From Bacteroidota bacterium (lineage in GTDB: Bacteria > Bacteroidota > Bacteroidia > Chitinophagales > Chitinophagaceae), in NCBI GenBank assembly GCA_018267965.1, contig JAFDXK010000002.1:186001-250000 (forward strand): a DNA stretch of 64,000 nt, read 5' to 3'. Positions within the stretch are counted from its first letter, which is position 1; the number at the start of each line of letters is the position of its first letter. Positions 1 through 64,000 of this stretch are shown here, piece after piece. A model generated the notes under the pieces. The model did not search any database and was not told where the DNA came from. It saw nothing but the letters and a program-made list of their open reading frames with translations. The translations under genes were made by a program, and so were the position numbers.

Positions 1-1
1 C

Positions 2-346
2 ATTGATGGAAAAACAATAAAGGAAAAAACATTTTTAGTATGTGCCGCAAATGGTAAACAGTTTGGTTATAATTTCCAGATAGCCCCTGAAGCAGATTGC
101 ACTGATGGGTTACTTGATATTATTGTTATCAAAAACTTCCCACGCATATTAGGTGGTATGCTGGTACTACGCGCAATGAGTGGCACTATCACCAAAAGCC
201 CTTTTGTAAAACATTATCTCGGCAAGGAGATTACTATAAAACATGCAGAGTTAAATACGATGCAAACCGATGGTGACGCACACCCATGTGGTAAAGAGAT
301 ACAGATTCGCATACACCATGCTGCTCAAAACGTTATTGTTCCGTAG
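2..346 (+). CDS. diacylglycerol kinase family lipid kinase, C-terminal part
   Basis: This is the 3' end of a gene that begins upstream of the window; 114 residues are visible. The sequence fits the C-terminal beta-sandwich lobe of the DAGK/YegS/BmrU lipid kinase family, which phosphorylates diacylglycerol or related lipids at the inner membrane. Supporting features are a conserved segment around APEADCTDGLLDIIV, then a long helix-strand stretch, then TDGDAHPCG near the end, the place where the family carries its DGE/DGD motif. The nucleotide-binding GGDGT lobe is outside the window. The gene converges on the acyltransferase gene and the two stops overlap by 14 bp. The family call is fairly safe; the lipid substrate is unknown. 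Confidence 0.8.
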   Translation: MDGKTIKEKTFLVCAANGKQFGYNFQIAPEADCTDGLLDIIVIKNFPRILGGMLVLRAMSGTITKSPFVKHYLGKEITIKHAELNTMQTDGDAHPCGKEIQIRIHHAAQNVIVP

Positions 347-1196
347 TGCGTTGGTGTTTCCACCTGCGATGTGTCCACATATAGTTTTCGGGTTGTGTTT
401 TAATTTGTTTTTCAAGGTGGGCTACGTATGTTCTTACAATATCTTCAGCATTCATAGTTGATGCATCATTAGTCAGTAGCTGCATTTCCAATCTATACAC
501 TCCGCGTTTTAGTTTTTTTATCTGGCTTAATACTATGGCGGCTTTTGCTTTTATAGCCATATGTGCAGAACCAACAAAGAAAGGTGCTTCGCGGTGCATG
601 AAGTCGGCCCATAATACATTATTAAGATTAGACGGATTTTGGTCTGCAATCAAACCAAGTACATAATGAGTCTTAGCCAGTTCAGCAAACCCCGACTTCT
701 TATTAGTCATTGATATCATCATGCCGTTGCCACGCTTTCTCAGTTTCAACAACAATCTATCAAATGCGCCATTAGCTAATGGCAGATATACTCCTGCCAT
801 CTGTTGCTGTATATTCATCTGGCTCACTACGTTTGCCCATTCCCAATTGAAAGTATGCCCTAAGAATACATAAGCATTCTTGCCTTCTTTTCTCAGTGCT
901 TCTAATACTTCCCAGTTAGCTGTAAACCTGTTAGTTAATGTGCTATCTGAAATTGCCAGCAGTTTCAGGGTTTCTATCCACTGGTCGCAGAAGCTATGAT
1001 AGAATTTTTTGCAAATGACTCTTATCTCCTGTTCGCTCTTTTCAGGAAAGGCGTGATATAGATTATCCAGCACAACAGCCCTGCGGTATTGCACAACATG
1101 ATAAAGGAAAAAACAAATCAGGTCAGACAACACATACAATACCCTCAATGGCAATAACGCAACGGGGTACAATACTATCAGCAACAGGTAATACAT
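333..1196 (-). CDS. lysophospholipid / lipid A biosynthesis acyltransferase family protein
   Basis: The protein has 287 residues and belongs to the LpxL/HtrB-like acyltransferase family, which transfers acyl chains to lipid A precursors or other membrane lipids at the cytoplasmic membrane. An N-terminal hydrophobic anchor (about residues 2-30) is followed by the catalytic HX4E motif (GHTFNWEW, His114 and Glu119), which is the family signature. A TTG codon three codons upstream is also open. I chose the ATG at 1196 because an exact TAATTTTG promoter box lies only 7 bases before it, so the transcript would be almost leaderless. Length and motif fit the family; which acyl chain it transfers cannot be told. 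Confidence 0.82.
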   Translation of the reverse strand: MYYLLLIVLYPVALLPLRVLYVLSDLICFFLYHVVQYRRAVVLDNLYHAFPEKSEQEIRVICKKFYHSFCDQWIETLKLLAISDSTLTNRFTANWEVLEALRKEGKNAYVFLGHTFNWEWANVVSQMNIQQQMAGVYLPLANGAFDRLLLKLRKRGNGMMISMTNKKSGFAELAKTHYVLGLIADQNPSNLNNVLWADFMHREAPFFVGSAHMAIKAKAAIVLSQIKKLKRGVYRLEMQLLTNDASTMNAEDIVRTYVAHLEKQIKTQPENYMWTHRRWKHQRTTEQ

Positions 1197-1202
1197 GCGC
1201 CG

Positions 1203-1210
1203 CAAAATTA
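1203..1210 (-). promoter_or_regulatory. Bacteroidota -7 promoter box (TAATTTTG) for the acyltransferase gene
   Basis: On the minus strand an exact TAnnTTTG box ends 7 bases before the ATG at 1196, which implies a leaderless or nearly leaderless mRNA. No clear TTG -33 element is seen at the usual spacing. Confidence 0.45.
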
Positions 1211-1232
1211 AGGAATATGCGGCTTACGAATT

Positions 1233-1892
1233 TTATTTATGCCCGTGCTCTTTCATATAACCTGTAAGGTCATATATCTTTTGTATTTTCTTTAACGAAC
1301 CTTCAAAGTCAAAGTTCAAATCTTTTAGCAGGCCTGTTTTTAGGTCAAAAACCCAGCCATGCACACTTGGCGAGCCACTTTCAATATACTCTTCCTGCAC
1401 TGCTGCAGTTTTCAATACATTCAGGCACTGTTCCATCACATTAAGTTCAATCAGCCTGTTATACTTATCATGTTCGTCAGTAATAGCATCCAATTCATTT
1501 TCGTGCAGGCGGTACACATCACGAATATTTCTCAGCCATGGATTAAGTATACCTAAATCTGTTGGTGTCATTGCTGCCTTTACACCACCACAATTGTAAT
1601 GACCGCAAACAATAACGTGTTTCACTTTAAGATGACGTACAGCGTAGTTAATAACACTCATTACGTTTAGGTCTATAGATACCACAAGATTGGCAACGTT
1701 TCGATGAACAAAAACTTCGCCCGGTTCAAGGCCCATGATATCGTTTGCAGGTACGCGGCTATCACTACACCCTATATACAAGTATTCGGGCGTCTGGTCA
1801 GCAGATAGCTTTTCCAGAAAATCAGCTTTTTGGGCTACATTATCAGCTACCCATTTTTTGTTGTTCTCAAATAACTGCTTATATGGTATCAT
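1233..1892 (-). CDS. can: beta-class carbonic anhydrase
   Basis: The enzyme interconverts CO2 and bicarbonate in the cytoplasm and supplies bicarbonate to carboxylases and carbamoyl phosphate synthesis. All signature parts are present in 219 residues: CSDSR with zinc ligand Cys42 and the Asp44/Arg46 dyad, and GHYNCGG with ligands His98 and Cys101. The frame is open up to a TTG seven codons upstream (1913), but the ATG at 1892 gives the usual family N-terminus and is preferred. The gene lies upstream of the acyltransferase on the same strand, separated by 36 bases that hold that gene's promoter, so it is probably a separate transcription unit. Confidence 0.93.
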   Translation of the reverse strand: MIPYKQLFENNKKWVADNVAQKADFLEKLSADQTPEYLYIGCSDSRVPANDIMGLEPGEVFVHRNVANLVVSIDLNVMSVINYAVRHLKVKHVIVCGHYNCGGVKAAMTPTDLGILNPWLRNIRDVYRLHENELDAITDEHDKYNRLIELNVMEQCLNVLKTAAVQEEYIESGSPSVHGWVFDLKTGLLKDLNFDFEGSLKKIQKIYDLTGYMKEHGHK

Positions 1893-1981
1893 ATAGTGAT
1901 GTTTTCGGCACAATAATACGGCAAACGGACTTATTTAATCATTATGTTGCTATAAAGATTTCTTATCCCATACAAACCTGT

Positions 1982-1989
1982 TAATTTTG
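1982..1989 (+). promoter_or_regulatory. -7 promoter box (TAATTTTG) for the FAH-VOC operon
   Basis: An exact TAnnTTTG box lies 20 bases upstream of the ATG at 2010. The -33 region has TTTC rather than TTTG 19 bases upstream, so only the -7 element is convincing. Confidence 0.5.
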
Positions 1990-2009
1990 TTCCCTCAATC
2001 CAACGAAAG

Positions 2010-3014
2010 ATGAAACTGGTTACCTACTCGAAAAACGGTAAAGAACAACTCGCATTTTTAGTAAACAATAATTTGTACGATACGAATGCTGCCAACAGCA
2101 ATTTGCCATCTACCATTATCCCATTGCTGCAAAACTGGGAAGCATTGATTGATACTGCCCGAAAAGCAGAAGATGATATTAAAAGTGGTAAACTGAGTTT
2201 AGAAGGTACTGCATATAACAGTGCAGTTATTATGGCACCAGTTCCTAATCCTACTTCTTGCCGTGATGGTTATGCCTTCCGTCAGCACGTAGCAGCTGCA
2301 CGCCGCAATCGTAAAGTAGATATGATTGCTGAGTTCGACCAGTATCCTATATTCTATTTTACAAACCACAATGCTATTCAGGGCCCCGGTGATATTCCTT
2401 GCATGCCTGACCATTTTCAAAAACTCGATTTTGAACTGGAAGCATCGGTAGTACTATGCAAAAAAGGGCGTAACATAAAGGCTTCTGAAGCTGATAAATA
2501 TATTGCAGGTTACATGATCATGAACGACATGAGTGCACGTACACTGCAAATGGAAGAAATGCTGCTGAACCTCGGCCCTGCAAAAGGTAAGGACTTCAGT
2601 ACAGTAATAGGGCCAATGCTCGTTACGCCCGATGAATTGGAAGCATATAAAATACCAGCCAAGCCAAATCATGTTGGTGCTAATTATAACCTGGGTATGA
2701 AATGTTGGGTGAATGGCGTGCAGGTAAGCCAGGGTAATATGGGAGATATGGACTGGACATTTGCAGAGATAATAGAACGTTGCGCCTATGGAGCAGATAT
2801 CCTTCCCGGCGATGTAGTAGGTAGTGGTACTGTAGGTACAGGTTGTTTCCTCGAATTAAATGGAACAGGTTTGTTGAACGACCCTAATTATAAAGTACAG
2901 TGGCTGCAACCCGGCGATGTAGTAGAAATGGAAATTGATGGCTTGGGTAAACTGAGCAATACCATTGTTGCCGAAAAAACAGATTGGAGTATCCTGAAGT
3001 TGAAAAAAATGTAA
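2010..3014 (+). CDS. fumarylacetoacetate hydrolase family protein
   Basis: The 334-residue protein belongs to the FAH superfamily, metal-dependent cytosolic hydrolases that cleave C-C bonds in acylpyruvate-type catabolic intermediates. Metal ligands are visible in DFELEASVV (two Glu) and in NDMSAR (Asp). The typical C-terminal core follows: GDVVGSGTVGTG, then a proline-glycine turn LQPGDVVEMEIDGLG. An N-terminal domain starting MKLVTYSKNG, as in longer FAH proteins, precedes the core. The ATG lies 4 bases upstream of a VOC gene, so the two are probably co-transcribed, perhaps for aromatic amino acid breakdown. The true substrate cannot be read from sequence; it may be fumarylacetoacetate or another acylpyruvate. 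Confidence 0.88.
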   Translation: MKLVTYSKNGKEQLAFLVNNNLYDTNAANSNLPSTIIPLLQNWEALIDTARKAEDDIKSGKLSLEGTAYNSAVIMAPVPNPTSCRDGYAFRQHVAAARRNRKVDMIAEFDQYPIFYFTNHNAIQGPGDIPCMPDHFQKLDFELEASVVLCKKGRNIKASEADKYIAGYMIMNDMSARTLQMEEMLLNLGPAKGKDFSTVIGPMLVTPDELEAYKIPAKPNHVGANYNLGMKCWVNGVQVSQGNMGDMDWTFAEIIERCAYGADILPGDVVGSGTVGTGCFLELNGTGLLNDPNYKVQWLQPGDVVEMEIDGLGKLSNTIVAEKTDWSILKLKKM

Positions 3015-3018
3015 TGCT

Positions 3019-3369
3019 ATGATAAAAGGCGTACACACTATGTTCTACAGCTCTGATGCTGACGGACTACGATTATTCTTACGGGATAAGTTAGGCCTGA
3101 AAGCTACTGATGTAGGTGGTGGTTGGTTGATATTCGATTTGCCCGAAGCAGATATGGGTTGCCATCCATCTGATGAAGAACATGCACCATCAGGTACGCA
3201 CGACATTTCTTTTTATTGCGATGATATTAAAAACACGGTTGCAGAACTGAAAGAAAAAGGTGTGGAATTTGATGATGACATTCAAGACCATGGTTATGGT
3301 TTTGTAACACATTTCAAAGTGCCTGGTAATTTTTCTATCCAGTTGTACCAACCTAAGTATGGGAAGTAA
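3019..3369 (+). CDS. VOC (glyoxalase/bleomycin resistance/dioxygenase) family protein
   Basis: This small cytosolic protein of 116 residues has the vicinal oxygen chelate fold. Two beta-alpha-beta-beta-beta modules can be followed: MIKGVHTMFYSSDADGLRLF with the loop RDKLGLKATDVGGGW in the first half, and HDISFYCDDIKNTVAELKEKGVEF plus GNFSIQLYQPKY in the second. The C-terminal part matches the usual metal-site and product-binding layout. It lies 4 bases downstream of the FAH gene and overlaps the next gene by 11 bp, so it is mid-operon. Its reaction is not predictable; VOC proteins include glyoxalases, dioxygenases and epimerases. Confidence 0.83.
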   Translation: MIKGVHTMFYSSDADGLRLFLRDKLGLKATDVGGGWLIFDLPEADMGCHPSDEEHAPSGTHDISFYCDDIKNTVAELKEKGVEFDDDIQDHGYGFVTHFKVPGNFSIQLYQPKYGK

Positions 3370-3856
3370 GTACATAATAAAAGAGTTTATATGGTTATGT
3401 TGTTGTCTTGCATTAACACTCTTAGCAACTAAGCTTTTTATAGGTGTTTATATGAGCAATTCTGCGATAGACATCCATTTGCATGACACCTATTTTGTTT
3501 TTACACCTTTCTGGTTCTATACACCGATTTTTTGCTTCATTTCATTTTTTACGTTTTTCATTAAAGAAACACAGCATAGATTTAAAAGAGGTTTATCCAA
3601 TCTTATTATTGTATTATCTGGTCTTGGCTTGATCATTCTTTCTCTATTATTATTTTATGCTTTCGATGATAGGTTTTCAGTACAATCACTCTTCTCTTCA
3701 TTGGCAAATAATTCTACCAAGTTAGTTACGAGCACTTTTTTTAATTTTGTCACTAAAATATTTATTACACTATCTATAATTGTCTCTGTTTGTATACTAA
3801 TAGTCACAGCATACTGGGTAAAAGCAAAGCGACAAAAAACTAAACCAATCTCATGA
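3359..3856 (+). CDS. small membrane protein with a cytochrome-oxidase-subunit-I-like HDTYF motif
   Basis: Function unknown. The 165 residues contain about four hydrophobic segments (roughly 9-30, 48-67, 79-100 and 131-153). Between the first and second is DIHLHDTYFV (residues 38-47). This strongly recalls the conserved loop before helix X of heme-copper oxidase subunit I, where the family reads D-x-x-x-H-D-T-Y-Y/F-V followed by AHFHYV. Here the heme-ligand stretch is replaced by FTPFWFY, so heme binding is not expected. The ATG lies inside the end of the VOC gene (11-bp overlap), and the stop overlaps the ATG of the YccF gene, indicating translational coupling. It may be an assembly or membrane-stability protein, but that is speculation. 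Confidence 0.72.
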   Translation: MGSKYIIKEFIWLCCCLALTLLATKLFIGVYMSNSAIDIHLHDTYFVFTPFWFYTPIFCFISFFTFFIKETQHRFKRGLSNLIIVLSGLGLIILSLLLFYAFDDRFSVQSLFSSLANNSTKLVTSTFFNFVTKIFITLSIIVSVCILIVTAYWVKAKRQKTKPIS

Positions 3857-4230
3857 CACCCTTCAATCTAATCGGCAATATTATCTGGCTCTTCTTCGGC
3901 GGGTTATTTAGTGCATTGGGTTATATCATTGGCGGTCTGGTGCTATGCTTTACCATAATAGGCATACCGTTTGGTTTGCAGTGTTTCAAAATAGCAGGTG
4001 TAGTATTAGCTCCATTTGGCAGAGAGATACAAAGCAGCAGCCATAACACAGGCTGCCTTTCAACCATCTGTAACGTCATTTGGATTCTTTGCGGTGGTTT
4101 ATGGACAGCCATTATTCATATCTGCTTCGGCATACTGCTGTATGTCACCATTATAGGTATACCCTTTGGCAGGCAGCATTTCAAACTGGTAGAATTAAGC
4201 CTGGCTCCGTTTGGAAAAAAGGTTTTATAG
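3853..4230 (+). CDS. YccF domain-containing inner membrane protein
   Basis: The 125 residues form two copies of the YccF (DUF307) unit. Each has a hydrophobic stretch, then a T-I-I-G-I-P-F-G turn, then KIAGVVLAPFG or KLVELSLAPFG. The repeats sit at about residues 3-56 and 70-124. YccF proteins are inner membrane proteins of unknown role. Start and stop codons overlap with the preceding gene (ATGA), so translation is coupled to the HDTYF membrane protein. Length and both motif copies are complete. Confidence 0.88.
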   Translation: MTPFNLIGNIIWLFFGGLFSALGYIIGGLVLCFTIIGIPFGLQCFKIAGVVLAPFGREIQSSSHNTGCLSTICNVIWILCGGLWTAIIHICFGILLYVTIIGIPFGRQHFKLVELSLAPFGKKVL

Positions 4231-4336
4231 CCCTTTTTTGACCAATCTCAGTAAATATTATGATTATAGTCATAATATATGTTGGGCTGTTTTTCAAACT
4301 TTGATTTTACAGTACGTACTGTTTAACTCAAATGTT

Positions 4337-4564
4337 ATGGACAAGAAAACAAAATTATTTGCCGGAATTTTAGGTGGCACAGCAGTGGGCATTATGTTTT
4401 CTAAATTGTTTTCACGCAAAGGCAGTATGACAAAACAAAGCGAAAAGCTGTCTGCTTCCATCAACAAAAAATGGGATGAAAACAAAAAAGACTTGCAACA
4501 AACTAAAGAGGTTTTGGAAGCCGAGTTGGAAGACATTAATGAAAAGCTGCAAAAGCTTGCTTAA
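4337..4564 (+). CDS. YtxH-like small protein
   Basis: This 75-residue protein has one N-terminal glycine-rich hydrophobic segment (about residues 7-25, AGILGGTAVGIMFSKLF) followed by a charged helical, probably coiled-coil tail rich in Lys and Glu. That layout fits the YtxH/gas-vesicle-GvpP-like stress protein families. The frame is open far upstream, but the first sensible start is the ATG at 4337: earlier codons encode a poor, Cys/Phe-rich sequence and include no good leader. The next small gene starts 9 bases downstream. The role is inferred to be envelope-associated stress protection; this is uncertain. Confidence 0.7.
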   Translation: MDKKTKLFAGILGGTAVGIMFSKLFSRKGSMTKQSEKLSASINKKWDENKKDLQQTKEVLEAELEDINEKLQKLA

Positions 4565-4573
4565 TCAACAGCT

Positions 4574-4738
4574 ATGGGTAAAATAAATGCTGAGTGGCAC
4601 CTGAAACATAAAATGCCTAAAAATCCGACAATGGATGAGCGCATTAAATGGCACCTGGAGCACCAGAAACATTGCTCATGCCGGAAAATATCAGGCAAGC
4701 TGGCCGAAGAAATGAAAAAGCGTGGTATCAAATTCTAA
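4574..4738 (+). CDS. conserved small protein, His/Cys-rich (54 aa)
   Basis: A short ORF starting MGKINAEWHLKHKMPKNPTM and ending KKRGIKF. It contains two similar W-H-L-x-H units (residues 8-12 and 26-30) followed by H-x-x-x-H-C-x-C-R, so a small metal-binding site is plausible. Proteins of this pattern (W-H-x-x-H, KMPKNPT, then CxCR) occur as short hypotheticals in several phyla. It lies 9 bases downstream of the YtxH-like gene on the same strand and was probably co-transcribed. I know no function for the family. The conserved-looking composition and tight spacing support a real gene. Confidence 0.65.
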   Translation: MGKINAEWHLKHKMPKNPTMDERIKWHLEHQKHCSCRKISGKLAEEMKKRGIKF

Positions 4739-4752
4739 GTGATATACAAAAC

Positions 4753-4771
4753 GCCCTGCAAAAAGCAGGGC
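4753..4771 (+). terminator. GC-rich hairpin after the small His/Cys protein
   Basis: A perfect 7-bp stem (GCCCTGC / GCAGGGC) with an AAAAA loop begins 14 bases after the stop codon. No T-run follows, so it may be a processing or stabilising hairpin rather than a strong intrinsic terminator. Confidence 0.45.
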
Positions 4772-4952
4772 ATCATCATTATCAAGATTGCAATTATTGT
4801 ACTACTAACTTTTTCTGCATTCACTTTCCGTAAGTATTTACCGGGTATTAATAACTTTCTTACGTTCTCATTGACAGCGTTTGATTATCAAATAATTATA
4901 CAATCCGTTCTGTTAACTGTAACGGTGGCTATATGTTTATAGCATTTTTATA

Positions 4953-4982
4953 TTGATTTATAGTATTAACTTTTTAGTTTTG
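4953..4982 (+). promoter_or_regulatory. promoter of the LytTR gene (TTG-N19-TAGTTTTG)
   Basis: A TTG at 4953-4955 and an exact TAGTTTTG box at 4975-4982 are separated by 19 bases, the preferred spacing of Bacteroidota sigma-A promoters. The ATG follows 22 bases later at 5005. Confidence 0.65.
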
Positions 4983-5004
4983 TATTAACCAAACACCATC
5001 ACCA

Positions 5005-5400
5005 ATGAAACATGTCCACTTAGCGGCCAATGGCCACTCTCAGCAGCATATCCGAACCGAGGGAAATCCATTCAATAAAATCGTATTAAGCACAACAACA
5101 GGTTACTACTTCGTCAATATTGCAGACATCATTTATTGTGAAGCTGTAGAAAGCTATACACACATTTTTACCGAGAACGATATAAAATATACCGCCTGCC
5201 ATCCTTTAAAGGAATTTGACGAATTATTTACTGCCCAAAATTTCTTCAGGATACATAAAAGCTATTTAATCAACCTGAATAAAGTAGCTGTGGTAAACAA
5301 AGACTCAATAGTAGTAATGAAAAATCAAAAAGAATTGCCTGTCTCTTTCAGAAAAAGAAAAGAGTTTTTCGATCTGCTTAAAGATTTTAGTTTCCTTTAA
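5005..5400 (+). CDS. stand-alone LytTR DNA-binding domain protein
   Basis: The 131 residues consist almost entirely of a LytTR domain (about 24-128), the beta-sheet DNA-binding module of AgrA/LytR-type regulators. Recognisable parts are the strand VNIADIIYCEAVESYTHIF, the LKEFDELF helix, then FFRIHKSYLINLNKV, the hallmark segment with the contact residues, and PVSFRKRKEFFDLL at the end. There is no receiver or membrane domain, so input must come from expression level or a partner. The gene has its own promoter and is followed by an inverted repeat at 5445-5463 that could be its target or terminator. The regulated genes are unknown. Confidence 0.87.
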   Translation: MKHVHLAANGHSQQHIRTEGNPFNKIVLSTTTGYYFVNIADIIYCEAVESYTHIFTENDIKYTACHPLKEFDELFTAQNFFRIHKSYLINLNKVAVVNKDSIVVMKNQKELPVSFRKRKEFFDLLKDFSFL

Positions 5401-5444
5401 TAGGAACGATAAATAGTTAATCTATGACGTTTATCCCGGATTAT

Positions 5445-5463
5445 AACGCTTATAATAAGCGTT
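5445..5463. promoter_or_regulatory. perfect inverted repeat between the LytTR gene and the secreted protein gene
   Basis: AACGCTTA-TAA-TAAGCGTT is a perfect 8-bp dyad with a 3-base centre. It could be a dimeric operator or an extruding hairpin; no T-run follows, so it is unlikely to be a terminator. A second hairpin (TCCTGC / GCAGGA) lies at 5496-5513 in the leader of the next gene. Confidence 0.4.
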
Positions 5464-5561
5464 CATAATGCCGTCATTTTATTGTTCAAATTTTATCCTG
5501 CTTATAGGCAGGAATCCGAAAAGGCCCATATAGAGTAGGAGAAATTAAACATCACTTTATC

Positions 5562-6926
5562 ATGAAAAAGAAACTGTATTTAACCGCATGCATTATGCTA
5601 GCGTTAATGTTGTCGTTCACATGGCAGGCTAATGCTCAGTATAGCGTCACGTACAAGCCAAATGCTACTGTAGGAGAGGATGTCGATGTCCTTAACTCTT
5701 ATGGTTGCACTCCAAGCAATGCAAGTGCACCGTTGGAAACATACAACTTCGATGGTTATGAAATTGCTTATACAGAATGGACTATTTACGCATTAGGTTG
5801 TTCAACACTTACCAGCAAAGCACTTATCAGATTTACAGAAATGAATAATCTGCCTTGCAATGCAAACATCACTTATGCAGAATTGCGTTTTTATGGCGTA
5901 CCAAGCAGTGGATTTGCACCACAGGGCAATTCATCTTATCCGGGCTCACCATATGGCACCACCAACCCCGGTTGGGTAGAACGTGTTACCAGTGGCTGGA
6001 CTGAAACAGGTGTTACATGGAGTTCAATACCAAGCACAACAACTACAAATCGTGCTGCCATTGCTACTTCAACTGCACAATGGAGCTGGAATACAACTGT
6101 AAATGTTACTGCCCTGACACAAGACATTTGGGCATCCGGCACCAATGACGGTTATATGCTCAGCCTGCAAACTGCTGCATATTACAGGAACGTCTTATTT
6201 GCCAGCAGTGATGACGCCAACAGCAACCTTTGGCCGGAATTGTACATAGAGTATGATGTGCCATGTAATGCCAATTTCACTTATTGCAGCAGCACTCCTC
6301 ATCCTAACACTTATAATTTCGATGCAATTGACCCATCGTCTTGCCTCAGCTACCATTGGGATTTTGGCGATGCAACAACAGGCACAGGTCCTAATGTAGT
6401 ACACACTTACGGTGCACCGGGTAGCTATACAGTGTGTTTATCTCTTGTAGACGACAGAACAGGTATAGTATATTGCAGAGAATGCACCAACATTTGTATA
6501 GACAGAATAATTGACCAACCAGGTGGTGGCGGACAAGGAATGACTGCTCCTTCAAAACATTCTGACGATAAACTTGTAAATGGTAAAAGCCATTTCAAAA
6601 CAGATGCTAATGCTTCCGGTGCAAAAAGCACATCAGCAAAACAAGGCCCTGCAATGAAGCTTACTGATGGCTCGATTACAGTATTAGCTATATCTCCAAA
6701 TCCTACGCATGCTAACCTGAACGTAGATTTCAGATTGCTGTTGAACAGCACTGTAAACTACAAAGTGTATGATATGACAGGTAAGCAAGTAGCGGGCGAA
6801 CAAAGACAAATGGATAAAGGCCAGCAAAGATTATCTGTTCCGGTAAACAATCTGCCAGCAGGTAATTATATGCTCGAAATGACAGATGGTTATATGCAAG
6901 TAAAACAAAAATTCACTAAAGAATAA
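5562..6926 (+). CDS. secreted DNRLRE/PKD protein with T9SS sorting domain
   Basis: This 454-residue exported protein starts with a clear signal peptide (cut after about residue 26, QANA-QYS). A DNRLRE-type beta-sandwich domain follows (about 30-225; ALIRFTEMNNLPCNANITYAEL, WTETGVTWSSIP, TALTQDIW). A PKD domain comes next (about 228-315; YHWDFGDATTGTGPNVVHTY, GSYTVCLSLVDD). After a Lys/Ser-rich linker the C-terminal ~80 residues form a T9SS type A sorting domain (ISPNPTHANL, YDMTGKQV, LPAGNYMLEM). T9SS moves such proteins across the outer membrane and often anchors them. No catalytic domain is seen, so an adhesive or carbohydrate-binding role is likely. Confidence 0.85.
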   Translation: MKKKLYLTACIMLALMLSFTWQANAQYSVTYKPNATVGEDVDVLNSYGCTPSNASAPLETYNFDGYEIAYTEWTIYALGCSTLTSKALIRFTEMNNLPCNANITYAELRFYGVPSSGFAPQGNSSYPGSPYGTTNPGWVERVTSGWTETGVTWSSIPSTTTTNRAAIATSTAQWSWNTTVNVTALTQDIWASGTNDGYMLSLQTAAYYRNVLFASSDDANSNLWPELYIEYDVPCNANFTYCSSTPHPNTYNFDAIDPSSCLSYHWDFGDATTGTGPNVVHTYGAPGSYTVCLSLVDDRTGIVYCRECTNICIDRIIDQPGGGGQGMTAPSKHSDDKLVNGKSHFKTDANASGAKSTSAKQGPAMKLTDGSITVLAISPNPTHANLNVDFRLLLNSTVNYKVYDMTGKQVAGEQRQMDKGQQRLSVPVNNLPAGNYMLEMTDGYMQVKQKFTKE

Positions 6927-6947
6927 TTTGTTTGGGTTTCATTAGGT

Positions 6948-6980
6948 GAAAAGGCCGGCATAGCGCCGGTCTTTTCATTT
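6948..6980 (+). terminator. rho-independent terminator after the T9SS cargo gene
   Basis: GAAAAG-GCCGGC / GCCGG-CTTTTC form a long stem with a short loop 21 bases after the stop codon, followed by a T-rich stretch (CATTTTAT). Confidence 0.7.
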
Positions 6981-7121
6981 TATAGCTGTGATTTTCCTTC
7001 CCTGATTTAGTTTATGCCTTAAAAACTCATGTTTCGCCCCCATTAACAATATTTTGACGGCGAAAAACCCTATTTATCATCATTTTCCGTCATTTTTGCG
7101 GTTCTTTTAAAATACAAAGCA

Positions 7122-9662
7122 TTGGGTAAGTTCTTATTGGTTACATTATTGGTTTTTGGCATTGGCATTTCAAGCGTTTTCGCACAGCAAAATTCAGGGA
7201 AGATAACTGGCAAAATAGTTGACGCACAAAACAAGGCAGTAGGCTATGCAACGGTTACATTATTAAAACAGGATTCATCTGTTGCAGGCGGTGATGTAAC
7301 AACAGAAGATGGCGATTTTACTATCACCAAGGTTGCGGCAGGCAGCTACAGGTTGCATATAAATGGTATAGGTATCAAATCCAGAATAGTTGACGGCATC
7401 TCCATATCATCCGAGTCTCCGAATAAGGACTTGGGAAAAATAAAAACCTTTTCTGCCGCACAACAATTGAAAGGAGTAGAAGTAACTGCAGAAAAAAACT
7501 TGATGGAAATGAGCGTTGATAAAAAAGTGTTCAACGTTGATAAGAATCTGACAGCAGTTGGCGGCAGTGCTACAGATGTGCTACAGAATGTACCTTCCGT
7601 TTCGGTAGATGTTGATGGTAGCATAAGCCTACGTGGCAAGAGCAATGTTACTATATTGATTGACGGCAAACCAGCAACTATGTTTGGCGGCGATGCAGCT
7701 TCTGCTTTGCAAAGTTTACCGGCAGCAAGTATTCAAAGTGTAGAAGTGATTACCAATCCTTCTTCCAAATATGATGCCCAAGGCATGACGGGCATACTGA
7801 ATATCATTACTAAAAGAGATAAAAAGTTCGGGTTGAATGGTTCGGTAACAGCAGGTGTAGGTACACACGAAAAATATAACGGCAGCCTCAACCTGAATCT
7901 TAAAAACAATAAATGGAATGTATTTCTTAACAGCAGTTTCAGACTCAATAAGAATTACAACTATACGCTCAATGAACGTGTAAATGCAGGCACACATGAC
8001 AATTTTAAGAGCGAGGAAGATAACCTTCGTATGTTCAACGGTTTCTTCAATTCTATAGGTGCAGAATATACCATCAATAAAAACAACACCATCACACTAA
8101 CCGAAAACATCAATAAAATGCAATGGGGCGGTGATGGTACTTCTAACTATACTGTTAATACATCCAATATACTTTCAAACTACATACAGCGCAGAAGCTC
8201 ATATAATGTAGGCGGGCCTTTATCGTTTTCTACTTCTCTAGATTATAAACACAAATTCAAAAAAGAGAAGCAAGAACTGACAGGTAATGCCAATTTTTCT
8301 TCAACGCATGTAGAGCGCAACCAGGAGTACGAAACCTCTATACTCAATACAGATGGTACGCAACGTATGTTGCCTATTAGTCAAAAAGCACCGGGCAGTG
8401 GCAATAACAGAAGCGTTAATGCACAAGCAGATTTCACCTCTCCGTTGTTAACCAAAACAGGCAAACTGGAGGCAGGGCTTAAAACACAGCTCTATTGGTT
8501 TGATAGCAAAAACAATCCCACCATCGATTCTGGTACGGGTGTAAAAACAGACTACAATTTGCTCAACGTTTATAATTACAAGCAACAGGTATACAGTGCT
8601 TATACCAATTTCTCTGACCAAAAAGGTAAATGGAGTTACCAGGGTGGTTTACGTTTAGAATATGCTTATTACGAAGGCACCATTCAAACGATATCAACTA
8701 ATACCTATAATACTTCATTCCTTAATCTGTTCCCGAGTGCGTATGTGTCTTATAAATTACCAAAAGACCAAACCGTTTATGTAAACTATTCGCGTCGCAC
8801 CAATCGTCCTGACTTCAGGCAAATGATGCCATTCAAGGATATATCAAATCCACAGGATACGAGCATGGGTAATCCTAACCTTAGGCCTGAGTTTATTAAC
8901 AACGCAGAGTTGAACTACAACAAGCAATTCAAAAAAGGGCACAACATTATTGTTGGTGCATATTACCAATACACCGAAAGCATGATAGAGCGCTATCGCA
9001 AATTCTATGCTGATGGTACATCATTTACACAACCTCAAAACCTGAACACAGGTGTTACTTATGGTTTGGAAGTTATTGGTAAAGCACAAATACTTAAAGC
9101 ATGGGACGCAACATTGAGCTTCAACTTCTTCCAAAACGAAGTGCATGGTGCTAATATTGACCCCTTGTTGAATAACAGTGGTGCGAGCTGGTACACCAAA
9201 CTCAACACAAATATCAAATTGCCTGCAAACTTCTCTATCCAAATAAATGGCAACTACGAAGCACCTAAAGTAGCATCGCAGGGTACACTTCAGGAAGTGT
9301 ACTGGCTGGATGTAGCTGTGCGTAAAAACGTGTTGAAAGGCAAGGGTACTTTTGTGGTAAATGTTTCAGACATATTTAACACCCGTAAATACACTACTGT
9401 TTACGATTATCCGTTATACACACAGACCACCTATCGCGTCCGTGAAACCCGCGTGGGCAATTTCAGTTTTACCTACCGCTTTGGTAAATCTGACATTGGT
9501 AAGGACCAGCCTAAGGGTATGAATAACAGCGGAGGCGGACGCAAGGGCGGAAAAGACCAATCTAACAAAACCCAAAGCAAAGAGCGCGATAACCTGAAAA
9601 CCGATGAGAACAGCGATTCGGGCGGTACAGGACAAGGAAATCCCGCTCCGTCAGGTAATTAA
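7122..9662 (+). CDS. TonB-dependent receptor with carboxypeptidase-like regulatory domain
   Basis: This 846-residue outer membrane protein begins with a signal peptide (cleaved near VFA-QQN). A CarboxypepD_reg-like beta-sandwich follows (about 26-110; GKITGKIVDAQNKAVGYATVTLL). Next come a plug domain (about 115-220; VLQNVPSVSVDVDGSISLRG, ITNPSSKYDAQGMTGILNIITK) and a large beta-barrel of the OMP_b-brl_3 type ending near FSFTYRFGK. A charged tail (GGGRKGGKDQSNKT...) follows the barrel, which is unusual at a barrel C-terminus. The start is a TTG: no ATG is in frame upstream, and TTG gives a proper signal peptide. A CATTTTTG sequence 23 bases upstream may be the -7 box. Substrate unknown; no SusD partner is adjacent. 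Confidence 0.85.
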   Translation: MGKFLLVTLLVFGIGISSVFAQQNSGKITGKIVDAQNKAVGYATVTLLKQDSSVAGGDVTTEDGDFTITKVAAGSYRLHINGIGIKSRIVDGISISSESPNKDLGKIKTFSAAQQLKGVEVTAEKNLMEMSVDKKVFNVDKNLTAVGGSATDVLQNVPSVSVDVDGSISLRGKSNVTILIDGKPATMFGGDAASALQSLPAASIQSVEVITNPSSKYDAQGMTGILNIITKRDKKFGLNGSVTAGVGTHEKYNGSLNLNLKNNKWNVFLNSSFRLNKNYNYTLNERVNAGTHDNFKSEEDNLRMFNGFFNSIGAEYTINKNNTITLTENINKMQWGGDGTSNYTVNTSNILSNYIQRRSSYNVGGPLSFSTSLDYKHKFKKEKQELTGNANFSSTHVERNQEYETSILNTDGTQRMLPISQKAPGSGNNRSVNAQADFTSPLLTKTGKLEAGLKTQLYWFDSKNNPTIDSGTGVKTDYNLLNVYNYKQQVYSAYTNFSDQKGKWSYQGGLRLEYAYYEGTIQTISTNTYNTSFLNLFPSAYVSYKLPKDQTVYVNYSRRTNRPDFRQMMPFKDISNPQDTSMGNPNLRPEFINNAELNYNKQFKKGHNIIVGAYYQYTESMIERYRKFYADGTSFTQPQNLNTGVTYGLEVIGKAQILKAWDATLSFNFFQNEVHGANIDPLLNNSGASWYTKLNTNIKLPANFSIQINGNYEAPKVASQGTLQEVYWLDVAVRKNVLKGKGTFVVNVSDIFNTRKYTTVYDYPLYTQTTYRVRETRVGNFSFTYRFGKSDIGKDQPKGMNNSGGGRKGGKDQSNKTQSKERDNLKTDENSDSGGTGQGNPAPSGN

Positions 9663-9684
9663 CCTCTTGGTTATATTTTGATAT

Positions 9685-9692
9685 TATATTTG
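9685..9692 (+). promoter_or_regulatory. -7 promoter box (TATATTTG) for the DUF4197 gene
   Basis: An exact TAnnTTTG box lies 28 bases before the ATG at 9721. A TTG at 9667-9669 is 15 bases upstream, slightly short for a -33 element. Confidence 0.45.
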
Positions 9693-9720
9693 ATACACTC
9701 TTAAAATTTGTCGTATTCCT

Positions 9721-10515
9721 ATGAGTATTCTTAAAAAAGCCACTGTTATACTATTTGCCGGTATGATAACAGCACAATGTGCCAATGCACAGATCAATAA
9801 ATGGATTGATAAGGCCAATGATGCCATTAATGGCAATAGTGGCAATAATAATAATGGCAGGCCGGGTTCAAACCAGGGTAGCAACCAGGGTGGTCAGTCT
9901 CTGGAAAGCATTAGCAATAATGAAATTGTCTGTGCTTTAAAAGAGGCTTTACAGGTAGGTGCAAGAAATGCAACAGGCAGGTTGAATGTGATGAACGGTT
10001 TCTTTGGCAACCAGTTGATAAAAATACTGATGCCCCCTGAAGCTAAACAAATGGAAAGTACATTGCGTTCCATGGGTTTAGGCCCTCAGGTTGATAAAGC
10101 TATTTTATCAATGAACCGTGCGGCAGAAGATGCATCGGGACAGGCGGTGAACATATTTATCAATGCAATCACCAGCATGTCTATACAAGATGCGATAGGT
10201 ATTGTGCGCGGCGGACAAGGTGCAGCGACTAATTATTTGAAACAAAGAACAACACAACAATTGACGGATGCGTTCCGCCCGATTATTCAGAATTCGTTGA
10301 ATAAAGTAGGTGCTACGCGTTATTGGTCTGATATATTTACGACGTACAATAAAATACCATTGGTCACAAAAGTGAATCCTGATTTAGTGGCTTATGTAAC
10401 GGAACGAGCACTCAATGGTTTGTTTGTGACGATAGCTGATGAAGAGAATAAAATAAGGCTTAACCCCGGTGCCAGGGTTTCTGACCTGCTGAAGAAAGTA
10501 TTTGGCGCACGATAA
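9721..10515 (+). CDS. DUF4197 family exported protein
   Basis: The 264 residues start with a signal peptide (about 1-23, cut after ANA). A low-complexity Asn/Gly linker follows (NSGNNNNGRPGSNQGSNQGG), then a DUF4197 domain from about residue 60 to the end. Typical DUF4197 features are VCALKEALQVGARNATGRL near its start, QAVNIFINAITSMSIQDAIGIVRGG in the middle and YVTERALNGLFVTIADEE near the end. The family is periplasmic and of unknown function. The gene has its own promoter box and lies 45 bases upstream of the DUF349 gene. Confidence 0.85.
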   Translation: MSILKKATVILFAGMITAQCANAQINKWIDKANDAINGNSGNNNNGRPGSNQGSNQGGQSLESISNNEIVCALKEALQVGARNATGRLNVMNGFFGNQLIKILMPPEAKQMESTLRSMGLGPQVDKAILSMNRAAEDASGQAVNIFINAITSMSIQDAIGIVRGGQGAATNYLKQRTTQQLTDAFRPIIQNSLNKVGATRYWSDIFTTYNKIPLVTKVNPDLVAYVTERALNGLFVTIADEENKIRLNPGARVSDLLKKVFGAR

Positions 10516-10560
10516 AGCAATTTAAATCCCCTTTACAATAACTGTTCTAATAACATTCTA

Positions 10561-12159
10561 ATGGACGAGATCATGACACAAATTGAAAATACGGCAACCA
10601 CTCTGCAAGAATGGTGGAATGCCATTTCATTTGCCGGCAAAAACAATTATACCCTCAATGAAGCCGGTGAGTTAACACAGCAACAAGTAGGACAACTGAA
10701 AGAACGCGTTGTTACTACATTATCTGCAGACACAGCTGATGTTACCCTAAAAGCATTACAGGATAAATTCAGTGAAGCCCAATACCGTTGCAAAGAGCTC
10801 TTGGTAGAATGGGAAAACACTTCAGATAAATTAAAGCTTATTGGTAAGGCAGAACGCTTCAAAGATTATTTGCAGGAAGCTGCTGTGGTGGGCGAAGTGA
10901 ATACACTGGAAAAATTCATTGCCAATATCGAAACCGAACTGCATAAACTGGTTGAAGAAAACTTCATCATCAAAAAGCAAATGGCTGAAGAAGCAGAAAC
11001 CATTGCTGCAGGTGATAACTGGAAAGAAGGCACTCAAAAATTAAAAGATTTAGCCGAACGCTGGAAGAAAGCAGGCTATTTAGACAAGCACCGCAATGAA
11101 GAATTGTGGAACAGGATTGAAGCTGCTAAAAATAGTTTCTTTGAACGCAAACGCCAGAACCAGGAAGATGTAAGCAAAGAATTACTTGCCAACCTGGATC
11201 TGAAAATGGAAATGGTGGAGAAGGCAGAAAAGCTGGCAGCATCAGAAGAATGGAAAGAAGCTACGGAAGGTTTTCATAACCTGATGGAAGAATGGAAAAA
11301 GACAGGACGCACCATACATGAAAAGAACGAAGAACTCTGGCATAAATTCATTACTGCTAAAAACAGCTTCTTCGACAGAAAGAAAGCACACTTCGATACT
11401 ATACAAGTAGAACAGGAAGCTAACCTCGTTGCTAAAATGGCGTTGCTTGAAAAAGCAGAGGCGTTGCAAAACAGTACCGAATGGGGAAGCACTGCACAGG
11501 CTTTTACCCAACTGATGGAAGAATGGAAAAAAATAGGCCGCGCTCCTGCTGAAAAAGCTGATGAGATTTGGAACCGTTTTATAGCTGCAAAAGAAACCTT
11601 CTTCAATGCTAAGAAACAACATAGCGAAACATTGAAAGTTTCTCTGCAGGATAACCTTGCACAGAAAATGGCTTTGCTGAAACGTGCAGAATCACTTCAG
11701 AATTCAACACACTGGCGCGAAACAACTGACGAGATGATAGAGCTGATGGAAGAATGGAAAAAGATAGGCCCTGTGCCGCGCGAATATAACGACGACATCT
11801 GGAATAAATTCACTGCAGCGCGTAAGAAATTCTTTGAACGCAAAGATGCCAATCGCGAACACCGTAAACATGTGGCAGAAAAGCATAAAAGCCAACGCGT
11901 ACAGCAGACTTACGATTTTGTAAGAAAACTGGAAGAAGAATTAAAAGAAGAAGAAGACCGCCTGGCCGATTTTAAAGAAGGTATACAAAACATTACCCCC
12001 GGTAAAAAAGAAGCAGAGCTTCGTGCGCACCTTACCAAGCTGATTGAGCAAACTGAGCATAAGATTCAGCATAAGCAGGAAAAGCTGGCAGAAGCCCGCA
12101 AGCAAGTAGACGACCTCGAATCAAAGTCTAAAAAGGAATCTGATAAAACTGAAGCATAA
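10561..12159 (+). CDS. DUF349 repeat protein
   Basis: This 532-residue, highly charged, all-helical cytosolic protein contains at least four DUF349 repeats with a period of about 77 residues (starting near 163, 240, 317 and 394). Each repeat carries the core L-x-E-x-WKKxG ... E-x-W-x-x-F/I-x-A-x-x-x-FF. A more divergent unit precedes them (about 60-130), and the C-terminal 90 residues form a coiled coil. DUF349 proteins are common in Bacteroidota; no biochemical role is firmly established to my knowledge. A strong bidirectional terminator follows immediately. Confidence 0.86.
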   Translation: MDEIMTQIENTATTLQEWWNAISFAGKNNYTLNEAGELTQQQVGQLKERVVTTLSADTADVTLKALQDKFSEAQYRCKELLVEWENTSDKLKLIGKAERFKDYLQEAAVVGEVNTLEKFIANIETELHKLVEENFIIKKQMAEEAETIAAGDNWKEGTQKLKDLAERWKKAGYLDKHRNEELWNRIEAAKNSFFERKRQNQEDVSKELLANLDLKMEMVEKAEKLAASEEWKEATEGFHNLMEEWKKTGRTIHEKNEELWHKFITAKNSFFDRKKAHFDTIQVEQEANLVAKMALLEKAEALQNSTEWGSTAQAFTQLMEEWKKIGRAPAEKADEIWNRFIAAKETFFNAKKQHSETLKVSLQDNLAQKMALLKRAESLQNSTHWRETTDEMIELMEEWKKIGPVPREYNDDIWNKFTAARKKFFERKDANREHRKHVAEKHKSQRVQQTYDFVRKLEEELKEEEDRLADFKEGIQNITPGKKEAELRAHLTKLIEQTEHKIQHKQEKLAEARKQVDDLESKSKKESDKTEA

Positions 12160-12194
12160 ATAAAGAAGCCCCGATTTTCGGGGCTTCTTTATTT
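12158..12194. terminator. bidirectional terminator between the DUF349 and thioredoxin-like genes
   Basis: A perfect 17-bp stem (AAATAAAGAAGCCCCGA and its complement) with a TTT loop, flanked by A and T runs, sits between two convergent genes and overlaps both stop codons. Confidence 0.85.
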
Positions 12195-12693
12195 ATTGAA
12201 AACAAGCTAATAAATCTTTCATCTTAGCGCCTCCTTCAAAAAACTTCACAAACTTTTTCTGTTTATCATACACTACAAGGCAGGGCACGTAATAGGCTTT
12301 ATAAAACTTATGAAAGAACATATCTACATCCTTGCCCATCATAATGTTGCGGTAGTTTTTGATGTTGTTCTTAGCATAGAATGCGCGTATCTCAGGTAAT
12401 GCCTGAGGTGCAAACATGCATATCTGTATATTTTTCAGTTCACTCCGGTGGCTAAGTAAAGAATCTGTCATCATCTGGCAATGGTCGCAATCTGTGCTAA
12501 AGAATATCAACAAAGTATATCTGCCTTCCTGGATATTGAACGTATTAAATATAGTGGTGCTATCCAGCAATTGGATATTGAATGCCGGTAATGTCGGATA
12601 CTTCTTATATGGTGGCAAAGCTGTATCTGCATCTTTTTGCGCAAAGGCATGAATAGAGAACAGGCAGAGCAATACAAACAATATTCTTTTCAT
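12193..12693 (-). CDS. thioredoxin-like (TlpA/redoxin-type) exported protein
   Basis: The 166-residue protein has an N-terminal signal peptide (about 1-18, HAFAQ) followed by a thioredoxin fold. The active-site motif is CDHC (Cys69 and Cys72, preceded by FFSTD), and YYVPCLVVY supplies the cis-proline loop. It is therefore probably a periplasmic or lipid-bilayer-facing thiol-disulfide oxidoreductase. The first helix-strand part resembles the TlpA/DUF5106 type seen in Bacteroidota. An extra Cys directly after the cis-Pro (VPC) is slightly unusual. It is transcribed divergently from the helicase gene, with 70 bases between the starts. Confidence 0.82.
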   Translation of the reverse strand: MKRILFVLLCLFSIHAFAQKDADTALPPYKKYPTLPAFNIQLLDSTTIFNTFNIQEGRYTLLIFFSTDCDHCQMMTDSLLSHRSELKNIQICMFAPQALPEIRAFYAKNNIKNYRNIMMGKDVDMFFHKFYKAYYVPCLVVYDKQKKFVKFFEGGAKMKDLLACFQ

Positions 12694-12763
12694 ACCCTAA
12701 AGATACGCAACCTCTTTTCTTTATTCGTAAAGGGTTTGCTAACTTCATAGGCAGGATTACACA

Positions 12764-15700
12764 ATGGTAAACGAAGAACTTTTTCTCAAACGATACGGAA
12801 TATTAAATGAACAGCAGCAGGATGCTGTAAATCTTATTTATGGCCCTGTAATGGTGATAGCCGGCCCAGGTACGGGTAAAACAGAGGTATTATCGATGCG
12901 TATTGCCAACCTGTTACGCAGCGATGCGCAGGTGCAACCACAGGAAATACTGTGCCTAACTTATACCGATGAAGCTACCAATGCTATGCGCCGCAGGCTG
13001 GTGCAGGTAATTGGCGCAGCCGCTCATAAGGTGAACATCTGCACATTCCATGCCTTCTGTAATACCGTTATTCAAAACAATAGTGAGTATTTCAGCCTGC
13101 GCTCTTTACAACCTATTACCGATTTAGAACGTACAGAGTTTTTGTACGAAATGCTGGAAGAATTGCCACAAGGGCATATCATGCGAAAGCTGAGCGGTAA
13201 TATATATTACGATGCAGGCAGGCTTAGCAAGCTTTTTGATATGATGAAACGTGAAAGCCTGAGTTCAAAATATATATCTGATGCCATTGATGAATACCTA
13301 AACAGTTTACCATCACGAGAAGAATACATTTATAAAAAGAGTGGTAAAGGATATACTAAGGGCGATTTGAAACAGCCGCAGATAGACGAAGAAACCAAGC
13401 GCATGGAAACCACACGTGCTGCTGCCAATCTCTTCGAGATGTATAAAGAAAAGATGAAAGCAAAGGGACGCTATGATTTCAACGACATGATCATGTGGGT
13501 GCTGGAGGCTTTCAAAAATAATGCAGCATTATTACAAAGTTACCAGGAGCGTTTCCAGTTTATCTTAGTAGATGAGTTTCAGGATACGAATGGTTCTCAA
13601 AAAGAGTTACTCGATATGCTTACCTCTTACTGGGATGACCCGAACATATTTGTGGTGGGTGATGACGACCAATCTATCTATGAGTTCCAGGGAGCACGTA
13701 TCAAAAACATTGTAGAGTTCTACACTAAGTATAAAGAAACCATTAAGGTTATTGTCCTTCCTCAAAACTATCGTTCTTCACAAGCCATATTAGATAAAGC
13801 AACCGCTGCTATTGAGAACAATGAGCAAAGGCTTATACATCAATTAAAGGAATTGGCGCTTGATAAAAACATCGTCGCTTCCCATCCACGCTTTAAAGAT
13901 GGCAATGACACTGTTACTCCAATAGTTAAAGTGTATGGCAACATATTGCAGGAAGAAGCAGACATCATACTGCAGATAGAAGCTTTACAGCAACAAGGTA
14001 TTAACCTGCATAACGTTGCTATACTATACGCGCAACACAAACAGGCAGATAATATCATTGCGTTGATGGAACGTAAGGGTATTCCTTATTCTGTAAAGAA
14101 ACCTGTCAATATACTGGAGCTGCCGTTGATACAGCAGGTCATTAATGTGCTGTATTATCTGGATGAAGAGCGCAAGACACCTTTTAGTTCAGAAGCAAGG
14201 TTGTTTGAAATAATGCATGCTCCTTATTATGAGCTGATACCTACGGATATTGCACTGCTCTCTTTATACATCCATCAAAACAAAGCCAAAGACAAAAACC
14301 TTTCTTACTGGCGTTTGATACTGAACAACCCTCTGCTGTTGGAATCATTGAATATCCGCTCTGCAAAAGCAATGACCAGGCTAGGCAGAAATATTGATAA
14401 CTGGCTGCAACAACAAACTGTTTTGCCTCTGCCTTTATTAATAGAGAAAATCATCTATGAAAGCGGCATAGTAGCCAACCTGCTGAAGAAGAAAGATCAT
14501 GTATGGAACATACAAGTACTCAATACCTTCTTTGATTTTGTAAAAGAAGTACACGGACGCAATGCCAACATCAAAGTTGATGAATTGTTGCGTATGATAG
14601 AGCGTATGCAGGATGAAGGCATAGCCATACCGATACAAAGAGTAGTGCACAACGAAAACGGTGTAGGGTTATATACTGCTCATGGCGCCAAGGGCAATGA
14701 GTTTGAGCATGTGTTCCTGATAGGTTGTACCAAAAACTATTGGGAAGAACGCAAAGGCGGCAATTTTGAATATAAGCTACCCGATACTATCACTAATACC
14801 CAAGATGACCCGGATAAATCATACAAAACAGAAGTAGCACGCCGTTTGTTTTATGTAGCATTGACGAGGGCAAAAAAACACTTGCATATATCTTATGCAG
14901 GTGCAGACAATGCAGGTAAACCTATCGAACATTCTATATTCATAGACGAAATAAGCCTGCCTGAAGAACGTATTGACCAATCAGTGACTACTGAAGCCGT
15001 ATTACAACATATACAATGGGCCATGCAACCAGTGCCTGATGTGCGTGTGGAGTTAGCCAATCATCAGTATATAGAACAGGTATTGCAGCAGTTTACTATG
15101 AGCTATACAACGCTGTCTAAATACCTGCGTTGCCCGCTTACTTTTTATTACGAGCATATTCTGAAAGTGCCATTCCTTAAGAGCGATGCACTGGCTTTCG
15201 GTAGCGCAGTGCATAATGCGCTGGAGCGTATGTTCCTGCAAATGAAACAGGCGAATGGTGTGTTCCCGCCACTGGAGGAGGTAATCGGTTATTTTGATGC
15301 AGGTATGTATTATGAGTCAGAATCGTTTACACCCATACAATACGATAGAAGAAAAGAACAGGGGCATATTATACTCACTGAGTACTATCACAATTATCTC
15401 AGTAGTTTCAACAAAAATGTAGAGATAGAATTTAAGATACCTCGATACAACTTAGATGGTGTGCCTGTAACCGGTAAAATAGATAAGATAGAACTGGATG
15501 GTGATAACTGTGTAGTGGTTGATTACAAAAGCGGCGACCCTGATAAATCAGTTACTAAATATACTGCAGCGCCTAACGAGCAGGAACCTAATGGCGGCGA
15601 CTACTGGCGGCAAATGGTATTCTACAAACTGCTAATAGAAAACTACCAGGAAAAGCATTGGAAAGTAACACAAGGCATGTTCGACTATATAGAGCGTGGT

Positions 15701-15910
15701 AAGAAAACGAATGAGTTCAAACGCGTGTATGTGCCCATGTTTGCACAGGATGAAGAAACAGTACGTAAGCAATTAAAGAGTTCTTATGCTGCTATTATGA
15801 ACCACGAGTTTAATAAAGGCTGTGGTAAAGAAGATTGCAACTGGTGCAATTTTGCTAAGCGCTATGAATTGATACGCCCTACAGAAGAAGTAGAGATTGA
15901 TGATGTGTAG
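12764..15910 (+). CDS. UvrD-family ATP-dependent helicase fused to an Fe-S PD-(D/E)XK nuclease
   Basis: This 1048-residue protein joins an SF1A helicase and a nuclease. Helicase motifs are AGPGTGKT (Walker A, about residue 33), VDEFQDTN (motif II, ~269), GDDDQSIYEFQGA (III, ~299), QNYRSS (IV), YTAHGAKGNEFEHVF (V, ~638) and RRLFYVALTRAKK (VI, ~692). The C-terminal part has GSAVHNALE (~812), GKIDKIE and VVDYKSG (~902-918), the catalytic RecB/PD-(D/E)XK residues. Cysteines in LRCPLTFYYE (~787) and C-x4-C-x2-C (~1019-1027) fit an AddB/Dna2-like 4Fe-4S cluster. It is probably involved in DNA end processing or repair. It is single-chain and has no AddB/RexB neighbour. Confidence 0.88.
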   Translation: MVNEELFLKRYGILNEQQQDAVNLIYGPVMVIAGPGTGKTEVLSMRIANLLRSDAQVQPQEILCLTYTDEATNAMRRRLVQVIGAAAHKVNICTFHAFCNTVIQNNSEYFSLRSLQPITDLERTEFLYEMLEELPQGHIMRKLSGNIYYDAGRLSKLFDMMKRESLSSKYISDAIDEYLNSLPSREEYIYKKSGKGYTKGDLKQPQIDEETKRMETTRAAANLFEMYKEKMKAKGRYDFNDMIMWVLEAFKNNAALLQSYQERFQFILVDEFQDTNGSQKELLDMLTSYWDDPNIFVVGDDDQSIYEFQGARIKNIVEFYTKYKETIKVIVLPQNYRSSQAILDKATAAIENNEQRLIHQLKELALDKNIVASHPRFKDGNDTVTPIVKVYGNILQEEADIILQIEALQQQGINLHNVAILYAQHKQADNIIALMERKGIPYSVKKPVNILELPLIQQVINVLYYLDEERKTPFSSEARLFEIMHAPYYELIPTDIALLSLYIHQNKAKDKNLSYWRLILNNPLLLESLNIRSAKAMTRLGRNIDNWLQQQTVLPLPLLIEKIIYESGIVANLLKKKDHVWNIQVLNTFFDFVKEVHGRNANIKVDELLRMIERMQDEGIAIPIQRVVHNENGVGLYTAHGAKGNEFEHVFLIGCTKNYWEERKGGNFEYKLPDTITNTQDDPDKSYKTEVARRLFYVALTRAKKHLHISYAGADNAGKPIEHSIFIDEISLPEERIDQSVTTEAVLQHIQWAMQPVPDVRVELANHQYIEQVLQQFTMSYTTLSKYLRCPLTFYYEHILKVPFLKSDALAFGSAVHNALERMFLQMKQANGVFPPLEEVIGYFDAGMYYESESFTPIQYDRRKEQGHIILTEYYHNYLSSFNKNVEIEFKIPRYNLDGVPVTGKIDKIELDGDNCVVVDYKSGDPDKSVTKYTAAPNEQEPNGGDYWRQMVFYKLLIENYQEKHWKVTQGMFDYIERGKKTNEFKRVYVPMFAQDEETVRKQLKSSYAAIMNHEFNKGCGKEDCNWCNFAKRYELIRPTEEVEIDDV

Positions 15911-15925
15911 GGAGAATACTTTATA

Positions 15926-16243
15926 CTAAGATTGGTTTATAGCTTTTCTAACATCTTCTGCTGTGTATCGAGATAAAAAATTCATGATTTTATGTTCTGC
16001 TAGCATTATTGCCTTATCCATTTCTTCATTTGGCTCGGTCCACATATCAATATGCAACTTCACCAAATAATCGTAAATAGATTGATTTGATAAATAAACT
16101 TTGATTACCGGAATAACATAACTGGTATATTCTCCAAGAGCATCATCAGAATAATCAATTGGTATATAATCTTGAAGAACACATATAGGGTCCCATTCAT
16201 CTAGTATTTGATTGATACCTATTCTAATAGTTTTCCCATTCAT
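15926..16243 (-). CDS. DUF1871-like hypothetical protein
   Basis: A 105-residue acidic cytosolic protein. The segment INQILDEWDPICVLQDYIP followed by a Tyr/Glu-rich stretch resembles the DUF1871 pattern (I-x-E-W-D-P-I then E-Y), a small family of unknown function. The remaining helix (EMDKAIMLAEHKIMNFLSRY) fits the same all-alpha picture. It sits alone between the convergent helicase gene and the OmpA gene. The assignment rests on motif recall and should be treated as tentative; immunity-type proteins of similar size exist, but no toxin gene is nearby. Confidence 0.6.
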   Translation of the reverse strand: MNGKTIRIGINQILDEWDPICVLQDYIPIDYSDDALGEYTSYVIPVIKVYLSNQSIYDYLVKLHIDMWTEPNEEMDKAIMLAEHKIMNFLSRYTAEDVRKAINQS

Positions 16244-16358
16244 AAATTAGTATAATTTCTAACTAAATCTATGCAATAAAAATAACACAAGTTTGGACTA
16301 GATTGCTTCGTTCATATTTGCCCATGCAAATATTACCTCGCAATGACGGTTTGGCTTA

Positions 16359-16395
16359 AAATAATAAAGCCCCGATAAACGGGGCTTTATTATTT
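16359..16395 (-). terminator. terminator after the OmpA/TSP3 gene
   Basis: A perfect 16-bp stem (AAATAATAAAGCCCCG and its complement) with an ATAAA loop begins 16 bases after the minus-strand stop at 16411. Its GCCCCG core is the same as in the terminator at 12158. Confidence 0.82.
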
Positions 16396-16410
16396 AGTAT
16401 TTCGGACTGA

Positions 16411-18672
16411 TTAGTCTTTCAATTTCAAATCCATTGCTACGCGGCGGTTTTGTGCACGTCCTTTAGCAGTTTTGTTGCTTGCTACAGGTTTAGTATCACC
16501 ATAACCGTTATCTATCAACCTGTCTGCAGAGATGCCTTTAGATACGAAGTATCCTTTAACAGCAGCAGCGCGGTCTTTAGACAATTGCAGGTTCTTATCT
16601 GGTTTACCCACGTTATCTGTATGGCCATCGATGGTCATCAGGTAATCAGGATAATCGTTCAGGATTTTCACAACACCATCTAACAGTTTGTAAGATGTTT
16701 TCTTGATAGTTGCTTTACCTAAGTCGAACTGGATAGCTGTTGCAGCAAATGCTAAGCGTTTTTTCACTTCAACACTAATTTCAGGACAACCCTGGTTAGC
16801 TACTGTACCAGGTACTGTAGGACATTTATCCATGTTATCAGCTACACCATCGTTATCTGTATCAGGACATCCTTGATTTGCAACAGGGCCTGCAGCAGTA
16901 GGACATTTATCTTCGTTATCAGCTATACCATCACCATCAGTATCAGGACAACCTTTGAACTGAGCCAAACCAGCTATATCAGGACAAGCATCATCGATAT
17001 CAGCTATACCGTCTTTATCGCGGTCAGGACAACCTTGCATTGCAGCAGTACCAGCTTCCTGAGGACAACGGTCTTCAGCATCAGCAATACCATCAAGGTC
17101 AGCATCAGGACAACCTGCAGCAGTTTTAGAACCTGCCACATCAGGGCATTTATCATCTTTATCTAACACACCGTCACCATCTTTATCAGGGTTAGGGCAA
17201 CCACGCATTTCCCATACACCTTTTTCGTTCCTGCATTTATCTTTCTTGTTAGATACTAAGTCGCCATCGCTGTCTCTAGGTTTCTTTTTGTTGAAAGGAA
17301 CATAAGCACCGAAGTAAGCATTCATACCATAACCATTACCGAAGAATGCTAACATGTCATCGCTACCGATGAAGAAACCACCCGCACGGATACCGGCACC
17401 TACTTTCACACCTTTAGTCAGCATGCTGTATGTGATTGGTAAACCAAAGCTGAAAGCGCGAACATCAAAACGCGGTGTCAAAGTGATTTGGTTATAAACA
17501 GAGTTACCGTGTCTTACTTTATCACCAATTCCGCCGATGTACATTAAGTTAACATACAATCCGCCTATAGCATGGTAATCCAAACTCATTACCAATGAAG
17601 TTGGCATATATACTTTAGTGGCATTACCTGTGCTTGAGTCAGCTTTGATACCGTGATTAGAAAGATATGTTCTGATGTTATTGTAGTTGTTTAATGAGTC
17701 AGCTACTTCACTGCCTTTCAATGTACCTGAACCGGTGAAATTTACCTGCCTGTTGTTAGTAGTGTATTTGATAGAACCTAAATCAGTAACAGCAGCTGAG
17801 AAACGCAACATATACGTGTTTTTGCTACGGTCAACAATACCGGTTTTACCATCCATGTCGTAAGTGTATTTTTCAACTTTAGGACGGAATTCATAAACTA
17901 CACCAACATCGCCGCCAAATCCCTTACCGGCACTACCTAAATTAAATTTACCTCCAGATAAATCAGCACCGCCTTGCGCCAGGTGAATATCTGTATTGGT
18001 TATTTTCATGTAGGCATCATTACCGGTATAAGTATACACACCATCAACGTTTTTACTAACTGCGCTAACATAACCTGCACCCATCAGGTAGCGGCCTGTC
18101 AAACCACCTTTGATTTGATGATGTTTGTTTTGCCAGATAACACCGCCATAGCTTAAGCCTATCTCTGCCCACATGTGAGCTGTCCAGTTAAACTTGTCTG
18201 CTTTAAAAGTGCTATTAGCAGTTGGTGTAAATTCTGAGTCAACCAGGTTTTTGTAAAGATTTTGGTTGAAGTTGTAAAACTGGTTGATAGCACGCATACG
18301 TGTTGTAAGCGCAATGCCGTGTTTTGAACCTAAGCTCACCAAAAAGCCGGGGCCGCGTATTTCTGCAGAAGGTGCAGTAATACTGAAACGATCCTGGTTG
18401 TTGAATTTGAACGCATCGGAGATCTTGTCACCATTTACTGTGCTGTTGAACACTTTTCCTGCGCTAAACTGAGCCAGGCTATTGTCAACACCTACATTTA
18501 ATGAAAACAGATCAATAGTAAATTTGTGGCGTGAATCCGCAAGGTTGGCCGGATTGAGGTACACACCATTTGTACCGCTCCAGTTGCTGGTAGCAATACC
18601 CAAATAACGCTGGGCGCTTGCCAGAACAGGTAACGTTGCAGTAAATAACAATGCAAGAGTAAACCTTTTCAT
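16411..18672 (-). CDS. outer membrane barrel protein with TSP3 repeats and OmpA peptidoglycan-binding domain
   Basis: The 753-residue protein has a signal peptide (cut after ASA-QRY) and a large N-terminal barrel of the DUF5723 type (about 22-455; GVYLNPANLADSRHKFTIDLF). Six calcium-binding thrombospondin type 3 repeats follow (about 460-620), each of the form D-x-D-x-D-G-x-x-D-x-x-D-x-C. A C-terminal OmpA-like domain ends the protein (about 640-750; TIDGHTDNVGKPDKNLQLSKDR and GYGDTKPVASN), which binds peptidoglycan. It likely links outer membrane and cell wall and may be abundant. The upstream region to 18967 is 295 bases long and contains a perfect hairpin (TATGCC-AAAA-GGCATA, 18719-18734) in the presumed leader. 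Confidence 0.88.
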   Translation of the reverse strand: MKRFTLALLFTATLPVLASAQRYLGIATSNWSGTNGVYLNPANLADSRHKFTIDLFSLNVGVDNSLAQFSAGKVFNSTVNGDKISDAFKFNNQDRFSITAPSAEIRGPGFLVSLGSKHGIALTTRMRAINQFYNFNQNLYKNLVDSEFTPTANSTFKADKFNWTAHMWAEIGLSYGGVIWQNKHHQIKGGLTGRYLMGAGYVSAVSKNVDGVYTYTGNDAYMKITNTDIHLAQGGADLSGGKFNLGSAGKGFGGDVGVVYEFRPKVEKYTYDMDGKTGIVDRSKNTYMLRFSAAVTDLGSIKYTTNNRQVNFTGSGTLKGSEVADSLNNYNNIRTYLSNHGIKADSSTGNATKVYMPTSLVMSLDYHAIGGLYVNLMYIGGIGDKVRHGNSVYNQITLTPRFDVRAFSFGLPITYSMLTKGVKVGAGIRAGGFFIGSDDMLAFFGNGYGMNAYFGAYVPFNKKKPRDSDGDLVSNKKDKCRNEKGVWEMRGCPNPDKDGDGVLDKDDKCPDVAGSKTAAGCPDADLDGIADAEDRCPQEAGTAAMQGCPDRDKDGIADIDDACPDIAGLAQFKGCPDTDGDGIADNEDKCPTAAGPVANQGCPDTDNDGVADNMDKCPTVPGTVANQGCPEISVEVKKRLAFAATAIQFDLGKATIKKTSYKLLDGVVKILNDYPDYLMTIDGHTDNVGKPDKNLQLSKDRAAAVKGYFVSKGISADRLIDNGYGDTKPVASNKTAKGRAQNRRVAMDLKLKD

Positions 18673-18967
18673 ATAGTGGTTTTTGATTTTAAAATGTTGT
18701 TAGCCTTTGGGCAAAATCTATGCCAAAAGGCATACATAAGTAATGTATATAATAACCCCCACCCCCGAAATCTTCCGCAAAAGAACAAAAAACTTGTTTA
18801 ATAATAAAGAACATTGGTCATTTGCAAAGGTTATTCTACACTAAAACCTACTAATTTTAATACCAAAAGTATAGTGCAGGCCAAATGTCTTTTATACCCC
18901 ACAAAGGGTATTTTTAGTACGTACTGGTACTGATGTCAGATATAATGATGAGACGCTAGTATTAATA

Positions 18968-19420
18968 CTACATGGCGATTTTTTCGACCCGACGTTCATG
19001 ACGGCCACCTTCGAAAGCTGTAGACAAAAAGGTGAGCATCATATCTGCAGCTGTTTTTAGTGGCACAAAACGTGCGGGCAAACAAATCATGTTAGCGTTA
19101 TTGTGCTGTCTTGCCAATACGGCCACTTCTTCATTCCAGCAAAGAGCTGCACGAACACCCTGATGTTTATTGGCGGTCATGCATACGCCATTGGCACTAC
19201 CGCATATTAATACCCCTGCCGCTGCTTCACCACTTTCTACCATTGCAGCCGTAGGATGTGCATAATCAGGATAATCGGTACTATCAGCACTGTATGTGCC
19301 TTTGTCTTCTACCTGCCAGCCGTTTTCTGCAAGCACTTTTTTAAGCGCTTCTTTGTATTCGAAACCTGCGTGGTCTGCACCGATTGCTATTGGTAATGCT
19401 TTGTTGAAAGTAGTTTGCAT
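18968..19420 (-). CDS. rpiB: ribose 5-phosphate isomerase B
   Basis: The enzyme interconverts ribose 5-phosphate and ribulose 5-phosphate in the pentose phosphate pathway. The 150 residues match the RpiB/LacA/LacB family throughout: IAIGADHAGFEYKE at the N-terminus (phosphate-binding), DYPDYAHPTA, LICGSANGVCMTANKHQGVRAA with the catalytic Cys in ICGS, then HNNANMICLPARF. The gene starts 11 bases after tatC on the same strand, suggesting a tatC-rpiB operon. Confidence 0.93.
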   Translation of the reverse strand: MQTTFNKALPIAIGADHAGFEYKEALKKVLAENGWQVEDKGTYSADSTDYPDYAHPTAAMVESGEAAAGVLICGSANGVCMTANKHQGVRAALCWNEEVAVLARQHNNANMICLPARFVPLKTAADMMLTFLSTAFEGGRHERRVEKIAM

Positions 19421-19431
19421 AACTGCTTATA

Positions 19432-20283
19432 TTAAGAGTATAACTGTTCCTTTTTCTGTCTTGCTTTATTGGCTCTGTCACTGATACTAATGCTTGCTTC
19501 GTAAAGTATTAGCAAAGGTATAGCAACTAACCAAATACTAAACCAGTCGGGTGGTGTAATAACAGCCGCTAATACGAATATGATAAGTATGGCATACCTG
19601 CGTTTGCTACGCATCAGCTTTGGTGTAAGGATACCTACACGCGACAAGAAGAATACTAATACCGGCAGCTCAAAAACCACACCCATGCCCAGTATCAGGT
19701 CGCTCATGGTATCCCAGTAATTGGCCATTGTTATAATGTTCTTGAACAATGGTGACAACTGGTAGTTAGCAAAGAAGTTGATAGTAAACGGTGCTATGAG
19801 GTAATATGCAAACAACACACCCGTGAAGAATAAGAGTGATGTCCAGAATACAATACCACGTGCATACTTCACTTCACTTGGTTTCAGTGCCGGTTTTATA
19901 AAGCGCCAGAACTCCCAGAATATATATGGGAAGGCGATAATAAAGCCTATCATGAAAGAGGTAGAGAAACTCATCATGAATTGGCCGGCAAGCTCGTTAT
20001 TCTGAAACTGCATATTGATATCCTGCAGGCAGAGTGCATCTGTACCAATGTAATGTCCAAACCTGCAAAGTAGTCGATAAGAAATAAAGTCGGAGTGGGC
20101 AGGGCCCATGATAATGTGGTCGAATATCCACTCGATACGAAAGAAGGTAACAACAGACGCCACCACTATTACTACGAGAGACCTGATGATGTGCCAACGC
20201 AGCTCTTCAATATGGTCTACGAAGGACATTTCTGCCTTTTCGTTTGTCTGCCTTTTATTCAGAAACCTGTCTATGATACTCAC
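19432..20283 (-). CDS. tatC: Sec-independent protein translocase subunit TatC
   Basis: TatC is the twin-arginine signal receptor of the Tat translocase in the inner membrane. The 283 residues show six hydrophobic segments and the family signature MSFVDHIEELRWHIIRS at about residues 19-35, then IMGPAHSDFISY and FIIAFPYIFWEFWRFIKPALKP. The start is GTG at 20283, downstream of an exact TAACTTTG promoter box at 20307-20314. No tatA/tatB gene is adjacent. Confidence 0.94.
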   Translation of the reverse strand: MSIIDRFLNKRQTNEKAEMSFVDHIEELRWHIIRSLVVIVVASVVTFFRIEWIFDHIIMGPAHSDFISYRLLCRFGHYIGTDALCLQDINMQFQNNELAGQFMMSFSTSFMIGFIIAFPYIFWEFWRFIKPALKPSEVKYARGIVFWTSLLFFTGVLFAYYLIAPFTINFFANYQLSPLFKNIITMANYWDTMSDLILGMGVVFELPVLVFFLSRVGILTPKLMRSKRRYAILIIFVLAAVITPPDWFSIWLVAIPLLILYEASISISDRANKARQKKEQLYS

Positions 20284-20306
20284 CGGGCTGCTAATGAATT
20301 AGGGCG

Positions 20307-20314
20307 CAAAGTTA
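20307..20314 (-). promoter_or_regulatory. -7 promoter box (TAACTTTG) for tatC-rpiB
   Basis: An exact TAnnTTTG match on the minus strand lies 23 bases before the GTG start of tatC. No clear -33 TTG is seen. Confidence 0.45.
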
Positions 20315-20375
20315 GTTGAATGGTTGATTAGTTGAGTGGCAGACAGTTACGATGTTTTGATATATGTTGTATTCT

Positions 20376-20396
20376 GTTGCGTTTTGTTGCGGATTT
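20376..20396 (+). repeat. direct repeat copy 1 (21 bp)
   Basis: Exact copy of the sequence at 20559-20579 (starts GTTGCGTTTTGTTGCGG, ends ATTT). Both copies lie in non-coding DNA, separated by 162 bases. Confidence 0.7.
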
Positions 20397-20558
20397 AGGC
20401 TTTTTATTGGGTATTTGCCCAGTCGAAATTCTAATTCATTGATAATCAATGGTGTATTTATAAGAGGGCTTCGCCTGGTTGTTGCAAATTACTTCACTCA
20501 AATTTGTCTTTTAAAGGTCTCAGTGAGTTCGCTTCGCTCACTAATGTTGTTGTGTTTG

Positions 20559-20579
20559 GTTGCGTTTTGTTGCGGATTT
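20559..20579 (+). repeat. direct repeat copy 2 (21 bp)
   Basis: Second exact copy of the repeat at 20376-20396. An imperfect ATGTTGT sequence precedes both copies, hinting at a longer decayed duplication. Confidence 0.7.
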
Positions 20580-20821
20580 CATTTTCTCCAGTCATTTGTA
20601 TCTTATTGATATACACACTCTTCCATCCCTTTTCGGGTGAAAGGTAACTATAACAAATATACGTAAAATAGTTGATAATATAAATTGAACAGTTTGCTTG
20701 GTATTAACAGAATTTTAAATGAATGAAGCGCATTATGGCATGATTTTTTCACTTATTCTTTAGTTCTTTTTTTGAGCCGGGCCAGTTTCTACTCGTATAT
20801 ATATATTCAGTTCTTAAAAAA

Positions 20822-21636
20822 ATGGATAGTATGAAAACACTGTTACTCTTTATGACAATCAGCTTATATGGTTTTCATGTGCAGGCTCAGCAAAAACAGC
20901 ATTGGGACACTTATAATAAAAAGCGGGCAAGGAGCAACACCTTGTGCGTGTGAACAGCAGTTTATATGATGTGCAATCGATGGCGACTACCCCTTTTCTT
21001 ATAAAAGTCACTCACCCTTATACAGGAATAGCAGGTAGTCAGCTACCTACTCAAACAGAAATATCTAACTGCGTGAAAGTACAGAATGCTACCCAACGCA
21101 CCATCACCACCAAAACGGGTTGTACGATAGCGGGTGCTGTATTTCACCAAAAGAAGTGTGATATGTATTATTATGTGCAGGATACCATCGGTGTTCGTGC
21201 TGTATTACTTACACTATTTAGGCAGAAAAATTACAAGCATAGTTTGCTGATAAAAGAAGACCGTAAATGGGATAGTTATTTCTCTGTGCTATATCCAACA
21301 GAAGAAGAAAGAGAGACAATATATTATGAACGTGTGATAGCAAAACTTTTTAAAGCCGGCGACAAACTAAAGAAGCCTCATAAGGTAACACATTGGGTCT
21401 ATTTTAAAAACGAAGCTGATATGAAGACCTGCGAAGGTATACTCTGCCAGAAACCATACATTTTTATAGAAAAAAATAAAAAACCATATCCGAGTAATAG
21501 TTACCAGATGTCTTTTTACCAAGTATCACCCATTACCAAAGAAGCTATTTTGGGTTCTATAAAAAATATCAAAAAACATTTAGCCGATAATGCCGGTGCT
21601 TACGGCGGCTGGCAAACAATTGTGGCGGTGAGGTAA
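20822..21636 (+). pseudogene. DUF695/RraB-like exported protein, broken by a -1 frameshift in a poly-A tract
   Basis: Frame 2 from the ATG at 20822 encodes a signal peptide and the first mature residues (HVQAQQKQHWDTYNKK), then stops at 20951. Frame 1 continues with AGKEQHLVRVNSSLYDVQ and runs 230 residues to 21636. The continuation fits DUF695: DYYV-type strand KCDMYYYVQD, then RKWDSYFSVLYPTEEERETIYYERVI. A RraB-like C-terminal module follows (VTHWVYFKNEADMKT). The frames join exactly at a run of five A residues (20918-20922); one more A would restore the full 270-residue protein. A real lesion, an assembly error or slippage can all explain it. Function of the family is unknown. Confidence 0.72.
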
Positions 21637-21672
21637 AGGGTTGGTTTAGTGTTGTCACGTGTCGAAGGTTTG

Positions 21673-22104
21673 TTATTTATTTGCTTTGTTTAACTGATCT
21701 TCCCAATCAGTTATTTTGTACTCTTTTGCAGAAATATTAAGTTCATTATAGCATTCTGATGATGACTTTTTGTCCCTGTCAGATAATATATCTAAGACAG
21801 AATATTTTTGTTCCTTTCGATTATATTTGAAAACCCAATGATAAACGAAGTATTCACTTTGTATAACTCTATATTCCATAAAAAGCGTTGTATTATCTTT
21901 TGCTAATCTAGGGTTGCAAACTTCAACATAACCGTCAATAGCTATATCGCTGAAATAATATTTTATCGCTTGCTGCTTATATGCTATGTTCCTTATTGTT
22001 TTAATAGCAATGCTGTCTTCGTGGGTGAAATTAAATTCTTCGTCCTGCGCAAAGCATGTTGACATAAGACAAAGTAGGGCTAATATCAGAATAGCGCTTT
22101 TCAT
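21673..22104 (-). CDS. hypothetical exported protein
   Basis: A 143-residue protein with a clean signal peptide (about 1-19, STCFAQDEE). The mature part is a mixed alpha/beta sequence with no motif I recognise (DIAIDGYVEVCNPRLAKDN, FVYHWVFKYNRKEQKY). Its ATG overlaps the stop of the upstream lipoprotein gene by one base (TAATG), so the two are translationally coupled and may act together in the periplasm. Confidence 0.7.
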   Translation of the reverse strand: MKSAILILALLCLMSTCFAQDEEFNFTHEDSIAIKTIRNIAYKQQAIKYYFSDIAIDGYVEVCNPRLAKDNTTLFMEYRVIQSEYFVYHWVFKYNRKEQKYSVLDILSDRDKKSSSECYNELNISAKEYKITDWEDQLNKANK

Positions 22105-22607
22105 TACCGCTCTTTATACCAGTTATCTTTTACAGGTACCCATGTTTTGTAGCTTGCAGGAATATCTTTGGATGCAAAGCGGGCGATGTTTTGATTTTCG
22201 GAATTGCGAATGCTGATGAATACGTTACCATTATCATCAACACCTAAATAGAATATCTTGTATTTGGCAAAGGTTACTGCCAAGTCTTTCAACATGACCT
22301 CATCTACCGGGCAATCTGCCGGAACAAATTTTTTATCAACGCTAAGCACCTTGTAATGTTCGTCTATCTTAAAGAATATAGGTGCACTGCATTTTGCCGT
22401 ATCATCGAAACCACCGGCTATGATAATGTAGTTGCCTAACAAATCAGTACCGCGATAGTAGACATACCTGTTTTTGAACTTACTGAAATCGGTATCCTTA
22501 TACTTTTCAATAAACTCCTCACTCTTGGTTTGCTTACATGACACTGTAATGTTGAGTATCGCTACGAGCAAGGTAAATAATACTATGTGGTTTCTGCGTT
22601 GCATCAT
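22104..22607 (-). CDS. hypothetical lipoprotein
   Basis: A 167-residue protein with an N-terminal hydrophobic segment ending in a lipobox-like ITVSC (Cys24), so it is probably a lipoprotein. The mature region (KYKDTDFSKFKNRYVYYRGTD ... FYLGVDDNGNVFISIRNSEN) looks like a small beta-rich domain of unknown family. Two adjacent ATGs (22607 and 22604) are possible starts. It is the first gene of a coupled pair with 21673-22104. No neighbour suggests a pathway. Confidence 0.7.
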   Translation of the reverse strand: MMQRRNHIVLFTLLVAILNITVSCKQTKSEEFIEKYKDTDFSKFKNRYVYYRGTDLLGNYIIIAGGFDDTAKCSAPIFFKIDEHYKVLSVDKKFVPADCPVDEVMLKDLAVTFAKYKIFYLGVDDNGNVFISIRNSENQNIARFASKDIPASYKTWVPVKDNWYKER

Positions 22608-22726
22608 CTTACTATAATTACAAATTACGTAAAATGTAATTATTCGGGCGACTAATAAATTATTAATCTAGTTAAACGTATTCAGGAGATTCCGTGTCAA
22701 GCACTGAATGACGGTCTGTTGGAATA

Positions 22727-22757
22727 AAAAAACCGCTGCAATGCGGCAGCGGTTTTA
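22727..22757 (-). terminator. terminator after the anti-sigma/protease gene
   Basis: On the minus strand a 9-bp stem (AACCGCTGC and its complement) with a 6-base loop is followed by a T-run (read from the AAAAAAA at 22726-22732). It lies about 30 bases after the stop at 22786. Confidence 0.75.
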
Positions 22758-22785
22758 GAGAATATTTGTACGTATTACAAGGTGT

Positions 22786-23853
22786 CTACTTTTTGTACAC
22801 TTTAATAGAGCAAGTGTAATATTCAAGTTTATCGATTTGCTGTTCGAGTGTCATATGTGACATACGGTTTGCCTTAGGCATATGCAATCCTGCATCTTTA
22901 GGGAGTGATTGTATCAGCTTCATTACTGATGCAGAGCTTACTGCATAAGTTGTTCCTTCGCTTTCGGTTTGCTTGCCTGTTATCATAGCCAGGATATTAC
23001 CGCGGGCATCCATAATAGGTGCACCGCTTTGGCCGGGGTAAGCAGGTATTTCTAATTGGTATTGAGCAGGGTCTCCATTATAACCATTCTTTGCACTGAT
23101 ATAGCCTTCGTTATATACTACTTCATCCTGCGGGAAACCTAAAGTATAGATGCGTGTGCCCAGTTTGCGTTTGTCATCTGCAAAAGTGTAAGGCACTTCA
23201 GTTTTTCCGAAACGGAATTTTTTATCATCCACTTTCAAAACAGCAATATCTGATTCTTTATCAAAGCCTACGACATCGGCCTTGAAATAACGGCCTTCTC
23301 GGTTTTGAATATAGAATGAATCAGCTCCGTCTATTACGTGATAATTAGTAACCAGGAAACCATCGTTGCTGAGTGCAAAGCCTGTACCTGTGTAGCGAAC
23401 TTCTGCTGCAGGCTTGCTTTGCTGTTCTTTAAGATTTTTGATGATCTGGTTTTGAGAGTGTTTATATTTTTCGAGATCGCGACGAAGTACGCTGTACTGC
23501 GATGCCATCTTATCATTATTGTTTTGAACTACTTTATAGGTAGTAAGAGAGGTGAGCAATGCCATACCTGCAGCAATAGCTGCTGTACGCCAATAATATG
23601 CTTTAAGTGAAATAGTGCGTGTAGGGGTAACAACTGTTTTGCGAGATTGCCTAATGCTGCCCAGCATGTTTTTGTATTGAGTGTGGGCGGCAGCACCGTT
23701 TAATGAACGTACCAGATTTACACATTCGTTAAACTCATTTGCAAAATTTTCATCGGCAGATAATTTATCTTTCAGCGCATTCAACTCATGTGTTGCAAGC
23801 GTACCCTGAACATATCCTTCTGCTAATTGCCAAATATCCTGGTTTGTCAACAT
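22786..23853 (-). CDS. anti-sigma-factor-like membrane protein fused to a trypsin-like serine protease
   Basis: A 355-residue protein with three parts. Residues 1-85 resemble the cytosolic domain of Bacteroidota anti-sigma factors (Y-x-x-G-x-L then ADENFANEFNE). A transmembrane helix lies at about 88-108, and a short coiled stretch at 110-143. Residues 150-330 form an HtrA/trypsin-like domain with His162 (TNYHVID), Asp192 (ESDIAVLKV) and Ser276 (PGQSGAP). The serine context is GQSGAP instead of GNSGGP. There is no PDZ domain. The gene lies 17 bases downstream of an ECF sigma gene on the same strand. The protease presumably faces the periplasm. Controlling the sigma factor by envelope signals is inferred, not shown. 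Confidence 0.82.
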   Translation of the reverse strand: MLTNQDIWQLAEGYVQGTLATHELNALKDKLSADENFANEFNECVNLVRSLNGAAAHTQYKNMLGSIRQSRKTVVTPTRTISLKAYYWRTAAIAAGMALLTSLTTYKVVQNNNDKMASQYSVLRRDLEKYKHSQNQIIKNLKEQQSKPAAEVRYTGTGFALSNDGFLVTNYHVIDGADSFYIQNREGRYFKADVVGFDKESDIAVLKVDDKKFRFGKTEVPYTFADDKRKLGTRIYTLGFPQDEVVYNEGYISAKNGYNGDPAQYQLEIPAYPGQSGAPIMDARGNILAMITGKQTESEGTTYAVSSASVMKLIQSLPKDAGLHMPKANRMSHMTLEQQIDKLEYYTCSIKVYKK

Positions 23854-23870
23854 AACCTTTTCTTTTTGTT

Positions 23871-24440
23871 CTAGCCCTTATAAAACAGCTTTCGTAAACG
23901 GGCCAGGCATTTATATTTTTGTGTTTTGGCGTTGTCTGTATTCGTATAACCGAATTGTTCCGCTATTTCCTGCATGCTTTTATCCTGTTGGTAAAAAGCT
24001 TTCAGCAAAGAGCTGCAGGGTTCGCCAAGTTGTTCCAACGCTACATTCAACTGGCTGTAGTACAATTCTCTTTCCCGGTGTGCATTGACATCATCTTCAT
24101 AAGCCCAATCCAATCTTCCGTCATTCTCCGCATCATCGGGCAAGGAAGCGGGCATTTGTTGTTGGCGGTTTAATTTTTTGTACCAGAGGTGTTTACCTAT
24201 TGCAAAGAGGTAGGTACCTATTTTGCAGCTCAGGCGAAAATTTTCATCCTGACTTTTTTCGTACAAAATGACCATAGCTTCCTGGTAAACATCTGCAGCA
24301 TCGTCTTCAGAACCTCCATTATTTTGTATCCACTTGGTGATAACCGGATAATGCTGGTTATATATCTGCTCCGTAGCTTCGCGCTTACCTTTAGCCAGGT
24401 CGGCCAACAACACTTGTTCCGTATGTAATAGACCTTGCAC
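23871..24440 (-). CDS. ECF-type RNA polymerase sigma factor
   Basis: The 189 residues hold sigma region 2 (about 25-95; EQIYNQHYPVITKWI, EDDAADVYQEAMVILYEK, GTYLFAIGKHLWYKKLNR) and region 4 (about 125-187; QLGEPCSSLLKAFYQQDKSMQEIAEQFGY with the helix-turn-helix). Region 3 is absent, as in ECF sigmas. The start is GTG at 24440. It is co-directional with the anti-sigma/protease fusion, so the pair forms a signal-transduction module. The regulon is unknown; the 267 bases up to 24707 are shared with a divergent lipoprotein gene. Confidence 0.9.
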   Translation of the reverse strand: MQGLLHTEQVLLADLAKGKREATEQIYNQHYPVITKWIQNNGGSEDDAADVYQEAMVILYEKSQDENFRLSCKIGTYLFAIGKHLWYKKLNRQQQMPASLPDDAENDGRLDWAYEDDVNAHRERELYYSQLNVALEQLGEPCSSLLKAFYQQDKSMQEIAEQFGYTNTDNAKTQKYKCLARLRKLFYKG

Positions 24441-24707
24441 TGATTAATGCTGTTTTTTAAAAAAAGTAACCCGTCCTGAATTGTAAAATTTGATTAATAA
24501 TAGCTTTGGCGAAACTGGTAGTAAAGATAATGACAGTATTTTATGAGAAATAATTTTAGGGTGATTTTTGATGTTTTTAATTGAAAATCAATTGATTAGG
24601 ATTATTAAGTCATATTGCTAAAATATTTCTTTGAATTATTTTGAAGGTTTAAGGGTTACCTTTTTTATTTGGCGGTATAAATGTGAAACATCTAAAAAAC
24701 TTAAGTT

Positions 24708-24911
24708 ATGAAATTTGTTAAATTAAGCATTTTCGCCCTGACAATGGGTCTTTTCGTTGCATCTTGCGGTAACAACAATTCTGAAGCTCCTGCAACTGAT
24801 ACAGCTGCTGCTGCTCCTGCTGAAGCTCCTGCTGCTCCTGCTGCTGATACAGCTATGGCTCCTGCTGCTGATACAGCTATGCACGCTGCTGCTGACACTG
24901 CAAAACACTAA
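24708..24911 (+). CDS. small Ala/Pro-rich lipoprotein with tandem repeats
   Basis: A 67-residue lipoprotein: a signal peptide ending in the lipobox VASC (Cys20) and GNNNSEAP, then a low-complexity tail built from APAADTAM-type units. It contains an exact 24-base tandem duplication (24834-24857 and 24858-24881). The tail looks like a flexible spacer rather than a folded domain. A strong terminator follows. It is transcribed divergently from the ECF sigma gene and may be one of its targets, but this is only positional inference. Confidence 0.7.
   Translation: MKFVKLSIFALTMGLFVASCGNNNSEAPATDTAAAAPAEAPAAPAADTAMAPAADTAMHAAADTAKH
24834..24881 (+). repeat. 24-bp tandem duplication inside the Ala-rich lipoprotein gene
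   Basis: Two exact copies of a 24-base unit (GCTCCTGCTGCTGATACAGC followed by TATG) encode APAADTAM twice. A third, degenerate unit follows, and CTG-rich triplets precede it. Confidence 0.85.
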
Positions 24912-24932
24912 TTGTCAGTCAATTTATTATAC

Positions 24933-24966
24933 AAAACCTCCCCATACGGGAGGTTTTTGTTTTTTG
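24933..24966 (+). terminator. terminator after the Ala-rich lipoprotein gene
   Basis: AAAACCTCCC and its complement form a 10-bp stem with a 5-base loop, followed by a T-rich run (TGTTTTTTG). Confidence 0.85.
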
Positions 24967-24981
24967 TACCTTAACGGTACG

Positions 24982-26085
24982 ATGCAAGTACATACTATAG
25001 CCAACAGATGGATAGAAGGAATCACCAGCCAGAAAAACTGGATATGGGTATCTGCTTTGTTACTTACTGCTCTTGCCTTCTTTTTTGCATTCCCTAGTTA
25101 TGGGAGCCTGGATGCCACAGAATGGCAACCACTTTTTGATAAAGCCGACCACCTTTTTGCTAATAGTAATTACCATGAAGGGACACATGCAGCGAAGCTC
25201 ACGTTTCGGATGGTGCTGCCGGCAATTGTTCATTTCTTACATTTGAGCATTACAGGAGTATTGATATTATTAGGTATAGCAGGCATACTTAATTTTTATT
25301 TAGTTGTAAGAATTGCCAACAACATACTTCATGATAAACGTGAGGCGTTTATCATAGGGTTGTGTACTGCATTCATTTACACAGGCAGATGCTCTTTTAC
25401 AGAACTGCGCGGAACAATGTTTGACGGGTTGGCCATGTTTTTTTTATTATGTGCATTGAATACCCGCATCAATCTGTTGTTGTCGCTATTCATTTTTTTT
25501 GCAGCGTGGACAGATGAACGCGCGTTGGTAGCATCACTTTTATTATGGGTATTTTATGTAGTGAAGAATGACCATAAACGTATGGGCCTGCGATTGTTTA
25601 CATCACAAGCACTGTGGATATATGTTGCGTGGATAGCTTATGCGGCCTGCAGGTATTTCTTAAGTTACTACTATGGCATGTACCCTGATAACAAAGGTGT
25701 AGGGCTGAGTGTATTGCTGAACCAAATCAATAACATACCGCTGGGGGTGTGGAGTGCATTGGAAGGCTTATGGATATTGGTGTTGTGGAGTATGATATTG
25801 CTTTACCGTGATAAGCGTTATTTTGAGCTATTAAAGTACGTTGGTGTATGCGCTTTGATATTAGTCATCGGATTATCGGTAGTGGATATAACCCGCAGTG
25901 TGATGTATATTTTTCCTGCTGTGTTTGTGGCGCTGCTTACCATTCATAAATATGCAGACAAAACAACTTTCAATCGATTGCTGTGGATAGCATTGATACT
26001 CTGCTTTGTATACCCTGCTTATTATACCGGCGGTAAAAGCAGCAACTGGTGGACGTATCCGCTGCCGTTGCAGATGTTGAGGTAG
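24982..26085 (+). CDS. polytopic membrane protein of unknown function
   Basis: The 367-residue protein has about nine to ten hydrophobic segments, starting with NWIWVSALLLTALAFFF (about 22-40). The first periplasmic loop (SYGSLDATEWQPLFDKADHLF) and the alternation of helices resemble GT-C-type glycosyltransferases or flippase-like proteins, but no diagnostic motif is visible. The open frame extends back into the Ala-rich lipoprotein gene. The ATG at 24982, just after that gene's terminator, is the reasonable start. It is probably its own transcription unit. Assigning a reaction would be guesswork. Confidence 0.7.
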   Translation: MQVHTIANRWIEGITSQKNWIWVSALLLTALAFFFAFPSYGSLDATEWQPLFDKADHLFANSNYHEGTHAAKLTFRMVLPAIVHFLHLSITGVLILLGIAGILNFYLVVRIANNILHDKREAFIIGLCTAFIYTGRCSFTELRGTMFDGLAMFFLLCALNTRINLLLSLFIFFAAWTDERALVASLLLWVFYVVKNDHKRMGLRLFTSQALWIYVAWIAYAACRYFLSYYYGMYPDNKGVGLSVLLNQINNIPLGVWSALEGLWILVLWSMILLYRDKRYFELLKYVGVCALILVIGLSVVDITRSVMYIFPAVFVALLTIHKYADKTTFNRLLWIALILCFVYPAYYTGGKSSNWWTYPLPLQMLR

Positions 26086-26097
26086 GAGAATTTATTT

Positions 26098-26913
26098 ATG
26101 AGATACTTTTTTGAATTTCACATATGGACTCAAGATGATGAAGGCGATAAAGACCTCCAGAGGGAATTTAATATGAGTACAGAAAGTATCGTCTTTTATT
26201 TTTCAAGCTTTTTCAAGCATGTTCAGATACCTTACTTTAAGGATATAAGATACTACCTAACAAATAAACCTGATTTCGTAACAAATGTAGAGCCCCCTAT
26301 AAAAGGAATAGCTCCGATATGTGTAATATATATGCACTACGATTACATTAATAGATATATAAATCAACCTGAAGAAATCCGTATAGCTGAAATAAAGTCA
26401 CTTTTACAATTTGCTACTGAGTTAGCTTGTGACAAAATGAATTTGGATATTGAACAATTTAATGAAGGATTCAAGCAAATTGAAGAACAATCACTACCCT
26501 ACACTTTTAGATTAAATAAACCTAAAAAATCTAAGAATCGTAAACGTGAAGCAGTTATTACAGTTGAAGTATCAACTAAAGGACGACTATACTATTTAGA
26601 AGTTGTCGACTTTGAAAATGAAAAAATATTCAGAATAGCCCTTTTGAACATTCTAATTGGAGACATCTCGTTGCCTGTTTGGTGGCATGATTTGATATTA
26701 AAAGATGGTCGTTGGATTACAAATGATGAATACCAAGTGTATAATAGCAACAAAAACTCCTTCATCAATTGTGACATCTTATCAAGAACAAGCATTTTGG
26801 AAATGCCATCTGAAGAATTGAGATATGCACATACTGATAAAGACAAGAAAGAAATGATTCAAAATCATGTTCAACGTATCTTCAATTCTATAAAAAACCA
26901 ATCTTATGAATAA
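26098..26913 (+). CDS. hypothetical protein
   Basis: A 271-residue soluble protein, rich in aromatic and charged residues, without a signal peptide. I recognise no family. Visible features are a Lys/Arg-rich stretch (NKPKKSKNRKREAVI, about 140-154) between two halves and a Trp-rich segment (LPVWWHDLILKDGRWITNDEY). Its base composition is more AT-rich than its neighbours by eye, which could mean recent acquisition. The stop overlaps the start of the DUF1801 gene by 8 bp, so the two are likely co-translated. Confidence 0.62.
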   Translation: MRYFFEFHIWTQDDEGDKDLQREFNMSTESIVFYFSSFFKHVQIPYFKDIRYYLTNKPDFVTNVEPPIKGIAPICVIYMHYDYINRYINQPEEIRIAEIKSLLQFATELACDKMNLDIEQFNEGFKQIEEQSLPYTFRLNKPKKSKNRKREAVITVEVSTKGRLYYLEVVDFENEKIFRIALLNILIGDISLPVWWHDLILKDGRWITNDEYQVYNSNKNSFINCDILSRTSILEMPSEELRYAHTDKDKKEMIQNHVQRIFNSIKNQSYE

Positions 26914-27295
26914 AGACGTCGCCATATACCACAAAGAACTTGCGCCTGAAGACAGGGAGATTTGCGATTTGTTATTTGATACTATCAGTAATGCTTTGCC
27001 TGATGCTGAAAATAAGGTATGGCATGCGCACCCTGTATGGTTTATAGAAGGCAATCCTATTGTTGGCTATGATAAACTGAAAAACTGTGTTCGTTTGCTT
27101 TTCTGGAGCGGGCAATCATTTGACGAAGAAGGTTTGCAACCGGAAGGAAAGTTCAAAGCAGCAGAAGCACGTTATACATCCGTAGATGAAATCAACATCA
27201 AAGACCTGAAACGTTGGCTAAAGAAAGCCAAGACTATCCAATGGGATTATAAGAATATAGTGAAACGCAAAGGTGTGCTGGAAAGATTGATGTAG
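26906..27295 (+). CDS. DUF1801 domain-containing protein
   Basis: A 129-residue cytosolic protein of the DUF1801 (YdhG-like) family. Typical parts are ICDLLFDTISNALPDAENKVWHAHPVWFIEG at the N-terminal half, KLKNCVRLLFWSGQSFDEEGL, and the Lys-rich end (DLKRWLKKAKTIQWDY). The family function is unknown. It overlaps the preceding hypothetical gene by 8 bp and is followed by two hairpins. Confidence 0.83.
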   Translation: MNKDVAIYHKELAPEDREICDLLFDTISNALPDAENKVWHAHPVWFIEGNPIVGYDKLKNCVRLLFWSGQSFDEEGLQPEGKFKAAEARYTSVDEINIKDLKRWLKKAKTIQWDYKNIVKRKGVLERLM

Positions 27296-27330
27296 TATTC
27301 TACCACCTCCCTCTGACATTCGTCGGAGTA

Positions 27331-27352
27331 CTCCTCCTAAAAACAGGAGGAG
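27331..27352. terminator. hairpin between convergent DUF1801 and M23 peptidase genes
   Basis: CTCCTCCT and its complement AGGAGGAG form an 8-bp stem with a 6-base loop, between two convergent genes. A weaker hairpin (CTCTGAC ... GTCGGAG) precedes it at 27311-27328. No long T-run follows, so termination strength is uncertain. Confidence 0.55.
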
Positions 27353-27366
27353 AGTATTTATAAGTC

Positions 27367-28335
27367 TTACTTAGCATTCTTTATCATTTCATCTTTGATT
27401 GGCGAGTAATCGGTTTTTAGTTGTCCGTTTACTATTATGTTATCGAAGTAGGCTTTTATACCTGTAGCTTTATTCATGTCTTCTACATCCTGAATATGAA
27501 AATGCAGATGGGGTTCTGAAGAATGACCGCTGTTGCCGCAAAGCCCTAATGTTTGTCCCTGCTTAACTGTCTGTCCTTCTTTTACTTTTACAGACTGATG
27601 TTTGAAATGGCAGAATACCAGGTATTCATTGTTGATGGTTTTCAATATCACCATATTACCACCCACGTTAAATGAATTCATTTCACCGGGCACGTTATCT
27701 TTTACCCCGTCTATTGCCAATACTATTTCTCCATCGCAAGGGGCGAAAATAGGTTTACCAAAAGCGTAGTAATCTTCGTTCTTTTTACCATCTCCGTAAT
27801 GTGTACTGCTGTCTTTATCAATCATCAACCAATCGAAAGCATTTTTTTGCGCGCGGCTTTCTACATGGTAATTCAACTCTTTAGTATCGCCACCCCAGCC
27901 TACATACCATATTTCATTAAATGGCAGTATCAATTTTGTTTTAACACGCATTTGTTTAACAGGGGCATCTGATTCCTCCTGAAATGGCTTTATGCTCATG
28001 CCTTTTATTATACCAGATTCATCAACAGCCATGTTCAACGCTAATACCGTATTTGTAAAAATGGTTTTGTAACTGGCGAAACCTTGTGCGTATTTAGTAA
28101 ACTTTTTATCTGTGATGCTACCATAAGTTTCTTTTACGTTGCCTAAAAATTCCTTTGTTCTGTCAAGGGGTAATGCGTTTTGCATTTCGGGTGAGAACAT
28201 GACAAAGACACTATCGTATAACGAAGCATTATAGTATGCAACAAATTTATCAACGGCTTTTTTATTAGATTCTTTTTCCTGTGCAAAAACAACAAAAGAA
28301 AACAAGCATAACAGGATACATAATGTATAACGCAT
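27367..28335 (-). CDS. M23 family metallopeptidase with DUF3887-like N-terminal domain
   Basis: A 322-residue exported protein. The signal peptide ends near VVFAQEK. A DUF3887-like alpha+beta domain follows (about 22-120; AVDKFVAYYNASLYDSVFVMFSPEMQ), then an M23/LytM-type domain (about 145-310). The C-terminal metal motif PHLHFHI and YVVF-like strand FCHFKHQSVKVKEGQTVKQGQTLG are clear. The N-terminal ligand region is of the divergent NYHV ... AFDW type rather than the classical HxxxD, so activity on peptidoglycan is likely but not certain. The frame is open 15 codons further upstream, but the ATG at 28335 gives the best signal peptide. Confidence 0.84.
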   Translation of the reverse strand: MRYTLCILLCLFSFVVFAQEKESNKKAVDKFVAYYNASLYDSVFVMFSPEMQNALPLDRTKEFLGNVKETYGSITDKKFTKYAQGFASYKTIFTNTVLALNMAVDESGIIKGMSIKPFQEESDAPVKQMRVKTKLILPFNEIWYVGWGGDTKELNYHVESRAQKNAFDWLMIDKDSSTHYGDGKKNEDYYAFGKPIFAPCDGEIVLAIDGVKDNVPGEMNSFNVGGNMVILKTINNEYLVFCHFKHQSVKVKEGQTVKQGQTLGLCGNSGHSSEPHLHFHIQDVEDMNKATGIKAYFDNIIVNGQLKTDYSPIKDEMIKNAK

Positions 28336-28428
28336 AACAACCATTGAGACGGTAAATATATTGAAGTCGTTAGTACCCAAAAGGGGGATATTTGCGTGAC
28401 CTATTTTCTTTAAGTAGCGAATAAGGTT

Positions 28429-30282
28429 TTAATCACCTTTAAACTCGCGTTGCCATTTAGCTTTATCCTGCTCGGGTTGCTGTTCTTTATAGAAAACAAA
28501 ATTACCCATTACGAGCATATCCATATCTGTTTGCATAAAACAACGGTAGGCATCGTCGGGGCTGCACACAATAGGTTCGCCACGCACATTGAAAGATGTG
28601 TTTATTAGTACTCCATAACCTGATTGCTTTTTGAAATCGTGCAGGAGCTGATACATTAACGGGTTGTCATTCTCTGCAACTGTCTGTATACGCGCGCTGA
28701 AATCGATATGTGTGATAGCCGGCAATTCGCTGCGTTGCACATAAAGTTTATCCATCAAAGACATGCTACCATAGTTTGCAGGTAATTTTTTGCGGTATTG
28801 TTCTTTTATAGGATGTACGAACAACATATAAGGTGATGCATATTGCAAACCGAATAAACGCTCTGCTTCTTCCTGCAACATGATTGGCGCAAACGGACGA
28901 AACCCTTCACGAAACTTTATTTTGATGTTGAGTTTCTTTTGCATTTCAGGATTGCGAGGGTCTGCAAGAATGCTGCGATGCCCTAATGCGCGCGGACCGA
29001 ATTCCATCCGTCCCTGAAACCAACCCACCACTTTGCCACCTGCTATTTCCTTTGCTATGCATTGTGTCAATAACACATCATCTTCTATATGCTCTGCTTC
29101 TGCGTTGTATTTATTGATGATCTTTATTATTTCTTTATCGCTATACTCGATACCCAGGTATGCGGCTTGCATAGTATCTGTTGTATGGGTACGTGGTTGT
29201 TCTAAACTGATATGCCAAACTGCTAAAGCAGCACCTAATGCGCCACCCGCATCACCTGCAGCAGGCTGTATGTATATATTTTTAAACAACCCAGCTTCTG
29301 CCAGTTTACCATTTGCTACACAGTTAAGAGCCACGCCACCTGCCATGCAAAGGTTTTCGCTGCCGGTAATTTGTTTAGCAGTAGCTGCCAGTTTCAATAC
29401 AATGTCTTCTGTAATTTGTTGAATAGCTAAGCCCAGATTGCAATGGTGTTGTTGCAATGGCTCCTCCTCCGTCTTTCGTTTGAAACCAAACAGTTTTTCC
29501 CATTTAGCATCAGGTACCATGCGCAAACCTGTTGCGTAAGTAAAATAATCCTGATTCAAGAATATAGAACCATCGTCGTACACTGTGCAAATGTTGTCCA
29601 GTATTATCTTTTTAAAATCTTCTACCTGTTTATCGCCTAAGTTGCCATAAGGTGCAAGCCCCATCAGTTTATATTCTCCTGAGTTGACTCTAAATCCTAA
29701 AAAATAAGTGAACGCTGAATACAACAATCCCACGGAGTGCGGGAAGTGTAATTCTTTCAGCACGGTTATCTGATTACCTTCTCCCTTGCTGATGGAAGTA
29801 GTACACCATTCGCCCACACCGTCAATAGTTAGTATGGCGGCATCTGTATATGGTGAGGGGTAAAATGCACTTGCCGAGTGAGAGAGGTGGTGTTCGGGAA
29901 AGAGTAATTTTTGTTTGCCGTTACAATGCTCATCTATTTCTTTTAATCCTTTTCGGATATTATCCTTGAGGAATACTTTCTCTTTTATCCATACTGGCAT
30001 GGATTTCATAAAAGAAAACCAACCCTTAGGAGAAAAGGCATAATAGGTTTCTAAAAGGCGTTCAAACTTTAAGAGTGGCTTATCGTAAAAGGCTACATAG
30101 TCTATATCATTTATCCCTAGCTCTGCTTCCTGTAAACAGTATTGTATTGCATGAACGGGGAAACGTTCGTCATGCTTCATACGCGTAAAACGTTCTTCCT
30201 GCGCTGCAGCAATAATATTGCCATCTACCAGCAAGGCGGCAGCAGCATCGTGATAATAACAGGAAATACCGAGGATTCTCAT
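28429..30282 (-). CDS. carbamoyltransferase, NodU/CmcH family
   Basis: A 617-residue cytosolic enzyme that transfers a carbamoyl group from carbamoyl phosphate to a hydroxyl on a sugar, antibiotic or lipid-linked acceptor. The N-terminal ASKHA-type domain starts ILGISCYYHDAAAALLVDG and has HHLSHSASAFYPSPYTDAAILTIDGVGEW and LMGLAPYG. The C-terminal YrdC/Sua5-like catalytic domain follows with GRMEFGPRALGHRSILADPR and GYGVLINTSFNVRGEPIVCSP. Length is normal. No biosynthetic cluster surrounds it, so the acceptor is unknown; cell-surface glycan decoration is one possibility. Confidence 0.92.
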   Translation of the reverse strand: MRILGISCYYHDAAAALLVDGNIIAAAQEERFTRMKHDERFPVHAIQYCLQEAELGINDIDYVAFYDKPLLKFERLLETYYAFSPKGWFSFMKSMPVWIKEKVFLKDNIRKGLKEIDEHCNGKQKLLFPEHHLSHSASAFYPSPYTDAAILTIDGVGEWCTTSISKGEGNQITVLKELHFPHSVGLLYSAFTYFLGFRVNSGEYKLMGLAPYGNLGDKQVEDFKKIILDNICTVYDDGSIFLNQDYFTYATGLRMVPDAKWEKLFGFKRKTEEEPLQQHHCNLGLAIQQITEDIVLKLAATAKQITGSENLCMAGGVALNCVANGKLAEAGLFKNIYIQPAAGDAGGALGAALAVWHISLEQPRTHTTDTMQAAYLGIEYSDKEIIKIINKYNAEAEHIEDDVLLTQCIAKEIAGGKVVGWFQGRMEFGPRALGHRSILADPRNPEMQKKLNIKIKFREGFRPFAPIMLQEEAERLFGLQYASPYMLFVHPIKEQYRKKLPANYGSMSLMDKLYVQRSELPAITHIDFSARIQTVAENDNPLMYQLLHDFKKQSGYGVLINTSFNVRGEPIVCSPDDAYRCFMQTDMDMLVMGNFVFYKEQQPEQDKAKWQREFKGD

Positions 30283-30320
30283 GCAGGGTTCAAATGTAAA
30301 AAGGAAAATGGAAAAAGATG

Positions 30321-30821
30321 TTATTGCTTATATGCTTCGGCATATGGTTTGCCCCAATTGCTGTATAAGATGGTTAGCTCTTTGTAGTTGCCATCCGGTT
30401 TATATTTTTTCTTCCATTTGATGATTATATGTTCGAGCCTGTGTTTATTACCATTGACAAATGCGCTTGTGCCTTTTGCAAAATAGTACCAAGTCTTGCC
30501 ATCCTCTCCACCAAACCATTTGTAGAATATATTGTAGGTTTTGTGGAAATATTTTACTGCTTTTTCAGCATTACCTGCCATAGCCCAAAGCTGTCCTGTA
30601 TGCCAATTAAACAGTTGTCTGTTGAATGGTTGGTTGCCATTTCGCATATAATCTTCTAATAGCAGGACAGCTTCCTGAAATTTGCCTTGTTTTGACAATT
30701 CCCTCCAGCAGCAGGTATCGCTATTGAACACAGATTGATTGTAAGATAGCTCAATTGCAGACTGTGCATCAGCGTAAAACGACAGCAGTACAAGAAGTAA
30801 TGATAAAATAGCTTTCATCAT
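30321..30821 (-). CDS. exported TPR-like hypothetical protein
   Basis: A 166-residue protein with a signal peptide (about 1-20, FYADAQ). The mature part is helical, with TPR-like pairs (CCWRELSKQGKFQEAVLLLEDYMRNG; WHTGQLWAMAGNAEKAVKYFHKTY). It sits 38 bases upstream of the carbamoyltransferase start on the same strand and may share its transcript. The family is not recognised with certainty. Confidence 0.68.
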   Translation of the reverse strand: MMKAILSLLLVLLSFYADAQSAIELSYNQSVFNSDTCCWRELSKQGKFQEAVLLLEDYMRNGNQPFNRQLFNWHTGQLWAMAGNAEKAVKYFHKTYNIFYKWFGGEDGKTWYYFAKGTSAFVNGNKHRLEHIIIKWKKKYKPDGNYKELTILYSNWGKPYAEAYKQ

Positions 30822-30893
30822 TTCAAATGTACATATTCTTATTACTTACAGTTTCTCAGAAAATTATGAGGGATTTTTAATAGCAGTAAAAAA

Positions 30894-30911
30894 CCCGGGG
30901 CATATCCCGGG
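30894..30911 (-). terminator. terminator after the small lipoprotein gene
   Basis: On the minus strand CCCGGG pairs with a second CCCGGG across a 6-base loop and is followed by TTTTTTAC. It lies about 18 bases after the stop at 30929. Confidence 0.7.
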
Positions 30912-30928
30912 CATTATCTGAAATTGCT

Positions 30929-31186
30929 TTATGGTTCAATGATCAAACCTTTTTTTACGCTATCGTCGTGATTGAGGGTGTTTGCTTTAGGGTCTTTGTC
31001 AAAAGCGCCCTGATTTCTTGGAGAATCGGGATTGGCAGGATCTTGGGCACCGTATTGTACAGGTGCTGTGCCGTTAAGGTTTGTTGAATCGATAGGCGTA
31101 CTGCTACCGTGGTTGTCAGGATTATTGCCGCATGATAATACAAAAAGCATCGTTGAAAGTGCGACATACAAAATTGTCTTTTTCAT
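30929..31186 (-). CDS. small lipoprotein
   Basis: An 85-residue protein with a signal peptide and lipobox VLSC (Cys19). The mature part is hydrophilic and disordered-looking (GNNPDNHGSSTPIDSTNL, then a Asp/Pro/Asn-rich tail), with no folded domain evident. It has its own terminator and a 447-base upstream spacer, so it is probably a single-gene unit. Function unknown. Confidence 0.68.
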   Translation of the reverse strand: MKKTILYVALSTMLFVLSCGNNPDNHGSSTPIDSTNLNGTAPVQYGAQDPANPDSPRNQGAFDKDPKANTLNHDDSVKKGLIIEP

Positions 31187-31633
31187 AATACTGCTTTTTA
31201 AAGGTTAACAATTGTAGTACTATACCATACTTGTTTTTTTACTAAAGTAGACCATGAGCGATGCGATGTTGCTATAATTTCTGTTAAAACAATGTTAGCG
31301 CTATCTCTCAAAAAAGCTACTTAGCATATAATCATCAAATACTCAATTTGTTAGGATGCGCTGTTGAAATGTTAAAACACGTGTTCTATTACTGTCAAAA
31401 AAAGATGCAATTTATTTGCAGCTCAATTACTCACTTAGAAACGTGAGGTATATTATGAAACAATCTTCATGAAGACTTTTCCAAACATACTTTTGTTGTA
31501 TAACATGAAAATCTATTAGTTTGTTCGTGTGATGCAGATATTAGGTAAACAACACATAATAATCGGTAAATGAATAAAATAGCAGTGATTGAATGGGTTA
31601 CCTTTGCACGCTTCCCGGCACTAATACTTACTT
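31187..31633. other. spacer between divergent lipoprotein and MFS genes
   Basis: No ORF or RNA gene can be supported. It should contain two divergent promoters. The only clear element is an exact TACCTTTG box at 31599-31606 for the plus-strand MFS gene. The rest is AT-rich without long repeats. Confidence 0.5.
31599..31606 (+). promoter_or_regulatory. -7 promoter box (TACCTTTG) for the MFS gene
   Basis: An exact TAnnTTTG match 27 bases before the ATG at 31634. No TTG is present at the expected -33 distance. Confidence 0.45.
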
Positions 31634-32908
31634 ATGCAAACTACATCTACACCTACAACAAAAGAAAAGTATCAATTTACAGGCTATCAAAAATTTGTAA
31701 TCGCGGCACTGGCGCTGACGCAGTTTAGTGTTGTGCTGGATTTTATGATCATGAGCCCGATGGGTGATATGCTGGTAAAATCGATAGGACTGAACACAAA
31801 GCAATTCGGCATTGTGTTATCCAGCTATGCATTCAGCGCAGGAATTTCGGGATTTTTAACAGCAGGCTTTGCTGATAAGTACGACAGAAAAAAATTACTG
31901 ATGTTCTTTTATGCGGGTTTTATCATCGGTACAATATTATGCGGCTTTGCGGCTAATTATTACCTGATGGTAGCTGCTCGCATTTTTACCGGCATATTTG
32001 GCGGAGTGATAGCCTCTATTTCAATGGCTATAGTGGCTGACGTATTCCCGATACAGGAACGCGGACGTGTGATGGGTTTTGTACAAATGGGTTTTGGCGT
32101 AAGCCAGGTGTTGGGTGTGCCTCTGGGTTTGAAACTGGGTTATCTATGGGGATGGCCCGCGCCGTTCTTTGCGGTTGGAGCACTGGCTATCATCATCTTT
32201 GCCATGATAGGTATAAAGATGCAACCTATAACAGAACACCTGAAAATAAAGTCGGACAAAAACGCTTTGCTGCACCTGGTACATACTATACAGAAAAAGC
32301 ATTACCGTATTGGCTTTACTGCAATGACGATAATTGCCATCGGTGGTTTTATGATGATGCCGTGGGGCAGTGTGTTTGCCATCAATAACCTGCACCTGAG
32401 CAAAGAAGAACTGGAACTGCTTTTTATGGCTGCAGGTATTGGTACGCTTATCATCATGCCTATAGTAGGTAAGTTGAGTGACAAGATTGATAAGTTTAAA
32501 ATATTCGCTATTGCAACAGTGTTTATGATAGTGATGGTGAATATCTATACCAACCTTACTCCTGTGCCATTTATGGTAGTAGTTGGTTTGAATATCCTTT
32601 TCATGTTTGGCATCATGTGTCGTATGATACCTGCCCAGGCATTGAACACTGCATTGCCGCAAATGCAGGACAGGGGTGCATTTATGAGCATTAGCTCATC
32701 ATTGCAACAAGTAGCAGGTGGCATAGGTGCAGTGCTGAGCGGTTATATCGTATATCAACCTGAAGTGGCTAATGCAGCAGGTTATAAACCATTGGAACAT
32801 TATAATACATTGGGTATTGTGGTGTCATGTATAACAGTAGTATCTATTTTCTTAGTTTATCGAATCAGTAATGCGATAAAATCTGAAATGCATTTGAAGC
32901 AGATATAG
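31634..32908 (+). CDS. MFS transporter (DHA1-like)
   Basis: A 424-residue inner membrane transporter with about 12 transmembrane helices. Motif A is visible as GFLTAGFADKYDRKKLL after the second helix, and the helix-4 region reads ARIFTGIFGGVIASISMAIVADVFPIQERGRVMGF, as in drug or small-molecule exporters and sugar efflux proteins. The central loop is short. It is monocistronic, with its own promoter box and a strong terminator. The substrate cannot be predicted. Confidence 0.9.
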   Translation: MQTTSTPTTKEKYQFTGYQKFVIAALALTQFSVVLDFMIMSPMGDMLVKSIGLNTKQFGIVLSSYAFSAGISGFLTAGFADKYDRKKLLMFFYAGFIIGTILCGFAANYYLMVAARIFTGIFGGVIASISMAIVADVFPIQERGRVMGFVQMGFGVSQVLGVPLGLKLGYLWGWPAPFFAVGALAIIIFAMIGIKMQPITEHLKIKSDKNALLHLVHTIQKKHYRIGFTAMTIIAIGGFMMMPWGSVFAINNLHLSKEELELLFMAAGIGTLIIMPIVGKLSDKIDKFKIFAIATVFMIVMVNIYTNLTPVPFMVVVGLNILFMFGIMCRMIPAQALNTALPQMQDRGAFMSISSSLQQVAGGIGAVLSGYIVYQPEVANAAGYKPLEHYNTLGIVVSCITVVSIFLVYRISNAIKSEMHLKQI

Positions 32909-32930
32909 TATTCTAATACATTCATAAAAC

Positions 32931-32963
32931 AGAAAAGCTATGCAAATACTGCATAGCTTTTCT
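32931..32963. terminator. bidirectional terminator between the MFS and phosphatase genes
   Basis: A perfect 14-bp stem (AGAAAAGCTATGCA and its complement) with a 5-base loop lies between two convergent genes. Confidence 0.85.
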
Positions 32964-32983
32964 ATATGGTGTGTACAATACAA

Positions 32984-34810
32984 TTACTGTCGTATAAAAC
33001 GATAAGTGACAACATCTCTACCATCGCTGGCTTTCAACAATAGTATTTGCCCTTTAGGCAGGCTGGTAAGGTCGATGCTGATGTCTTGTTTGCCTTTATC
33101 TACAGTGCGGTTGAAGGAACGGAGTTTACTTCCCTGTTCGTTATATATCGTAAATGTCATATTGCTGCCGGTAGCATTTTGCAATTCGAAATGCAATACA
33201 TCCCTTGCAGGAACGGGATAAAGCAAAGCATTTATCTCTCTGCCTGAAAATGAATTGACACCTGCCAAAGTATCAATTACTTTAACATAATGCGCTTCGG
33301 TAATGCAAGTATTTGTTGCAGCGTCTTTTACAGTAAAGGTGGTAGTAGTGTCAGGAGTTACAGTGATATTTTTTGAAGTAGCTGTGGTAGACCATACATA
33401 ATTGCCCGGCCAGTTTGCTTTTAATTCTACACTGGCACCTTTATATATCGTAACGGTATCCCTGATTCCAGCGTCTTTAATTATCGTAAACTTATCTGCA
33501 ATAGTGCTGTCTTTGCGCAGCCATTTTGCATCTAATCGGTTGCCATCCACTTCGAAATAAAACATACCCCCATCATTGTATGCAAAAGGTAATGCGTCGT
33601 GAGGATAACCAGCCTGTACTGTACCGCTTGCTCCAGCCGAGCCTGCAACTACATACACTGTGCCGTGACTGTACTTTCCTGTTTTATAAATATATGGGCA
33701 TGAGTTTGCTGAACCGTCATATTTTCCGCTTGAGCTATCTGCACAATGTAAGGTTTTATTGAACGATGCTTCGTTGCCATAGCTATCTTTCATCAGCATT
33801 GAACGTTCATAATCGTGGCTGTGTCCACACAATACCATATCTACACCATAGCGCTCCAATATCCTGATAAAGTTTTGGCGAATACTTACCAATTCAGATT
33901 CATTATCAGACGAGTGGCTGCCCATAGTATACGGGGGGTGGTGCCAATATGCAATGACCCATTGCTTCGTATTAGCTGCAAGGTCTTGTTTTATCCACTG
34001 CACTTGCGCACCGGTTGTATCGTATAAACGAGTGGTGCCCGCATCTTCTAAACCATAAGAATCTAATGATATGAAATGAATATTGCCCCAGTTGAATGAG
34101 TAGTATGCTTTGTTGTATGAAGCTACACCTCCGCATTGAGCGCTATCGGGTGTTTTGAACATTGTAAAGTAATCGATATTATGGTCTACCTGCCTGTCGG
34201 GTTCGTTAGCATAATCATGATTTCCTGGAGCAGGAAATAAGATATGGTTCTTCAAAAGCGTATCCTGATACACATCAAAGAAATTAGTTCCATACTCATT
34301 ATCTAAACCCTTTTCATAAGCATTATCTCCTAAAAGCAACATGAGGTCTGATGCCTTAATGTTATTAGACCTCAAGTATTTCACATAAGATGCTAATGAA
34401 CCTGATTGATAGTTATTATCATCCCTTCCGCAATCTCCAAAAACTGCTATGCGTATTTTTCTTAACACAGTATCCGGCGGTGCAGTTGTGAAAAAACAAC
34501 TTGAATCTTCTTTAAGTACAGTTGTACTTGTGCCCACTCGATAATAATACTTAGTGTCGGGATTCAAACCTGTAATTCTAATAAAGTGGTCGAAAGACGG
34601 ATTGTTGTCGCTAACAGATATTGTGTAAGTACCTTTTACAACACCTACATCAACCTTGGCCCTTGCTTTTGTATCTGTTCTCCAACATATTGTTATGGCA
34701 GTTTGGTTGCCCATTTGCAAATACGGGCCCCTGGTCAGAGCTTGCGCTTCTGCAGTGAGCGAAAGGCATGTAACAAATACAGCCAAAATCGGGTATATGC
34801 GGGCTTTCAT
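32984..34810 (-). CDS. purple-acid-phosphatase-like metallophosphoesterase with T9SS sorting domain
   Basis: A 608-residue secreted protein. After the signal peptide (about 1-23) comes an N-terminal Fn3-like PAP domain (ALTRGPYLQMGNQTAITICWRTD to TTAPPD). A calcineurin-like phosphoesterase domain follows with the metal motifs GDCG, GDNAY, GNHDY, YWHHPPY and GHSHDYER in order. After a PKD/Ig-like stretch the C-terminal ~80 residues are a T9SS sorting domain (LLYPVPARDVLHFEL, YNEQGSKLRSF, LPKGQILLLKASDG). It likely cleaves phosphomonoesters outside the cell, perhaps for phosphate supply. No Pho-box was looked for; regulation is unknown. Confidence 0.9.
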   Translation of the reverse strand: MKARIYPILAVFVTCLSLTAEAQALTRGPYLQMGNQTAITICWRTDTKARAKVDVGVVKGTYTISVSDNNPSFDHFIRITGLNPDTKYYYRVGTSTTVLKEDSSCFFTTAPPDTVLRKIRIAVFGDCGRDDNNYQSGSLASYVKYLRSNNIKASDLMLLLGDNAYEKGLDNEYGTNFFDVYQDTLLKNHILFPAPGNHDYANEPDRQVDHNIDYFTMFKTPDSAQCGGVASYNKAYYSFNWGNIHFISLDSYGLEDAGTTRLYDTTGAQVQWIKQDLAANTKQWVIAYWHHPPYTMGSHSSDNESELVSIRQNFIRILERYGVDMVLCGHSHDYERSMLMKDSYGNEASFNKTLHCADSSSGKYDGSANSCPYIYKTGKYSHGTVYVVAGSAGASGTVQAGYPHDALPFAYNDGGMFYFEVDGNRLDAKWLRKDSTIADKFTIIKDAGIRDTVTIYKGASVELKANWPGNYVWSTTATSKNITVTPDTTTTFTVKDAATNTCITEAHYVKVIDTLAGVNSFSGREINALLYPVPARDVLHFELQNATGSNMTFTIYNEQGSKLRSFNRTVDKGKQDISIDLTSLPKGQILLLKASDGRDVVTYRFIRQ

Positions 34811-34870
34811 AAAATACAGCTTTGTTGAATATGAATTTAAGGGTTTTGGTTAAATAAATAACATACTTGC

Positions 34871-35983
34871 TTACTTAATGGTTAAAGCAAGGCTATCTGC
34901 AAGTATTTGAGCAACAACACGCGTGCCTATTGATGTAAAATGTGCATAATCATAGTAATAGCGTGAATCTAACGGCATGGCTTTGGCCAGGTCTACGGTT
35001 TTTATACGGCCTTGTTTATTAAGGTCGAGTAAGGCTGCGTTATATACTCCAAGTATCATGCCCTGCATTTTTGCATTCCTGCCGGGCACCACTTTCAGTG
35101 TTCCAAAATCAATGCGCGTAGCCGGGTCTTTAAAGCTACCGAACAATGATGGTTGTGTAAGGAATATCGCCTTTATATGATTGGCTTTGCAAATAGAATC
35201 GAGCTTTAAAATACGCTTGCGATAAGCATCTACATAGGTTATTTGTGCATCCACTTGTTTTACCATCGTAACACTATCTATAGACAATCTCTTTTCTTTA
35301 GAAAAATCAACTTCGCGATGCGTGAGCCCCCTGCGATATGCTACACGCGAACGATACAGATTTTCCAATAATGCACCCGTTTCTGTTTTACGAATCAAAG
35401 AGCGAAACCAATCTTTCACACTGTGTGTATCCCACTCGTTGGAATTGTAAGTATCGAAACCACCCATAGCTTTCTCTTCCATGTCGTTGACACCAGTAAG
35501 AAAAATCACATAATCGGGATGTAGGGAAACAATATGGTCTTTTAACAAAATGATATGACCGAAAGTAGATGTACCATCGAGCCCTGCATTATCGAGCCAG
35601 ATATTTGGTGCTATTGTTTTTCGCAGATTACCTTTTAGTAATTCAGGCCAGGTAAGGCTATCACTATTATAAGAACATTCTGTAGTGCTGCCGCCGATGG
35701 TGATGATCTTAATCCAATCTTTAGGATTAGCAGGCATTTCTTCACCGCGTAAACCGAGTGAATTACGTGAATAGTAAATCTCTTTTTCTAGCTTATTGCT
35801 TTGTGGGTTTTTATGAATGGTTTTTTGATAGGCAGGCAAAACTATCTTACCATGCTTAATGCGAAAAGGTATAGGGTTGAAAACACGGAGGATAATTTCT
35901 ATCAAAAACAAAGAAACCAACACACCGAAAAACAATGCTTTTACATTGCTCCAAAATGTTGGTTTCTTTCTATGTTGTTCCAT
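34871..35983 (-). CDS. SGNH/GDSL hydrolase family protein, membrane-anchored
   Basis: A 370-residue protein with an N-terminal membrane anchor (about 12-33) and an exported SGNH hydrolase domain. Block I is GGSTTE (catalytic Ser99), block II NAGLDG, block III TGVND (Asn166) and block V D-x-x-H (YYDYAHFT). It is probably an esterase or acetyl-transfer-related enzyme acting on glycans or lipids at the cell surface. Its ATG overlaps the stop of the carB half-gene (TAATG), so it is translated from the same mRNA, an unexpected pairing. Confidence 0.85.
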   Translation of the reverse strand: MEQHRKKPTFWSNVKALFFGVLVSLFLIEIILRVFNPIPFRIKHGKIVLPAYQKTIHKNPQSNKLEKEIYYSRNSLGLRGEEMPANPKDWIKIITIGGSTTECSYNSDSLTWPELLKGNLRKTIAPNIWLDNAGLDGTSTFGHIILLKDHIVSLHPDYVIFLTGVNDMEEKAMGGFDTYNSNEWDTHSVKDWFRSLIRKTETGALLENLYRSRVAYRRGLTHREVDFSKEKRLSIDSVTMVKQVDAQITYVDAYRKRILKLDSICKANHIKAIFLTQPSLFGSFKDPATRIDFGTLKVVPGRNAKMQGMILGVYNAALLDLNKQGRIKTVDLAKAMPLDSRYYYDYAHFTSIGTRVVAQILADSLALTIK

Positions 35984-37626
35984 TACAGGAAGGTACTGTA
36001 GAAATATGGTGTCTTGGCTTCGAACTCGGCACTACAAGTATCTACCATTTTGTAAACACGTGTGATACCTGCCTGCTTGCGGAATTCATATACTTCTTCT
36101 GCCGTGCAGTCAGAAACCAATTCTGCAATTTGCTCATCGCTGAAGCCCATGAGTTTTGCTTCACGCAAAAGTTCAACTGGCATTTTTTGCAGGTGTTTGA
36201 TTTCCTTTATCTGCTTTTCAAGATTTACTATGTCTTGTATTTGATATAAGAACCAGCGATCTATTTGTGTTACTTCACGAATCGTTTTGATAGATATGCC
36301 TGCTGCAATCGCTTCTTTAATGCGGAACACCCTATCCCACTGCGGGCGTTTGAGTGTTTCCAGCAACTCTTCCGGACGCAAACGTGTTGTGCTGGTGAAG
36401 CTCAAACCTGTAGCATTGTTTTCCAAACTTTGACAAGCTTTCTGTAATGCTTCAGGGAAGGTGCGGCCAATGGCCATTACCTCTCCTACAGATTTCATCT
36501 GGAAGCCCAGCGTATCATCTGCACCTTTGAATTTATCAAAGTTCCAGCGTGGCATTTTTACTATTACGTAATCTAACGCAGGCTCGAAGTATGCTGATGT
36601 AGTTTGTGTAATTTGATTTTTCAGTTCATCGAGATTGTAACCGATAGCCAGTTTAGCAGCAATCTTGGCAATAGGATAACCGGTTGCTTTAGATGCGAGT
36701 GCTGATGAACGGCTTACACGTGGGTTGATCTCTACTACTATTATTTCTTCTGTTTCGGGGTTGAGTGCAAACTGTACGTTACAACCACCTGCGAAGTTGC
36801 CCAACGCGCGCATCATACGGATAGCTGTGTTTCGCATCAATTGGAAAGCTGTATCGCTAAGTGTCATAGCAGGAGCTACTGTGATGCTGTCACCCGTATG
36901 CACACCCATAGGGTCGAAGTTTTCTACCGTACAAATAATGGCTACGTTATCAGCAGAGTCGCGCAGTAGTTCCAACTCAAATTCTTTCCAACCAATTACT
37001 GCTTTTTCAACCAGTACCTCATGTATTGGTGATGCAGTTAAACCTCTTTCGAGGGCGGCATCCAAATCTTCTTTATGAAATACCAGCCCACCGCCTGTAC
37101 CACCCAGTGTAAATGACGGGCGTATTACCAATGGTACACCAATTTCCTGAGCAAATTCTTTACCCTCTAATAATGAGTTAGCAATTTTTGCTGGTGCAAC
37201 AGGTATACCCATTTCAATCATCCATAAGCGGAATTTCTCACGGTCTTCTGCCTTGTCTATCGCTTTGGTATCAACACCTATCAGGCGCACATTGTATTCT
37301 TTCCACAGTCCAATCTCTTCTGCTTCCATGGCAAGGTTCAATGCAGTCTGTCCACCCATGGTAGGCAATACGGCATCAATCTGATTCTCTTGTAATATCT
37401 TCTCTATACTCTCTACCGTTAATGGTAATAAGTATACTTTATCTGCCACCAGGGGATCGGTCATGATAGTGGCCGGGTTGGAGTTAATCAATGTTACTTT
37501 GATTCCCTCTTCGCGCAGGCTGCGCGCAGCTTGTGAACCTGAATAATCGAATTCGCAGGCCTGACCAATGATAATAGGACCTGAACCGATAATGAGAACG
37601 TTTTTTATGGAAGTATCTAGTGGCAT
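35983..37626 (-). CDS. carB: carbamoyl-phosphate synthase large subunit, N-terminal half only
   Basis: The 547 residues cover only the carboxyphosphate synthetase half of CarB, whose usual length is about 940-1070. Present are the N-terminal Rossmann-like subdomain (VLIIGSGPIIIGQACEFDYSG), the ATP-grasp domain (RPSFTLGGTGGG, IVVEINPRVSRSSALASKATGYPIA) and the oligomerisation region up to VYKMVDTCSAEFEAKTPYFYSTFL. The stop falls where the linker to the second synthetase half begins. The next codons encode a different protein, so this is not a simple frameshift. A split carB (N- and C-terminal genes) is known in some archaea and Aquifex. The other half must be elsewhere, or the enzyme is inactive. 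Confidence 0.88.
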   Translation of the reverse strand: MPLDTSIKNVLIIGSGPIIIGQACEFDYSGSQAARSLREEGIKVTLINSNPATIMTDPLVADKVYLLPLTVESIEKILQENQIDAVLPTMGGQTALNLAMEAEEIGLWKEYNVRLIGVDTKAIDKAEDREKFRLWMIEMGIPVAPAKIANSLLEGKEFAQEIGVPLVIRPSFTLGGTGGGLVFHKEDLDAALERGLTASPIHEVLVEKAVIGWKEFELELLRDSADNVAIICTVENFDPMGVHTGDSITVAPAMTLSDTAFQLMRNTAIRMMRALGNFAGGCNVQFALNPETEEIIVVEINPRVSRSSALASKATGYPIAKIAAKLAIGYNLDELKNQITQTTSAYFEPALDYVIVKMPRWNFDKFKGADDTLGFQMKSVGEVMAIGRTFPEALQKACQSLENNATGLSFTSTTRLRPEELLETLKRPQWDRVFRIKEAIAAGISIKTIREVTQIDRWFLYQIQDIVNLEKQIKEIKHLQKMPVELLREAKLMGFSDEQIAELVSDCTAEEVYEFRKQAGITRVYKMVDTCSAEFEAKTPYFYSTFL

Positions 37627-37742
37627 AATCTAAAGTCGAATAATGAGGCTGGCCGATACAAAAATCGGGCTCAGCGCCCGAGGTGCAAAAGTAGTAAAAA
37701 AATAGCCCCCTCCCAAGGTGTAACTGATATAAGAATACTATA

Positions 37743-38156
37743 TCATAATGTGCTTTTTAAATAGGCTGTCAATTCGTTGATGACGGTTTGTTTATCTGTT
37801 CTTATCCTGGCAATAAACTCTTTGGGTGCGGCTGTTTCAAAATCGTAAGTAGCACTCCAGTTAATAATTTCAATAATTACCGGTACTAGGTCAATAGCTT
37901 TTGCAGTTAATGAATATATTTTGCGTGACTTATTCTCAGTATCCTGTTTGCTGGAAAGCAAGCCTGCACATTCAAGCATAGCCAACCTGTCGGCTAATAT
38001 GTTTGTTGATATTCGTTCTTCACTTTTGAGAAATTCTCCATACGTTTTTTTGTTCTGAAACATCAGATCACGGATAATTAGCAAAGACCACTTATCACCA
38101 AATATATCTAAAGCATAGCTGATAGGGCAATGTGTCCGATGCTTGATCTCATTCAT
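37743..38156 (-). CDS. HxlR family winged-helix transcriptional regulator
   Basis: A 137-residue regulator of the HxlR/YodB type, often redox- or aldehyde-responsive. The signature CPISYALDIFGDKWSLLIIRDLMF is complete, including the N-terminal Cys (Cys10) used for sensing in YodB-like members. The winged helix follows (FLKSEERISTNILADRLAMLECAGLLSS). It is transcribed divergently from the SRPBCC operon, with two palindromic sites in between, so it very likely controls both. Signal unknown. Confidence 0.92.
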   Translation of the reverse strand: MNEIKHRTHCPISYALDIFGDKWSLLIIRDLMFQNKKTYGEFLKSEERISTNILADRLAMLECAGLLSSKQDTENKSRKIYSLTAKAIDLVPVIIEIINWSATYDFETAAPKEFIARIRTDKQTVINELTAYLKSTL

Positions 38157-38160
38157 AATA

Positions 38161-38190
38161 CAAATTTAGGGAAGCACTTGCATTTTACAA
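38161..38190 (-). promoter_or_regulatory. hxlR promoter (TTG-N19-TAAATTTG)
   Basis: On the minus strand TTG (38190-38188) and an exact TAAATTTG box (38168-38161) are separated by 19 bases. The ATG at 38156 follows 4 bases later, so the mRNA is probably leaderless. The -33 TTG is the right arm of operator 1. Confidence 0.7.
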
Positions 38191-38193
38191 GTG
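38175..38193. promoter_or_regulatory. palindromic operator 1 for the HxlR regulator (predicted)
   Basis: CACTTG-N7-CAAGTG, a perfect 6-bp dyad. Its left TTG is the -33 element of the plus-strand promoter and its right CAA is the -33 TTG of the minus-strand promoter. A dimeric winged-helix protein bound here would block both. Confidence 0.65.
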
Positions 38194-38209
38194 AATTTAT
38201 GTACATTTG
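38178..38209 (+). promoter_or_regulatory. promoter of the SRPBCC operon (TTG-N21-TACATTTG)
   Basis: TTG at 38178-38180 and an exact TACATTTG box at 38202-38209, spacer 21 bases. Operator 1 covers the -33 element and operator 2 (38216-38230) the expected start site. The first ATG is at 38247. Confidence 0.68.
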
Positions 38210-38215
38210 TTTCTG

Positions 38216-38230
38216 CTTGCATTTTGCAAG
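38216..38230. promoter_or_regulatory. palindromic operator 2 for the HxlR regulator (predicted)
   Basis: CTTGC-ATTTT-GCAAG, a perfect 5-bp dyad sharing the CTTG-N7-CAAG core and the CATTTT centre with operator 1. Centres are 39 bases apart, close to four helical turns. It sits over the plus-strand start site. Confidence 0.6.
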
Positions 38231-38246
38231 TACTAAATATCCTAAT

Positions 38247-38711
38247 ATGGGAACACTTCAGGCAAAAAATGAAATGGTGATAGCTGCCCCTATCAGTTCA
38301 ATATGGAATGTCATCACAGATATAGAAACCTTACATAAAGTAAATCCGGGTGTTATTAGTGCAAAAGGACGGATGAATACATTGTACGACACACGCACAT
38401 GCGAAATTGATAATAAAGGACGTAAAGGTACTATGGTTGAAAAACTCGTAGAACTGGTACCCAATCAAAAAACTGTCTGGACAATAGAAAGTGATACTAT
38501 GGGTATGAGTAAAATGTTACGCGATACCAAGTTCTGTTTTGAACTTCAAAAACTGGGCGATGAAAAAACAAGGGTAATAAGCGCCACCTATTACACACCA
38601 GCTAACATTGTTGCAAAGCTTATGAACACGTTAATGATGAAAAAAATGATTGGCAATGCACAACAACAAATTCTTGAGAACATAAAAGCACTCACTGAAA
38701 AACCGCAATAA
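38247..38711 (+). CDS. SRPBCC (START-like) family protein, first copy
   Basis: A 154-residue cytosolic protein with a Bet v1/START-like hydrophobic pocket. Family features are the opening strand NEMVIAAPISSIWNVITDIETLHKVNPGV, the middle GTMVEKLVELVPNQKTVWTIES and the long C-terminal helix (KKMIGNAQQQILENIKALTE). The frame is open upstream to 38130, but that part lies in the promoter; the ATG at 38247 is chosen. It overlaps the next gene by one base. As part of an HxlR-controlled operon it may bind or detoxify a small hydrophobic or reactive compound. Confidence 0.85.
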   Translation: MGTLQAKNEMVIAAPISSIWNVITDIETLHKVNPGVISAKGRMNTLYDTRTCEIDNKGRKGTMVEKLVELVPNQKTVWTIESDTMGMSKMLRDTKFCFELQKLGDEKTRVISATYYTPANIVAKLMNTLMMKKMIGNAQQQILENIKALTEKPQ

Positions 38712-39163
38712 TGAGTACACTGAATAATGAGATTATTATCAAAGCGCCACTTGAAAAAGTTTGGGACCTACTTGCCGATGCTACGCAACTTGGTAAATAC
38801 GACCCTACTATTAAAAGTTGTACGCTCATATCTAAACAACAAACAGGGATAGATGCGAAACGTAAAATAGATATGCTGGATGGCAAAAACTGGTTCGAAG
38901 AAAAAATAACTGTTTGTGAACCAAATAAAGCGCTTGCTTATCAACTAACGGCATGTTCCTTTCCCATCAAGCGCTTACAACATACCTATACTTTTGAAAA
39001 CATGGGGAATGGTAATACTAAGGTAAAACAGGTGATGGAATATTCCGTTAAATTTGGGATACTGGGTAAGCTTATGGATGCTATGATGATTAAAAAACAG
39101 TTTAACACAGGTATAGGCAAATTTTTCGCAGGCCTTAAAACATACGCAGAAACTAAAAGTTAG
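38711..39163 (+). CDS. SRPBCC (START-like) family protein, second copy
   Basis: A 150-residue paralogue of the previous protein with the same layout: NNEIIIKAPLEKVWDLLADATQLGKYDP at the start, KNWFEEKITVCEPNKALAYQLT in the middle and the C-terminal helix MIKKQFNTGIGKFFAGLKTYAE. Start and stop codons overlap (TAATG) with the first copy, so translation is coupled; the two may form a heteromer. Ligand unknown. Both copies share the M-M-x-K-K motif before the final helix, which supports tandem duplication. Confidence 0.85.
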   Translation: MSTLNNEIIIKAPLEKVWDLLADATQLGKYDPTIKSCTLISKQQTGIDAKRKIDMLDGKNWFEEKITVCEPNKALAYQLTACSFPIKRLQHTYTFENMGNGNTKVKQVMEYSVKFGILGKLMDAMMIKKQFNTGIGKFFAGLKTYAETKS

Positions 39164-39165
39164 TT

Positions 39166-39510
39166 ATGGCATACAACGAAAAACTTAATGACAGGTTGCG
39201 AGAAGCAATGTCTCTACATAAAAACGTTGAGGAGAAACATATGTTTGGCGGCACGTGTTTTATGCTGAACGATAAGATGTGTGTGGGTGTTGTGGGCGAT
39301 GAGCTGATGTGCCGAATAGGACCTGATGCATATGAAGCGGCACTGGAGCGAAAAGGTTGCAGGGAAATGATATTCACAGGCAAACCTATGAATGGATATG
39401 TCTTTGTTGCCGAAGAAGGAATGAAGTCGAAAAAAGATTTTGAGCATTGGATAAACTTGTGTCTTGACTTCAATAAACATGCAAAATCATCTAAGAAGAA
39501 GAAAAAATAA
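39166..39510 (+). CDS. TfoX N-terminal domain family protein
   Basis: A 114-residue protein with the TfoX/Sxy N-terminal domain: LREAMSLHKNVEEKHMFGGTCFMLNDKMCVGV, then DELMCRIGPDAYEAAL and the end MIFTGKPMNGYVFV. The C-terminus is a Lys-rich tail (SKKKKK). In Gammaproteobacteria Sxy activates competence genes with CRP, but single-domain versions in Bacteroidota occur with stress-type genes and their role is unknown. It starts 2 bases after the SRPBCC gene and is part of the HxlR-controlled operon. Confidence 0.85.
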   Translation: MAYNEKLNDRLREAMSLHKNVEEKHMFGGTCFMLNDKMCVGVVGDELMCRIGPDAYEAALERKGCREMIFTGKPMNGYVFVAEEGMKSKKDFEHWINLCLDFNKHAKSSKKKKK

Positions 39511-39530
39511 TTTCATAAAAATCAACTACT

Positions 39531-39899
39531 ATGACAAATGCAATTAACTGGTTCGAAATACCGGTAACAGATTTCGACAGAGCAAAGAAATTTTATGGTA
39601 CACTCTTCAATGCAGAAGTGCAAGAGATGCCACATCCTGAATACAAGTATGGGATGCTACCTGCAGACATGCAAAATGGTGTAGGTGGCGGCATTGTGCA
39701 AGGTCCGGGTTTTGAACCTTCACAAACAGGTTCGCTTATTTATTTAAATGGTGGCGATGATTTAAGCGGCCCATTATCAAGAGTAGAAGCAGCAGGCGGT
39801 AAAGTTGTATTGCCTAAAACATCTCTCGGGCCAAATGGTTTTATGGCTCATTTTATAGATACTGAAGGTAACAAGGTTGCGCTTCATTCTATGGGTTAA
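39531..39899 (+). CDS. VOC family protein
   Basis: A 122-residue vicinal-oxygen-chelate protein. Both half-modules are visible: INWFEIPVTDFDRAKKFYGTLFNAEV and LSRVEAAGGKVVLPKTSLGPNGFMAHFIDTEGNKVALHS. It resembles the 27 kDa-antigen/YdeN-type glyoxalase-like proteins common in Bacteroidota. It is the last gene of the operon, 20 bases after the TfoX-like gene, and is followed by a terminator. With the SRPBCC proteins it fits a small-molecule stress response. Confidence 0.86.
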   Translation: MTNAINWFEIPVTDFDRAKKFYGTLFNAEVQEMPHPEYKYGMLPADMQNGVGGGIVQGPGFEPSQTGSLIYLNGGDDLSGPLSRVEAAGGKVVLPKTSLGPNGFMAHFIDTEGNKVALHSMG

Positions 39900-39922
39900 A
39901 ATAAAGCAAGATTTTAAAAAAC

Positions 39923-39947
39923 AGAATGCTCCCTTTCGGGAGCGTTC
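39923..39947. terminator. terminator after the HxlR-regulated operon
   Basis: GCTCCC and GGGAGC pair across a TTTC loop and are extended by AGAA / TTCT with one mismatch. It is placed between convergent genes. Confidence 0.7.
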
Positions 39948-39975
39948 TTCATTATACAACATCTAAAAATTGTAT

Positions 39976-40455
39976 TTACTTTCTTAGGTATATCCAATAC
40001 CTGTCCATAATATCGGGGCTGGTGCCATCATCTAAAACATAAACAGATTCGTTGATGCGGCATTGTTTAGCAGGATTATAACAAGCTTTTGCATCCATAG
40101 AAAAACTACCGCGTACACTCCTTTTTTCGATAATAAAATTACTGATGCGGTATTGCTTGTTTGCAGAACGGATATCTATTATCCAGTCGTGGTCCATATC
40201 CATAATACCACTTGCAAAACTGATAGTATCCTTGTCATACCAGGGTCCCGATACTCCTCTGTTGGTACCCGCCAGATAAGAATCAACAGCATTAGTAAAC
40301 TCCGTTCCTTTGTTGTATTTGAGATATACTACATCTGCTAATTCCTGCCGGGAATAGCCAATGAAATTATCGGTAACTGTGGCATTTATACAATCACGTT
40401 TTCTGCAGCCAATCATTAGTACTGCCAGTAACAGGGTTAAGTGTACGTACTTCAT
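39976..40455 (-). CDS. hypothetical lipoprotein
   Basis: A 159-residue protein with a lipobox MIGC (Cys17) after a short signal peptide. The mature part is predicted beta-rich (ATVTDNFIGYSRQELADVVYLKY, YRISNFIIEKRSVRGSF) and includes Cys residues at CYNPAKQC that could pair. No family is recognised. It begins 2 bases after the LVIVD-repeat lipoprotein gene and is the last of three lipoprotein genes. Confidence 0.7.
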   Translation of the reverse strand: MKYVHLTLLLAVLMIGCRKRDCINATVTDNFIGYSRQELADVVYLKYNKGTEFTNAVDSYLAGTNRGVSGPWYDKDTISFASGIMDMDHDWIIDIRSANKQYRISNFIIEKRSVRGSFSMDAKACYNPAKQCRINESVYVLDDGTSPDIMDRYWIYLRK

Positions 40456-40457
40456 TT

Positions 40458-41216
40458 TTAGTTAGTGATTTTTGCTGTCATAGAGATTTCATCGTTCGGC
40501 TTCAGTTCAAACAATGCTGTTCCGCCTTCTATCATGGCTACCATGAGGTCATCAAGCATAATCACATCGTAAAATGTATTGCCCGCCAGTTGTTTGATGA
40601 GTTTCGGATTGATGGGGTCTGTAATATCATACACATTCAACCCTGTGTAGCCATTGCATACATACAGGCGATTGCCTTTGATACCCAATCCCCAGGGGCT
40701 TTCCATGTTTACAGTTTTGCGCAGCAACGGTTGTGTAATGTACTTTACGTCATACACCATCAGTGCATTTGTAGTACCACCGCAACGAGTGTTGCCACGC
40801 ACCGTTACATAAGCAATAGAATCATTTGCCACTACAGGGTCGCAAGAACGTACATGGGATGCCTGCCCTAGCTTTGAAGGATGCGCAGGGTCTGCCAATG
40901 AATATACATACATAGCTGCGCTGCTGCCGACAAATAATTTGTCCTTGTAGCTGTATATAGTTTCGATGTTGAAACCTACATTGATGTTACCTTTCAATTG
41001 TGGGTGCGCTGCATCTGCAAGGCTGTAAGTATATAATGTGCTGTTGTCTACTACATACATATGGTCTAACGCAGTAGTGAAACGCGCCAGCGAACCACCT
41101 TGTCCTGTAGAGCTTGTAGAGGTTGTCTTATCGCCTGAAGCTGCAGATGTGTTGTCTTTCTCGCAGGAAGCAACTGCAAGCATTATTATTATTATGAGAA
41201 AATTCAGTTTTTTCAT
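40458..41216 (-). CDS. LVIVD-repeat lipoprotein (beta-propeller-like)
   Basis: A 252-residue lipoprotein: the signal peptide MKKLNFLIIIIMLAVASC ends in a lipobox (Cys18). The mature region contains LVIVD-type repeats, each roughly 40 residues long, such as LYTYSLADAAHPQLKG, MYVYSLADPAHPSKLG, LMVYDVKYITQPLLRK and LNVYDITDPINPKLIK. These build a propeller-like surface fold of unknown function. The frame is open 12 codons upstream of 41216, but that start would bury the signal peptide, so the ATG at 41216 is used. It is the middle gene of three on this strand. Confidence 0.85.
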   Translation of the reverse strand: MKKLNFLIIIIMLAVASCEKDNTSAASGDKTTSTSSTGQGGSLARFTTALDHMYVVDNSTLYTYSLADAAHPQLKGNINVGFNIETIYSYKDKLFVGSSAAMYVYSLADPAHPSKLGQASHVRSCDPVVANDSIAYVTVRGNTRCGGTTNALMVYDVKYITQPLLRKTVNMESPWGLGIKGNRLYVCNGYTGLNVYDITDPINPKLIKQLAGNTFYDVIMLDDLMVAMIEGGTALFELKPNDEISMTAKITN

Positions 41217-41239
41217 TTGTTGGAGTTTTTCAAGGTTAA

Positions 41240-41803
41240 CTATCTGCTGCATTTAGGGTAATTCAATGTTTTTGTTTCCCAGCCTACAACTGTTCCTTTC
41301 GATTTGTCGACACATTCAAAATAACCAGTGCCCGGCGGATAGTTAACATCTACCAAATGAAAAACGTTTGATATACGGTCAATGGTTTTGACATCGGATG
41401 TATTGGTGATATCCAATGCAACCAGGTCGTTGATGTTGTTGGTGTACAACACATTGTTTTTGATGGCTACTTCCTGTGCGCCTAATACATTGATGAAGGC
41501 AATCTTCTGAGGATTTTGGGGCTGGTTGATCAAGATAACGTGTATACCTTTTCCGGCTTCGACTTCATAAAGGGTATCGCCCTTTACGTATATTTTACCA
41601 CCTTTATCAATATTGCGTGGCGGCATTGATTTTATTTCAGCATTGGCAGGGTCTGTATTGTAAACCGGTGCCCAGCCATCTACCTCTGCTGGTGGTTGTT
41701 TTACGGGTTGCGGATTTGTCTTTTTCTTGTTGTAACCAAAAGGGTCGCAGGAGGCTAATGCCAGAACGGCGAGAAGCCCTGCAATAAAGTATTGTCGTTT
41801 CAT
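41240..41803 (-). CDS. hypothetical lipoprotein, LVIVD-related
   Basis: A 187-residue lipoprotein with lipobox LASC (Cys19), then a Lys/Pro/Gln-rich spacer and a beta-rich region. The latter has strands like GKIYVKGDTLYEVEAGKGIHVILINQPQNPQKI and ALDITNTSDVKTI, which recall single LVIVD repeats. It is followed after 23 bases by the repeat lipoprotein, so the three genes probably form one transcript. Confidence 0.72.
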   Translation of the reverse strand: MKRQYFIAGLLAVLALASCDPFGYNKKKTNPQPVKQPPAEVDGWAPVYNTDPANAEIKSMPPRNIDKGGKIYVKGDTLYEVEAGKGIHVILINQPQNPQKIAFINVLGAQEVAIKNNVLYTNNINDLVALDITNTSDVKTIDRISNVFHLVDVNYPPGTGYFECVDKSKGTVVGWETKTLNYPKCSR

Positions 41804-41971
41804 ACTAAAGCAGGTGGTTTTTAACGGTTGTGTTTGATTAAGACAAATACCGTGCTAAAAAACATAAACGGTTTTCATATTCGGGAAAATTAATGTGTTT
41901 TTCATATTTTTATTTTCTCAATTTTAGCTTTCGGTTAGTAATAATATATATGTGTGAAATCGCGTAAATAA

Positions 41972-42003
41972 TTGCATTATTAGATGAAAACAGGGTAATT
42001 TTC
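41972..42003 (+). promoter_or_regulatory. probable mreB promoter (TTG-N21-TAATTTTC)
   Basis: TTG at 41972 and TAATTTTC at 41996 (one mismatch to TAnnTTTG) are spaced by 21 bases, with the ATG 48 bases downstream of the box. Confidence 0.4.
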
Positions 42004-42051
42004 CGCAAGTTTTACACTGTTTTACTAAAAAAGAGGCCGAAAAGATATTTT

Positions 42052-43074
42052 ATGGGTTTGTTTAGTTTTCTGACGCAAGAGATTGCCATTGACCTTGGTA
42101 CTGCCAATACTTTAATCATACATAACGACCAGGTGGTGGTAGATGAGCCATCTATTGTTGCCATAGACCGCCTGAGCGGAAAAATTGTTGCCGTTGGTAA
42201 AAAGGCAATGATGATGCACGAAAAAACCCATGAGAATCTGAAAACGATTCGCCCGTTGCGTGATGGCGTAATTGCAGATTTTAATGCTGCTGAAGGTATG
42301 CTGCGTGAAATGATAAAAATGGTCTATCCCAAAAAGCCATTATTTCCGCCCAGCTACCGTATGGTAATATGCATACCATCCAGCATTACAGAAGTAGAAA
42401 AACGTGCTGTGCATGACAGTGCTGAACGTGCTCATGCCAAAGAAGTATACATGATACATGAACCTATGGCCGCAGCTTTGGGTATTGGTATAGACGTGGA
42501 AGAGCCTACGGGTAATATGATCATCGACATAGGTGGTGGTACTACAGGTATATCTGTAATAGCATTGGCAGGTATTGTGTGCGACCAGTCTATACGTATT
42601 GCCGGTGATGAGTTTACAGCTGACATTATGGAAGCTATGCGCCGTTATCATAGCTTGATGATTGGTGAGCGCACTGCTGAACAAATAAAAATACAAGTAG
42701 GTTCTGCATTGAAAGAATTGGACAACCCACCTGATGATATAGCTGTAAATGGCCGTGACCTTGTAACAGGCATACCAAAACAAATCATGGTATCGTACCA
42801 GGAAGTAGCCGAAGCGCTTGATAAATCTATCTTCAAAATTGAAGAAGCAATATTGAAAGCACTTGAAAGTACACCACCTGAACTGGCTGCTGATATATAT
42901 CGCCGAGGATTATACCTAACAGGCGGCGGTGCATTATTACGTGGTCTCGACAAACGCATATCGCATAAAATTAAGTTGCCTGTACATGTGGCTGACGACC
43001 CTCTGCGTGCAGTGGTACGTGGTACCGGCATGGCACTGAAGAACATATCGAAGATGCCGTTTTTGATGAAGTAA
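42052..43074 (+). CDS. mreB: rod shape-determining protein MreB
   Basis: The actin-like protein forms membrane-bound filaments that guide cell-wall synthesis. The 340 residues show the family signature throughout: AIDLGTANTLI (phosphate 1), VVDEPSIVA, RPLRDGVIADF, VICIPSSITEVEKRAVHDSAE, GNMIIDIGGGTTGISVIAL (phosphate 2) and LTGGGALLRGLDKRI (adenosine). Length is normal. It is the first gene of mreB-mreC-mreD. Confidence 0.96.
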   Translation: MGLFSFLTQEIAIDLGTANTLIIHNDQVVVDEPSIVAIDRLSGKIVAVGKKAMMMHEKTHENLKTIRPLRDGVIADFNAAEGMLREMIKMVYPKKPLFPPSYRMVICIPSSITEVEKRAVHDSAERAHAKEVYMIHEPMAAALGIGIDVEEPTGNMIIDIGGGTTGISVIALAGIVCDQSIRIAGDEFTADIMEAMRRYHSLMIGERTAEQIKIQVGSALKELDNPPDDIAVNGRDLVTGIPKQIMVSYQEVAEALDKSIFKIEEAILKALESTPPELAADIYRRGLYLTGGGALLRGLDKRISHKIKLPVHVADDPLRAVVRGTGMALKNISKMPFLMK

Positions 43075-43120
43075 ATTTTTGATTGGGGTTTGTAATACAA
43101 GCCCCATATTTTAAATACCA

Positions 43121-43975
43121 GTGCGCAATTTCTTATTATTCATACGTCGTTTTTTCAACCTGATACTATTTATCGTATTAGAAACGATTAGCATTGTACT
43201 TATTGCGCGCACTAACACCATGCAGGGCAATGACGTGATGAGCTCTGCAAATACTGCAGTTGGTTTAATGTACAAGCAACAAAATGATGTGGTGTATTAC
43301 TTTGGACTGAAGCGAATGAATGACAACCTCTTAAACGAAAATGCTCGTCTGAGACAATTGATTGCTGCCAACAGCAGTACATATGATACATTGAAAGACA
43401 GCACAGTAAAAAGGCCATTAGTGTCGTCAGATTCGCTTCATGTAATTAAATATGCTGATTATTATTATCGTACTGCAAGAGTAATTAATAACTCTGTAAG
43501 CGCTGCTAACAATTATATTACCATCAACAGGGGTAGCGCAGATGGTGTAGGAAAAGGCATGGCTGTTATATCCGGCAATGGTATAGTTGGTAAAGTAGAG
43601 CACGTATCTGCCCATTTCTCCAGCATATTATCTGTATTAAGTGTAAAACAAAAAGTGAGTGTGCATTTAAAGGACGGAAGTACCAGTGTAGTAGAATGGG
43701 ATGGTACCAGACCCGATGTATTGGTAATGAAAGACGTACCTCAACAAATAAAAGTATACAGGGGCGATTCTGTTTTTACTACCACATACTCTTTTTACCC
43801 GCCTGATGTGCTTGTAGGTACTGTATATGCAACATCATCTGTTAAAAAAAGCGGATTGCAATTGTTATACCTGCGCCCGGCAAGCAATTTCAGGAACCTG
43901 CAATATGTGTATGTTGTTGAAAATAAATTATCTGCTGAACGTAAACAACTGGAAGACTCAATTAAAACAAAATAA
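43121..43975 (+). CDS. mreC: rod shape-determining protein MreC
   Basis: A 284-residue bitopic membrane protein with an N-terminal transmembrane helix (about 8-28), a coiled-coil segment (about 55-85, KRMNDNLLNENARLRQL) and the periplasmic double beta-barrel core (INRGSADGVGKGMAVISGNGIVGKVEHVS). It links MreB filaments to the wall-synthesis enzymes. The start is GTG at 43121, 46 bases after mreB; no ATG is found upstream in frame. Its stop overlaps the mreD ATG (TAATG). Confidence 0.92.
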   Translation: MRNFLLFIRRFFNLILFIVLETISIVLIARTNTMQGNDVMSSANTAVGLMYKQQNDVVYYFGLKRMNDNLLNENARLRQLIAANSSTYDTLKDSTVKRPLVSSDSLHVIKYADYYYRTARVINNSVSAANNYITINRGSADGVGKGMAVISGNGIVGKVEHVSAHFSSILSVLSVKQKVSVHLKDGSTSVVEWDGTRPDVLVMKDVPQQIKVYRGDSVFTTTYSFYPPDVLVGTVYATSSVKKSGLQLLYLRPASNFRNLQYVYVVENKLSAERKQLEDSIKTK

Positions 43976-44520
43976 TGAATACCTCCGTAAGGAACATACT
44001 GCGTTTTATTCTTATCATCTCGCTACAGGTGCTGATACTGAATAAAATTAACCTGCGATGGTGGTCTCAGCCGAACGGTTTTCCTGTTTTTGTTCCTTAT
44101 GTATACCCTTTATTTATTTTATTACTACCTTTTGAAGCTCCTGTGTGGTTATTACTGGTTATTGGCTTTGCCACCGGTATCACTATGGATAGCTTCTCTA
44201 ACACTGCCGGGTTGCATGCTTTTGCAACTGTATTGATTGCGTATTTACGCACGAATGTATTGAACGCTTTGATGCCTAAAAATTTGAGTGAGTATCCTAA
44301 TCAAACACCATCAGTAAAAAATATGGGCTGGGTACCTTTTTTGGTGTATAGTTCTTTTTTGATATTAGTTCACCATATTGCCTATTTTACAATAGAAGTA
44401 TGGAGCCTGGCTAATATTGGCTACTTGCTACTGAAAATATTTGCCTCAGCAATTACCTCCATACTTTTTATTATCGTCTACGTGCTACTATTTACCCGAC
44501 AGAATACGTACAGAGGGTAA
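43975..44520 (+). CDS. mreD: rod shape-determining protein MreD
   Basis: A 181-residue polytopic inner membrane protein with five to six hydrophobic segments. The pattern of helices and the position directly after mreC, with start-stop overlap, identify it. Segments such as FVPYVYPLFILLLPFEAPVWLLLVIGFATGITMDSF match Bacteroidota MreD. The usual next genes for PBP2 (mrdA) and RodA are not here: the neighbouring gene is convergent. Confidence 0.88.
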   Translation: MNTSVRNILRFILIISLQVLILNKINLRWWSQPNGFPVFVPYVYPLFILLLPFEAPVWLLLVIGFATGITMDSFSNTAGLHAFATVLIAYLRTNVLNALMPKNLSEYPNQTPSVKNMGWVPFLVYSSFLILVHHIAYFTIEVWSLANIGYLLLKIFASAITSILFIIVYVLLFTRQNTYRG

Positions 44521-44525
44521 AGTAA

Positions 44526-46049
44526 TTATTGTTTCAGTTTGACCTCGTATAAGTCTTGCCTGCGTGCTTTCAAATTTGAAGATGTATGTTGATTCTGTAT
44601 TTCTTCAAGAAAATTGAGATTAATTTCTGAAGTAAGGATTGCTTCAGTATTAACAGGAGCTTCTGCTTTAATACCATTACCGGGGAATTGGTAATCGCAT
44701 GGAGTAAAAATTGCCGATTGCGAATATGGGATATCAATATTCTTTATTCTAGATAAATTTCCACTGCTACCAGTTATTGCTACAAAACATTCATTTTCAA
44801 TAGCGCGTGCCTGTGCACAATACCTGAGTCGCATATATGCGTTCTGTGAATCGCACAGGTAGGGAACAAATAATATTTTCATACCCATGTCTGCCAGTAT
44901 TCTTCCCAATTCGGGAAATTGTACATCACAACCTACTAACACACCAATCTTGCATACATCAGTATCGAATACTCTTATTTTATTTCCGCCTGTTATGCCC
45001 CAATTTTCTTTGTCATCAGAAACATGCAATTTCTCATATTCATCAGACAACCCGTTTCGATGGCATATATAACCAATATTCTTTACAGTTTCTCCTTCTA
45101 TGGAAGGCATACTGCCTGTAATGATATTGATCTTGTACTTAATAGCCAGTGCTTTAAAATTATCTAAGGCGAGGGGAGTAAATTTGGCAAGTTCTCTTAC
45201 CGCTTCTGCTTCAGTTAGTTTGTTATAAGAAGCCAGTAACGGCGCGTTGAATAACTCAGGGAACAATACAAAATCACATTTATTAGATGCAATGGCACGA
45301 ATAAAAAATTCTGTTTGTTTAAATACTTCATGCAGGGTATTGAAAGGTCTCATTTGCCATTGAACCAATCCCATCTTTACATGAGCTTGATATCGTGATT
45401 TTTTAGAAGTTGTCGCAGTATAATAGATATTATCCCATTTGAGCAGTACTGTATACTCTATGGCTTGTCTGCTGTCTGGCAAATAATGTTTTAATATCTT
45501 TCTTGCATGAAAATCGTTGGCAAACTCGAATGAAAGAACAGGGTCATAAATTTCCTTTTCTCTTACTTTCTTTAAATATTCTTTAGGGCCCATAAGGCTC
45601 ATGTAAGAATTGTAGGTTGTTGTCCTTGCCCCAAAAACAACTCCACTTAAGTTTAACTTTTCGCAAAGCTCTTTGCGGGCGTCAGATAATAAATGTCCTA
45701 TATTTTGTAATCTGTATTCAGGACTAACGAACAAGCCAATTCCATACAAAACATTGCCTCCTGTATTGTGTGTTTCAAAAGTATTTTGCGCCGTAATCTC
45801 CTCGTAACTGTGGTTATCAGAGAACTTATCATAATCAATAATTATGGAAAATGCACAGGCTACAGGCTTACCATTTACTTTGACAGCTAATTGACCTTCA
45901 GGAAATTTTTGAATTAGTATAGCAACTGACGAAATGGTCAGATAATTACCTTGCCAAAAAGGGTCTGAGGCGTTCATGACATCTATTAACTGTTCATAAT
46001 CGCTAACAGTTAATGGCGATAGCTCAGCGTTAGTTGCTTTTTTGCTCAT
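44526..46049 (-). CDS. bifunctional GNAT N-acetyltransferase / carbon-nitrogen hydrolase
   Basis: A 507-residue fusion. Residues 12-200 form a GNAT acetyltransferase domain (VLYGIGLFVSPEYRLQNIGHLLSDARKEL is the acetyl-CoA loop region). Residues 225-490 form a nitrilase-superfamily domain with the catalytic triad Glu265 (VLFPELF), Lys340 (YEKLHV) and Cys374 (VGCDVQFPE). The same GNAT-CN-hydrolase fusion is known as a conserved family. An amide might be made or broken by two coupled active sites; the substrate is unknown. It is separately transcribed, convergent to mreD. Confidence 0.88.
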   Translation of the reverse strand: MSKKATNAELSPLTVSDYEQLIDVMNASDPFWQGNYLTISSVAILIQKFPEGQLAVKVNGKPVACAFSIIIDYDKFSDNHSYEEITAQNTFETHNTGGNVLYGIGLFVSPEYRLQNIGHLLSDARKELCEKLNLSGVVFGARTTTYNSYMSLMGPKEYLKKVREKEIYDPVLSFEFANDFHARKILKHYLPDSRQAIEYTVLLKWDNIYYTATTSKKSRYQAHVKMGLVQWQMRPFNTLHEVFKQTEFFIRAIASNKCDFVLFPELFNAPLLASYNKLTEAEAVRELAKFTPLALDNFKALAIKYKINIITGSMPSIEGETVKNIGYICHRNGLSDEYEKLHVSDDKENWGITGGNKIRVFDTDVCKIGVLVGCDVQFPELGRILADMGMKILFVPYLCDSQNAYMRLRYCAQARAIENECFVAITGSSGNLSRIKNIDIPYSQSAIFTPCDYQFPGNGIKAEAPVNTEAILTSEINLNFLEEIQNQHTSSNLKARRQDLYEVKLKQ

Positions 46050-46391
46050 TTTAAAGCATCGTTCGTAATAAGTTAATATAGTACTACAACGCTGTTCAAA
46101 ACTCTTTCATAAAGAGTATGAACAATTCTTTACCGTCTGTCAACTAAACAAGTTTGACAGCCCAATAATTCTATACAAAATGGGGCAGGCTTTTCACACT
46201 TCATCGCGTAATGGTGGATGGGAGCCAGGTAGCTTAGGAGTTAGGCAATGGCAATGCAGTGTGAGTGCCTTACTATACAATACTAAACTTAATTCAAGTC
46301 TAATCAAATACTGCAGATTGTTTTTAATCGAATTTTCATGTTCAGGAAAACATGAAGCAGAAGTTAGTCATTATAACGTAAATTACAACTG
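46050..46391. other. spacer upstream of the GNAT-nitrilase gene with two hairpins
   Basis: No gene is supported. Strong nested inverted repeats lie at 46093-46124 (TGTTC-ACTCTTT ... AAAGAGT-GAACA) and a second one at 46137-46160 (CTGTCAA ... TTGACAG). They lie at the minus-strand promoter/leader side and may be operators or RNA structures. A 70-codon ORF at 46180-46392 has no credible features. Confidence 0.45.
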
Positions 46392-46724
46392 ATGCGAAAA
46401 TGGTTTATTTGCCTACTATCGGTTTGTTTTATTTCTGCTTCAGCGCAAACGGCCAGAGAGATTGAGAAGCTGATAGTTGCACCACGAAATGTAGTATCGT
46501 TACCTGAAGATTATTACGCATTGCGTGCAGGGCCCGGGGAACAAGAAACATTCGACAGCCTGTTTTACAATAAGATGCCGCTTGATGTTGTACATACTTT
46601 ACATGGAAAGAAAATGGCAAACAATGACATGTTAGAATTTGTCAGCGAACAATCTGCAATCCCCTATGTGCAATTGGACACCGCCAGTATGGTAAAATAT
46701 AAACGCAACATGTATGGATATTGA
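46392..46724 (+). CDS. hypothetical exported protein, possibly truncated
   Basis: A 110-residue ORF with a good signal peptide (cut near SASA-QTA). The mature part (IEKLIVAPRNVVSLPEDYYALRAG) matches no family I know. It ends in TGA at 46722-46724. The same frame stays open beyond the stop for 150 more codons, so this may be the 5' part of an interrupted gene. See the next entry. Confidence 0.5.
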   Translation: MRKWFICLLSVCFISASAQTAREIEKLIVAPRNVVSLPEDYYALRAGPGEQETFDSLFYNKMPLDVVHTLHGKKMANNDMLEFVSEQSAIPYVQLDTASMVKYKRNMYGY

Positions 46725-47174
46725 CGGGCAGTAGCTATCCGGGTAGTACTATACATAGACTCAACAGTTGGAAAACAGTTGAGCAGAACATCAAGGTTAA
46801 TCGATGAAGATACAGTATCTGATATGATAGCCAGCATAGGAGAAGCATCTTTCAGAATGTATTACCGCAGTTCTGAAACCGATAGATTGAAGATTCTGAC
46901 TGACAGCAAATACGAGCTGGAGGGAAAACGATATTTACTTACTTACCGAAACCTTAAGAGTGCGAGCGATGTTTCGCTTACAGGTATAGACAGCAACGGG
47001 AGACTTATCATAAACTCTTATTCCGTAAGATTAAGACAGGCAAAATATAAGTATACTGTTTATGTAACAGTTGTGAACCAGATAGTATTTGAGAAATTAA
47101 ATATTGAACAATTGCATTACTACAAAGAGAAAAAAGCGCGCACCGGTACAGGAAGACATGCAGCGCCATATTAG
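46725..47174 (+). pseudogene. in-frame continuation of the upstream ORF after a TGA
   Basis: In the same frame as 46392-46724, 149 codons run without a stop from 46725 to 47174. The first alternative start in this stretch is a TTG at 46779, with no ATG until well inside. The encoded sequence (YRSSETDRLKILTDSKYELEGKRYLLTYRNLK ... YTVYVTVVNQIVFEKLNIEQLHY) looks like a real mixed alpha/beta protein. The simplest reading is one 260-codon gene broken by a single TGA. A frameshifted join through frame 2 (46713-46806) is an alternative. It overlaps the ClC gene end by 4 bp. Confidence 0.45.
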
Positions 47175-49045
47175 TCAAACAGTCTTCTTCCTTTCAGAAT
47201 TATTTTAATGCCTTCACGTTTTAACGAAATAGGTCTATTTAGTTCTTCTTCATCTTTTTTCCTTTTACTGTATGCTTCAAATATCTCCTTGTGCGTAATA
47301 ATACCTACAACTTTTTTATTTTGAATAGTATCAATAACCGGGAGGGCGTCTATACTTAGCTCTCCCATTATCTCGATTACCCTGCTTAGTTGTGTTGATG
47401 TATAAACATAGGTTAACGGTTTAATTACGATGCTGACAACAAGTGTGTTGTCTGTATATTGTTTACTAAATAATTCTTCTCTTTTTACGATTCCTGATAA
47501 CGCACCTTTTTCATCGGTTATAATAAATACTGTAGCATTATTTTTTTCTATTGCAGTTTGTTTTATCCATTCTCTTGCATCTTTAATAGTATTCAGATGG
47601 CTTAGTACATCAGGTGCAGCGTTCATTATGCTACCCGCATTTATTTTTCGAAACACATCGGGCTCGAAAGAGTCGGGTGTATGCACACCACGCCGTTGTA
47701 TCTTTTCTGTCATGATACTGCCTTTCATCAAAAAGAACGAAACAAAATAAGAAGCAGTGCATGCACTCAGCAACGGCAATAGCCCGTGCGGCTGCATGGT
47801 TGTCTCTAATGCAAATATCACAGAAGTGAGTAATGCACGGGAAGCACCTGCAAACATGGCTGCCATACCTACCAGCACACAAGTGGACAAATTGATATTG
47901 CTGCCCGGAAAATATTGTAACGTAATAAAACCAAGTAATCCTCCTAATGCGCCACCGATAGTAAGCAATGGAGCTAATGTACCTCCTGATGTGCCACTAC
48001 CTAAAGAAATAACCCAAGACAGAAACTTAAAAAAGCATAAATTGAACATGAATGCTAAGGGGACAGTACCTGTGAGCAGGTAAGTGATATTATTATAGCC
48101 TACACCTAACGTGCGTGGCGCGAAATGACCTATGGCACCTACAGCAACAGCACCCATGGCGGGCCACCACATCCAGTGTATTGGTAATTTTTCAAACAGG
48201 TCTTCTACAAGATATACTGCCTTTGAAACAAAAGAAGCAGCAACACCTATTACTGCGCCTAAGACAACATAAGTTGCAATAGCAATGTCGGTAGGTTCTG
48301 CTATTTGCAACATGGCAAAGACCGGCTCTGCACCAAACAATGTAAAATGCATACCTGCTCCTGTAACACAGGCCAAAGCAACAGGTATAATAGACCGTGG
48401 AGAAAATTCAAACAACAAAAGTTCTATTGCAAGCAAGACGGCAGCTACAGGTGTACCAAAAATGGCGGACATACCTGCTGTAGCGCCAGCTGCTAACATT
48501 ATCTTTCTCTCGCTTGCAGAGATGTGCATAATTTGTCCGGTAACGGAACCGAATGCTCCACCCGTTGCAATGATGGGTCCTTCTGCGCCAAACGGACCAC
48601 CAGTACCAATAGAAATGGCGGCAGATATTGGCTTGAGGAAAGTAATGATTGGTTTTATTTTGCTTTCGTTCACTAATATCTGTTCCATAGCTTCAGGAAT
48701 GCCATGCCCCCGAATGGCAGCTGAGCCAAATCTTGCCATAACGCCCACAATTAATCCTCCGATGACAGGTATAATCAACACCCACCATCCCAATGTATTA
48801 TTGGCAGGCGAAGATTCTGCTATCGAAAACTTTCCATAAAATGCAATATTTGTTACAAGTGCTATGAGCCATATTAATAGCTTAGCGACAAAACCTATGA
48901 TGATAGCATTGATAATGGCTTGTATACTTAAAAAGAAAACGCGCTTATTGACAGCTTTAGTTTCTATAACAAGTGATGGCACTGCTTCTTCTAAATTAGG
49001 TGCAACAGGAATAGCTTCGCTACCGGTAAATTTCGACATAAACAA
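47171..49045 (-). CDS. ClC-type chloride channel/antiporter with two CBS domains
   Basis: A 624-residue inner membrane protein. The ClC core (about 35-450) has GHGIPEAM (residues 113-120, the GSGIPE selectivity segment with His instead of Ser), GPFGAEGPI with gating Glu155 and GSGTSGGTLAP. The C-terminal cytoplasmic part holds two CBS domains (about 470-530 and 540-600), which usually sense adenine nucleotides. The Ser to His exchange in the anion-coordinating GSGIPE loop could change ion selectivity. An exact promoter box TAACTTTG lies at 49113-49120, giving a leader of about 65 bases. ATG at 49039 is an alternative start. Confidence 0.9.
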   Translation of the reverse strand: MFMSKFTGSEAIPVAPNLEEAVPSLVIETKAVNKRVFFLSIQAIINAIIIGFVAKLLIWLIALVTNIAFYGKFSIAESSPANNTLGWWVLIIPVIGGLIVGVMARFGSAAIRGHGIPEAMEQILVNESKIKPIITFLKPISAAISIGTGGPFGAEGPIIATGGAFGSVTGQIMHISASERKIMLAAGATAGMSAIFGTPVAAVLLAIELLLFEFSPRSIIPVALACVTGAGMHFTLFGAEPVFAMLQIAEPTDIAIATYVVLGAVIGVAASFVSKAVYLVEDLFEKLPIHWMWWPAMGAVAVGAIGHFAPRTLGVGYNNITYLLTGTVPLAFMFNLCFFKFLSWVISLGSGTSGGTLAPLLTIGGALGGLLGFITLQYFPGSNINLSTCVLVGMAAMFAGASRALLTSVIFALETTMQPHGLLPLLSACTASYFVSFFLMKGSIMTEKIQRRGVHTPDSFEPDVFRKINAGSIMNAAPDVLSHLNTIKDAREWIKQTAIEKNNATVFIITDEKGALSGIVKREELFSKQYTDNTLVVSIVIKPLTYVYTSTQLSRVIEIMGELSIDALPVIDTIQNKKVVGIITHKEIFEAYSKRKKDEEELNRPISLKREGIKIILKGRRLFD

Positions 49046-49112
49046 TAATTAACAGAAAAATAGCTGCAAGGTTATTTGAGGGGACGTAATGGTAGCCTTA
49101 ACAGAATGGTTG

Positions 49113-49120
49113 CAAAGTTA
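49113..49120 (-). promoter_or_regulatory. -7 promoter box (TAACTTTG) for the ClC gene
   Basis: An exact TAnnTTTG match on the minus strand, 68 bases before the start codon at 49045. A TTG lies 13 bases upstream, shorter than the usual spacing. Confidence 0.35.
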
Positions 49121-49323
49121 TAGGCAGTTGCTGCAATAAAATAAATCTTTGTTTGTGTTATTTACATTGTACCGTAGATGTGCCAATTATAAATGCGGCT
49201 ATATTCTTAGGGAGTTGCAAAACCTGACATTAAACATATAATAAAATGACACTTGTCATAGGCGTGCGATAAGAGGTGAGGTAATTTTACATAACAAAAT
49301 TTGTTCCCTTTAAAACAATTTTT

Positions 49324-49986
49324 ATGAAAAAGACCTCTTTTGTATTCGCATTATTAGCCTTGTTTGCTATATCCTGTTCCAAAAAAGATAATAGTACAAC
49401 TACTACTCCTACAACCACCACTTCGTCAAACTCAATTGGTGGCGATGGGAATCTTTCAACCAACGTAGTTGGGTACAATTATACCTGCACTTCGGATATC
49501 AGTGGTGTGAGTGCATCTTCTGTTTCTGTAACCAGCCATGATGGCAGCGGCTTGGTAACAATACGCATCAAAGCAAAAGTGCCTACTTCTGGCAGCACCC
49601 TCGCCAACTTAATTCCATCTTCTTATAAAGATGCTTCGGGAAATGTAGATGTAAGCGGTAAATACAAAAACACATCCGAAGGTATTTTAGATTATACCAA
49701 TAGTGATAGTGCGCCTTTTGTTGTAGTGAACTATAATAGCAATGTTGGTGATAAATATGTGCTCAATAAATCCAATGGTCAAACTATTACCCGTACTGTT
49801 ACTTACAAATCAGAAACTGATGATTATGCATACGGGTTGATGTATATCAAAGTAATGAAAGTTGAACAAGATTCACGGATATCAGGCATCAAAAAAATAG
49901 AATACATCGCCAACCATAAATATGGTTTAGTGGCTATAGTGTTCTATATGGAAGATGGTACTACTAAGAAAGTAAGCATTTACTAA
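49324..49986 (+). CDS. hypothetical lipoprotein
   Basis: A 220-residue lipoprotein with lipobox AISC (Cys18), a Thr-rich spacer (NSTTTTPTTTTSSN) and a beta-rich domain (about 45-220) with many Ser/Thr/Val strands. No family is recognised. It lies 18 bases upstream of a membrane protein gene on the same strand and could be the first gene of that cluster. Confidence 0.72.
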   Translation: MKKTSFVFALLALFAISCSKKDNSTTTTPTTTTSSNSIGGDGNLSTNVVGYNYTCTSDISGVSASSVSVTSHDGSGLVTIRIKAKVPTSGSTLANLIPSSYKDASGNVDVSGKYKNTSEGILDYTNSDSAPFVVVNYNSNVGDKYVLNKSNGQTITRTVTYKSETDDYAYGLMYIKVMKVEQDSRISGIKKIEYIANHKYGLVAIVFYMEDGTTKKVSIY

Positions 49987-50004
49987 TAGCATAATAACAA
50001 CCCA

Positions 50005-50478
50005 ATGCTTTCACCTTATTTACTACCCGGAAAATTTCGAATTCCGGGTAGTTTATTTACGGTAATCGGTACTGTAATATTAATAGTACGTTATTATGGT
50101 GGTATTGCCCCGGATTGGCTGGAGGTGAAAGTATTTGCAGTATACTCTGCCTACCTTGACGTGAAGCACTTTAGTATAATAAAAAATCAAGTGCTTGAAG
50201 AAATAGGTGGCCTGTTTTTATTCTCAGGGTTATATATGCTCGCGTTCAGCAAGGAAAAAATAGAAACTGTAACTACCAACAATCTTCGCTTAAAAGCATT
50301 CATGGTAACAATGTGGTTGAATGCAGTTTTTATTTTAGTTTCTATTGTATTTACTTACGGATTGGGTTATGTATTTATGATGATGCTAGACAGTGTTTTT
50401 TTCCTGGTTGCCTACATTGTTCTGTTTCGTGTACTGGTTTACAAAAACAACCTAAAGGCAAATACGGAAAATGTATGA
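50005..50478 (+). CDS. membrane protein of unknown function (4 TM)
   Basis: A 157-residue protein with about four transmembrane helices (18-36, 66-83, 94-114, 119-143) and a short conserved-looking N-terminus (YLLPGKFRIPGSLF). The stop overlaps the next gene by ATGA. It appears to belong to a three-gene membrane cluster with the following membrane protein and a CDP-alcohol phosphatidyltransferase, so a lipid-related role is possible but not shown. Confidence 0.7.
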   Translation: MLSPYLLPGKFRIPGSLFTVIGTVILIVRYYGGIAPDWLEVKVFAVYSAYLDVKHFSIIKNQVLEEIGGLFLFSGLYMLAFSKEKIETVTTNNLRLKAFMVTMWLNAVFILVSIVFTYGLGYVFMMMLDSVFFLVAYIVLFRVLVYKNNLKANTENV

Positions 50479-50963
50479 AGTACTTAATACAAATAGCAAC
50501 AAATAAAAAAATCGCTGCTTCGCTTCTGCTGTCATTTACGTGGGTGAAAAATTACCAATACAGCTATAACGTAGAGGCATTCAATACACAGATTATCAAT
50601 ATCTGGGCTTTTATACTCTGGCTAATAGGGGGTTATATATTTTTATGCATTTATGACAGGGTTAGAACTGTTGTAGAGAGCAGATATCTTGTTACTGTTA
50701 TTAGCTGGTGCATATATTTCTTAGGGTTATTGTTAGTTGAATATACAGGTTACAACGTGTTAGGCATACATGAAAACAGCGCTAGAGGAGGTGCATTGAT
50801 TTTTGGTTTGATACATGGAAATATGATGATGCATATCTATTATTTATCCTTTCCAATATTAAGCATGTTATTGTATCAAACAATATTAATAGTAGCCCCT
50901 GTCATCACAAAATGGACTAACAATACAAGTAATGCATTTCGTAATAATGCAACATGGTCTTAA
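50475..50963 (+). CDS. membrane protein of unknown function (4-5 TM)
   Basis: A 162-residue polytopic protein. Hydrophobic helices are followed by a conserved-looking loop (LVEYTGYNVLGIHENSARGGALIFGLIHGNMMMHIYYL), where Gly-Leu-Ile-His-Gly and the preceding Glu/Tyr-Thr-Gly-Tyr resemble an active-site type motif. The reading frame is open 54 codons upstream, but the ATG at 50475 overlaps the previous stop (ATGA) and is preferred. It overlaps the phosphatidyltransferase gene by 10 bp. Confidence 0.72.
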   Translation: MKYLIQIATNKKIAASLLLSFTWVKNYQYSYNVEAFNTQIINIWAFILWLIGGYIFLCIYDRVRTVVESRYLVTVISWCIYFLGLLLVEYTGYNVLGIHENSARGGALIFGLIHGNMMMHIYYLSFPILSMLLYQTILIVAPVITKWTNNTSNAFRNNATWS

Positions 50964-51532
50964 AGAAACGCGAACGTATATGGAATCTGCCTAACATGCT
51001 CAGCGCATATAGGTTAGTTGCATTCCCCTACATCTTATATCTCATTTATACTGAAAAACAAACCGCTTATCTTCTTTTATTTTGTATCAGTTTAGTTACA
51101 GATATACTGGATGGTGCAATTGCTCGTATGTTCAAATTACAAACTACTTTCGGTGCAAAATTGGATTCGGTGGCGGACGTGGGCAGTTATGTTTTAGCTG
51201 CGTATGGATTACTGCAATTTAAGTGGAACGAGCTAAGCAACGTGAGTATAGGTATATGGATTTATGTTGCAGTATTTATTTCGGTATACTTACTCAGTTT
51301 TATCAAGTTCGGAAAGTTTCCGAGCCTTCATCTGTATTCCAGTAAAATAGCAGGACTGATAGATGGTGCCTTCTTTTTTTATCTGTTTTTCGTTGGGTAT
51401 AATAGCCTGTTTCTGTGGATAGCTTTGGGTTGGGGAATAGCGTCTTTACTGGAAATGATAGGTGTATTGCTTGTTCTTAGAGAGTTACGCTCTGATTGCA
51501 GGGGTTTGTATTGGGTGATGAAGGATTGGTGA
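50954..51532 (+). CDS. CDP-alcohol phosphatidyltransferase family protein
   Basis: A 192-residue integral membrane enzyme that exchanges CMP on a CDP-linked lipid for an alcohol group. The family signature is complete: D50-x2-D53-G-x2-A-R-x8-G-x3-D71-x3-D75 (DILDGAIAR ... GAKLDSVAD). Several transmembrane helices follow. It could make a phosphatidylglycerol-phosphate, a cardiolipin-type or an inositol-like lipid; substrate cannot be told. It is the last gene of the cluster starting near 50005 and overlaps its upstream neighbour by 10 bp. Confidence 0.9.
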   Translation: MVLKKRERIWNLPNMLSAYRLVAFPYILYLIYTEKQTAYLLLFCISLVTDILDGAIARMFKLQTTFGAKLDSVADVGSYVLAAYGLLQFKWNELSNVSIGIWIYVAVFISVYLLSFIKFGKFPSLHLYSSKIAGLIDGAFFFYLFFVGYNSLFLWIALGWGIASLLEMIGVLLVLRELRSDCRGLYWVMKDW

Positions 51533-51873
51533 TTACTTATCTATGCGTTTTATCATTCAGTTTCAAAAATCTTTTAGCATATTGTTCTTGTTTAAATTAT
51601 TCTTATAGAGAGTATACAAATAGTATATCATAGAATTTTCATTGGTATTACTATACAGTGAAAAAACGGGTGTGCTTCCTCCGACCAAATGGTTGTTTCG
51701 TCGGATGATACTGTCCGTTCATCAAATGGTGTAATCAAATGCCTTTGCAGAGGCATACATTTATTTCACCAAATCCCACCTTATGAATCGCTTTTGTAAT
51801 AATCGGTCGCCTTAATGATTTGAACTTTATCTCAATTTATCCTTAAACAAATTTTTTACCAAAAAAGAAAACA
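51533..51873. other. long leader/promoter region of the LamG-T9SS gene
   Basis: No gene is supported. An inverted repeat TCCGAC ... GTCGGA (51680-51705) encloses CAAATGGT, which recurs as a direct repeat downstream near 51726. A near-match to the -7 box, TGCCTTTG, lies at 51739-51746, which would give a leader of over 120 bases. Confidence 0.4.
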
Positions 51874-54393
51874 ATGAAAAAATCATTATCCTTGTTGCTG
51901 TTACTAGCAGCAACGACTACTGTAAACGCACAGTATTTTCAAAGATTATATGGTACAACTGGTGATGAGTTCTTGACTGATGGCCACAATAGCACAGTAG
52001 GTAATTACGCCAATTATGGTGCTTTTTTTGTCGCCCCAAGTCCTGTTAACTCATACATCTTTACTGCAACAAAAACTAATTGGAGAGGACAATGTCCAGC
52101 AGGTGGAACTTTTTTTAATAACGAGTATCAATTAAATGATGCACTTACCATTTTAGCTCCAACGCTAAAAATTCAGGAAGTTCATTCTGTCGAAAATTCA
52201 GCCTTGCAAACCTTTGCGACTGCAGGTTCCTATATAAATGGGCAGGTTCCTGCGGGTGGATATCAAGGAGTTTTTTATGCCGAACTAAATGCTGATGGTA
52301 CCATGTCTCCTAATATTAAACGGTATACTATTCCTGGTTTAACTTCTACCTATGGTAATTTACATGTTCAAAAAATTATAACATCCCTTCAAAACCAAAA
52401 TGAATACTACATATGTGGTTATATGACAGAAAACAATACGGGTAATAATAGGGTTTTTGTTATAAAAATTGATAATACCGGTACTATGATATGGAATTGT
52501 ATGTATCCTATGGTGAATATTGCAGGGACAAGCGAAACACCTTACGATATTGTTGAATCATCATATCCAAACTCGAATGGTATTTTCGAGGTGATTGTAG
52601 TTGGTAAACGAACATTACCGACCATAGGAGGAGGGCTTAATGATGATGCTTTTTTACTAAGAATCAATAGTACTAATGGCAACCCAATTAACAATGTTCA
52701 ATTTTACGGTACTGTGCTATCTAACGAATCATTTACATGTATTAAGTCTTCTTACAATCCAAACGTAGCTAGCAACCAACATGGCTATGTAATTGGTGGT
52801 AATATAAATGACAGCAGAGGAAATACTAAAACAGATTTTTGGTTTGTTGCAGTTGATCAAACTGGAACTGTAAGTTGGACAAAAAAGTATAATTATAATG
52901 GCGGCACAGGTGCTAACGAGGACCACTGTAATGATATCATAGAACATTATGACTTAATAAATCGTGTATATGAATATTACCTGGCTGGGTACACTGATAA
53001 TGGTGCTTTTGGCTCAGAAGATATATTTGTAATAAAAACTGATGATTGGGGTAATGGTGTAGGAAATGGTCAATTTACCTATGGTACAGCCGGAGACCAA
53101 AGATGTATCCGCATTGACTATACAGATAATAATGCTGATGGGCTTTCATTATTTGGCTATACTTATAGAACACCTCAACCATCTCCTCCGTTGGGTGGTT
53201 TTGATAACTGGCTTATTAAAGCACATTTTGATGGCACTGCTCCATGTGATTATGATTTGATGGATCCTGGTTCAGCTACTGGTCCTGGTTATAGAAATAG
53301 TATAGCTATAGATCCGTTTATTGATGTTTTTTATGAAAGTACTATGTATGGTAAGCTTGTTGGTGCGGCTCATAATGAAACCATTTGTGAAGATTGTGAA
53401 GATATTGCCCCTACCCCTATAGCGCATTGGAATTTCACAAGTGGTAGCCTTGTAGATGATATTAATGGCCTTACAGGTACTATTGTAGGAGGTGTTACTC
53501 CTACTCTTAATGCTATGGGAACAGGGTTTGATGCATATTATTTTGATGGCACAAGTGGTTATATTCAAGTTCCTTCAAATGCTCTGCTTGATTTAGGAGA
53601 TCCTACTCATTATAATAAATCATGGACGATTACCGCTTTAGTAAGACCTGATGGTTTCTATAGCAATTGGTGTCAAGGTAATGCCATAGTATGGCGAGGA
53701 ACGGAATATAGCACTACCCACTATAAGATGGAGATATTTGATAATGGTTATGATAATGATTGCCAAACATACAGTCCATCGTACGAAGTATTCGCGGGCG
53801 CACCTGCCGGTATTGCCGGATGGCCACAAACTGATTGGACAGCACCAACGCCTTGTGTATCAAATCCATGTGTTAGTACGGGTACGTGGTATTGCGTATG
53901 GTTAAGCTATGACGCACTTAATGAACAACTAGATCTATATGTAGACGGCAATCATGTATTTAGCCATCATTGGTCTAATCAATATACTTCATGGGGTATA
54001 GAAGATTTATTTATTGGCAGCTGTGGTAATATGGCACATCCATATTTCTTTAAGGGGGCTATTGATGACATAGCATTATATGAAGGTTCTATCAGATGTC
54101 CTTTATCATGCGTAGATCAAATAATTGGTTTGCCAAAAACTACTTCTGTAGCAAATGCCACTAAAGCAAGCAGCAATATCAGCATTTATCCAAACCCTGC
54201 TGATAATAGTTTACACATAAATGGTATTAGTGAAGCTAATTATGATATTATAGCAATTGATGGTCGTATTGTATTAAGCGGAAAAGTTAAATCAATTAAC
54301 GCAATAGACATCACTTCATTAACACCTGGCGTGTATGTTATCAAGATATTAGAAAATGGTACAACTCAAAACCTCAAATTCACCAAACAATAA
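51874..54393 (+). CDS. secreted LamG-domain protein with T9SS sorting domain
   Basis: An 839-residue exported protein. After the signal peptide (about 1-19, cut after NAQ) comes a 500-residue region of repeated beta strands (YGTTGDEFLTDGH ... WFVAVDQTGTVSWTKKYNYNGGTG ... DIFVIKTDDWGNG), resembling a beta-propeller of Bacteroidota T9SS proteins. A LamG/concanavalin-like domain follows (about 510-745; IAHWNFTSGSLVDDINGLTG, DAYYFDGTSGYIQVPSNALL, GAIDDIALYEG). The C-terminus is a T9SS type A sorting domain (ISIYPNPADNSLHINGIS, IDGRIVLSGKV, LTPGVYVIKILENG). It likely binds glycans at the surface. A terminator follows. Confidence 0.87.
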   Translation: MKKSLSLLLLLAATTTVNAQYFQRLYGTTGDEFLTDGHNSTVGNYANYGAFFVAPSPVNSYIFTATKTNWRGQCPAGGTFFNNEYQLNDALTILAPTLKIQEVHSVENSALQTFATAGSYINGQVPAGGYQGVFYAELNADGTMSPNIKRYTIPGLTSTYGNLHVQKIITSLQNQNEYYICGYMTENNTGNNRVFVIKIDNTGTMIWNCMYPMVNIAGTSETPYDIVESSYPNSNGIFEVIVVGKRTLPTIGGGLNDDAFLLRINSTNGNPINNVQFYGTVLSNESFTCIKSSYNPNVASNQHGYVIGGNINDSRGNTKTDFWFVAVDQTGTVSWTKKYNYNGGTGANEDHCNDIIEHYDLINRVYEYYLAGYTDNGAFGSEDIFVIKTDDWGNGVGNGQFTYGTAGDQRCIRIDYTDNNADGLSLFGYTYRTPQPSPPLGGFDNWLIKAHFDGTAPCDYDLMDPGSATGPGYRNSIAIDPFIDVFYESTMYGKLVGAAHNETICEDCEDIAPTPIAHWNFTSGSLVDDINGLTGTIVGGVTPTLNAMGTGFDAYYFDGTSGYIQVPSNALLDLGDPTHYNKSWTITALVRPDGFYSNWCQGNAIVWRGTEYSTTHYKMEIFDNGYDNDCQTYSPSYEVFAGAPAGIAGWPQTDWTAPTPCVSNPCVSTGTWYCVWLSYDALNEQLDLYVDGNHVFSHHWSNQYTSWGIEDLFIGSCGNMAHPYFFKGAIDDIALYEGSIRCPLSCVDQIIGLPKTTSVANATKASSNISIYPNPADNSLHINGISEANYDIIAIDGRIVLSGKVKSINAIDITSLTPGVYVIKILENGTTQNLKFTKQ

Positions 54394-54415
54394 ATCACCT
54401 ATTTAAACCCGAATA

Positions 54416-54445
54416 AATAAAGGCAGCAAGTTTGCTGCCTTTATT
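54416..54445. terminator. bidirectional terminator between the LamG-T9SS and GT4 genes
   Basis: AATAAAGGCAGC and its complement form a 12-bp stem with a 6-base loop, between two convergent genes; the stem overlaps the GT4 stop codon. Confidence 0.85.
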
Positions 54446-55568
54446 ATTTTATGCTCTTCATCAGGCAGTCCCACAGCCTGTCGGCTGATTGGTCCCAACT
54501 GAATTTTTTGATTTGCTCTTTCGCATTTGATATGAGTTTAGCACGCAAGGCTTCATCTTTATAGACGGCTTGCATTTTATCTGCTATATCCTGCACATTT
54601 GTGGGGTCTACGAGCAAGCCTGCATCACCTGCTACTTCGGGCATGGATGAAGTATCGCTAATAATAGCAGGTACATTACATTCCAATGCTTCAAGTATCG
54701 GAATACCAAAACCTTCAAACAAGGAAGGATATACCAACGCATATGCACCACCCATTACTTTGCATAGTTCATCTACATTCATATAGCCTACCCATTTCAC
54801 ATCTTCTTTAAAAGGCATGTCCTGTTGCATCGCTACAACTTCGTCATACTTCCATGCGAGACGGCCAACGATAACCAGCTTCATATTGCTACGCTGGCGC
54901 TTTTTGAAAGCAATAAATGCCTTCAACAGGTTCACGATATTCTTACGCGGATGTAATGCACCCGCAAATACAAAATATTCGCAACCGTCAGCGTACTTCT
55001 GCTTTACGGCCTCACGTTCATTCCATTCCAGTGGTTTGTATTCATCATGTGCTCCATTATACACCACATCTATTTTATCAGAAGGAATATGGTATTGGTC
55101 GCAAATATCTTGCTTAGAATAAGAAGATACTGTAGCAATGCGTTTTGCTTTTTGCGCAAAACGTGGTGAATAATAACGCCAATACATTTTATGGCTGCGG
55201 ACAAAATGTTCCGGATAATGTTCAAATGCCAGATCGTGAATCACTAGACAAGTAGGTACTTTGGTGCTCAATGACATATAACCGTCAGGAGACAGAAACA
55301 CATCGGCCTTATATTTACGCAGCATGGCAGGTATGCGCCACTCAAACCATAAATAAAACAAGATGGGATGCCTTGCCGGAGGGGAAACTACTACGGGGAT
55401 AACATTCTGAGCAAATACGAAAGACGGGTCGTAGGGACGGTCGAAGAAGAAAATAAACTCATGTTCGGGGTGCTTTTGCACCATTCGCTCCAATGTTTGG
55501 TGGGTAAACCAACCTATGCCTTCCAACTTTCCTTTTAATAAAAGCCTCGTATTTACAGCAATCCGCAT
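54444..55568 (-). CDS. glycosyltransferase family 4 (GT-B) protein
   Basis: A 374-residue cytosolic glycosyltransferase. The N-terminal half starts with MRIAVNTRLLLKGKLEGIGWFTHQTLERM; the C-terminal donor-binding half has FVFAGALHPRKNIVNLLKAF, VGRLAWKY and LVYPSLFEGFGIPILEALEC with the E-x7-E type motif. This fits GT4 mannosyl- or glucosyltransferases of surface polysaccharide synthesis. It is divergent from the flippase gene with 56 bases between, so both may serve one exopolysaccharide pathway. Substrate unknown. Confidence 0.9.
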   Translation of the reverse strand: MRIAVNTRLLLKGKLEGIGWFTHQTLERMVQKHPEHEFIFFFDRPYDPSFVFAQNVIPVVVSPPARHPILFYLWFEWRIPAMLRKYKADVFLSPDGYMSLSTKVPTCLVIHDLAFEHYPEHFVRSHKMYWRYYSPRFAQKAKRIATVSSYSKQDICDQYHIPSDKIDVVYNGAHDEYKPLEWNEREAVKQKYADGCEYFVFAGALHPRKNIVNLLKAFIAFKKRQRSNMKLVIVGRLAWKYDEVVAMQQDMPFKEDVKWVGYMNVDELCKVMGGAYALVYPSLFEGFGIPILEALECNVPAIISDTSSMPEVAGDAGLLVDPTNVQDIADKMQAVYKDEALRAKLISNAKEQIKKFSWDQSADRLWDCLMKSIK

Positions 55569-55624
55569 AGCAATGGCGACAAAAATATAATTTTACCCCT
55601 AATAGCCCGTTTTAATTTAGCTGA

Positions 55625-57070
55625 ATGCGCCGATTTTTTGTCAAAAACATATTGTTTATCATAACTATAAACCTGCTGGTAAAGCCTGTTTGGGTATTTA
55701 TGATAGACCGAACTGTGCAAAACCGTGTGGGGCATGATGCTTATGGCCTGTACCAGGCATTATTAAATATTTGTCTCATATTTCAGATATTGCTGGATTT
55801 CGGGTTGACGAGCTACAATACCAACATGATTTCCCGCAACCCTGAGAAGCTGAAGACATTATATCCTTCTATGCTTACTGTACGGCTGGTACTGATAGGG
55901 GTATTTTCTTTATTAGTAATTGTGTTTGGGTTATCAGTAGGTTACAAGGGAAAGGAATTAGGCCTTCTAGCTGCCATTATGATGATACAGGTAATGAGTT
56001 CTTTGGTATTATACCTGCGCAGTAATGTATCTGCATCATTGCGATTCAAAGTAGATGGTGTTTTGTCTGTAATGGATCGTTTATTGATGATTGCTATTTG
56101 TGGTTTCCTGTTATATTATCCAGCAACAGCATCTTATTTTAAAATTGAATGGTTTGTATATGCACAAATACTTTGTTACGGCATTACTGCGATAGTTGCT
56201 TTTTGGGCGATATATAGAATAGCCCATGCATTACCGAAGTTGTCTTTCAATATCGGGGAATTATTTACTGCTATTAGAAAGAGTTTTCCGTATGCCATCA
56301 TGGTTTTGCTGATGAGTATACATATGCGGTCGGATACAGTATTGATAGAACGTTTGGTTAGTAAAGATCAGGCTGGTATATATGCTTCTGCTACACGTTT
56401 GCTTGACCTCGGTAATATGTTCGGGATATTATTTGCCGGTGTATTACTTCCTATGTTCGGCAGGATGATAGCAGAAAAGCAAAGCATTCAGCCGCTGATA
56501 AAACTGAGTGTAAATTTATTATTGCCGGTTGCATTTATGGTAAGCTGTATTGCCTGTTTCTGGGGAGGTGATATTATGCAAACGCTCTACAAAAACGCCG
56601 GAGAATATGACGGAAAAGTATTTTCCCTGGTAATGGCGAGCTTCCCCGCTTATTGTATCATGTACACTTATTCAACGCTGCTTACTGCCAATGGCAATAT
56701 TGCACTTATGAATCGTATATCGCTTGCGGGCGCAGCTATCAGCGTGAGCCTGAACTTCTATCTCATACCTCAAAAAGAAGCATTAGGAGCCGCTATGACC
56801 GCATGTATAACACAAACAATATTGGCTGCCTGTTATATTATATTTTGTGGTAAACGTTTGCAACTGCCGCATAGCTTCAAATGGGTTTCGGCGCACCTCT
56901 GCCATATAGCCATTCTTTTTGCTGCAGGCTATTTTATTCATCTTACAACACTACACTGGATAGGGCAGGTACTATTAATATGTTTGATATCAGTAACCAG
57001 CATTGTAGCATTCCGATTTATATCGTTGAATAATATTCAAATACTATTGGCAAATAAAAACAATCGTTAG
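55625..57070 (+). CDS. oligosaccharide flippase (Wzx/MATE-like) family protein
   Basis: A 481-residue membrane protein with about 12-14 transmembrane helices, matching the polysaccharide-biosynthesis (MVF/Wzx-like) superfamily. It starts RRFFVKNILFIITINLLVKPVWVFMIDRTVQNRVGHDAYGLYQALL. The central SFPYAIMVLLMSIHMRSDTVLIERLVSKDQAGIYASATRLLD is typical of the second bundle. It is expected to move lipid-linked glycans across the inner membrane. The divergent GT4 gene supports that role. It overlaps the broken YihY gene by 4 bp at its end. Confidence 0.9.
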   Translation: MRRFFVKNILFIITINLLVKPVWVFMIDRTVQNRVGHDAYGLYQALLNICLIFQILLDFGLTSYNTNMISRNPEKLKTLYPSMLTVRLVLIGVFSLLVIVFGLSVGYKGKELGLLAAIMMIQVMSSLVLYLRSNVSASLRFKVDGVLSVMDRLLMIAICGFLLYYPATASYFKIEWFVYAQILCYGITAIVAFWAIYRIAHALPKLSFNIGELFTAIRKSFPYAIMVLLMSIHMRSDTVLIERLVSKDQAGIYASATRLLDLGNMFGILFAGVLLPMFGRMIAEKQSIQPLIKLSVNLLLPVAFMVSCIACFWGGDIMQTLYKNAGEYDGKVFSLVMASFPAYCIMYTYSTLLTANGNIALMNRISLAGAAISVSLNFYLIPQKEALGAAMTACITQTILAACYIIFCGKRLQLPHSFKWVSAHLCHIAILFAAGYFIHLTTLHWIGQVLLICLISVTSIVAFRFISLNNIQILLANKNNR

Positions 57071-58002
57071 TCTTCTATCACTTTTTTTACTTCCGGCATT
57101 TCTTTTGCCTCGCGCTTTAAAATAAATACTGCGGTATCATACGGTTCGATTCCTGACCCTAATTTCAGAGCATATACTTTTGTAAACTCCGCACCAAAAT
57201 AAAGTATGATAGAAGTATAATATACCCATGATAATATAATAATTACCGAGGCTGCTGCTCCATAGGTGGTGCCAATTGCTGAGCTGCCCAAATAATAACC
57301 AATTAAAAATTTACCCAACAGAAACAATGCGGCTGTAAACCATGCACCTCGCATGGCATCGCGCCACTTTATTTTGGCATCAGGTAATACCTTATATATT
57401 ACTCCGAATAAAAACGAGATAATTACATAGAGGATAATAGTATTAATTAACACGAACACTTCAAGGAGATCTTTTGAAAAATATTGTTGTAGTCTCTCTG
57501 TTAAAGCATCTGTAATCGTATTTATCAAAAGCGAAACCATTAATAAAAAACCCAGCCCTACAATAATTGAAAAAGATAATAGCCTGTTTTTTAAATACTT
57601 CAGCCATCCTTTTTCAGGCTTAGCCTTTATAGACCATATATAGTTAATAGAATCCTGTATGTCTGCAAAAACAGTGGTGGCGCTTAAGATGAGTATTACT
57701 GTGCCAATAATGCTATATAATGTTGCATCGGCCTTATGTATTTCTATATTATTAACGATTGAAAAAATTTGCTCTGTCCCGCTTTTGCCAATGAGGTGTT
57801 GCGTCTGGAAATATAATTTTGCCGTGATAGCTTCTTTATCAAAAAAAATACCTGTAAGTGATATGATTACCATTAAAAGCGGACCTATAGCAAAAATAGT
57901 ATAGTACGCAAGTGAAGCGCTAAGCTATATGACATTATCACTTATAAACTCATGAAAAGTAGTCTTAAACAAGTTGTAGTATGTGATAATAAAAGCTAGC
58001 AT
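57067..58002 (-). pseudogene. YihY/BrkB family membrane protein, interrupted by an amber codon
   Basis: The frame from the ATG at 58002 reads MLAFIITYYNLFKTTFHEFI, then SDNVI, then TAG at 57925-57927, then continues LSASLAYYTIFAIGPLLMVI without further stops to 57067. The family N-terminus has a Lys between the Asn-Val/Ile and Leu-Ser-Ala parts (DNV-x-K-LSASLAYYTIF), so a single AAG to TAG change explains it. The open part from the inner ATG at 57873 (268 residues) has most of the six transmembrane helices but lacks the first. The protein family is an inner membrane protein of unclear role. The remnant may still be translated from 57873. Confidence 0.75.
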
Positions 58003-58057
58003 AATTCGGCTTATTAAGTTAGCAATAAAAATGCTAAAGGTTTTGCAAAATGATCCA

Positions 58058-58090
58058 ATAAGAAAGGCGCTCTTTGAGCGCCTTTCTTAT
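58058..58090 (-). terminator. terminator after the DUF1015 gene
   Basis: A perfect 15-bp stem (ATAAGAAAGGCGCTC and its complement) with a TTT loop, adjoining the minus-strand stop of the DUF1015 gene. Confidence 0.82.
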
Positions 58091-59331
58091 CAAATTAAAT
58101 ATACTACCAGTCCGTCCCTTAGCTTAGGTTCGAACCATGTGCTTTTAGGTGGCATAACATTTCCGCTATCGGCAATATCAAATAACTGTTTGAGGCTGAC
58201 AGGATAACAAGAAAAAGCAGCAGCCATATCTCCACTGTTTACTCGTTTTTCTAACTCGCCTAAACCACGAATACCACCAACAAAATCGACTCGCTTATCT
58301 GTGCGAGGATCATTGATATTAAGCAATTTTGAAAGCACATTATTTTGCAGAATACTTACATCCAATATACCTATCGGGTCGTTGCTGAAAGTGCCGGGTT
58401 TTACGGTTAGTTTATACCAGGCTTTATTTATATATAAGCCAAATTCATGAGGCTGTGCTGGCTTATATCTTTCCTTCATAGGTGGCGATACTTCAAAATC
58501 GTTTCTTAGCATCTCTAAAAACCGTCCTTCTGACATACCATTCAAATCTTTAACCACACGGTTATAGTCTAATATTTTCAGCTGACTTTCAGGGAAAATA
58601 CAAGTGATGAAATAATTGAACGATTCATTTCCTGATATATTCAGACCATCCTCTGTAAGCTGCTCGGCAACTTTAGCTGCAGATGCTGCACGGTGATGGC
58701 CATCTGCGATATAAGTGCATGGTACATGGTCGTTAAATATCTGTGTAATAGCAGATACTTTGGGATAATCACTCACTACCCAAATAGTGTGCCTGATGCC
58801 ATCTTCTGCAACAAAATCATATTCAGGAGCATGAGAAGATTTCCATTCTGCGATGATAGTATTGATATCCTGGTTATCATTATACGCCAGAAATACTACA
58901 CCTGTCTGTGCACGTGTAGTTTTGATATGATTAATACGGTCTAATTCTTTTTCGGGGCGGGTGAATTCATGCTTTTTAATAATGCCCTTATTATAATCTT
59001 CTAATGAAGAACCGCAAACCAAACCAGTTTGAGAACGGCCGTCCATCACTAACTCGTAGATATAGTATGATGGTTCTTCATCCTGAAATAAAACTCCGTC
59101 AGCAACAAACTGGTCTAGATTTTCTTTAGCCTTATCATATACCTGCTGGCTGTGCACATCTACATTTTCAGGTAAATCAATTTCTGAACGAGTAACATGA
59201 TAAAAATGGTATGGCTTATCTGCATAAGCCCTTGCTTCTGCAACACTCACTACGTCGTAAGGGAGTGTAGCTACCTGTGCTGCCAATTCTTTTTTCGGTC
59301 TTAATCCTTTGAATGGTGTAATCTTTGCCAT
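58090..59331 (-). CDS. DUF1015 family protein
   Basis: A 413-residue cytosolic protein of the DUF1015 family. The family start ITPFKGLRPKKELAAQVATLPYDVVSVAEAR, the central ADGHHRAASAAKV and the end FEPKLRDGLVVYLI are all there. In many Bacteroidota it follows serC and serA, so a link with serine metabolism is suspected; the reaction is unknown. Here it lies 5 bases after serC, and no serA is present in between. Confidence 0.9.
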   Translation of the reverse strand: MAKITPFKGLRPKKELAAQVATLPYDVVSVAEARAYADKPYHFYHVTRSEIDLPENVDVHSQQVYDKAKENLDQFVADGVLFQDEEPSYYIYELVMDGRSQTGLVCGSSLEDYNKGIIKKHEFTRPEKELDRINHIKTTRAQTGVVFLAYNDNQDINTIIAEWKSSHAPEYDFVAEDGIRHTIWVVSDYPKVSAITQIFNDHVPCTYIADGHHRAASAAKVAEQLTEDGLNISGNESFNYFITCIFPESQLKILDYNRVVKDLNGMSEGRFLEMLRNDFEVSPPMKERYKPAQPHEFGLYINKAWYKLTVKPGTFSNDPIGILDVSILQNNVLSKLLNINDPRTDKRVDFVGGIRGLGELEKRVNSGDMAAAFSCYPVSLKQLFDIADSGNVMPPKSTWFEPKLRDGLVVYLI

Positions 59332-59336
59332 TTATA

Positions 59337-60416
59337 CTAATTGTATTTAGATTCAAATTCCTGCATTGCTGCAGTTAAGCATTCTACGTCTTTTATTGTT
59401 ATTGCATTATATAGTGATGCCCTGAAAGCACCTACAGAACGGTGCCCTTCGATACCTGTGATATTTCTTTCCTCACAAAAATCAATGAATGTCCTTTCGT
59501 GTTCCTTTTGGTTTGCAGTAAAACAAATATTCATCATGCTACGGTCGGTATGTTTTATGTTGCAGGTAAATAGGTCGTTGCGGTGTATTTCATCATAAAG
59601 CAGCTTAGCCTTTGCAATATTTTCTTTTTCTATTGCTGCAATGGTTTTTTGTTTCGTCCAGCGAAGCATTAATAACGCAGTATAAATAGAAAATATAGGC
59701 GAAGTATTTAAAACAGAATTAGCTTTTACATGAGCCGCATAATTGAGCATGGGAGGCAGCACACGAATTATTCTGCTCAACATTTCTTTTTTTATGGCTA
59801 CCAGCGTTGCTCCAACCGCACCAATATTTTTTTGCGCAACGGCATAAAACATATCACAATGCGTATAGTTCATCTCCCTACTGAAAATATCGCTGCTCAT
59901 ATCAGCAATCAATGGCACTTCAGTTTGCGGAATGGTTTTCCATTGTGTACCATAAATGGTATTGTTGGTAGTGAAATGCATGTATGCCAAACCCGATGGA
60001 ATATCTGCAGGCCACACGGGTAATTCGGTATAATTTTTTTCTTCTGAAGATGCCAAGACTGCAACATGTCCGTAATACTTAGCATATTCTATTGCATCAT
60101 GTGCCCAATAACCACTGTCTATATATCCTGCAGTATCATTCTCTGCCAAAAAATTCATAGGCACCATACTGAATTGCAATCGCCCGCCACCGTGCATCCA
60201 GAGAATCTCGTAATTATCATCCAGCCTGCACAGTTCTTTTACCAGTTGTTTGCTTTCTTCCAGTATTGCAGCAAATAATTTGCCACGATGGGGAATACTG
60301 AGAATGGATAAGCCGGTACCATTGTAATTGAGTATTGCATCTGATGCCTGTTGCAAGACTTCCTGCGGGAGTGCTGCAGGCCCTGGATTGAAATTTATTT
60401 TCAGCTTGTTACTCAT
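59337..60416 (-). CDS. serC: phosphoserine aminotransferase
   Basis: A PLP enzyme of 359 residues that makes 3-phosphoserine from 3-phosphohydroxypyruvate and glutamate in serine biosynthesis. Key segments are NFNPGPAALPQEVLQQA, WMHGGGRLQFSMVPMNFL and the PLP lysine region YAVAQKNIGAVGATLV; the end has GIEGHRSVGAFRASLYNAI. It overlaps the DUF502 gene by 4 bp (ATGA) and is followed by DUF1015, forming a three-gene operon. Confidence 0.95.
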   Translation of the reverse strand: MSNKLKINFNPGPAALPQEVLQQASDAILNYNGTGLSILSIPHRGKLFAAILEESKQLVKELCRLDDNYEILWMHGGGRLQFSMVPMNFLAENDTAGYIDSGYWAHDAIEYAKYYGHVAVLASSEEKNYTELPVWPADIPSGLAYMHFTTNNTIYGTQWKTIPQTEVPLIADMSSDIFSREMNYTHCDMFYAVAQKNIGAVGATLVAIKKEMLSRIIRVLPPMLNYAAHVKANSVLNTSPIFSIYTALLMLRWTKQKTIAAIEKENIAKAKLLYDEIHRNDLFTCNIKHTDRSMMNICFTANQKEHERTFIDFCEERNITGIEGHRSVGAFRASLYNAITIKDVECLTAAMQEFESKYN

Positions 60417-60997
60417 TTCTCTACTTCCTCAGGTCCGGTAATACCGCCGCTAACTGCAAATTTCATTGCTTCGGCGGCAGTCATTTTAGTTACGGGTTTT
60501 ATGTTTTTTACATCGGTTACAATTACCCAACCAGATACAGCGTAAGAATGTGGCAGATAAACAGATACTTTATTAGCCATGCCCATGTGTGACATATCCT
60601 TTTGGGTCATAAAACCGATACGCCACATTTCCGGATTATGATTTACACAAACCCATACCGGTTTATTGAAACGCTTTTTGTCGCCTACGAAAGAACCCAT
60701 TACATCTTTAATAGGCGAGTAGATATGTTTAATGCCCGGAACGTGTTGCAGGAGATGGTCAAATGCATCGAAAAGCATTTTTCCTAAAAAGAAACGAGTA
60801 CCCATGTAACCAATAAATGTTACAAGGGATATGATGAGTACAAAGCCAATGCCCCTTGTGCCCTTAGGTACCCACGGCACAAGGTTATCAATACTATCAA
60901 AAACGATATAGATGACATAAGCTGTAACCGCAATAGGGCTCAGAATAAGCAACCCCTGTATAAACGAACGGATGAGTACAGCTGCAGTGCGACGCAT
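60413..60997 (-). CDS. DUF502 family membrane protein
   Basis: A 194-residue protein with two transmembrane helices near the N-terminus (about 7-30 and 50-72) and a soluble C-terminal domain. Family motifs are FIQGLLILSPIAVTAYVIYIVF, PGIKHIYSPIKDVMGSFVGD and VSVYLPHSYAVSGWVIVTD. The frame is open to a GTG at 61033, but the ATG at 60997 is chosen because an exact TACCTTTG promoter box at 61015-61022 lies between the two. It overlaps serC by ATGA. Function unknown. Confidence 0.86.
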   Translation of the reverse strand: MRRTAAVLIRSFIQGLLILSPIAVTAYVIYIVFDSIDNLVPWVPKGTRGIGFVLIISLVTFIGYMGTRFFLGKMLFDAFDHLLQHVPGIKHIYSPIKDVMGSFVGDKKRFNKPVWVCVNHNPEMWRIGFMTQKDMSHMGMANKVSVYLPHSYAVSGWVIVTDVKNIKPVTKMTAAEAMKFAVSGGITGPEEVEK

Positions 60998-61014
60998 ATT
61001 GGCAATATGATGAG

Positions 61015-61022
61015 CAAAGGTA
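61015..61022 (-). promoter_or_regulatory. -7 promoter box (TACCTTTG) for the DUF502-serC-DUF1015 operon
   Basis: An exact TAnnTTTG match on the minus strand, 17 bases before the ATG at 60997. It lies inside the longer GTG-started frame and so argues against that start. Confidence 0.5.
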
Positions 61023-61106
61023 AAGTATTGCACTGCGGAAAACCATAGTTGTTTTATTGAATATTGAAGAATTAGCTATTTATTTGTAATTGCTTATCGG
61101 CGTTAT

Positions 61107-62225
61107 ATGAGGTATTTATTACTTCTTTGTTTTATAGCTATTTCTCCATTTAATATTTATGCACAGGAAAACAAACCCTGGGCAGGGTTTGGTATTGAGG
61201 GCAATCTAATAGCTGGTCATGCATTTAAACACAGTTCCAAATTCAAGGCTGGTTTTCCTACGATTTCGCCAGCTTTCGATTTGAATTTTATACAACAGAC
61301 CTACGGACGCAAAGACTGGCAGCAAAGGCGCAGGTATCCTATTGTGGGTTTTGGAATTACTTATACCCGTTACGACGACAGTGTTTATGGCGATGCTATA
61401 AGCATTTATCCTAATCTGCAAATACCACTGATAACCGGTAAGAAATTAGAATGGACATTAAGGGCAGGGTTTGGACTTGCATATATCACCAAACGCTTTT
61501 CGCGTGCTTCGGACTGGGACACATTAAACACTGTTATCGGCAGCCATGTAAATAATTATTCCTTTTTCTCAACAGATTTACGCTATAGGGTGAATGAACA
61601 TTTAGATATACAATTGGGTGCTGACTTCGCACACATATCTAATGCCGCATTCAGAACACCTAACCTTGGTATCAATAAATATGGGGGACATGTAGGAGTG
61701 AGATATTTTCCCGTAACATCGAAACCCATGTTTGTCAAAAAAGACTTACCTAAATTGGATAACAGAATACTTGGTGAACTACGCCTTGGCTTGGCCGGCA
61801 ATGAAACCGGGCCAGCGAACGGGCCCAAGTATCCCATCTATATGGCAACAGCTTATGCCAGCAAAAGATACTGGGGTAAAAACAAACTGATGTTGGGATT
61901 GGATTATTCTTTTCATACCAACGTGTATAGGTTTCTAATCAATAATGAAATTGAGCCCGGAAAAGAAAAAGCACACTCATGGCAAAGCGCCCTGTTTTTA
62001 GGTAATGAATTTTTAATCGGCCGGGCAGGCGTAATATTCCAGGTAGGATATTATGTAAAACATCATGAAATGAACAGCAAGCCAATGTATCAAAAGTTGG
62101 GTGGTTGCTATTACCTGTTACAGCATGAGAAAGGTTCTTTAAAAGAGCTGTTCATTGCAATTCTTCTGAAGACACACACAACAGAAGCCGAGCTTGTAGA
62201 GCTGGGTATTGGCGCAGGGTTTTAA
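61107..62225 (+). CDS. acyloxyacyl hydrolase (PagL-like) outer membrane protein
   Basis: A 372-residue exported beta-barrel protein. After the signal peptide (about 1-19) the N-terminal half shows alternating strands, and the PagL signature is complete: ADFAHISNAAFRTPNLGIN, with His176 and Ser178 at the catalytic positions of the H-x-S-N motif. PagL removes an acyl chain from lipid A. Here the barrel is longer than the ~150-residue PagL, as usual in Bacteroidota acyloxyacyl hydrolase family proteins. Its stop shares a base with an upstream ATG of the next gene. Confidence 0.85.
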   Translation: MRYLLLLCFIAISPFNIYAQENKPWAGFGIEGNLIAGHAFKHSSKFKAGFPTISPAFDLNFIQQTYGRKDWQQRRRYPIVGFGITYTRYDDSVYGDAISIYPNLQIPLITGKKLEWTLRAGFGLAYITKRFSRASDWDTLNTVIGSHVNNYSFFSTDLRYRVNEHLDIQLGADFAHISNAAFRTPNLGINKYGGHVGVRYFPVTSKPMFVKKDLPKLDNRILGELRLGLAGNETGPANGPKYPIYMATAYASKRYWGKNKLMLGLDYSFHTNVYRFLINNEIEPGKEKAHSWQSALFLGNEFLIGRAGVIFQVGYYVKHHEMNSKPMYQKLGGCYYLLQHEKGSLKELFIAILLKTHTTEAELVELGIGAGF

Positions 62226-62269
62226 TGTTTTATGACAAAACATTAGTTGCAGATTTTTTATCTTTAAGT

Positions 62270-63136
62270 ATGCGCTTCATCATTATTTGCATAGCGGTTT
62301 TGTTCTTGCATTTTGAGGGTTTTGCACAAATCACTATGCAGAACGGCAAGGTTATGAATGGCAATGAAGTTTTTTGCACTTATGAAGAGACAGGGAAGAA
62401 AGTGAAAACCATCCCAATGGTGCAGACTTCTTCAATAAATAATCCCGAGAGCAGAAACGATGACTTCAGGGATTATGTTTTCAGCACAATTAATGGCAGC
62501 CAGGAAATATTTTGTCGTGCGCGAGTAGCCTCATCAACCATTCGTGGGAGATTGTTGTATTATTATCATGTTGATTTTATTAGTTCGGGAATAACATTAG
62601 ATATTGCTTATCACCCTCTCGCAATACAAACTTTCATTGAGGGATTATCTAAATATAATGTGCTTACGAAAGATGGCGCTAATGAAAACGCCGTAGGCGA
62701 ATTAGAGAATGTATGGCGTAAAAAAGGACGCATCGTCAGCCCCGAAATATTAGCTGCAGGAGCAAGCAAAAATTATAATAGCTCTGAATACAATATAGAA
62801 GGGGAACAGTATAACGAAATCCCTATAAGCGTTAAGAGCAATAATATCTATTATGGCGATAGCCTTATTGCTACATATCGTTTATCTAACCAGGGAAGGG
62901 CGGGCAATATGCCCGGCACAGGCAGGGGCTATTTTTATTACATACTGAACCGTCCGAATGGTGGCGCGTATGGAGATTTGCAAGTGATGGAATACAAGTC
63001 ATCAATATATGTATGGCCTGTTGGCACTAAAAACTTTTTTGAAGTGTTTACCCCTGAACGAAATGAGGAAAAGATGATAGCTGTGGCCGCTAAAGTATTA
63101 GTCTCTTATTACAACCACTCCTTAAAGACACAATAA
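62270..63136 (+). CDS. hypothetical exported protein
   Basis: A 288-residue protein with a clear signal peptide (about 1-20, FEGFAQ). The N-terminal mature part reads ITMQNGKVMNGNEVFCTYEETGKK; the rest is alpha/beta with no known motif (WRKKGRIVSPEILAAGASKNYNSSEYNIEG). The frame is open 15 codons upstream to an ATG at 62225, but that would place a poor leader before the signal peptide; the ATG at 62270 is used. It is probably co-transcribed with the PagL-like gene. Confidence 0.72.
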   Translation: MRFIIICIAVLFLHFEGFAQITMQNGKVMNGNEVFCTYEETGKKVKTIPMVQTSSINNPESRNDDFRDYVFSTINGSQEIFCRARVASSTIRGRLLYYYHVDFISSGITLDIAYHPLAIQTFIEGLSKYNVLTKDGANENAVGELENVWRKKGRIVSPEILAAGASKNYNSSEYNIEGEQYNEIPISVKSNNIYYGDSLIATYRLSNQGRAGNMPGTGRGYFYYILNRPNGGAYGDLQVMEYKSSIYVWPVGTKNFFEVFTPERNEEKMIAVAAKVLVSYYNHSLKTQ

Positions 63137-63161
63137 AGCAGTGCTTTTGGCGGTTTTTTAT

Positions 63162-63169
63162 TAGGTTTG
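63162..63169 (+). promoter_or_regulatory. -7 promoter box (TAGGTTTG) for the lutB-like gene
   Basis: An exact TAnnTTTG match ends 10 bases before the ATG at 63180, giving a very short leader. No clear -33 element is found. Confidence 0.45.
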
Positions 63170-63179
63170 TATATCCTTT

Positions 63180-64000
63180 ATGGCCAACAACATCTCTGAA
63201 TTTATAGCCAAAAGCAAGGTTAAAGCTGCAGACCTTGAACATAAACGTAAACTTGCCTTTAATATACAGAAGTACGCAGATACGGTTGTAAAGGGTAAGC
63301 AGCAGTTTTCAAATCTTGACCTTGCTCGCAGAAGGGCCAAGAATACCAAATGGAAAGCGATTGAAAACCTGGACAAACACCTCGAGGAGTTTGAAAAGAA
63401 TTTTACTGCACGTGGCGGTAAAGTGATATGGGCCGAAGATGCTGCAGAGGCATTACAGGCTGTGCTGCAAATATGCCAGGAGAAGGGGACGAAGCAGGTG
63501 GTGAAGTCGAAATCAATGGTGACAGAAGAAATTCACCTGAATGATTTTTTGGCGAAACATAATATTGACTCTGTAGAGACTGACCTTGGAGAGTACATTC
63601 AACAATTAGACGGCGAAGCGCCTTATCATATCGTCACTCCTGCTATGCACAAAAGCAAGGAAGATGTAGCGCGAGTATTTCATGAAAAATTAGGAACGGA
63701 GCCCAACCTATCTCCTTCTGAACTTACTCAAATTGCACGTGTAAATCTTCGTGCAAAATATACTTCATCGGAAGTAGGCATTACAGGTGGCAATTTCTTG
63801 CTGGCTGATGTTGGCGCTGTATGCGTAAGTGAAAATGAAGGTAACGGAAGGTTGAGTACTGCTTTCCCTAAAACACATATTGCTATTGTAGGTATTGAAA
63901 AAGTGTTGCCTTCAATTAATGACTTGCAATTATTCTGGCCGCTACTTGCTACTTATGGCACCGGGCAGAATGTAACGGTTTACAATACCATTTTTACAGG
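63180..64000 (+). CDS. LutB/LldF-type L-lactate oxidation iron-sulfur protein (N-terminal part)
   Basis: The gene runs off the right edge; 273 residues are visible. It starts MANNISEFIAKSKVKAAD. The LUD-domain pattern of lactate utilisation protein B is clear: VVKSKSMVTEEIHLNDFLAKHNIDSVETDLGEYI, then ARVNLRAKYTSSEVGITGGNFLLADVGAVCVSENEGNGR and the start of the following region (KTHIAIVGIEKVLPSINDLQLFWPLL). In the family, two 4Fe-4S clusters follow in the C-terminal part, here beyond the window. LutB works with LutA and LutC to oxidise lactate to pyruvate at the membrane. An exact promoter box precedes it. Confidence 0.86.
   Translation, partial: MANNISEFIAKSKVKAADLEHKRKLAFNIQKYADTVVKGKQQFSNLDLARRRAKNTKWKAIENLDKHLEEFEKNFTARGGKVIWAEDAAEALQAVLQICQEKGTKQVVKSKSMVTEEIHLNDFLAKHNIDSVETDLGEYIQQLDGEAPYHIVTPAMHKSKEDVARVFHEKLGTEPNLSPSELTQIARVNLRAKYTSSEVGITGGNFLLADVGAVCVSENEGNGRLSTAFPKTHIAIVGIEKVLPSINDLQLFWPLLATYGTGQNVTVYNTIFT

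Follow-up and report, generated by a model that had tools for sequence, protein, structure and literature searches.

A probable HxlR operator at the predicted -33 positions of two divergent promoters in Bacteroidota

The stretch of DNA analysed here, called the window below, covers 64 kb of a 3.74 Mb genome assembled in 13 contigs. It carries a gene for an HxlR/DUF24 regulator, hxlR, and a divergent four-gene operon, SRPBCC-SRPBCC-TfoX_N-VOC (38247-39899, plus), with an intergenic gap of 90 bases between them. SRPBCC, TfoX_N and VOC genes are found grouped repeatedly among the loci compared below. A detoxification role for the operon would be a guess. The features of the locus, with the predicted promoter elements of both directions, are as follows.

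37743-38156, minus: hxlR, 137 aa, HxlR/DUF24 winged-helix regulator, ATG at 38156-38154 (ORF list and PF01638)
38156, minus: predicted hxlR transcription start, on the A of the ATG (leaderless), 4 bases past the -7 box
38161-38168, minus: -7 box of the predicted hxlR promoter, TAAATTTG (CAAATTTA on the plus strand), N19 from the right arm of operator 1, 6/6 to TAnnTTTG
38175-38193, no strand: operator 1, CACTTG-CATTTTA-CAAGTG (CACTTG-N7-CAAGTG), read directly, a dyad conserved at hxlR loci
38178-38180, plus: predicted -33 TTG of the operon promoter, the left arm of operator 1, with the left TTG intact in 84/86 Bacteroidota operator 1 sites
38188-38190, minus: predicted -33 TTG of the hxlR promoter (CAA at 38188-38190), the right arm of operator 1, intact in 15/16 dual loci (defined below) and 40/70 others
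38202-38209, plus: -7 box of the predicted operon promoter, TACATTTG, N21 after the left-arm TTG, 6/6 to TAnnTTTG
~38214, plus: predicted operon transcription start, with a ~33-base leader, from the 4-base spacing after the box (PMC6847099, excerpt)
38215-38231, no strand: operator 2, GCTTGCATTTTGCAAGT, at ~+2 to +18 of the operon; two dyads are common among the loci
38247-38711, plus: SRPBCC protein 1 (Polyketide_cyc2), first SRPBCC start codon at 38247 (ORF and domain match)
38711-39163, plus: SRPBCC protein 2 (Polyketide_cyc2/AHSA1; ORF and domain match)
39166-39510, plus: TfoX N-terminal domain protein (TfoX_N; ORF and domain match)
39531-39899, plus: VOC/glyoxalase-like protein (ORF and domain match)

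Elsewhere in the window, carB (carbamoyl-phosphate synthase large chain) appears split. An ORF at 35983-37626 (minus) covers model positions 3-550 of TIGR01369, while positions 551-932 of 1052 are matched by another ORF, about 88 kb off (G000:C6:311402-312538, L173).

The housekeeping (sigma-ABfr) promoter of Bacteroidota has a -33 element TTTG and a -7 element TAnnTTTG, with a spacing of about 19-21 bases. The two predicted promoters resemble it in their -7 boxes, both 6/6, and in their spacers of 21 (plus) and 19 (minus) bases. They are unlike it at -33, where the letters are CTTG in both directions (3/4 to TTTG), are fixed by the operator and are common to two opposite promoters. The region is nearly symmetric about operator 1. 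ACAAATTTA (38160-38168) and TACATTTGT (38202-38210) are inverted copies, 89% complementary and 33 bases apart, and they contain both -7 boxes.

The coordinates given for the dyads, TTG arms and boxes in a preliminary description are exact to the base when the sequence is read directly, and so is its copy-to-copy distance of 39 from operator 1 to operator 2. It had also placed operator 2 over the plus-strand start. The F. johnsoniae -7 box occupies -12 to -5 (PMC6847099, excerpt), which puts the plus start at ~38214 and therefore operator 2, with its core CTTG-CATTTTG-CAAG at 38216-38230 (+3 to +17 of the operon), just downstream. The predicted minus start would land on 38156, the A of the hxlR ATG.

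How often would such an arrangement arise by chance? When 115 bases of the region were shuffled 20000 times with dinucleotides preserved, 39/20000 shuffles held at least one CTTG-N7-CAAG dyad, none held two and none held a dyad with both boxes (0/20000 in each case). Of the 25 TTG-N7-CAA sites in the window, operator 1 alone comes with a perfect box at N18-22, and it does so on both sides. Genome-wide, the looser core CTTG-N7-CAAG occurs 37 times versus 30 for the control, and TTG-N17-23-TAnnTTTG occurs 506 times on both strands versus 567. Places with at most two mismatches to ACTTGC-N5-GCAAGT number 127 per strand versus 82 for the reversed control. Single short patterns are therefore near the genome background, and one genome proves little beyond the combination. 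The weight rests on the combination of elements and on its conservation, not on single pieces.

The 3.74 Mb genome has no listed exact copy of ACTTGC-N5-GCAAGT and six places with one mismatch, two of which are the operator pair described here. A wider regulon in the source genome is unsupported: the operator pair are the only neighbours among these six places. A C11 site, CTTGC-N5-GCAAG (L168, ~1518), was considered as a further operator and rejected, as it lies inside a longer palindrome and looks like a terminator stem.

Conservation was assessed in 134 distinct loci of the same HxlR clade, 90 from Bacteroidota (window included) and 44 from other phyla, assigned by the taxon in the record or by membership in the window's class. 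The named loci are the best 80 of a longer list, and the remainder are among the matches listed per genome search. Left out were the paralogue L001, copies of the window locus (L002, L047, L133, L138), five duplicates, loci without an hxlR match, and hxlR matches starting after residue 15 or weaker than 1e-15 (L052 and L134 among them). The dyad was scored as the 12 letters of ACTTGC-N5-GCAAGT in the 180 bases around the hxlR start, with a threshold of 10/12 (9/12 for some counts).

Two dyads at 10/12 or better are present in 47/90 Bacteroidota and 37/44 other-phylum loci. The shuffle means are 0.34 (Bacteroidota) and 0.18 (other) for one dyad and 0 for two, and equal-length stretches inside hxlR contain one dyad in 1 and 0 loci, respectively. 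Bacteroidota loci without a dyad number 13/90 at 10/12 and four at 9/12. The divergent gene varies, with no SRPBCC or VOC match opposite hxlR in 72/90 Bacteroidota loci, and the dyad is kept. Four SRPBCC1 loci with a separate upstream region (L139, L141, L143, L147), in whose retrieved stretches hxlR has no match, carry no dyad at 9/12 (0/4). The presence of at least one dyad (at least 10/12) at hxlR in 77/90 Bacteroidota and 44/44 other-phylum loci argues that the dyad is very probably the operator of the HxlR-clade regulator itself. The second of these counts is an independent check, because the consensus was drawn from Bacteroidota loci.

Where two dyads are found at 9/12, they are 28-41 bases apart in 63/64 Bacteroidota loci, 64 apart in the remaining one and 23-45 apart in other phyla. 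This variable spacing speaks for no fixed dimer-dimer geometry, and each operator is probably occupied independently of the other. To our knowledge, operators are known for few of the many HxlR/DUF24 regulators. The comparison yields a predicted operator for a clade whose members here come from Bacteroidota, Pseudomonadota, Chloroflexota, Myxococcota and Bdellovibrionota.

Two further loci deserve mention. At L134 (G065, ~2400-2500) the hxlR match begins at residue 25, and the locus lacks the hxlR 5' end together with the left arm of operator 1. It still has operator 2 and the plus -7 box, and is possibly a naturally unrepressed or dead switch. At L140 (~2355-2373) the start regions of hxlR and SRPBCC2 overlap on opposite strands, and VOC and SRPBCC1 lie on the far side of hxlR.

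The left arm of operator 1 stands in a restricted relation to the predicted operon promoter. A perfect TAnnTTTG is found at N17-23 from the left-arm TTG in 52/86 Bacteroidota loci with a dyad of at least 9/12, and none is found elsewhere within N8-40 of that arm (0/86). Reversed, complemented and reverse-complemented control boxes at plus N17-23 number 0 each, and no perfect box follows the left arm in the other phyla (0/44). In those 44 loci, sigma-70 -10 boxes (at least 5/6) were found on the plus side five times at N19 and four times at N11, and on the minus side three times each at N16, N17 and N20. The perfect plus boxes of Bacteroidota are spaced at N18 (10), N19 (17), N20 (1), N21 (22) and N22 (2).

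What if the dyads are HxlR operators and the TTG is just a set of operator letters? In this scenario there would be no real -33 contact in the phylum, and the spacing would simply place the operator over the polymerase. The plus-box spacings, spread over N18-N22, do not form one optimum, and outside Bacteroidota, too, every locus retains the left TTG of operator 1 (44/44). The F. johnsoniae promoters, in the accessible part of that study, have a -33 motif that is 'much less evident' (PMC6847099). However, arms that serve a repressor alone would be expected to decay evenly, and those of operator 1 do not. In 70 non-dual Bacteroidota loci its left TTG is intact in 69 and its right TTG in 40, with the left alone intact in 30 and the right alone in one. 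Operator 2, in 58 of the non-dual loci, has no such bias (left only 3, right only 5). Mapping on the regulator tree gives 2 changes for the left arm of operator 1 and 17 for its right arm (86 loci), compared with 6 and 5 for operator 2 (64 loci). This tree is built from few columns, many of its forks are unresolved and the window protein is not placed in it.

The dual loci show where the right arm is retained. They were drawn from the 20 Bacteroidota loci with plus and minus boxes of at least 5/6 at N18-22. Leaving out L012, L029 and L117 (minus N22, 5/6) gives a 17-locus set for start-codon spacing, and the dual loci in the arm counts are 16 of these (without L069), six of which have just 5/6 minus boxes. 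Of the 16 dual loci, 15 retain the left TTG of operator 1, 15 the right one and 14 both. The right arm is kept in 15/16 dual versus 40/70 other loci (Fisher p 0.008, uncorrected for kinship). A tree-aware pairwise test of dual layout against right-arm retention, with at most four independent pairs, is not significant. A milder bias in this direction is present in the other phyla (left only 5, right only 0, in 44 loci), so part of the arm asymmetry may have another cause. On balance the idea that the TTG serves the regulator only is unlikely, although it keeps a real share of the probability, and a -33 role for the arms is preferred. Separately, a distinct hxlR group (L014, L017, L022, L024, L026, L030) was seen by eye to face the start of a 3-oxoacyl-ACP synthase-like gene. 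In this group the left arm of operator 1 is kept and the right arm has decayed.

The regulator itself matches PF01638 (E 5.8e-14, 52.2 bits, cut-off 20.8). The best solved-structure match is PA1607 (2f2e, E 9.4e-14); YodB (5hs7) matches at E 1.6e-5 and B. subtilis HxlR (7bze) at E 0.00055. The position of Cys10 is Cys in 133/133 aligned proteins, window included (133 of the 134 loci are long enough). A single Cys is present in 61 of the 133, and the window protein has two, Cys10 and Cys63. The preliminary description had noted that HxlR/YodB-type regulators bind such dyads. This agrees with the family of the regulator and with the 4-N7-4 geometry, which equals that of the reported YodB preference, TACT-N7-AGTA (PMC8063818, excerpt).

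YodB is a repressor, as is its homologue QsrR (MarR/DUF24, quinone-sensing). Could the window regulator instead bind operator 1 to switch the operon on, in the way that B. subtilis HxlR activates its own, while operator 2 serves as a brake? The family member that gave its name to the group is an activator, one that responds to formaldehyde and whose conserved Cys is Cys11 (PMC7835342, excerpt). However, the predicted -33 elements of the two promoters both fall within operator 1, and operator 2 comes just after the operon start. The operon -7 box is already a full consensus match, and the regulator with the 4-N7-4 site, YodB, represses, as does QsrR. Activation is therefore improbable at this locus, and repression is the preferred reading.

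The predicted minus-strand promoter would use the right arm as its -33. Perfect minus boxes lie at N19 (9) and N20 (1), versus ten spread over all remaining distances. Control boxes at minus N17-23 number 1, 0 and 2, and the other phyla supply one. All ten N19-20 boxes are in loci with SRPBCC or VOC as the first divergent gene (10/18 versus 0/72). These 18 Bacteroidota loci (window included) have a perfect plus box in 15, a perfect minus box in 10 and both in nine, whereas both are perfect in 0/72 other Bacteroidota. The relatives with both boxes perfect (L004, L057, L064, L142, L144, L148, L149, L153) come from several families. Identity in the box columns among the nine loci is partly circular, because the loci were chosen for having boxes. 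In L160 the minus box is perfect and the plus box matches 5/6.

The preliminary description had looked to relatives with the same gene pair for joint conservation of dyads and boxes. Such conservation is found in 9/18 SRPBCC/VOC-first loci, and 8/18 have no perfect minus box at N19-20. Its central proposal, that the two arms double as -33 boxes, appears to hold for part of the SRPBCC/VOC type and is not general (0/72 others). The dual layout is clustered on the regulator tree, with 5 changes versus 15.8 in shuffles when 17 loci are labelled and 4 when 16 are labelled. In the window's genus, an hxlR match is present in 7/15 genomes, its own included. One of the six others, L052, starts at a contig end. 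The rest (L013, L048-L051) have a single perfect dyad facing a different gene, with plus boxes at N21 (6/6 in two, 5/6 in three) and minus boxes at N20 (5/6). Since these boxes are mostly 5/6, the dual layout is present there in a weaker form. Use of the right arm of operator 2 as the -33 of hxlR in the non-dual loci was also considered and dropped, as no distance stood out.

The distance from the minus box to the hxlR start codon is exactly 4 bases in 16/17 loci (the window and 15 others). L057 (Sediminibacterium magnilacihabitans) has 7 bases, and L153 has two adjacent GTG codons, 4 and 1 bases past the box. The start codon so spaced adjoins the conserved hxlR N-terminus and is GTG in 14/17, with ATG in L003, L057 and L069. 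It lies 31-32 bases from the operator arm in 16/17. Start-codon distance was not a selection criterion, so this regularity supports the hxlR promoter separately. Combined with a -7 box at -12 to -5 (PMC6847099, excerpt), the 4-base gap would put the start codon on +1, which predicts a leaderless hxlR mRNA. Such a gene would be a conserved exception in a phylum where only a minority of mRNAs are leaderless or nearly so. From the accessible portions of the respective studies, ~3.7% of 5' UTRs are under 10 nt in B. thetaiotaomicron (PMC7366714), 5.5% are leaderless in F. psychrophilum (PMC9723704) and 87% of leaders are over 10 nt in F. johnsoniae (PMC6847099). Pseudomonadota loci (L078, L082, L085, L092, L108, L110 and similar), viewed by eye, have an AT-rich sequence resembling a -10 element (e.g., TTAAGAT) within a few bases upstream of the hxlR ATG. 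This hints that leaders may be very short or absent in these loci as well.

Perhaps the operon promoter alone exists, with hxlR transcribed from some other site and the minus boxes arising by chance in AT-rich DNA. Ten minus boxes do lie at other distances, and a perfect one at N19-20 is missing from all 72 loci with other divergent genes as well as from the eight SRPBCC/VOC-first loci mentioned above. Set against this are the nine minus boxes at the single distance N19 and the 4-base start-codon gap, which make such a coincidence quite improbable and favour two promoters. As for the dyads being RNA hairpins or parts of terminators, they are inverted repeats and a similar one (L168) is terminator-like, but operator 1 is upstream of both predicted starts and so in neither transcript, no T-run follows either dyad and both are conserved at divergent promoters, so this can hardly be right. 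The odds given for these rival readings overlap.

The preferred reading, with a probability of about three in four, is that the region is the control region of a local, self-regulated HxlR/DUF24 switch, mechanism included. Sequence and comparison together place the arms of operator 1 where the -33 contacts of two divergent Bacteroidota promoters would belong. An HxlR dimer on operator 1 would block RNA polymerase at both promoters, and another dimer, bound to operator 2 immediately after the operon start, would tighten repression of the operon only. Both -33 sites lie inside the same 17 bp, with ~58 bases between the predicted starts, so two polymerases would exclude each other even without repressor. 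The hxlR mRNA would begin on its own start codon. Modification of Cys10 by an electrophile or oxidant may free the dimer, as family knowledge of YodB/QsrR suggests. On release, the operon and fresh repressor would be made together, and the switch would close once the signal is gone.

A more ambitious version is that this is a true two-way promoter. The operator would be the shared -33 of two mutually exclusive promoters, the hxlR mRNA would start on the start codon, and the hxlR loci would form a natural mutagenesis series showing, arm by arm, that the -33, so far weakly supported, is real in Bacteroidota. We give this version an even chance. Either way, the locus is a compact system for asking whether -33 elements matter in Bacteroidota, where RNA-seq has shown them weakly (PMC6847099, excerpt). 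What is taken as new is the division of the predicted -33 elements between the two arms, the predicted leaderless start at a fixed distance and a probable operator common to several phyla. The layout is not described among the literature matches listed, at the level of titles and abstract openings and with most subscription papers outside the coverage.

A divergent autorepressor with shared operators is a textbook principle. Tn10 tetR-tetA is such a divergent, autoregulated pair, with two operators overlapping both promoters, and in this the window locus is alike. It is unlike Tn10 in that each arm of one palindrome would be the upstream element of one direction and in that the regulator mRNA is predicted to be leaderless. 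B. subtilis HxlR uses two sites at hxlAB. It belongs to the same Pfam family and, in the published excerpt, shares the conserved Cys (Cys11 there), but it is an activator, whereas repression is likelier here. The nearest likeness is with YodB and QsrR as far as the available excerpts describe them: an HxlR-like winged helix, a conserved N-terminal Cys and two 4-bp arms ~7 bp apart. However, their targets are azoreductases and nitroreductases, whereas those here are SRPBCC, TfoX and VOC genes. The arms here are CTTG/CAAG, and there are two operators, one of which sits at the predicted -33 of both divergent promoters.
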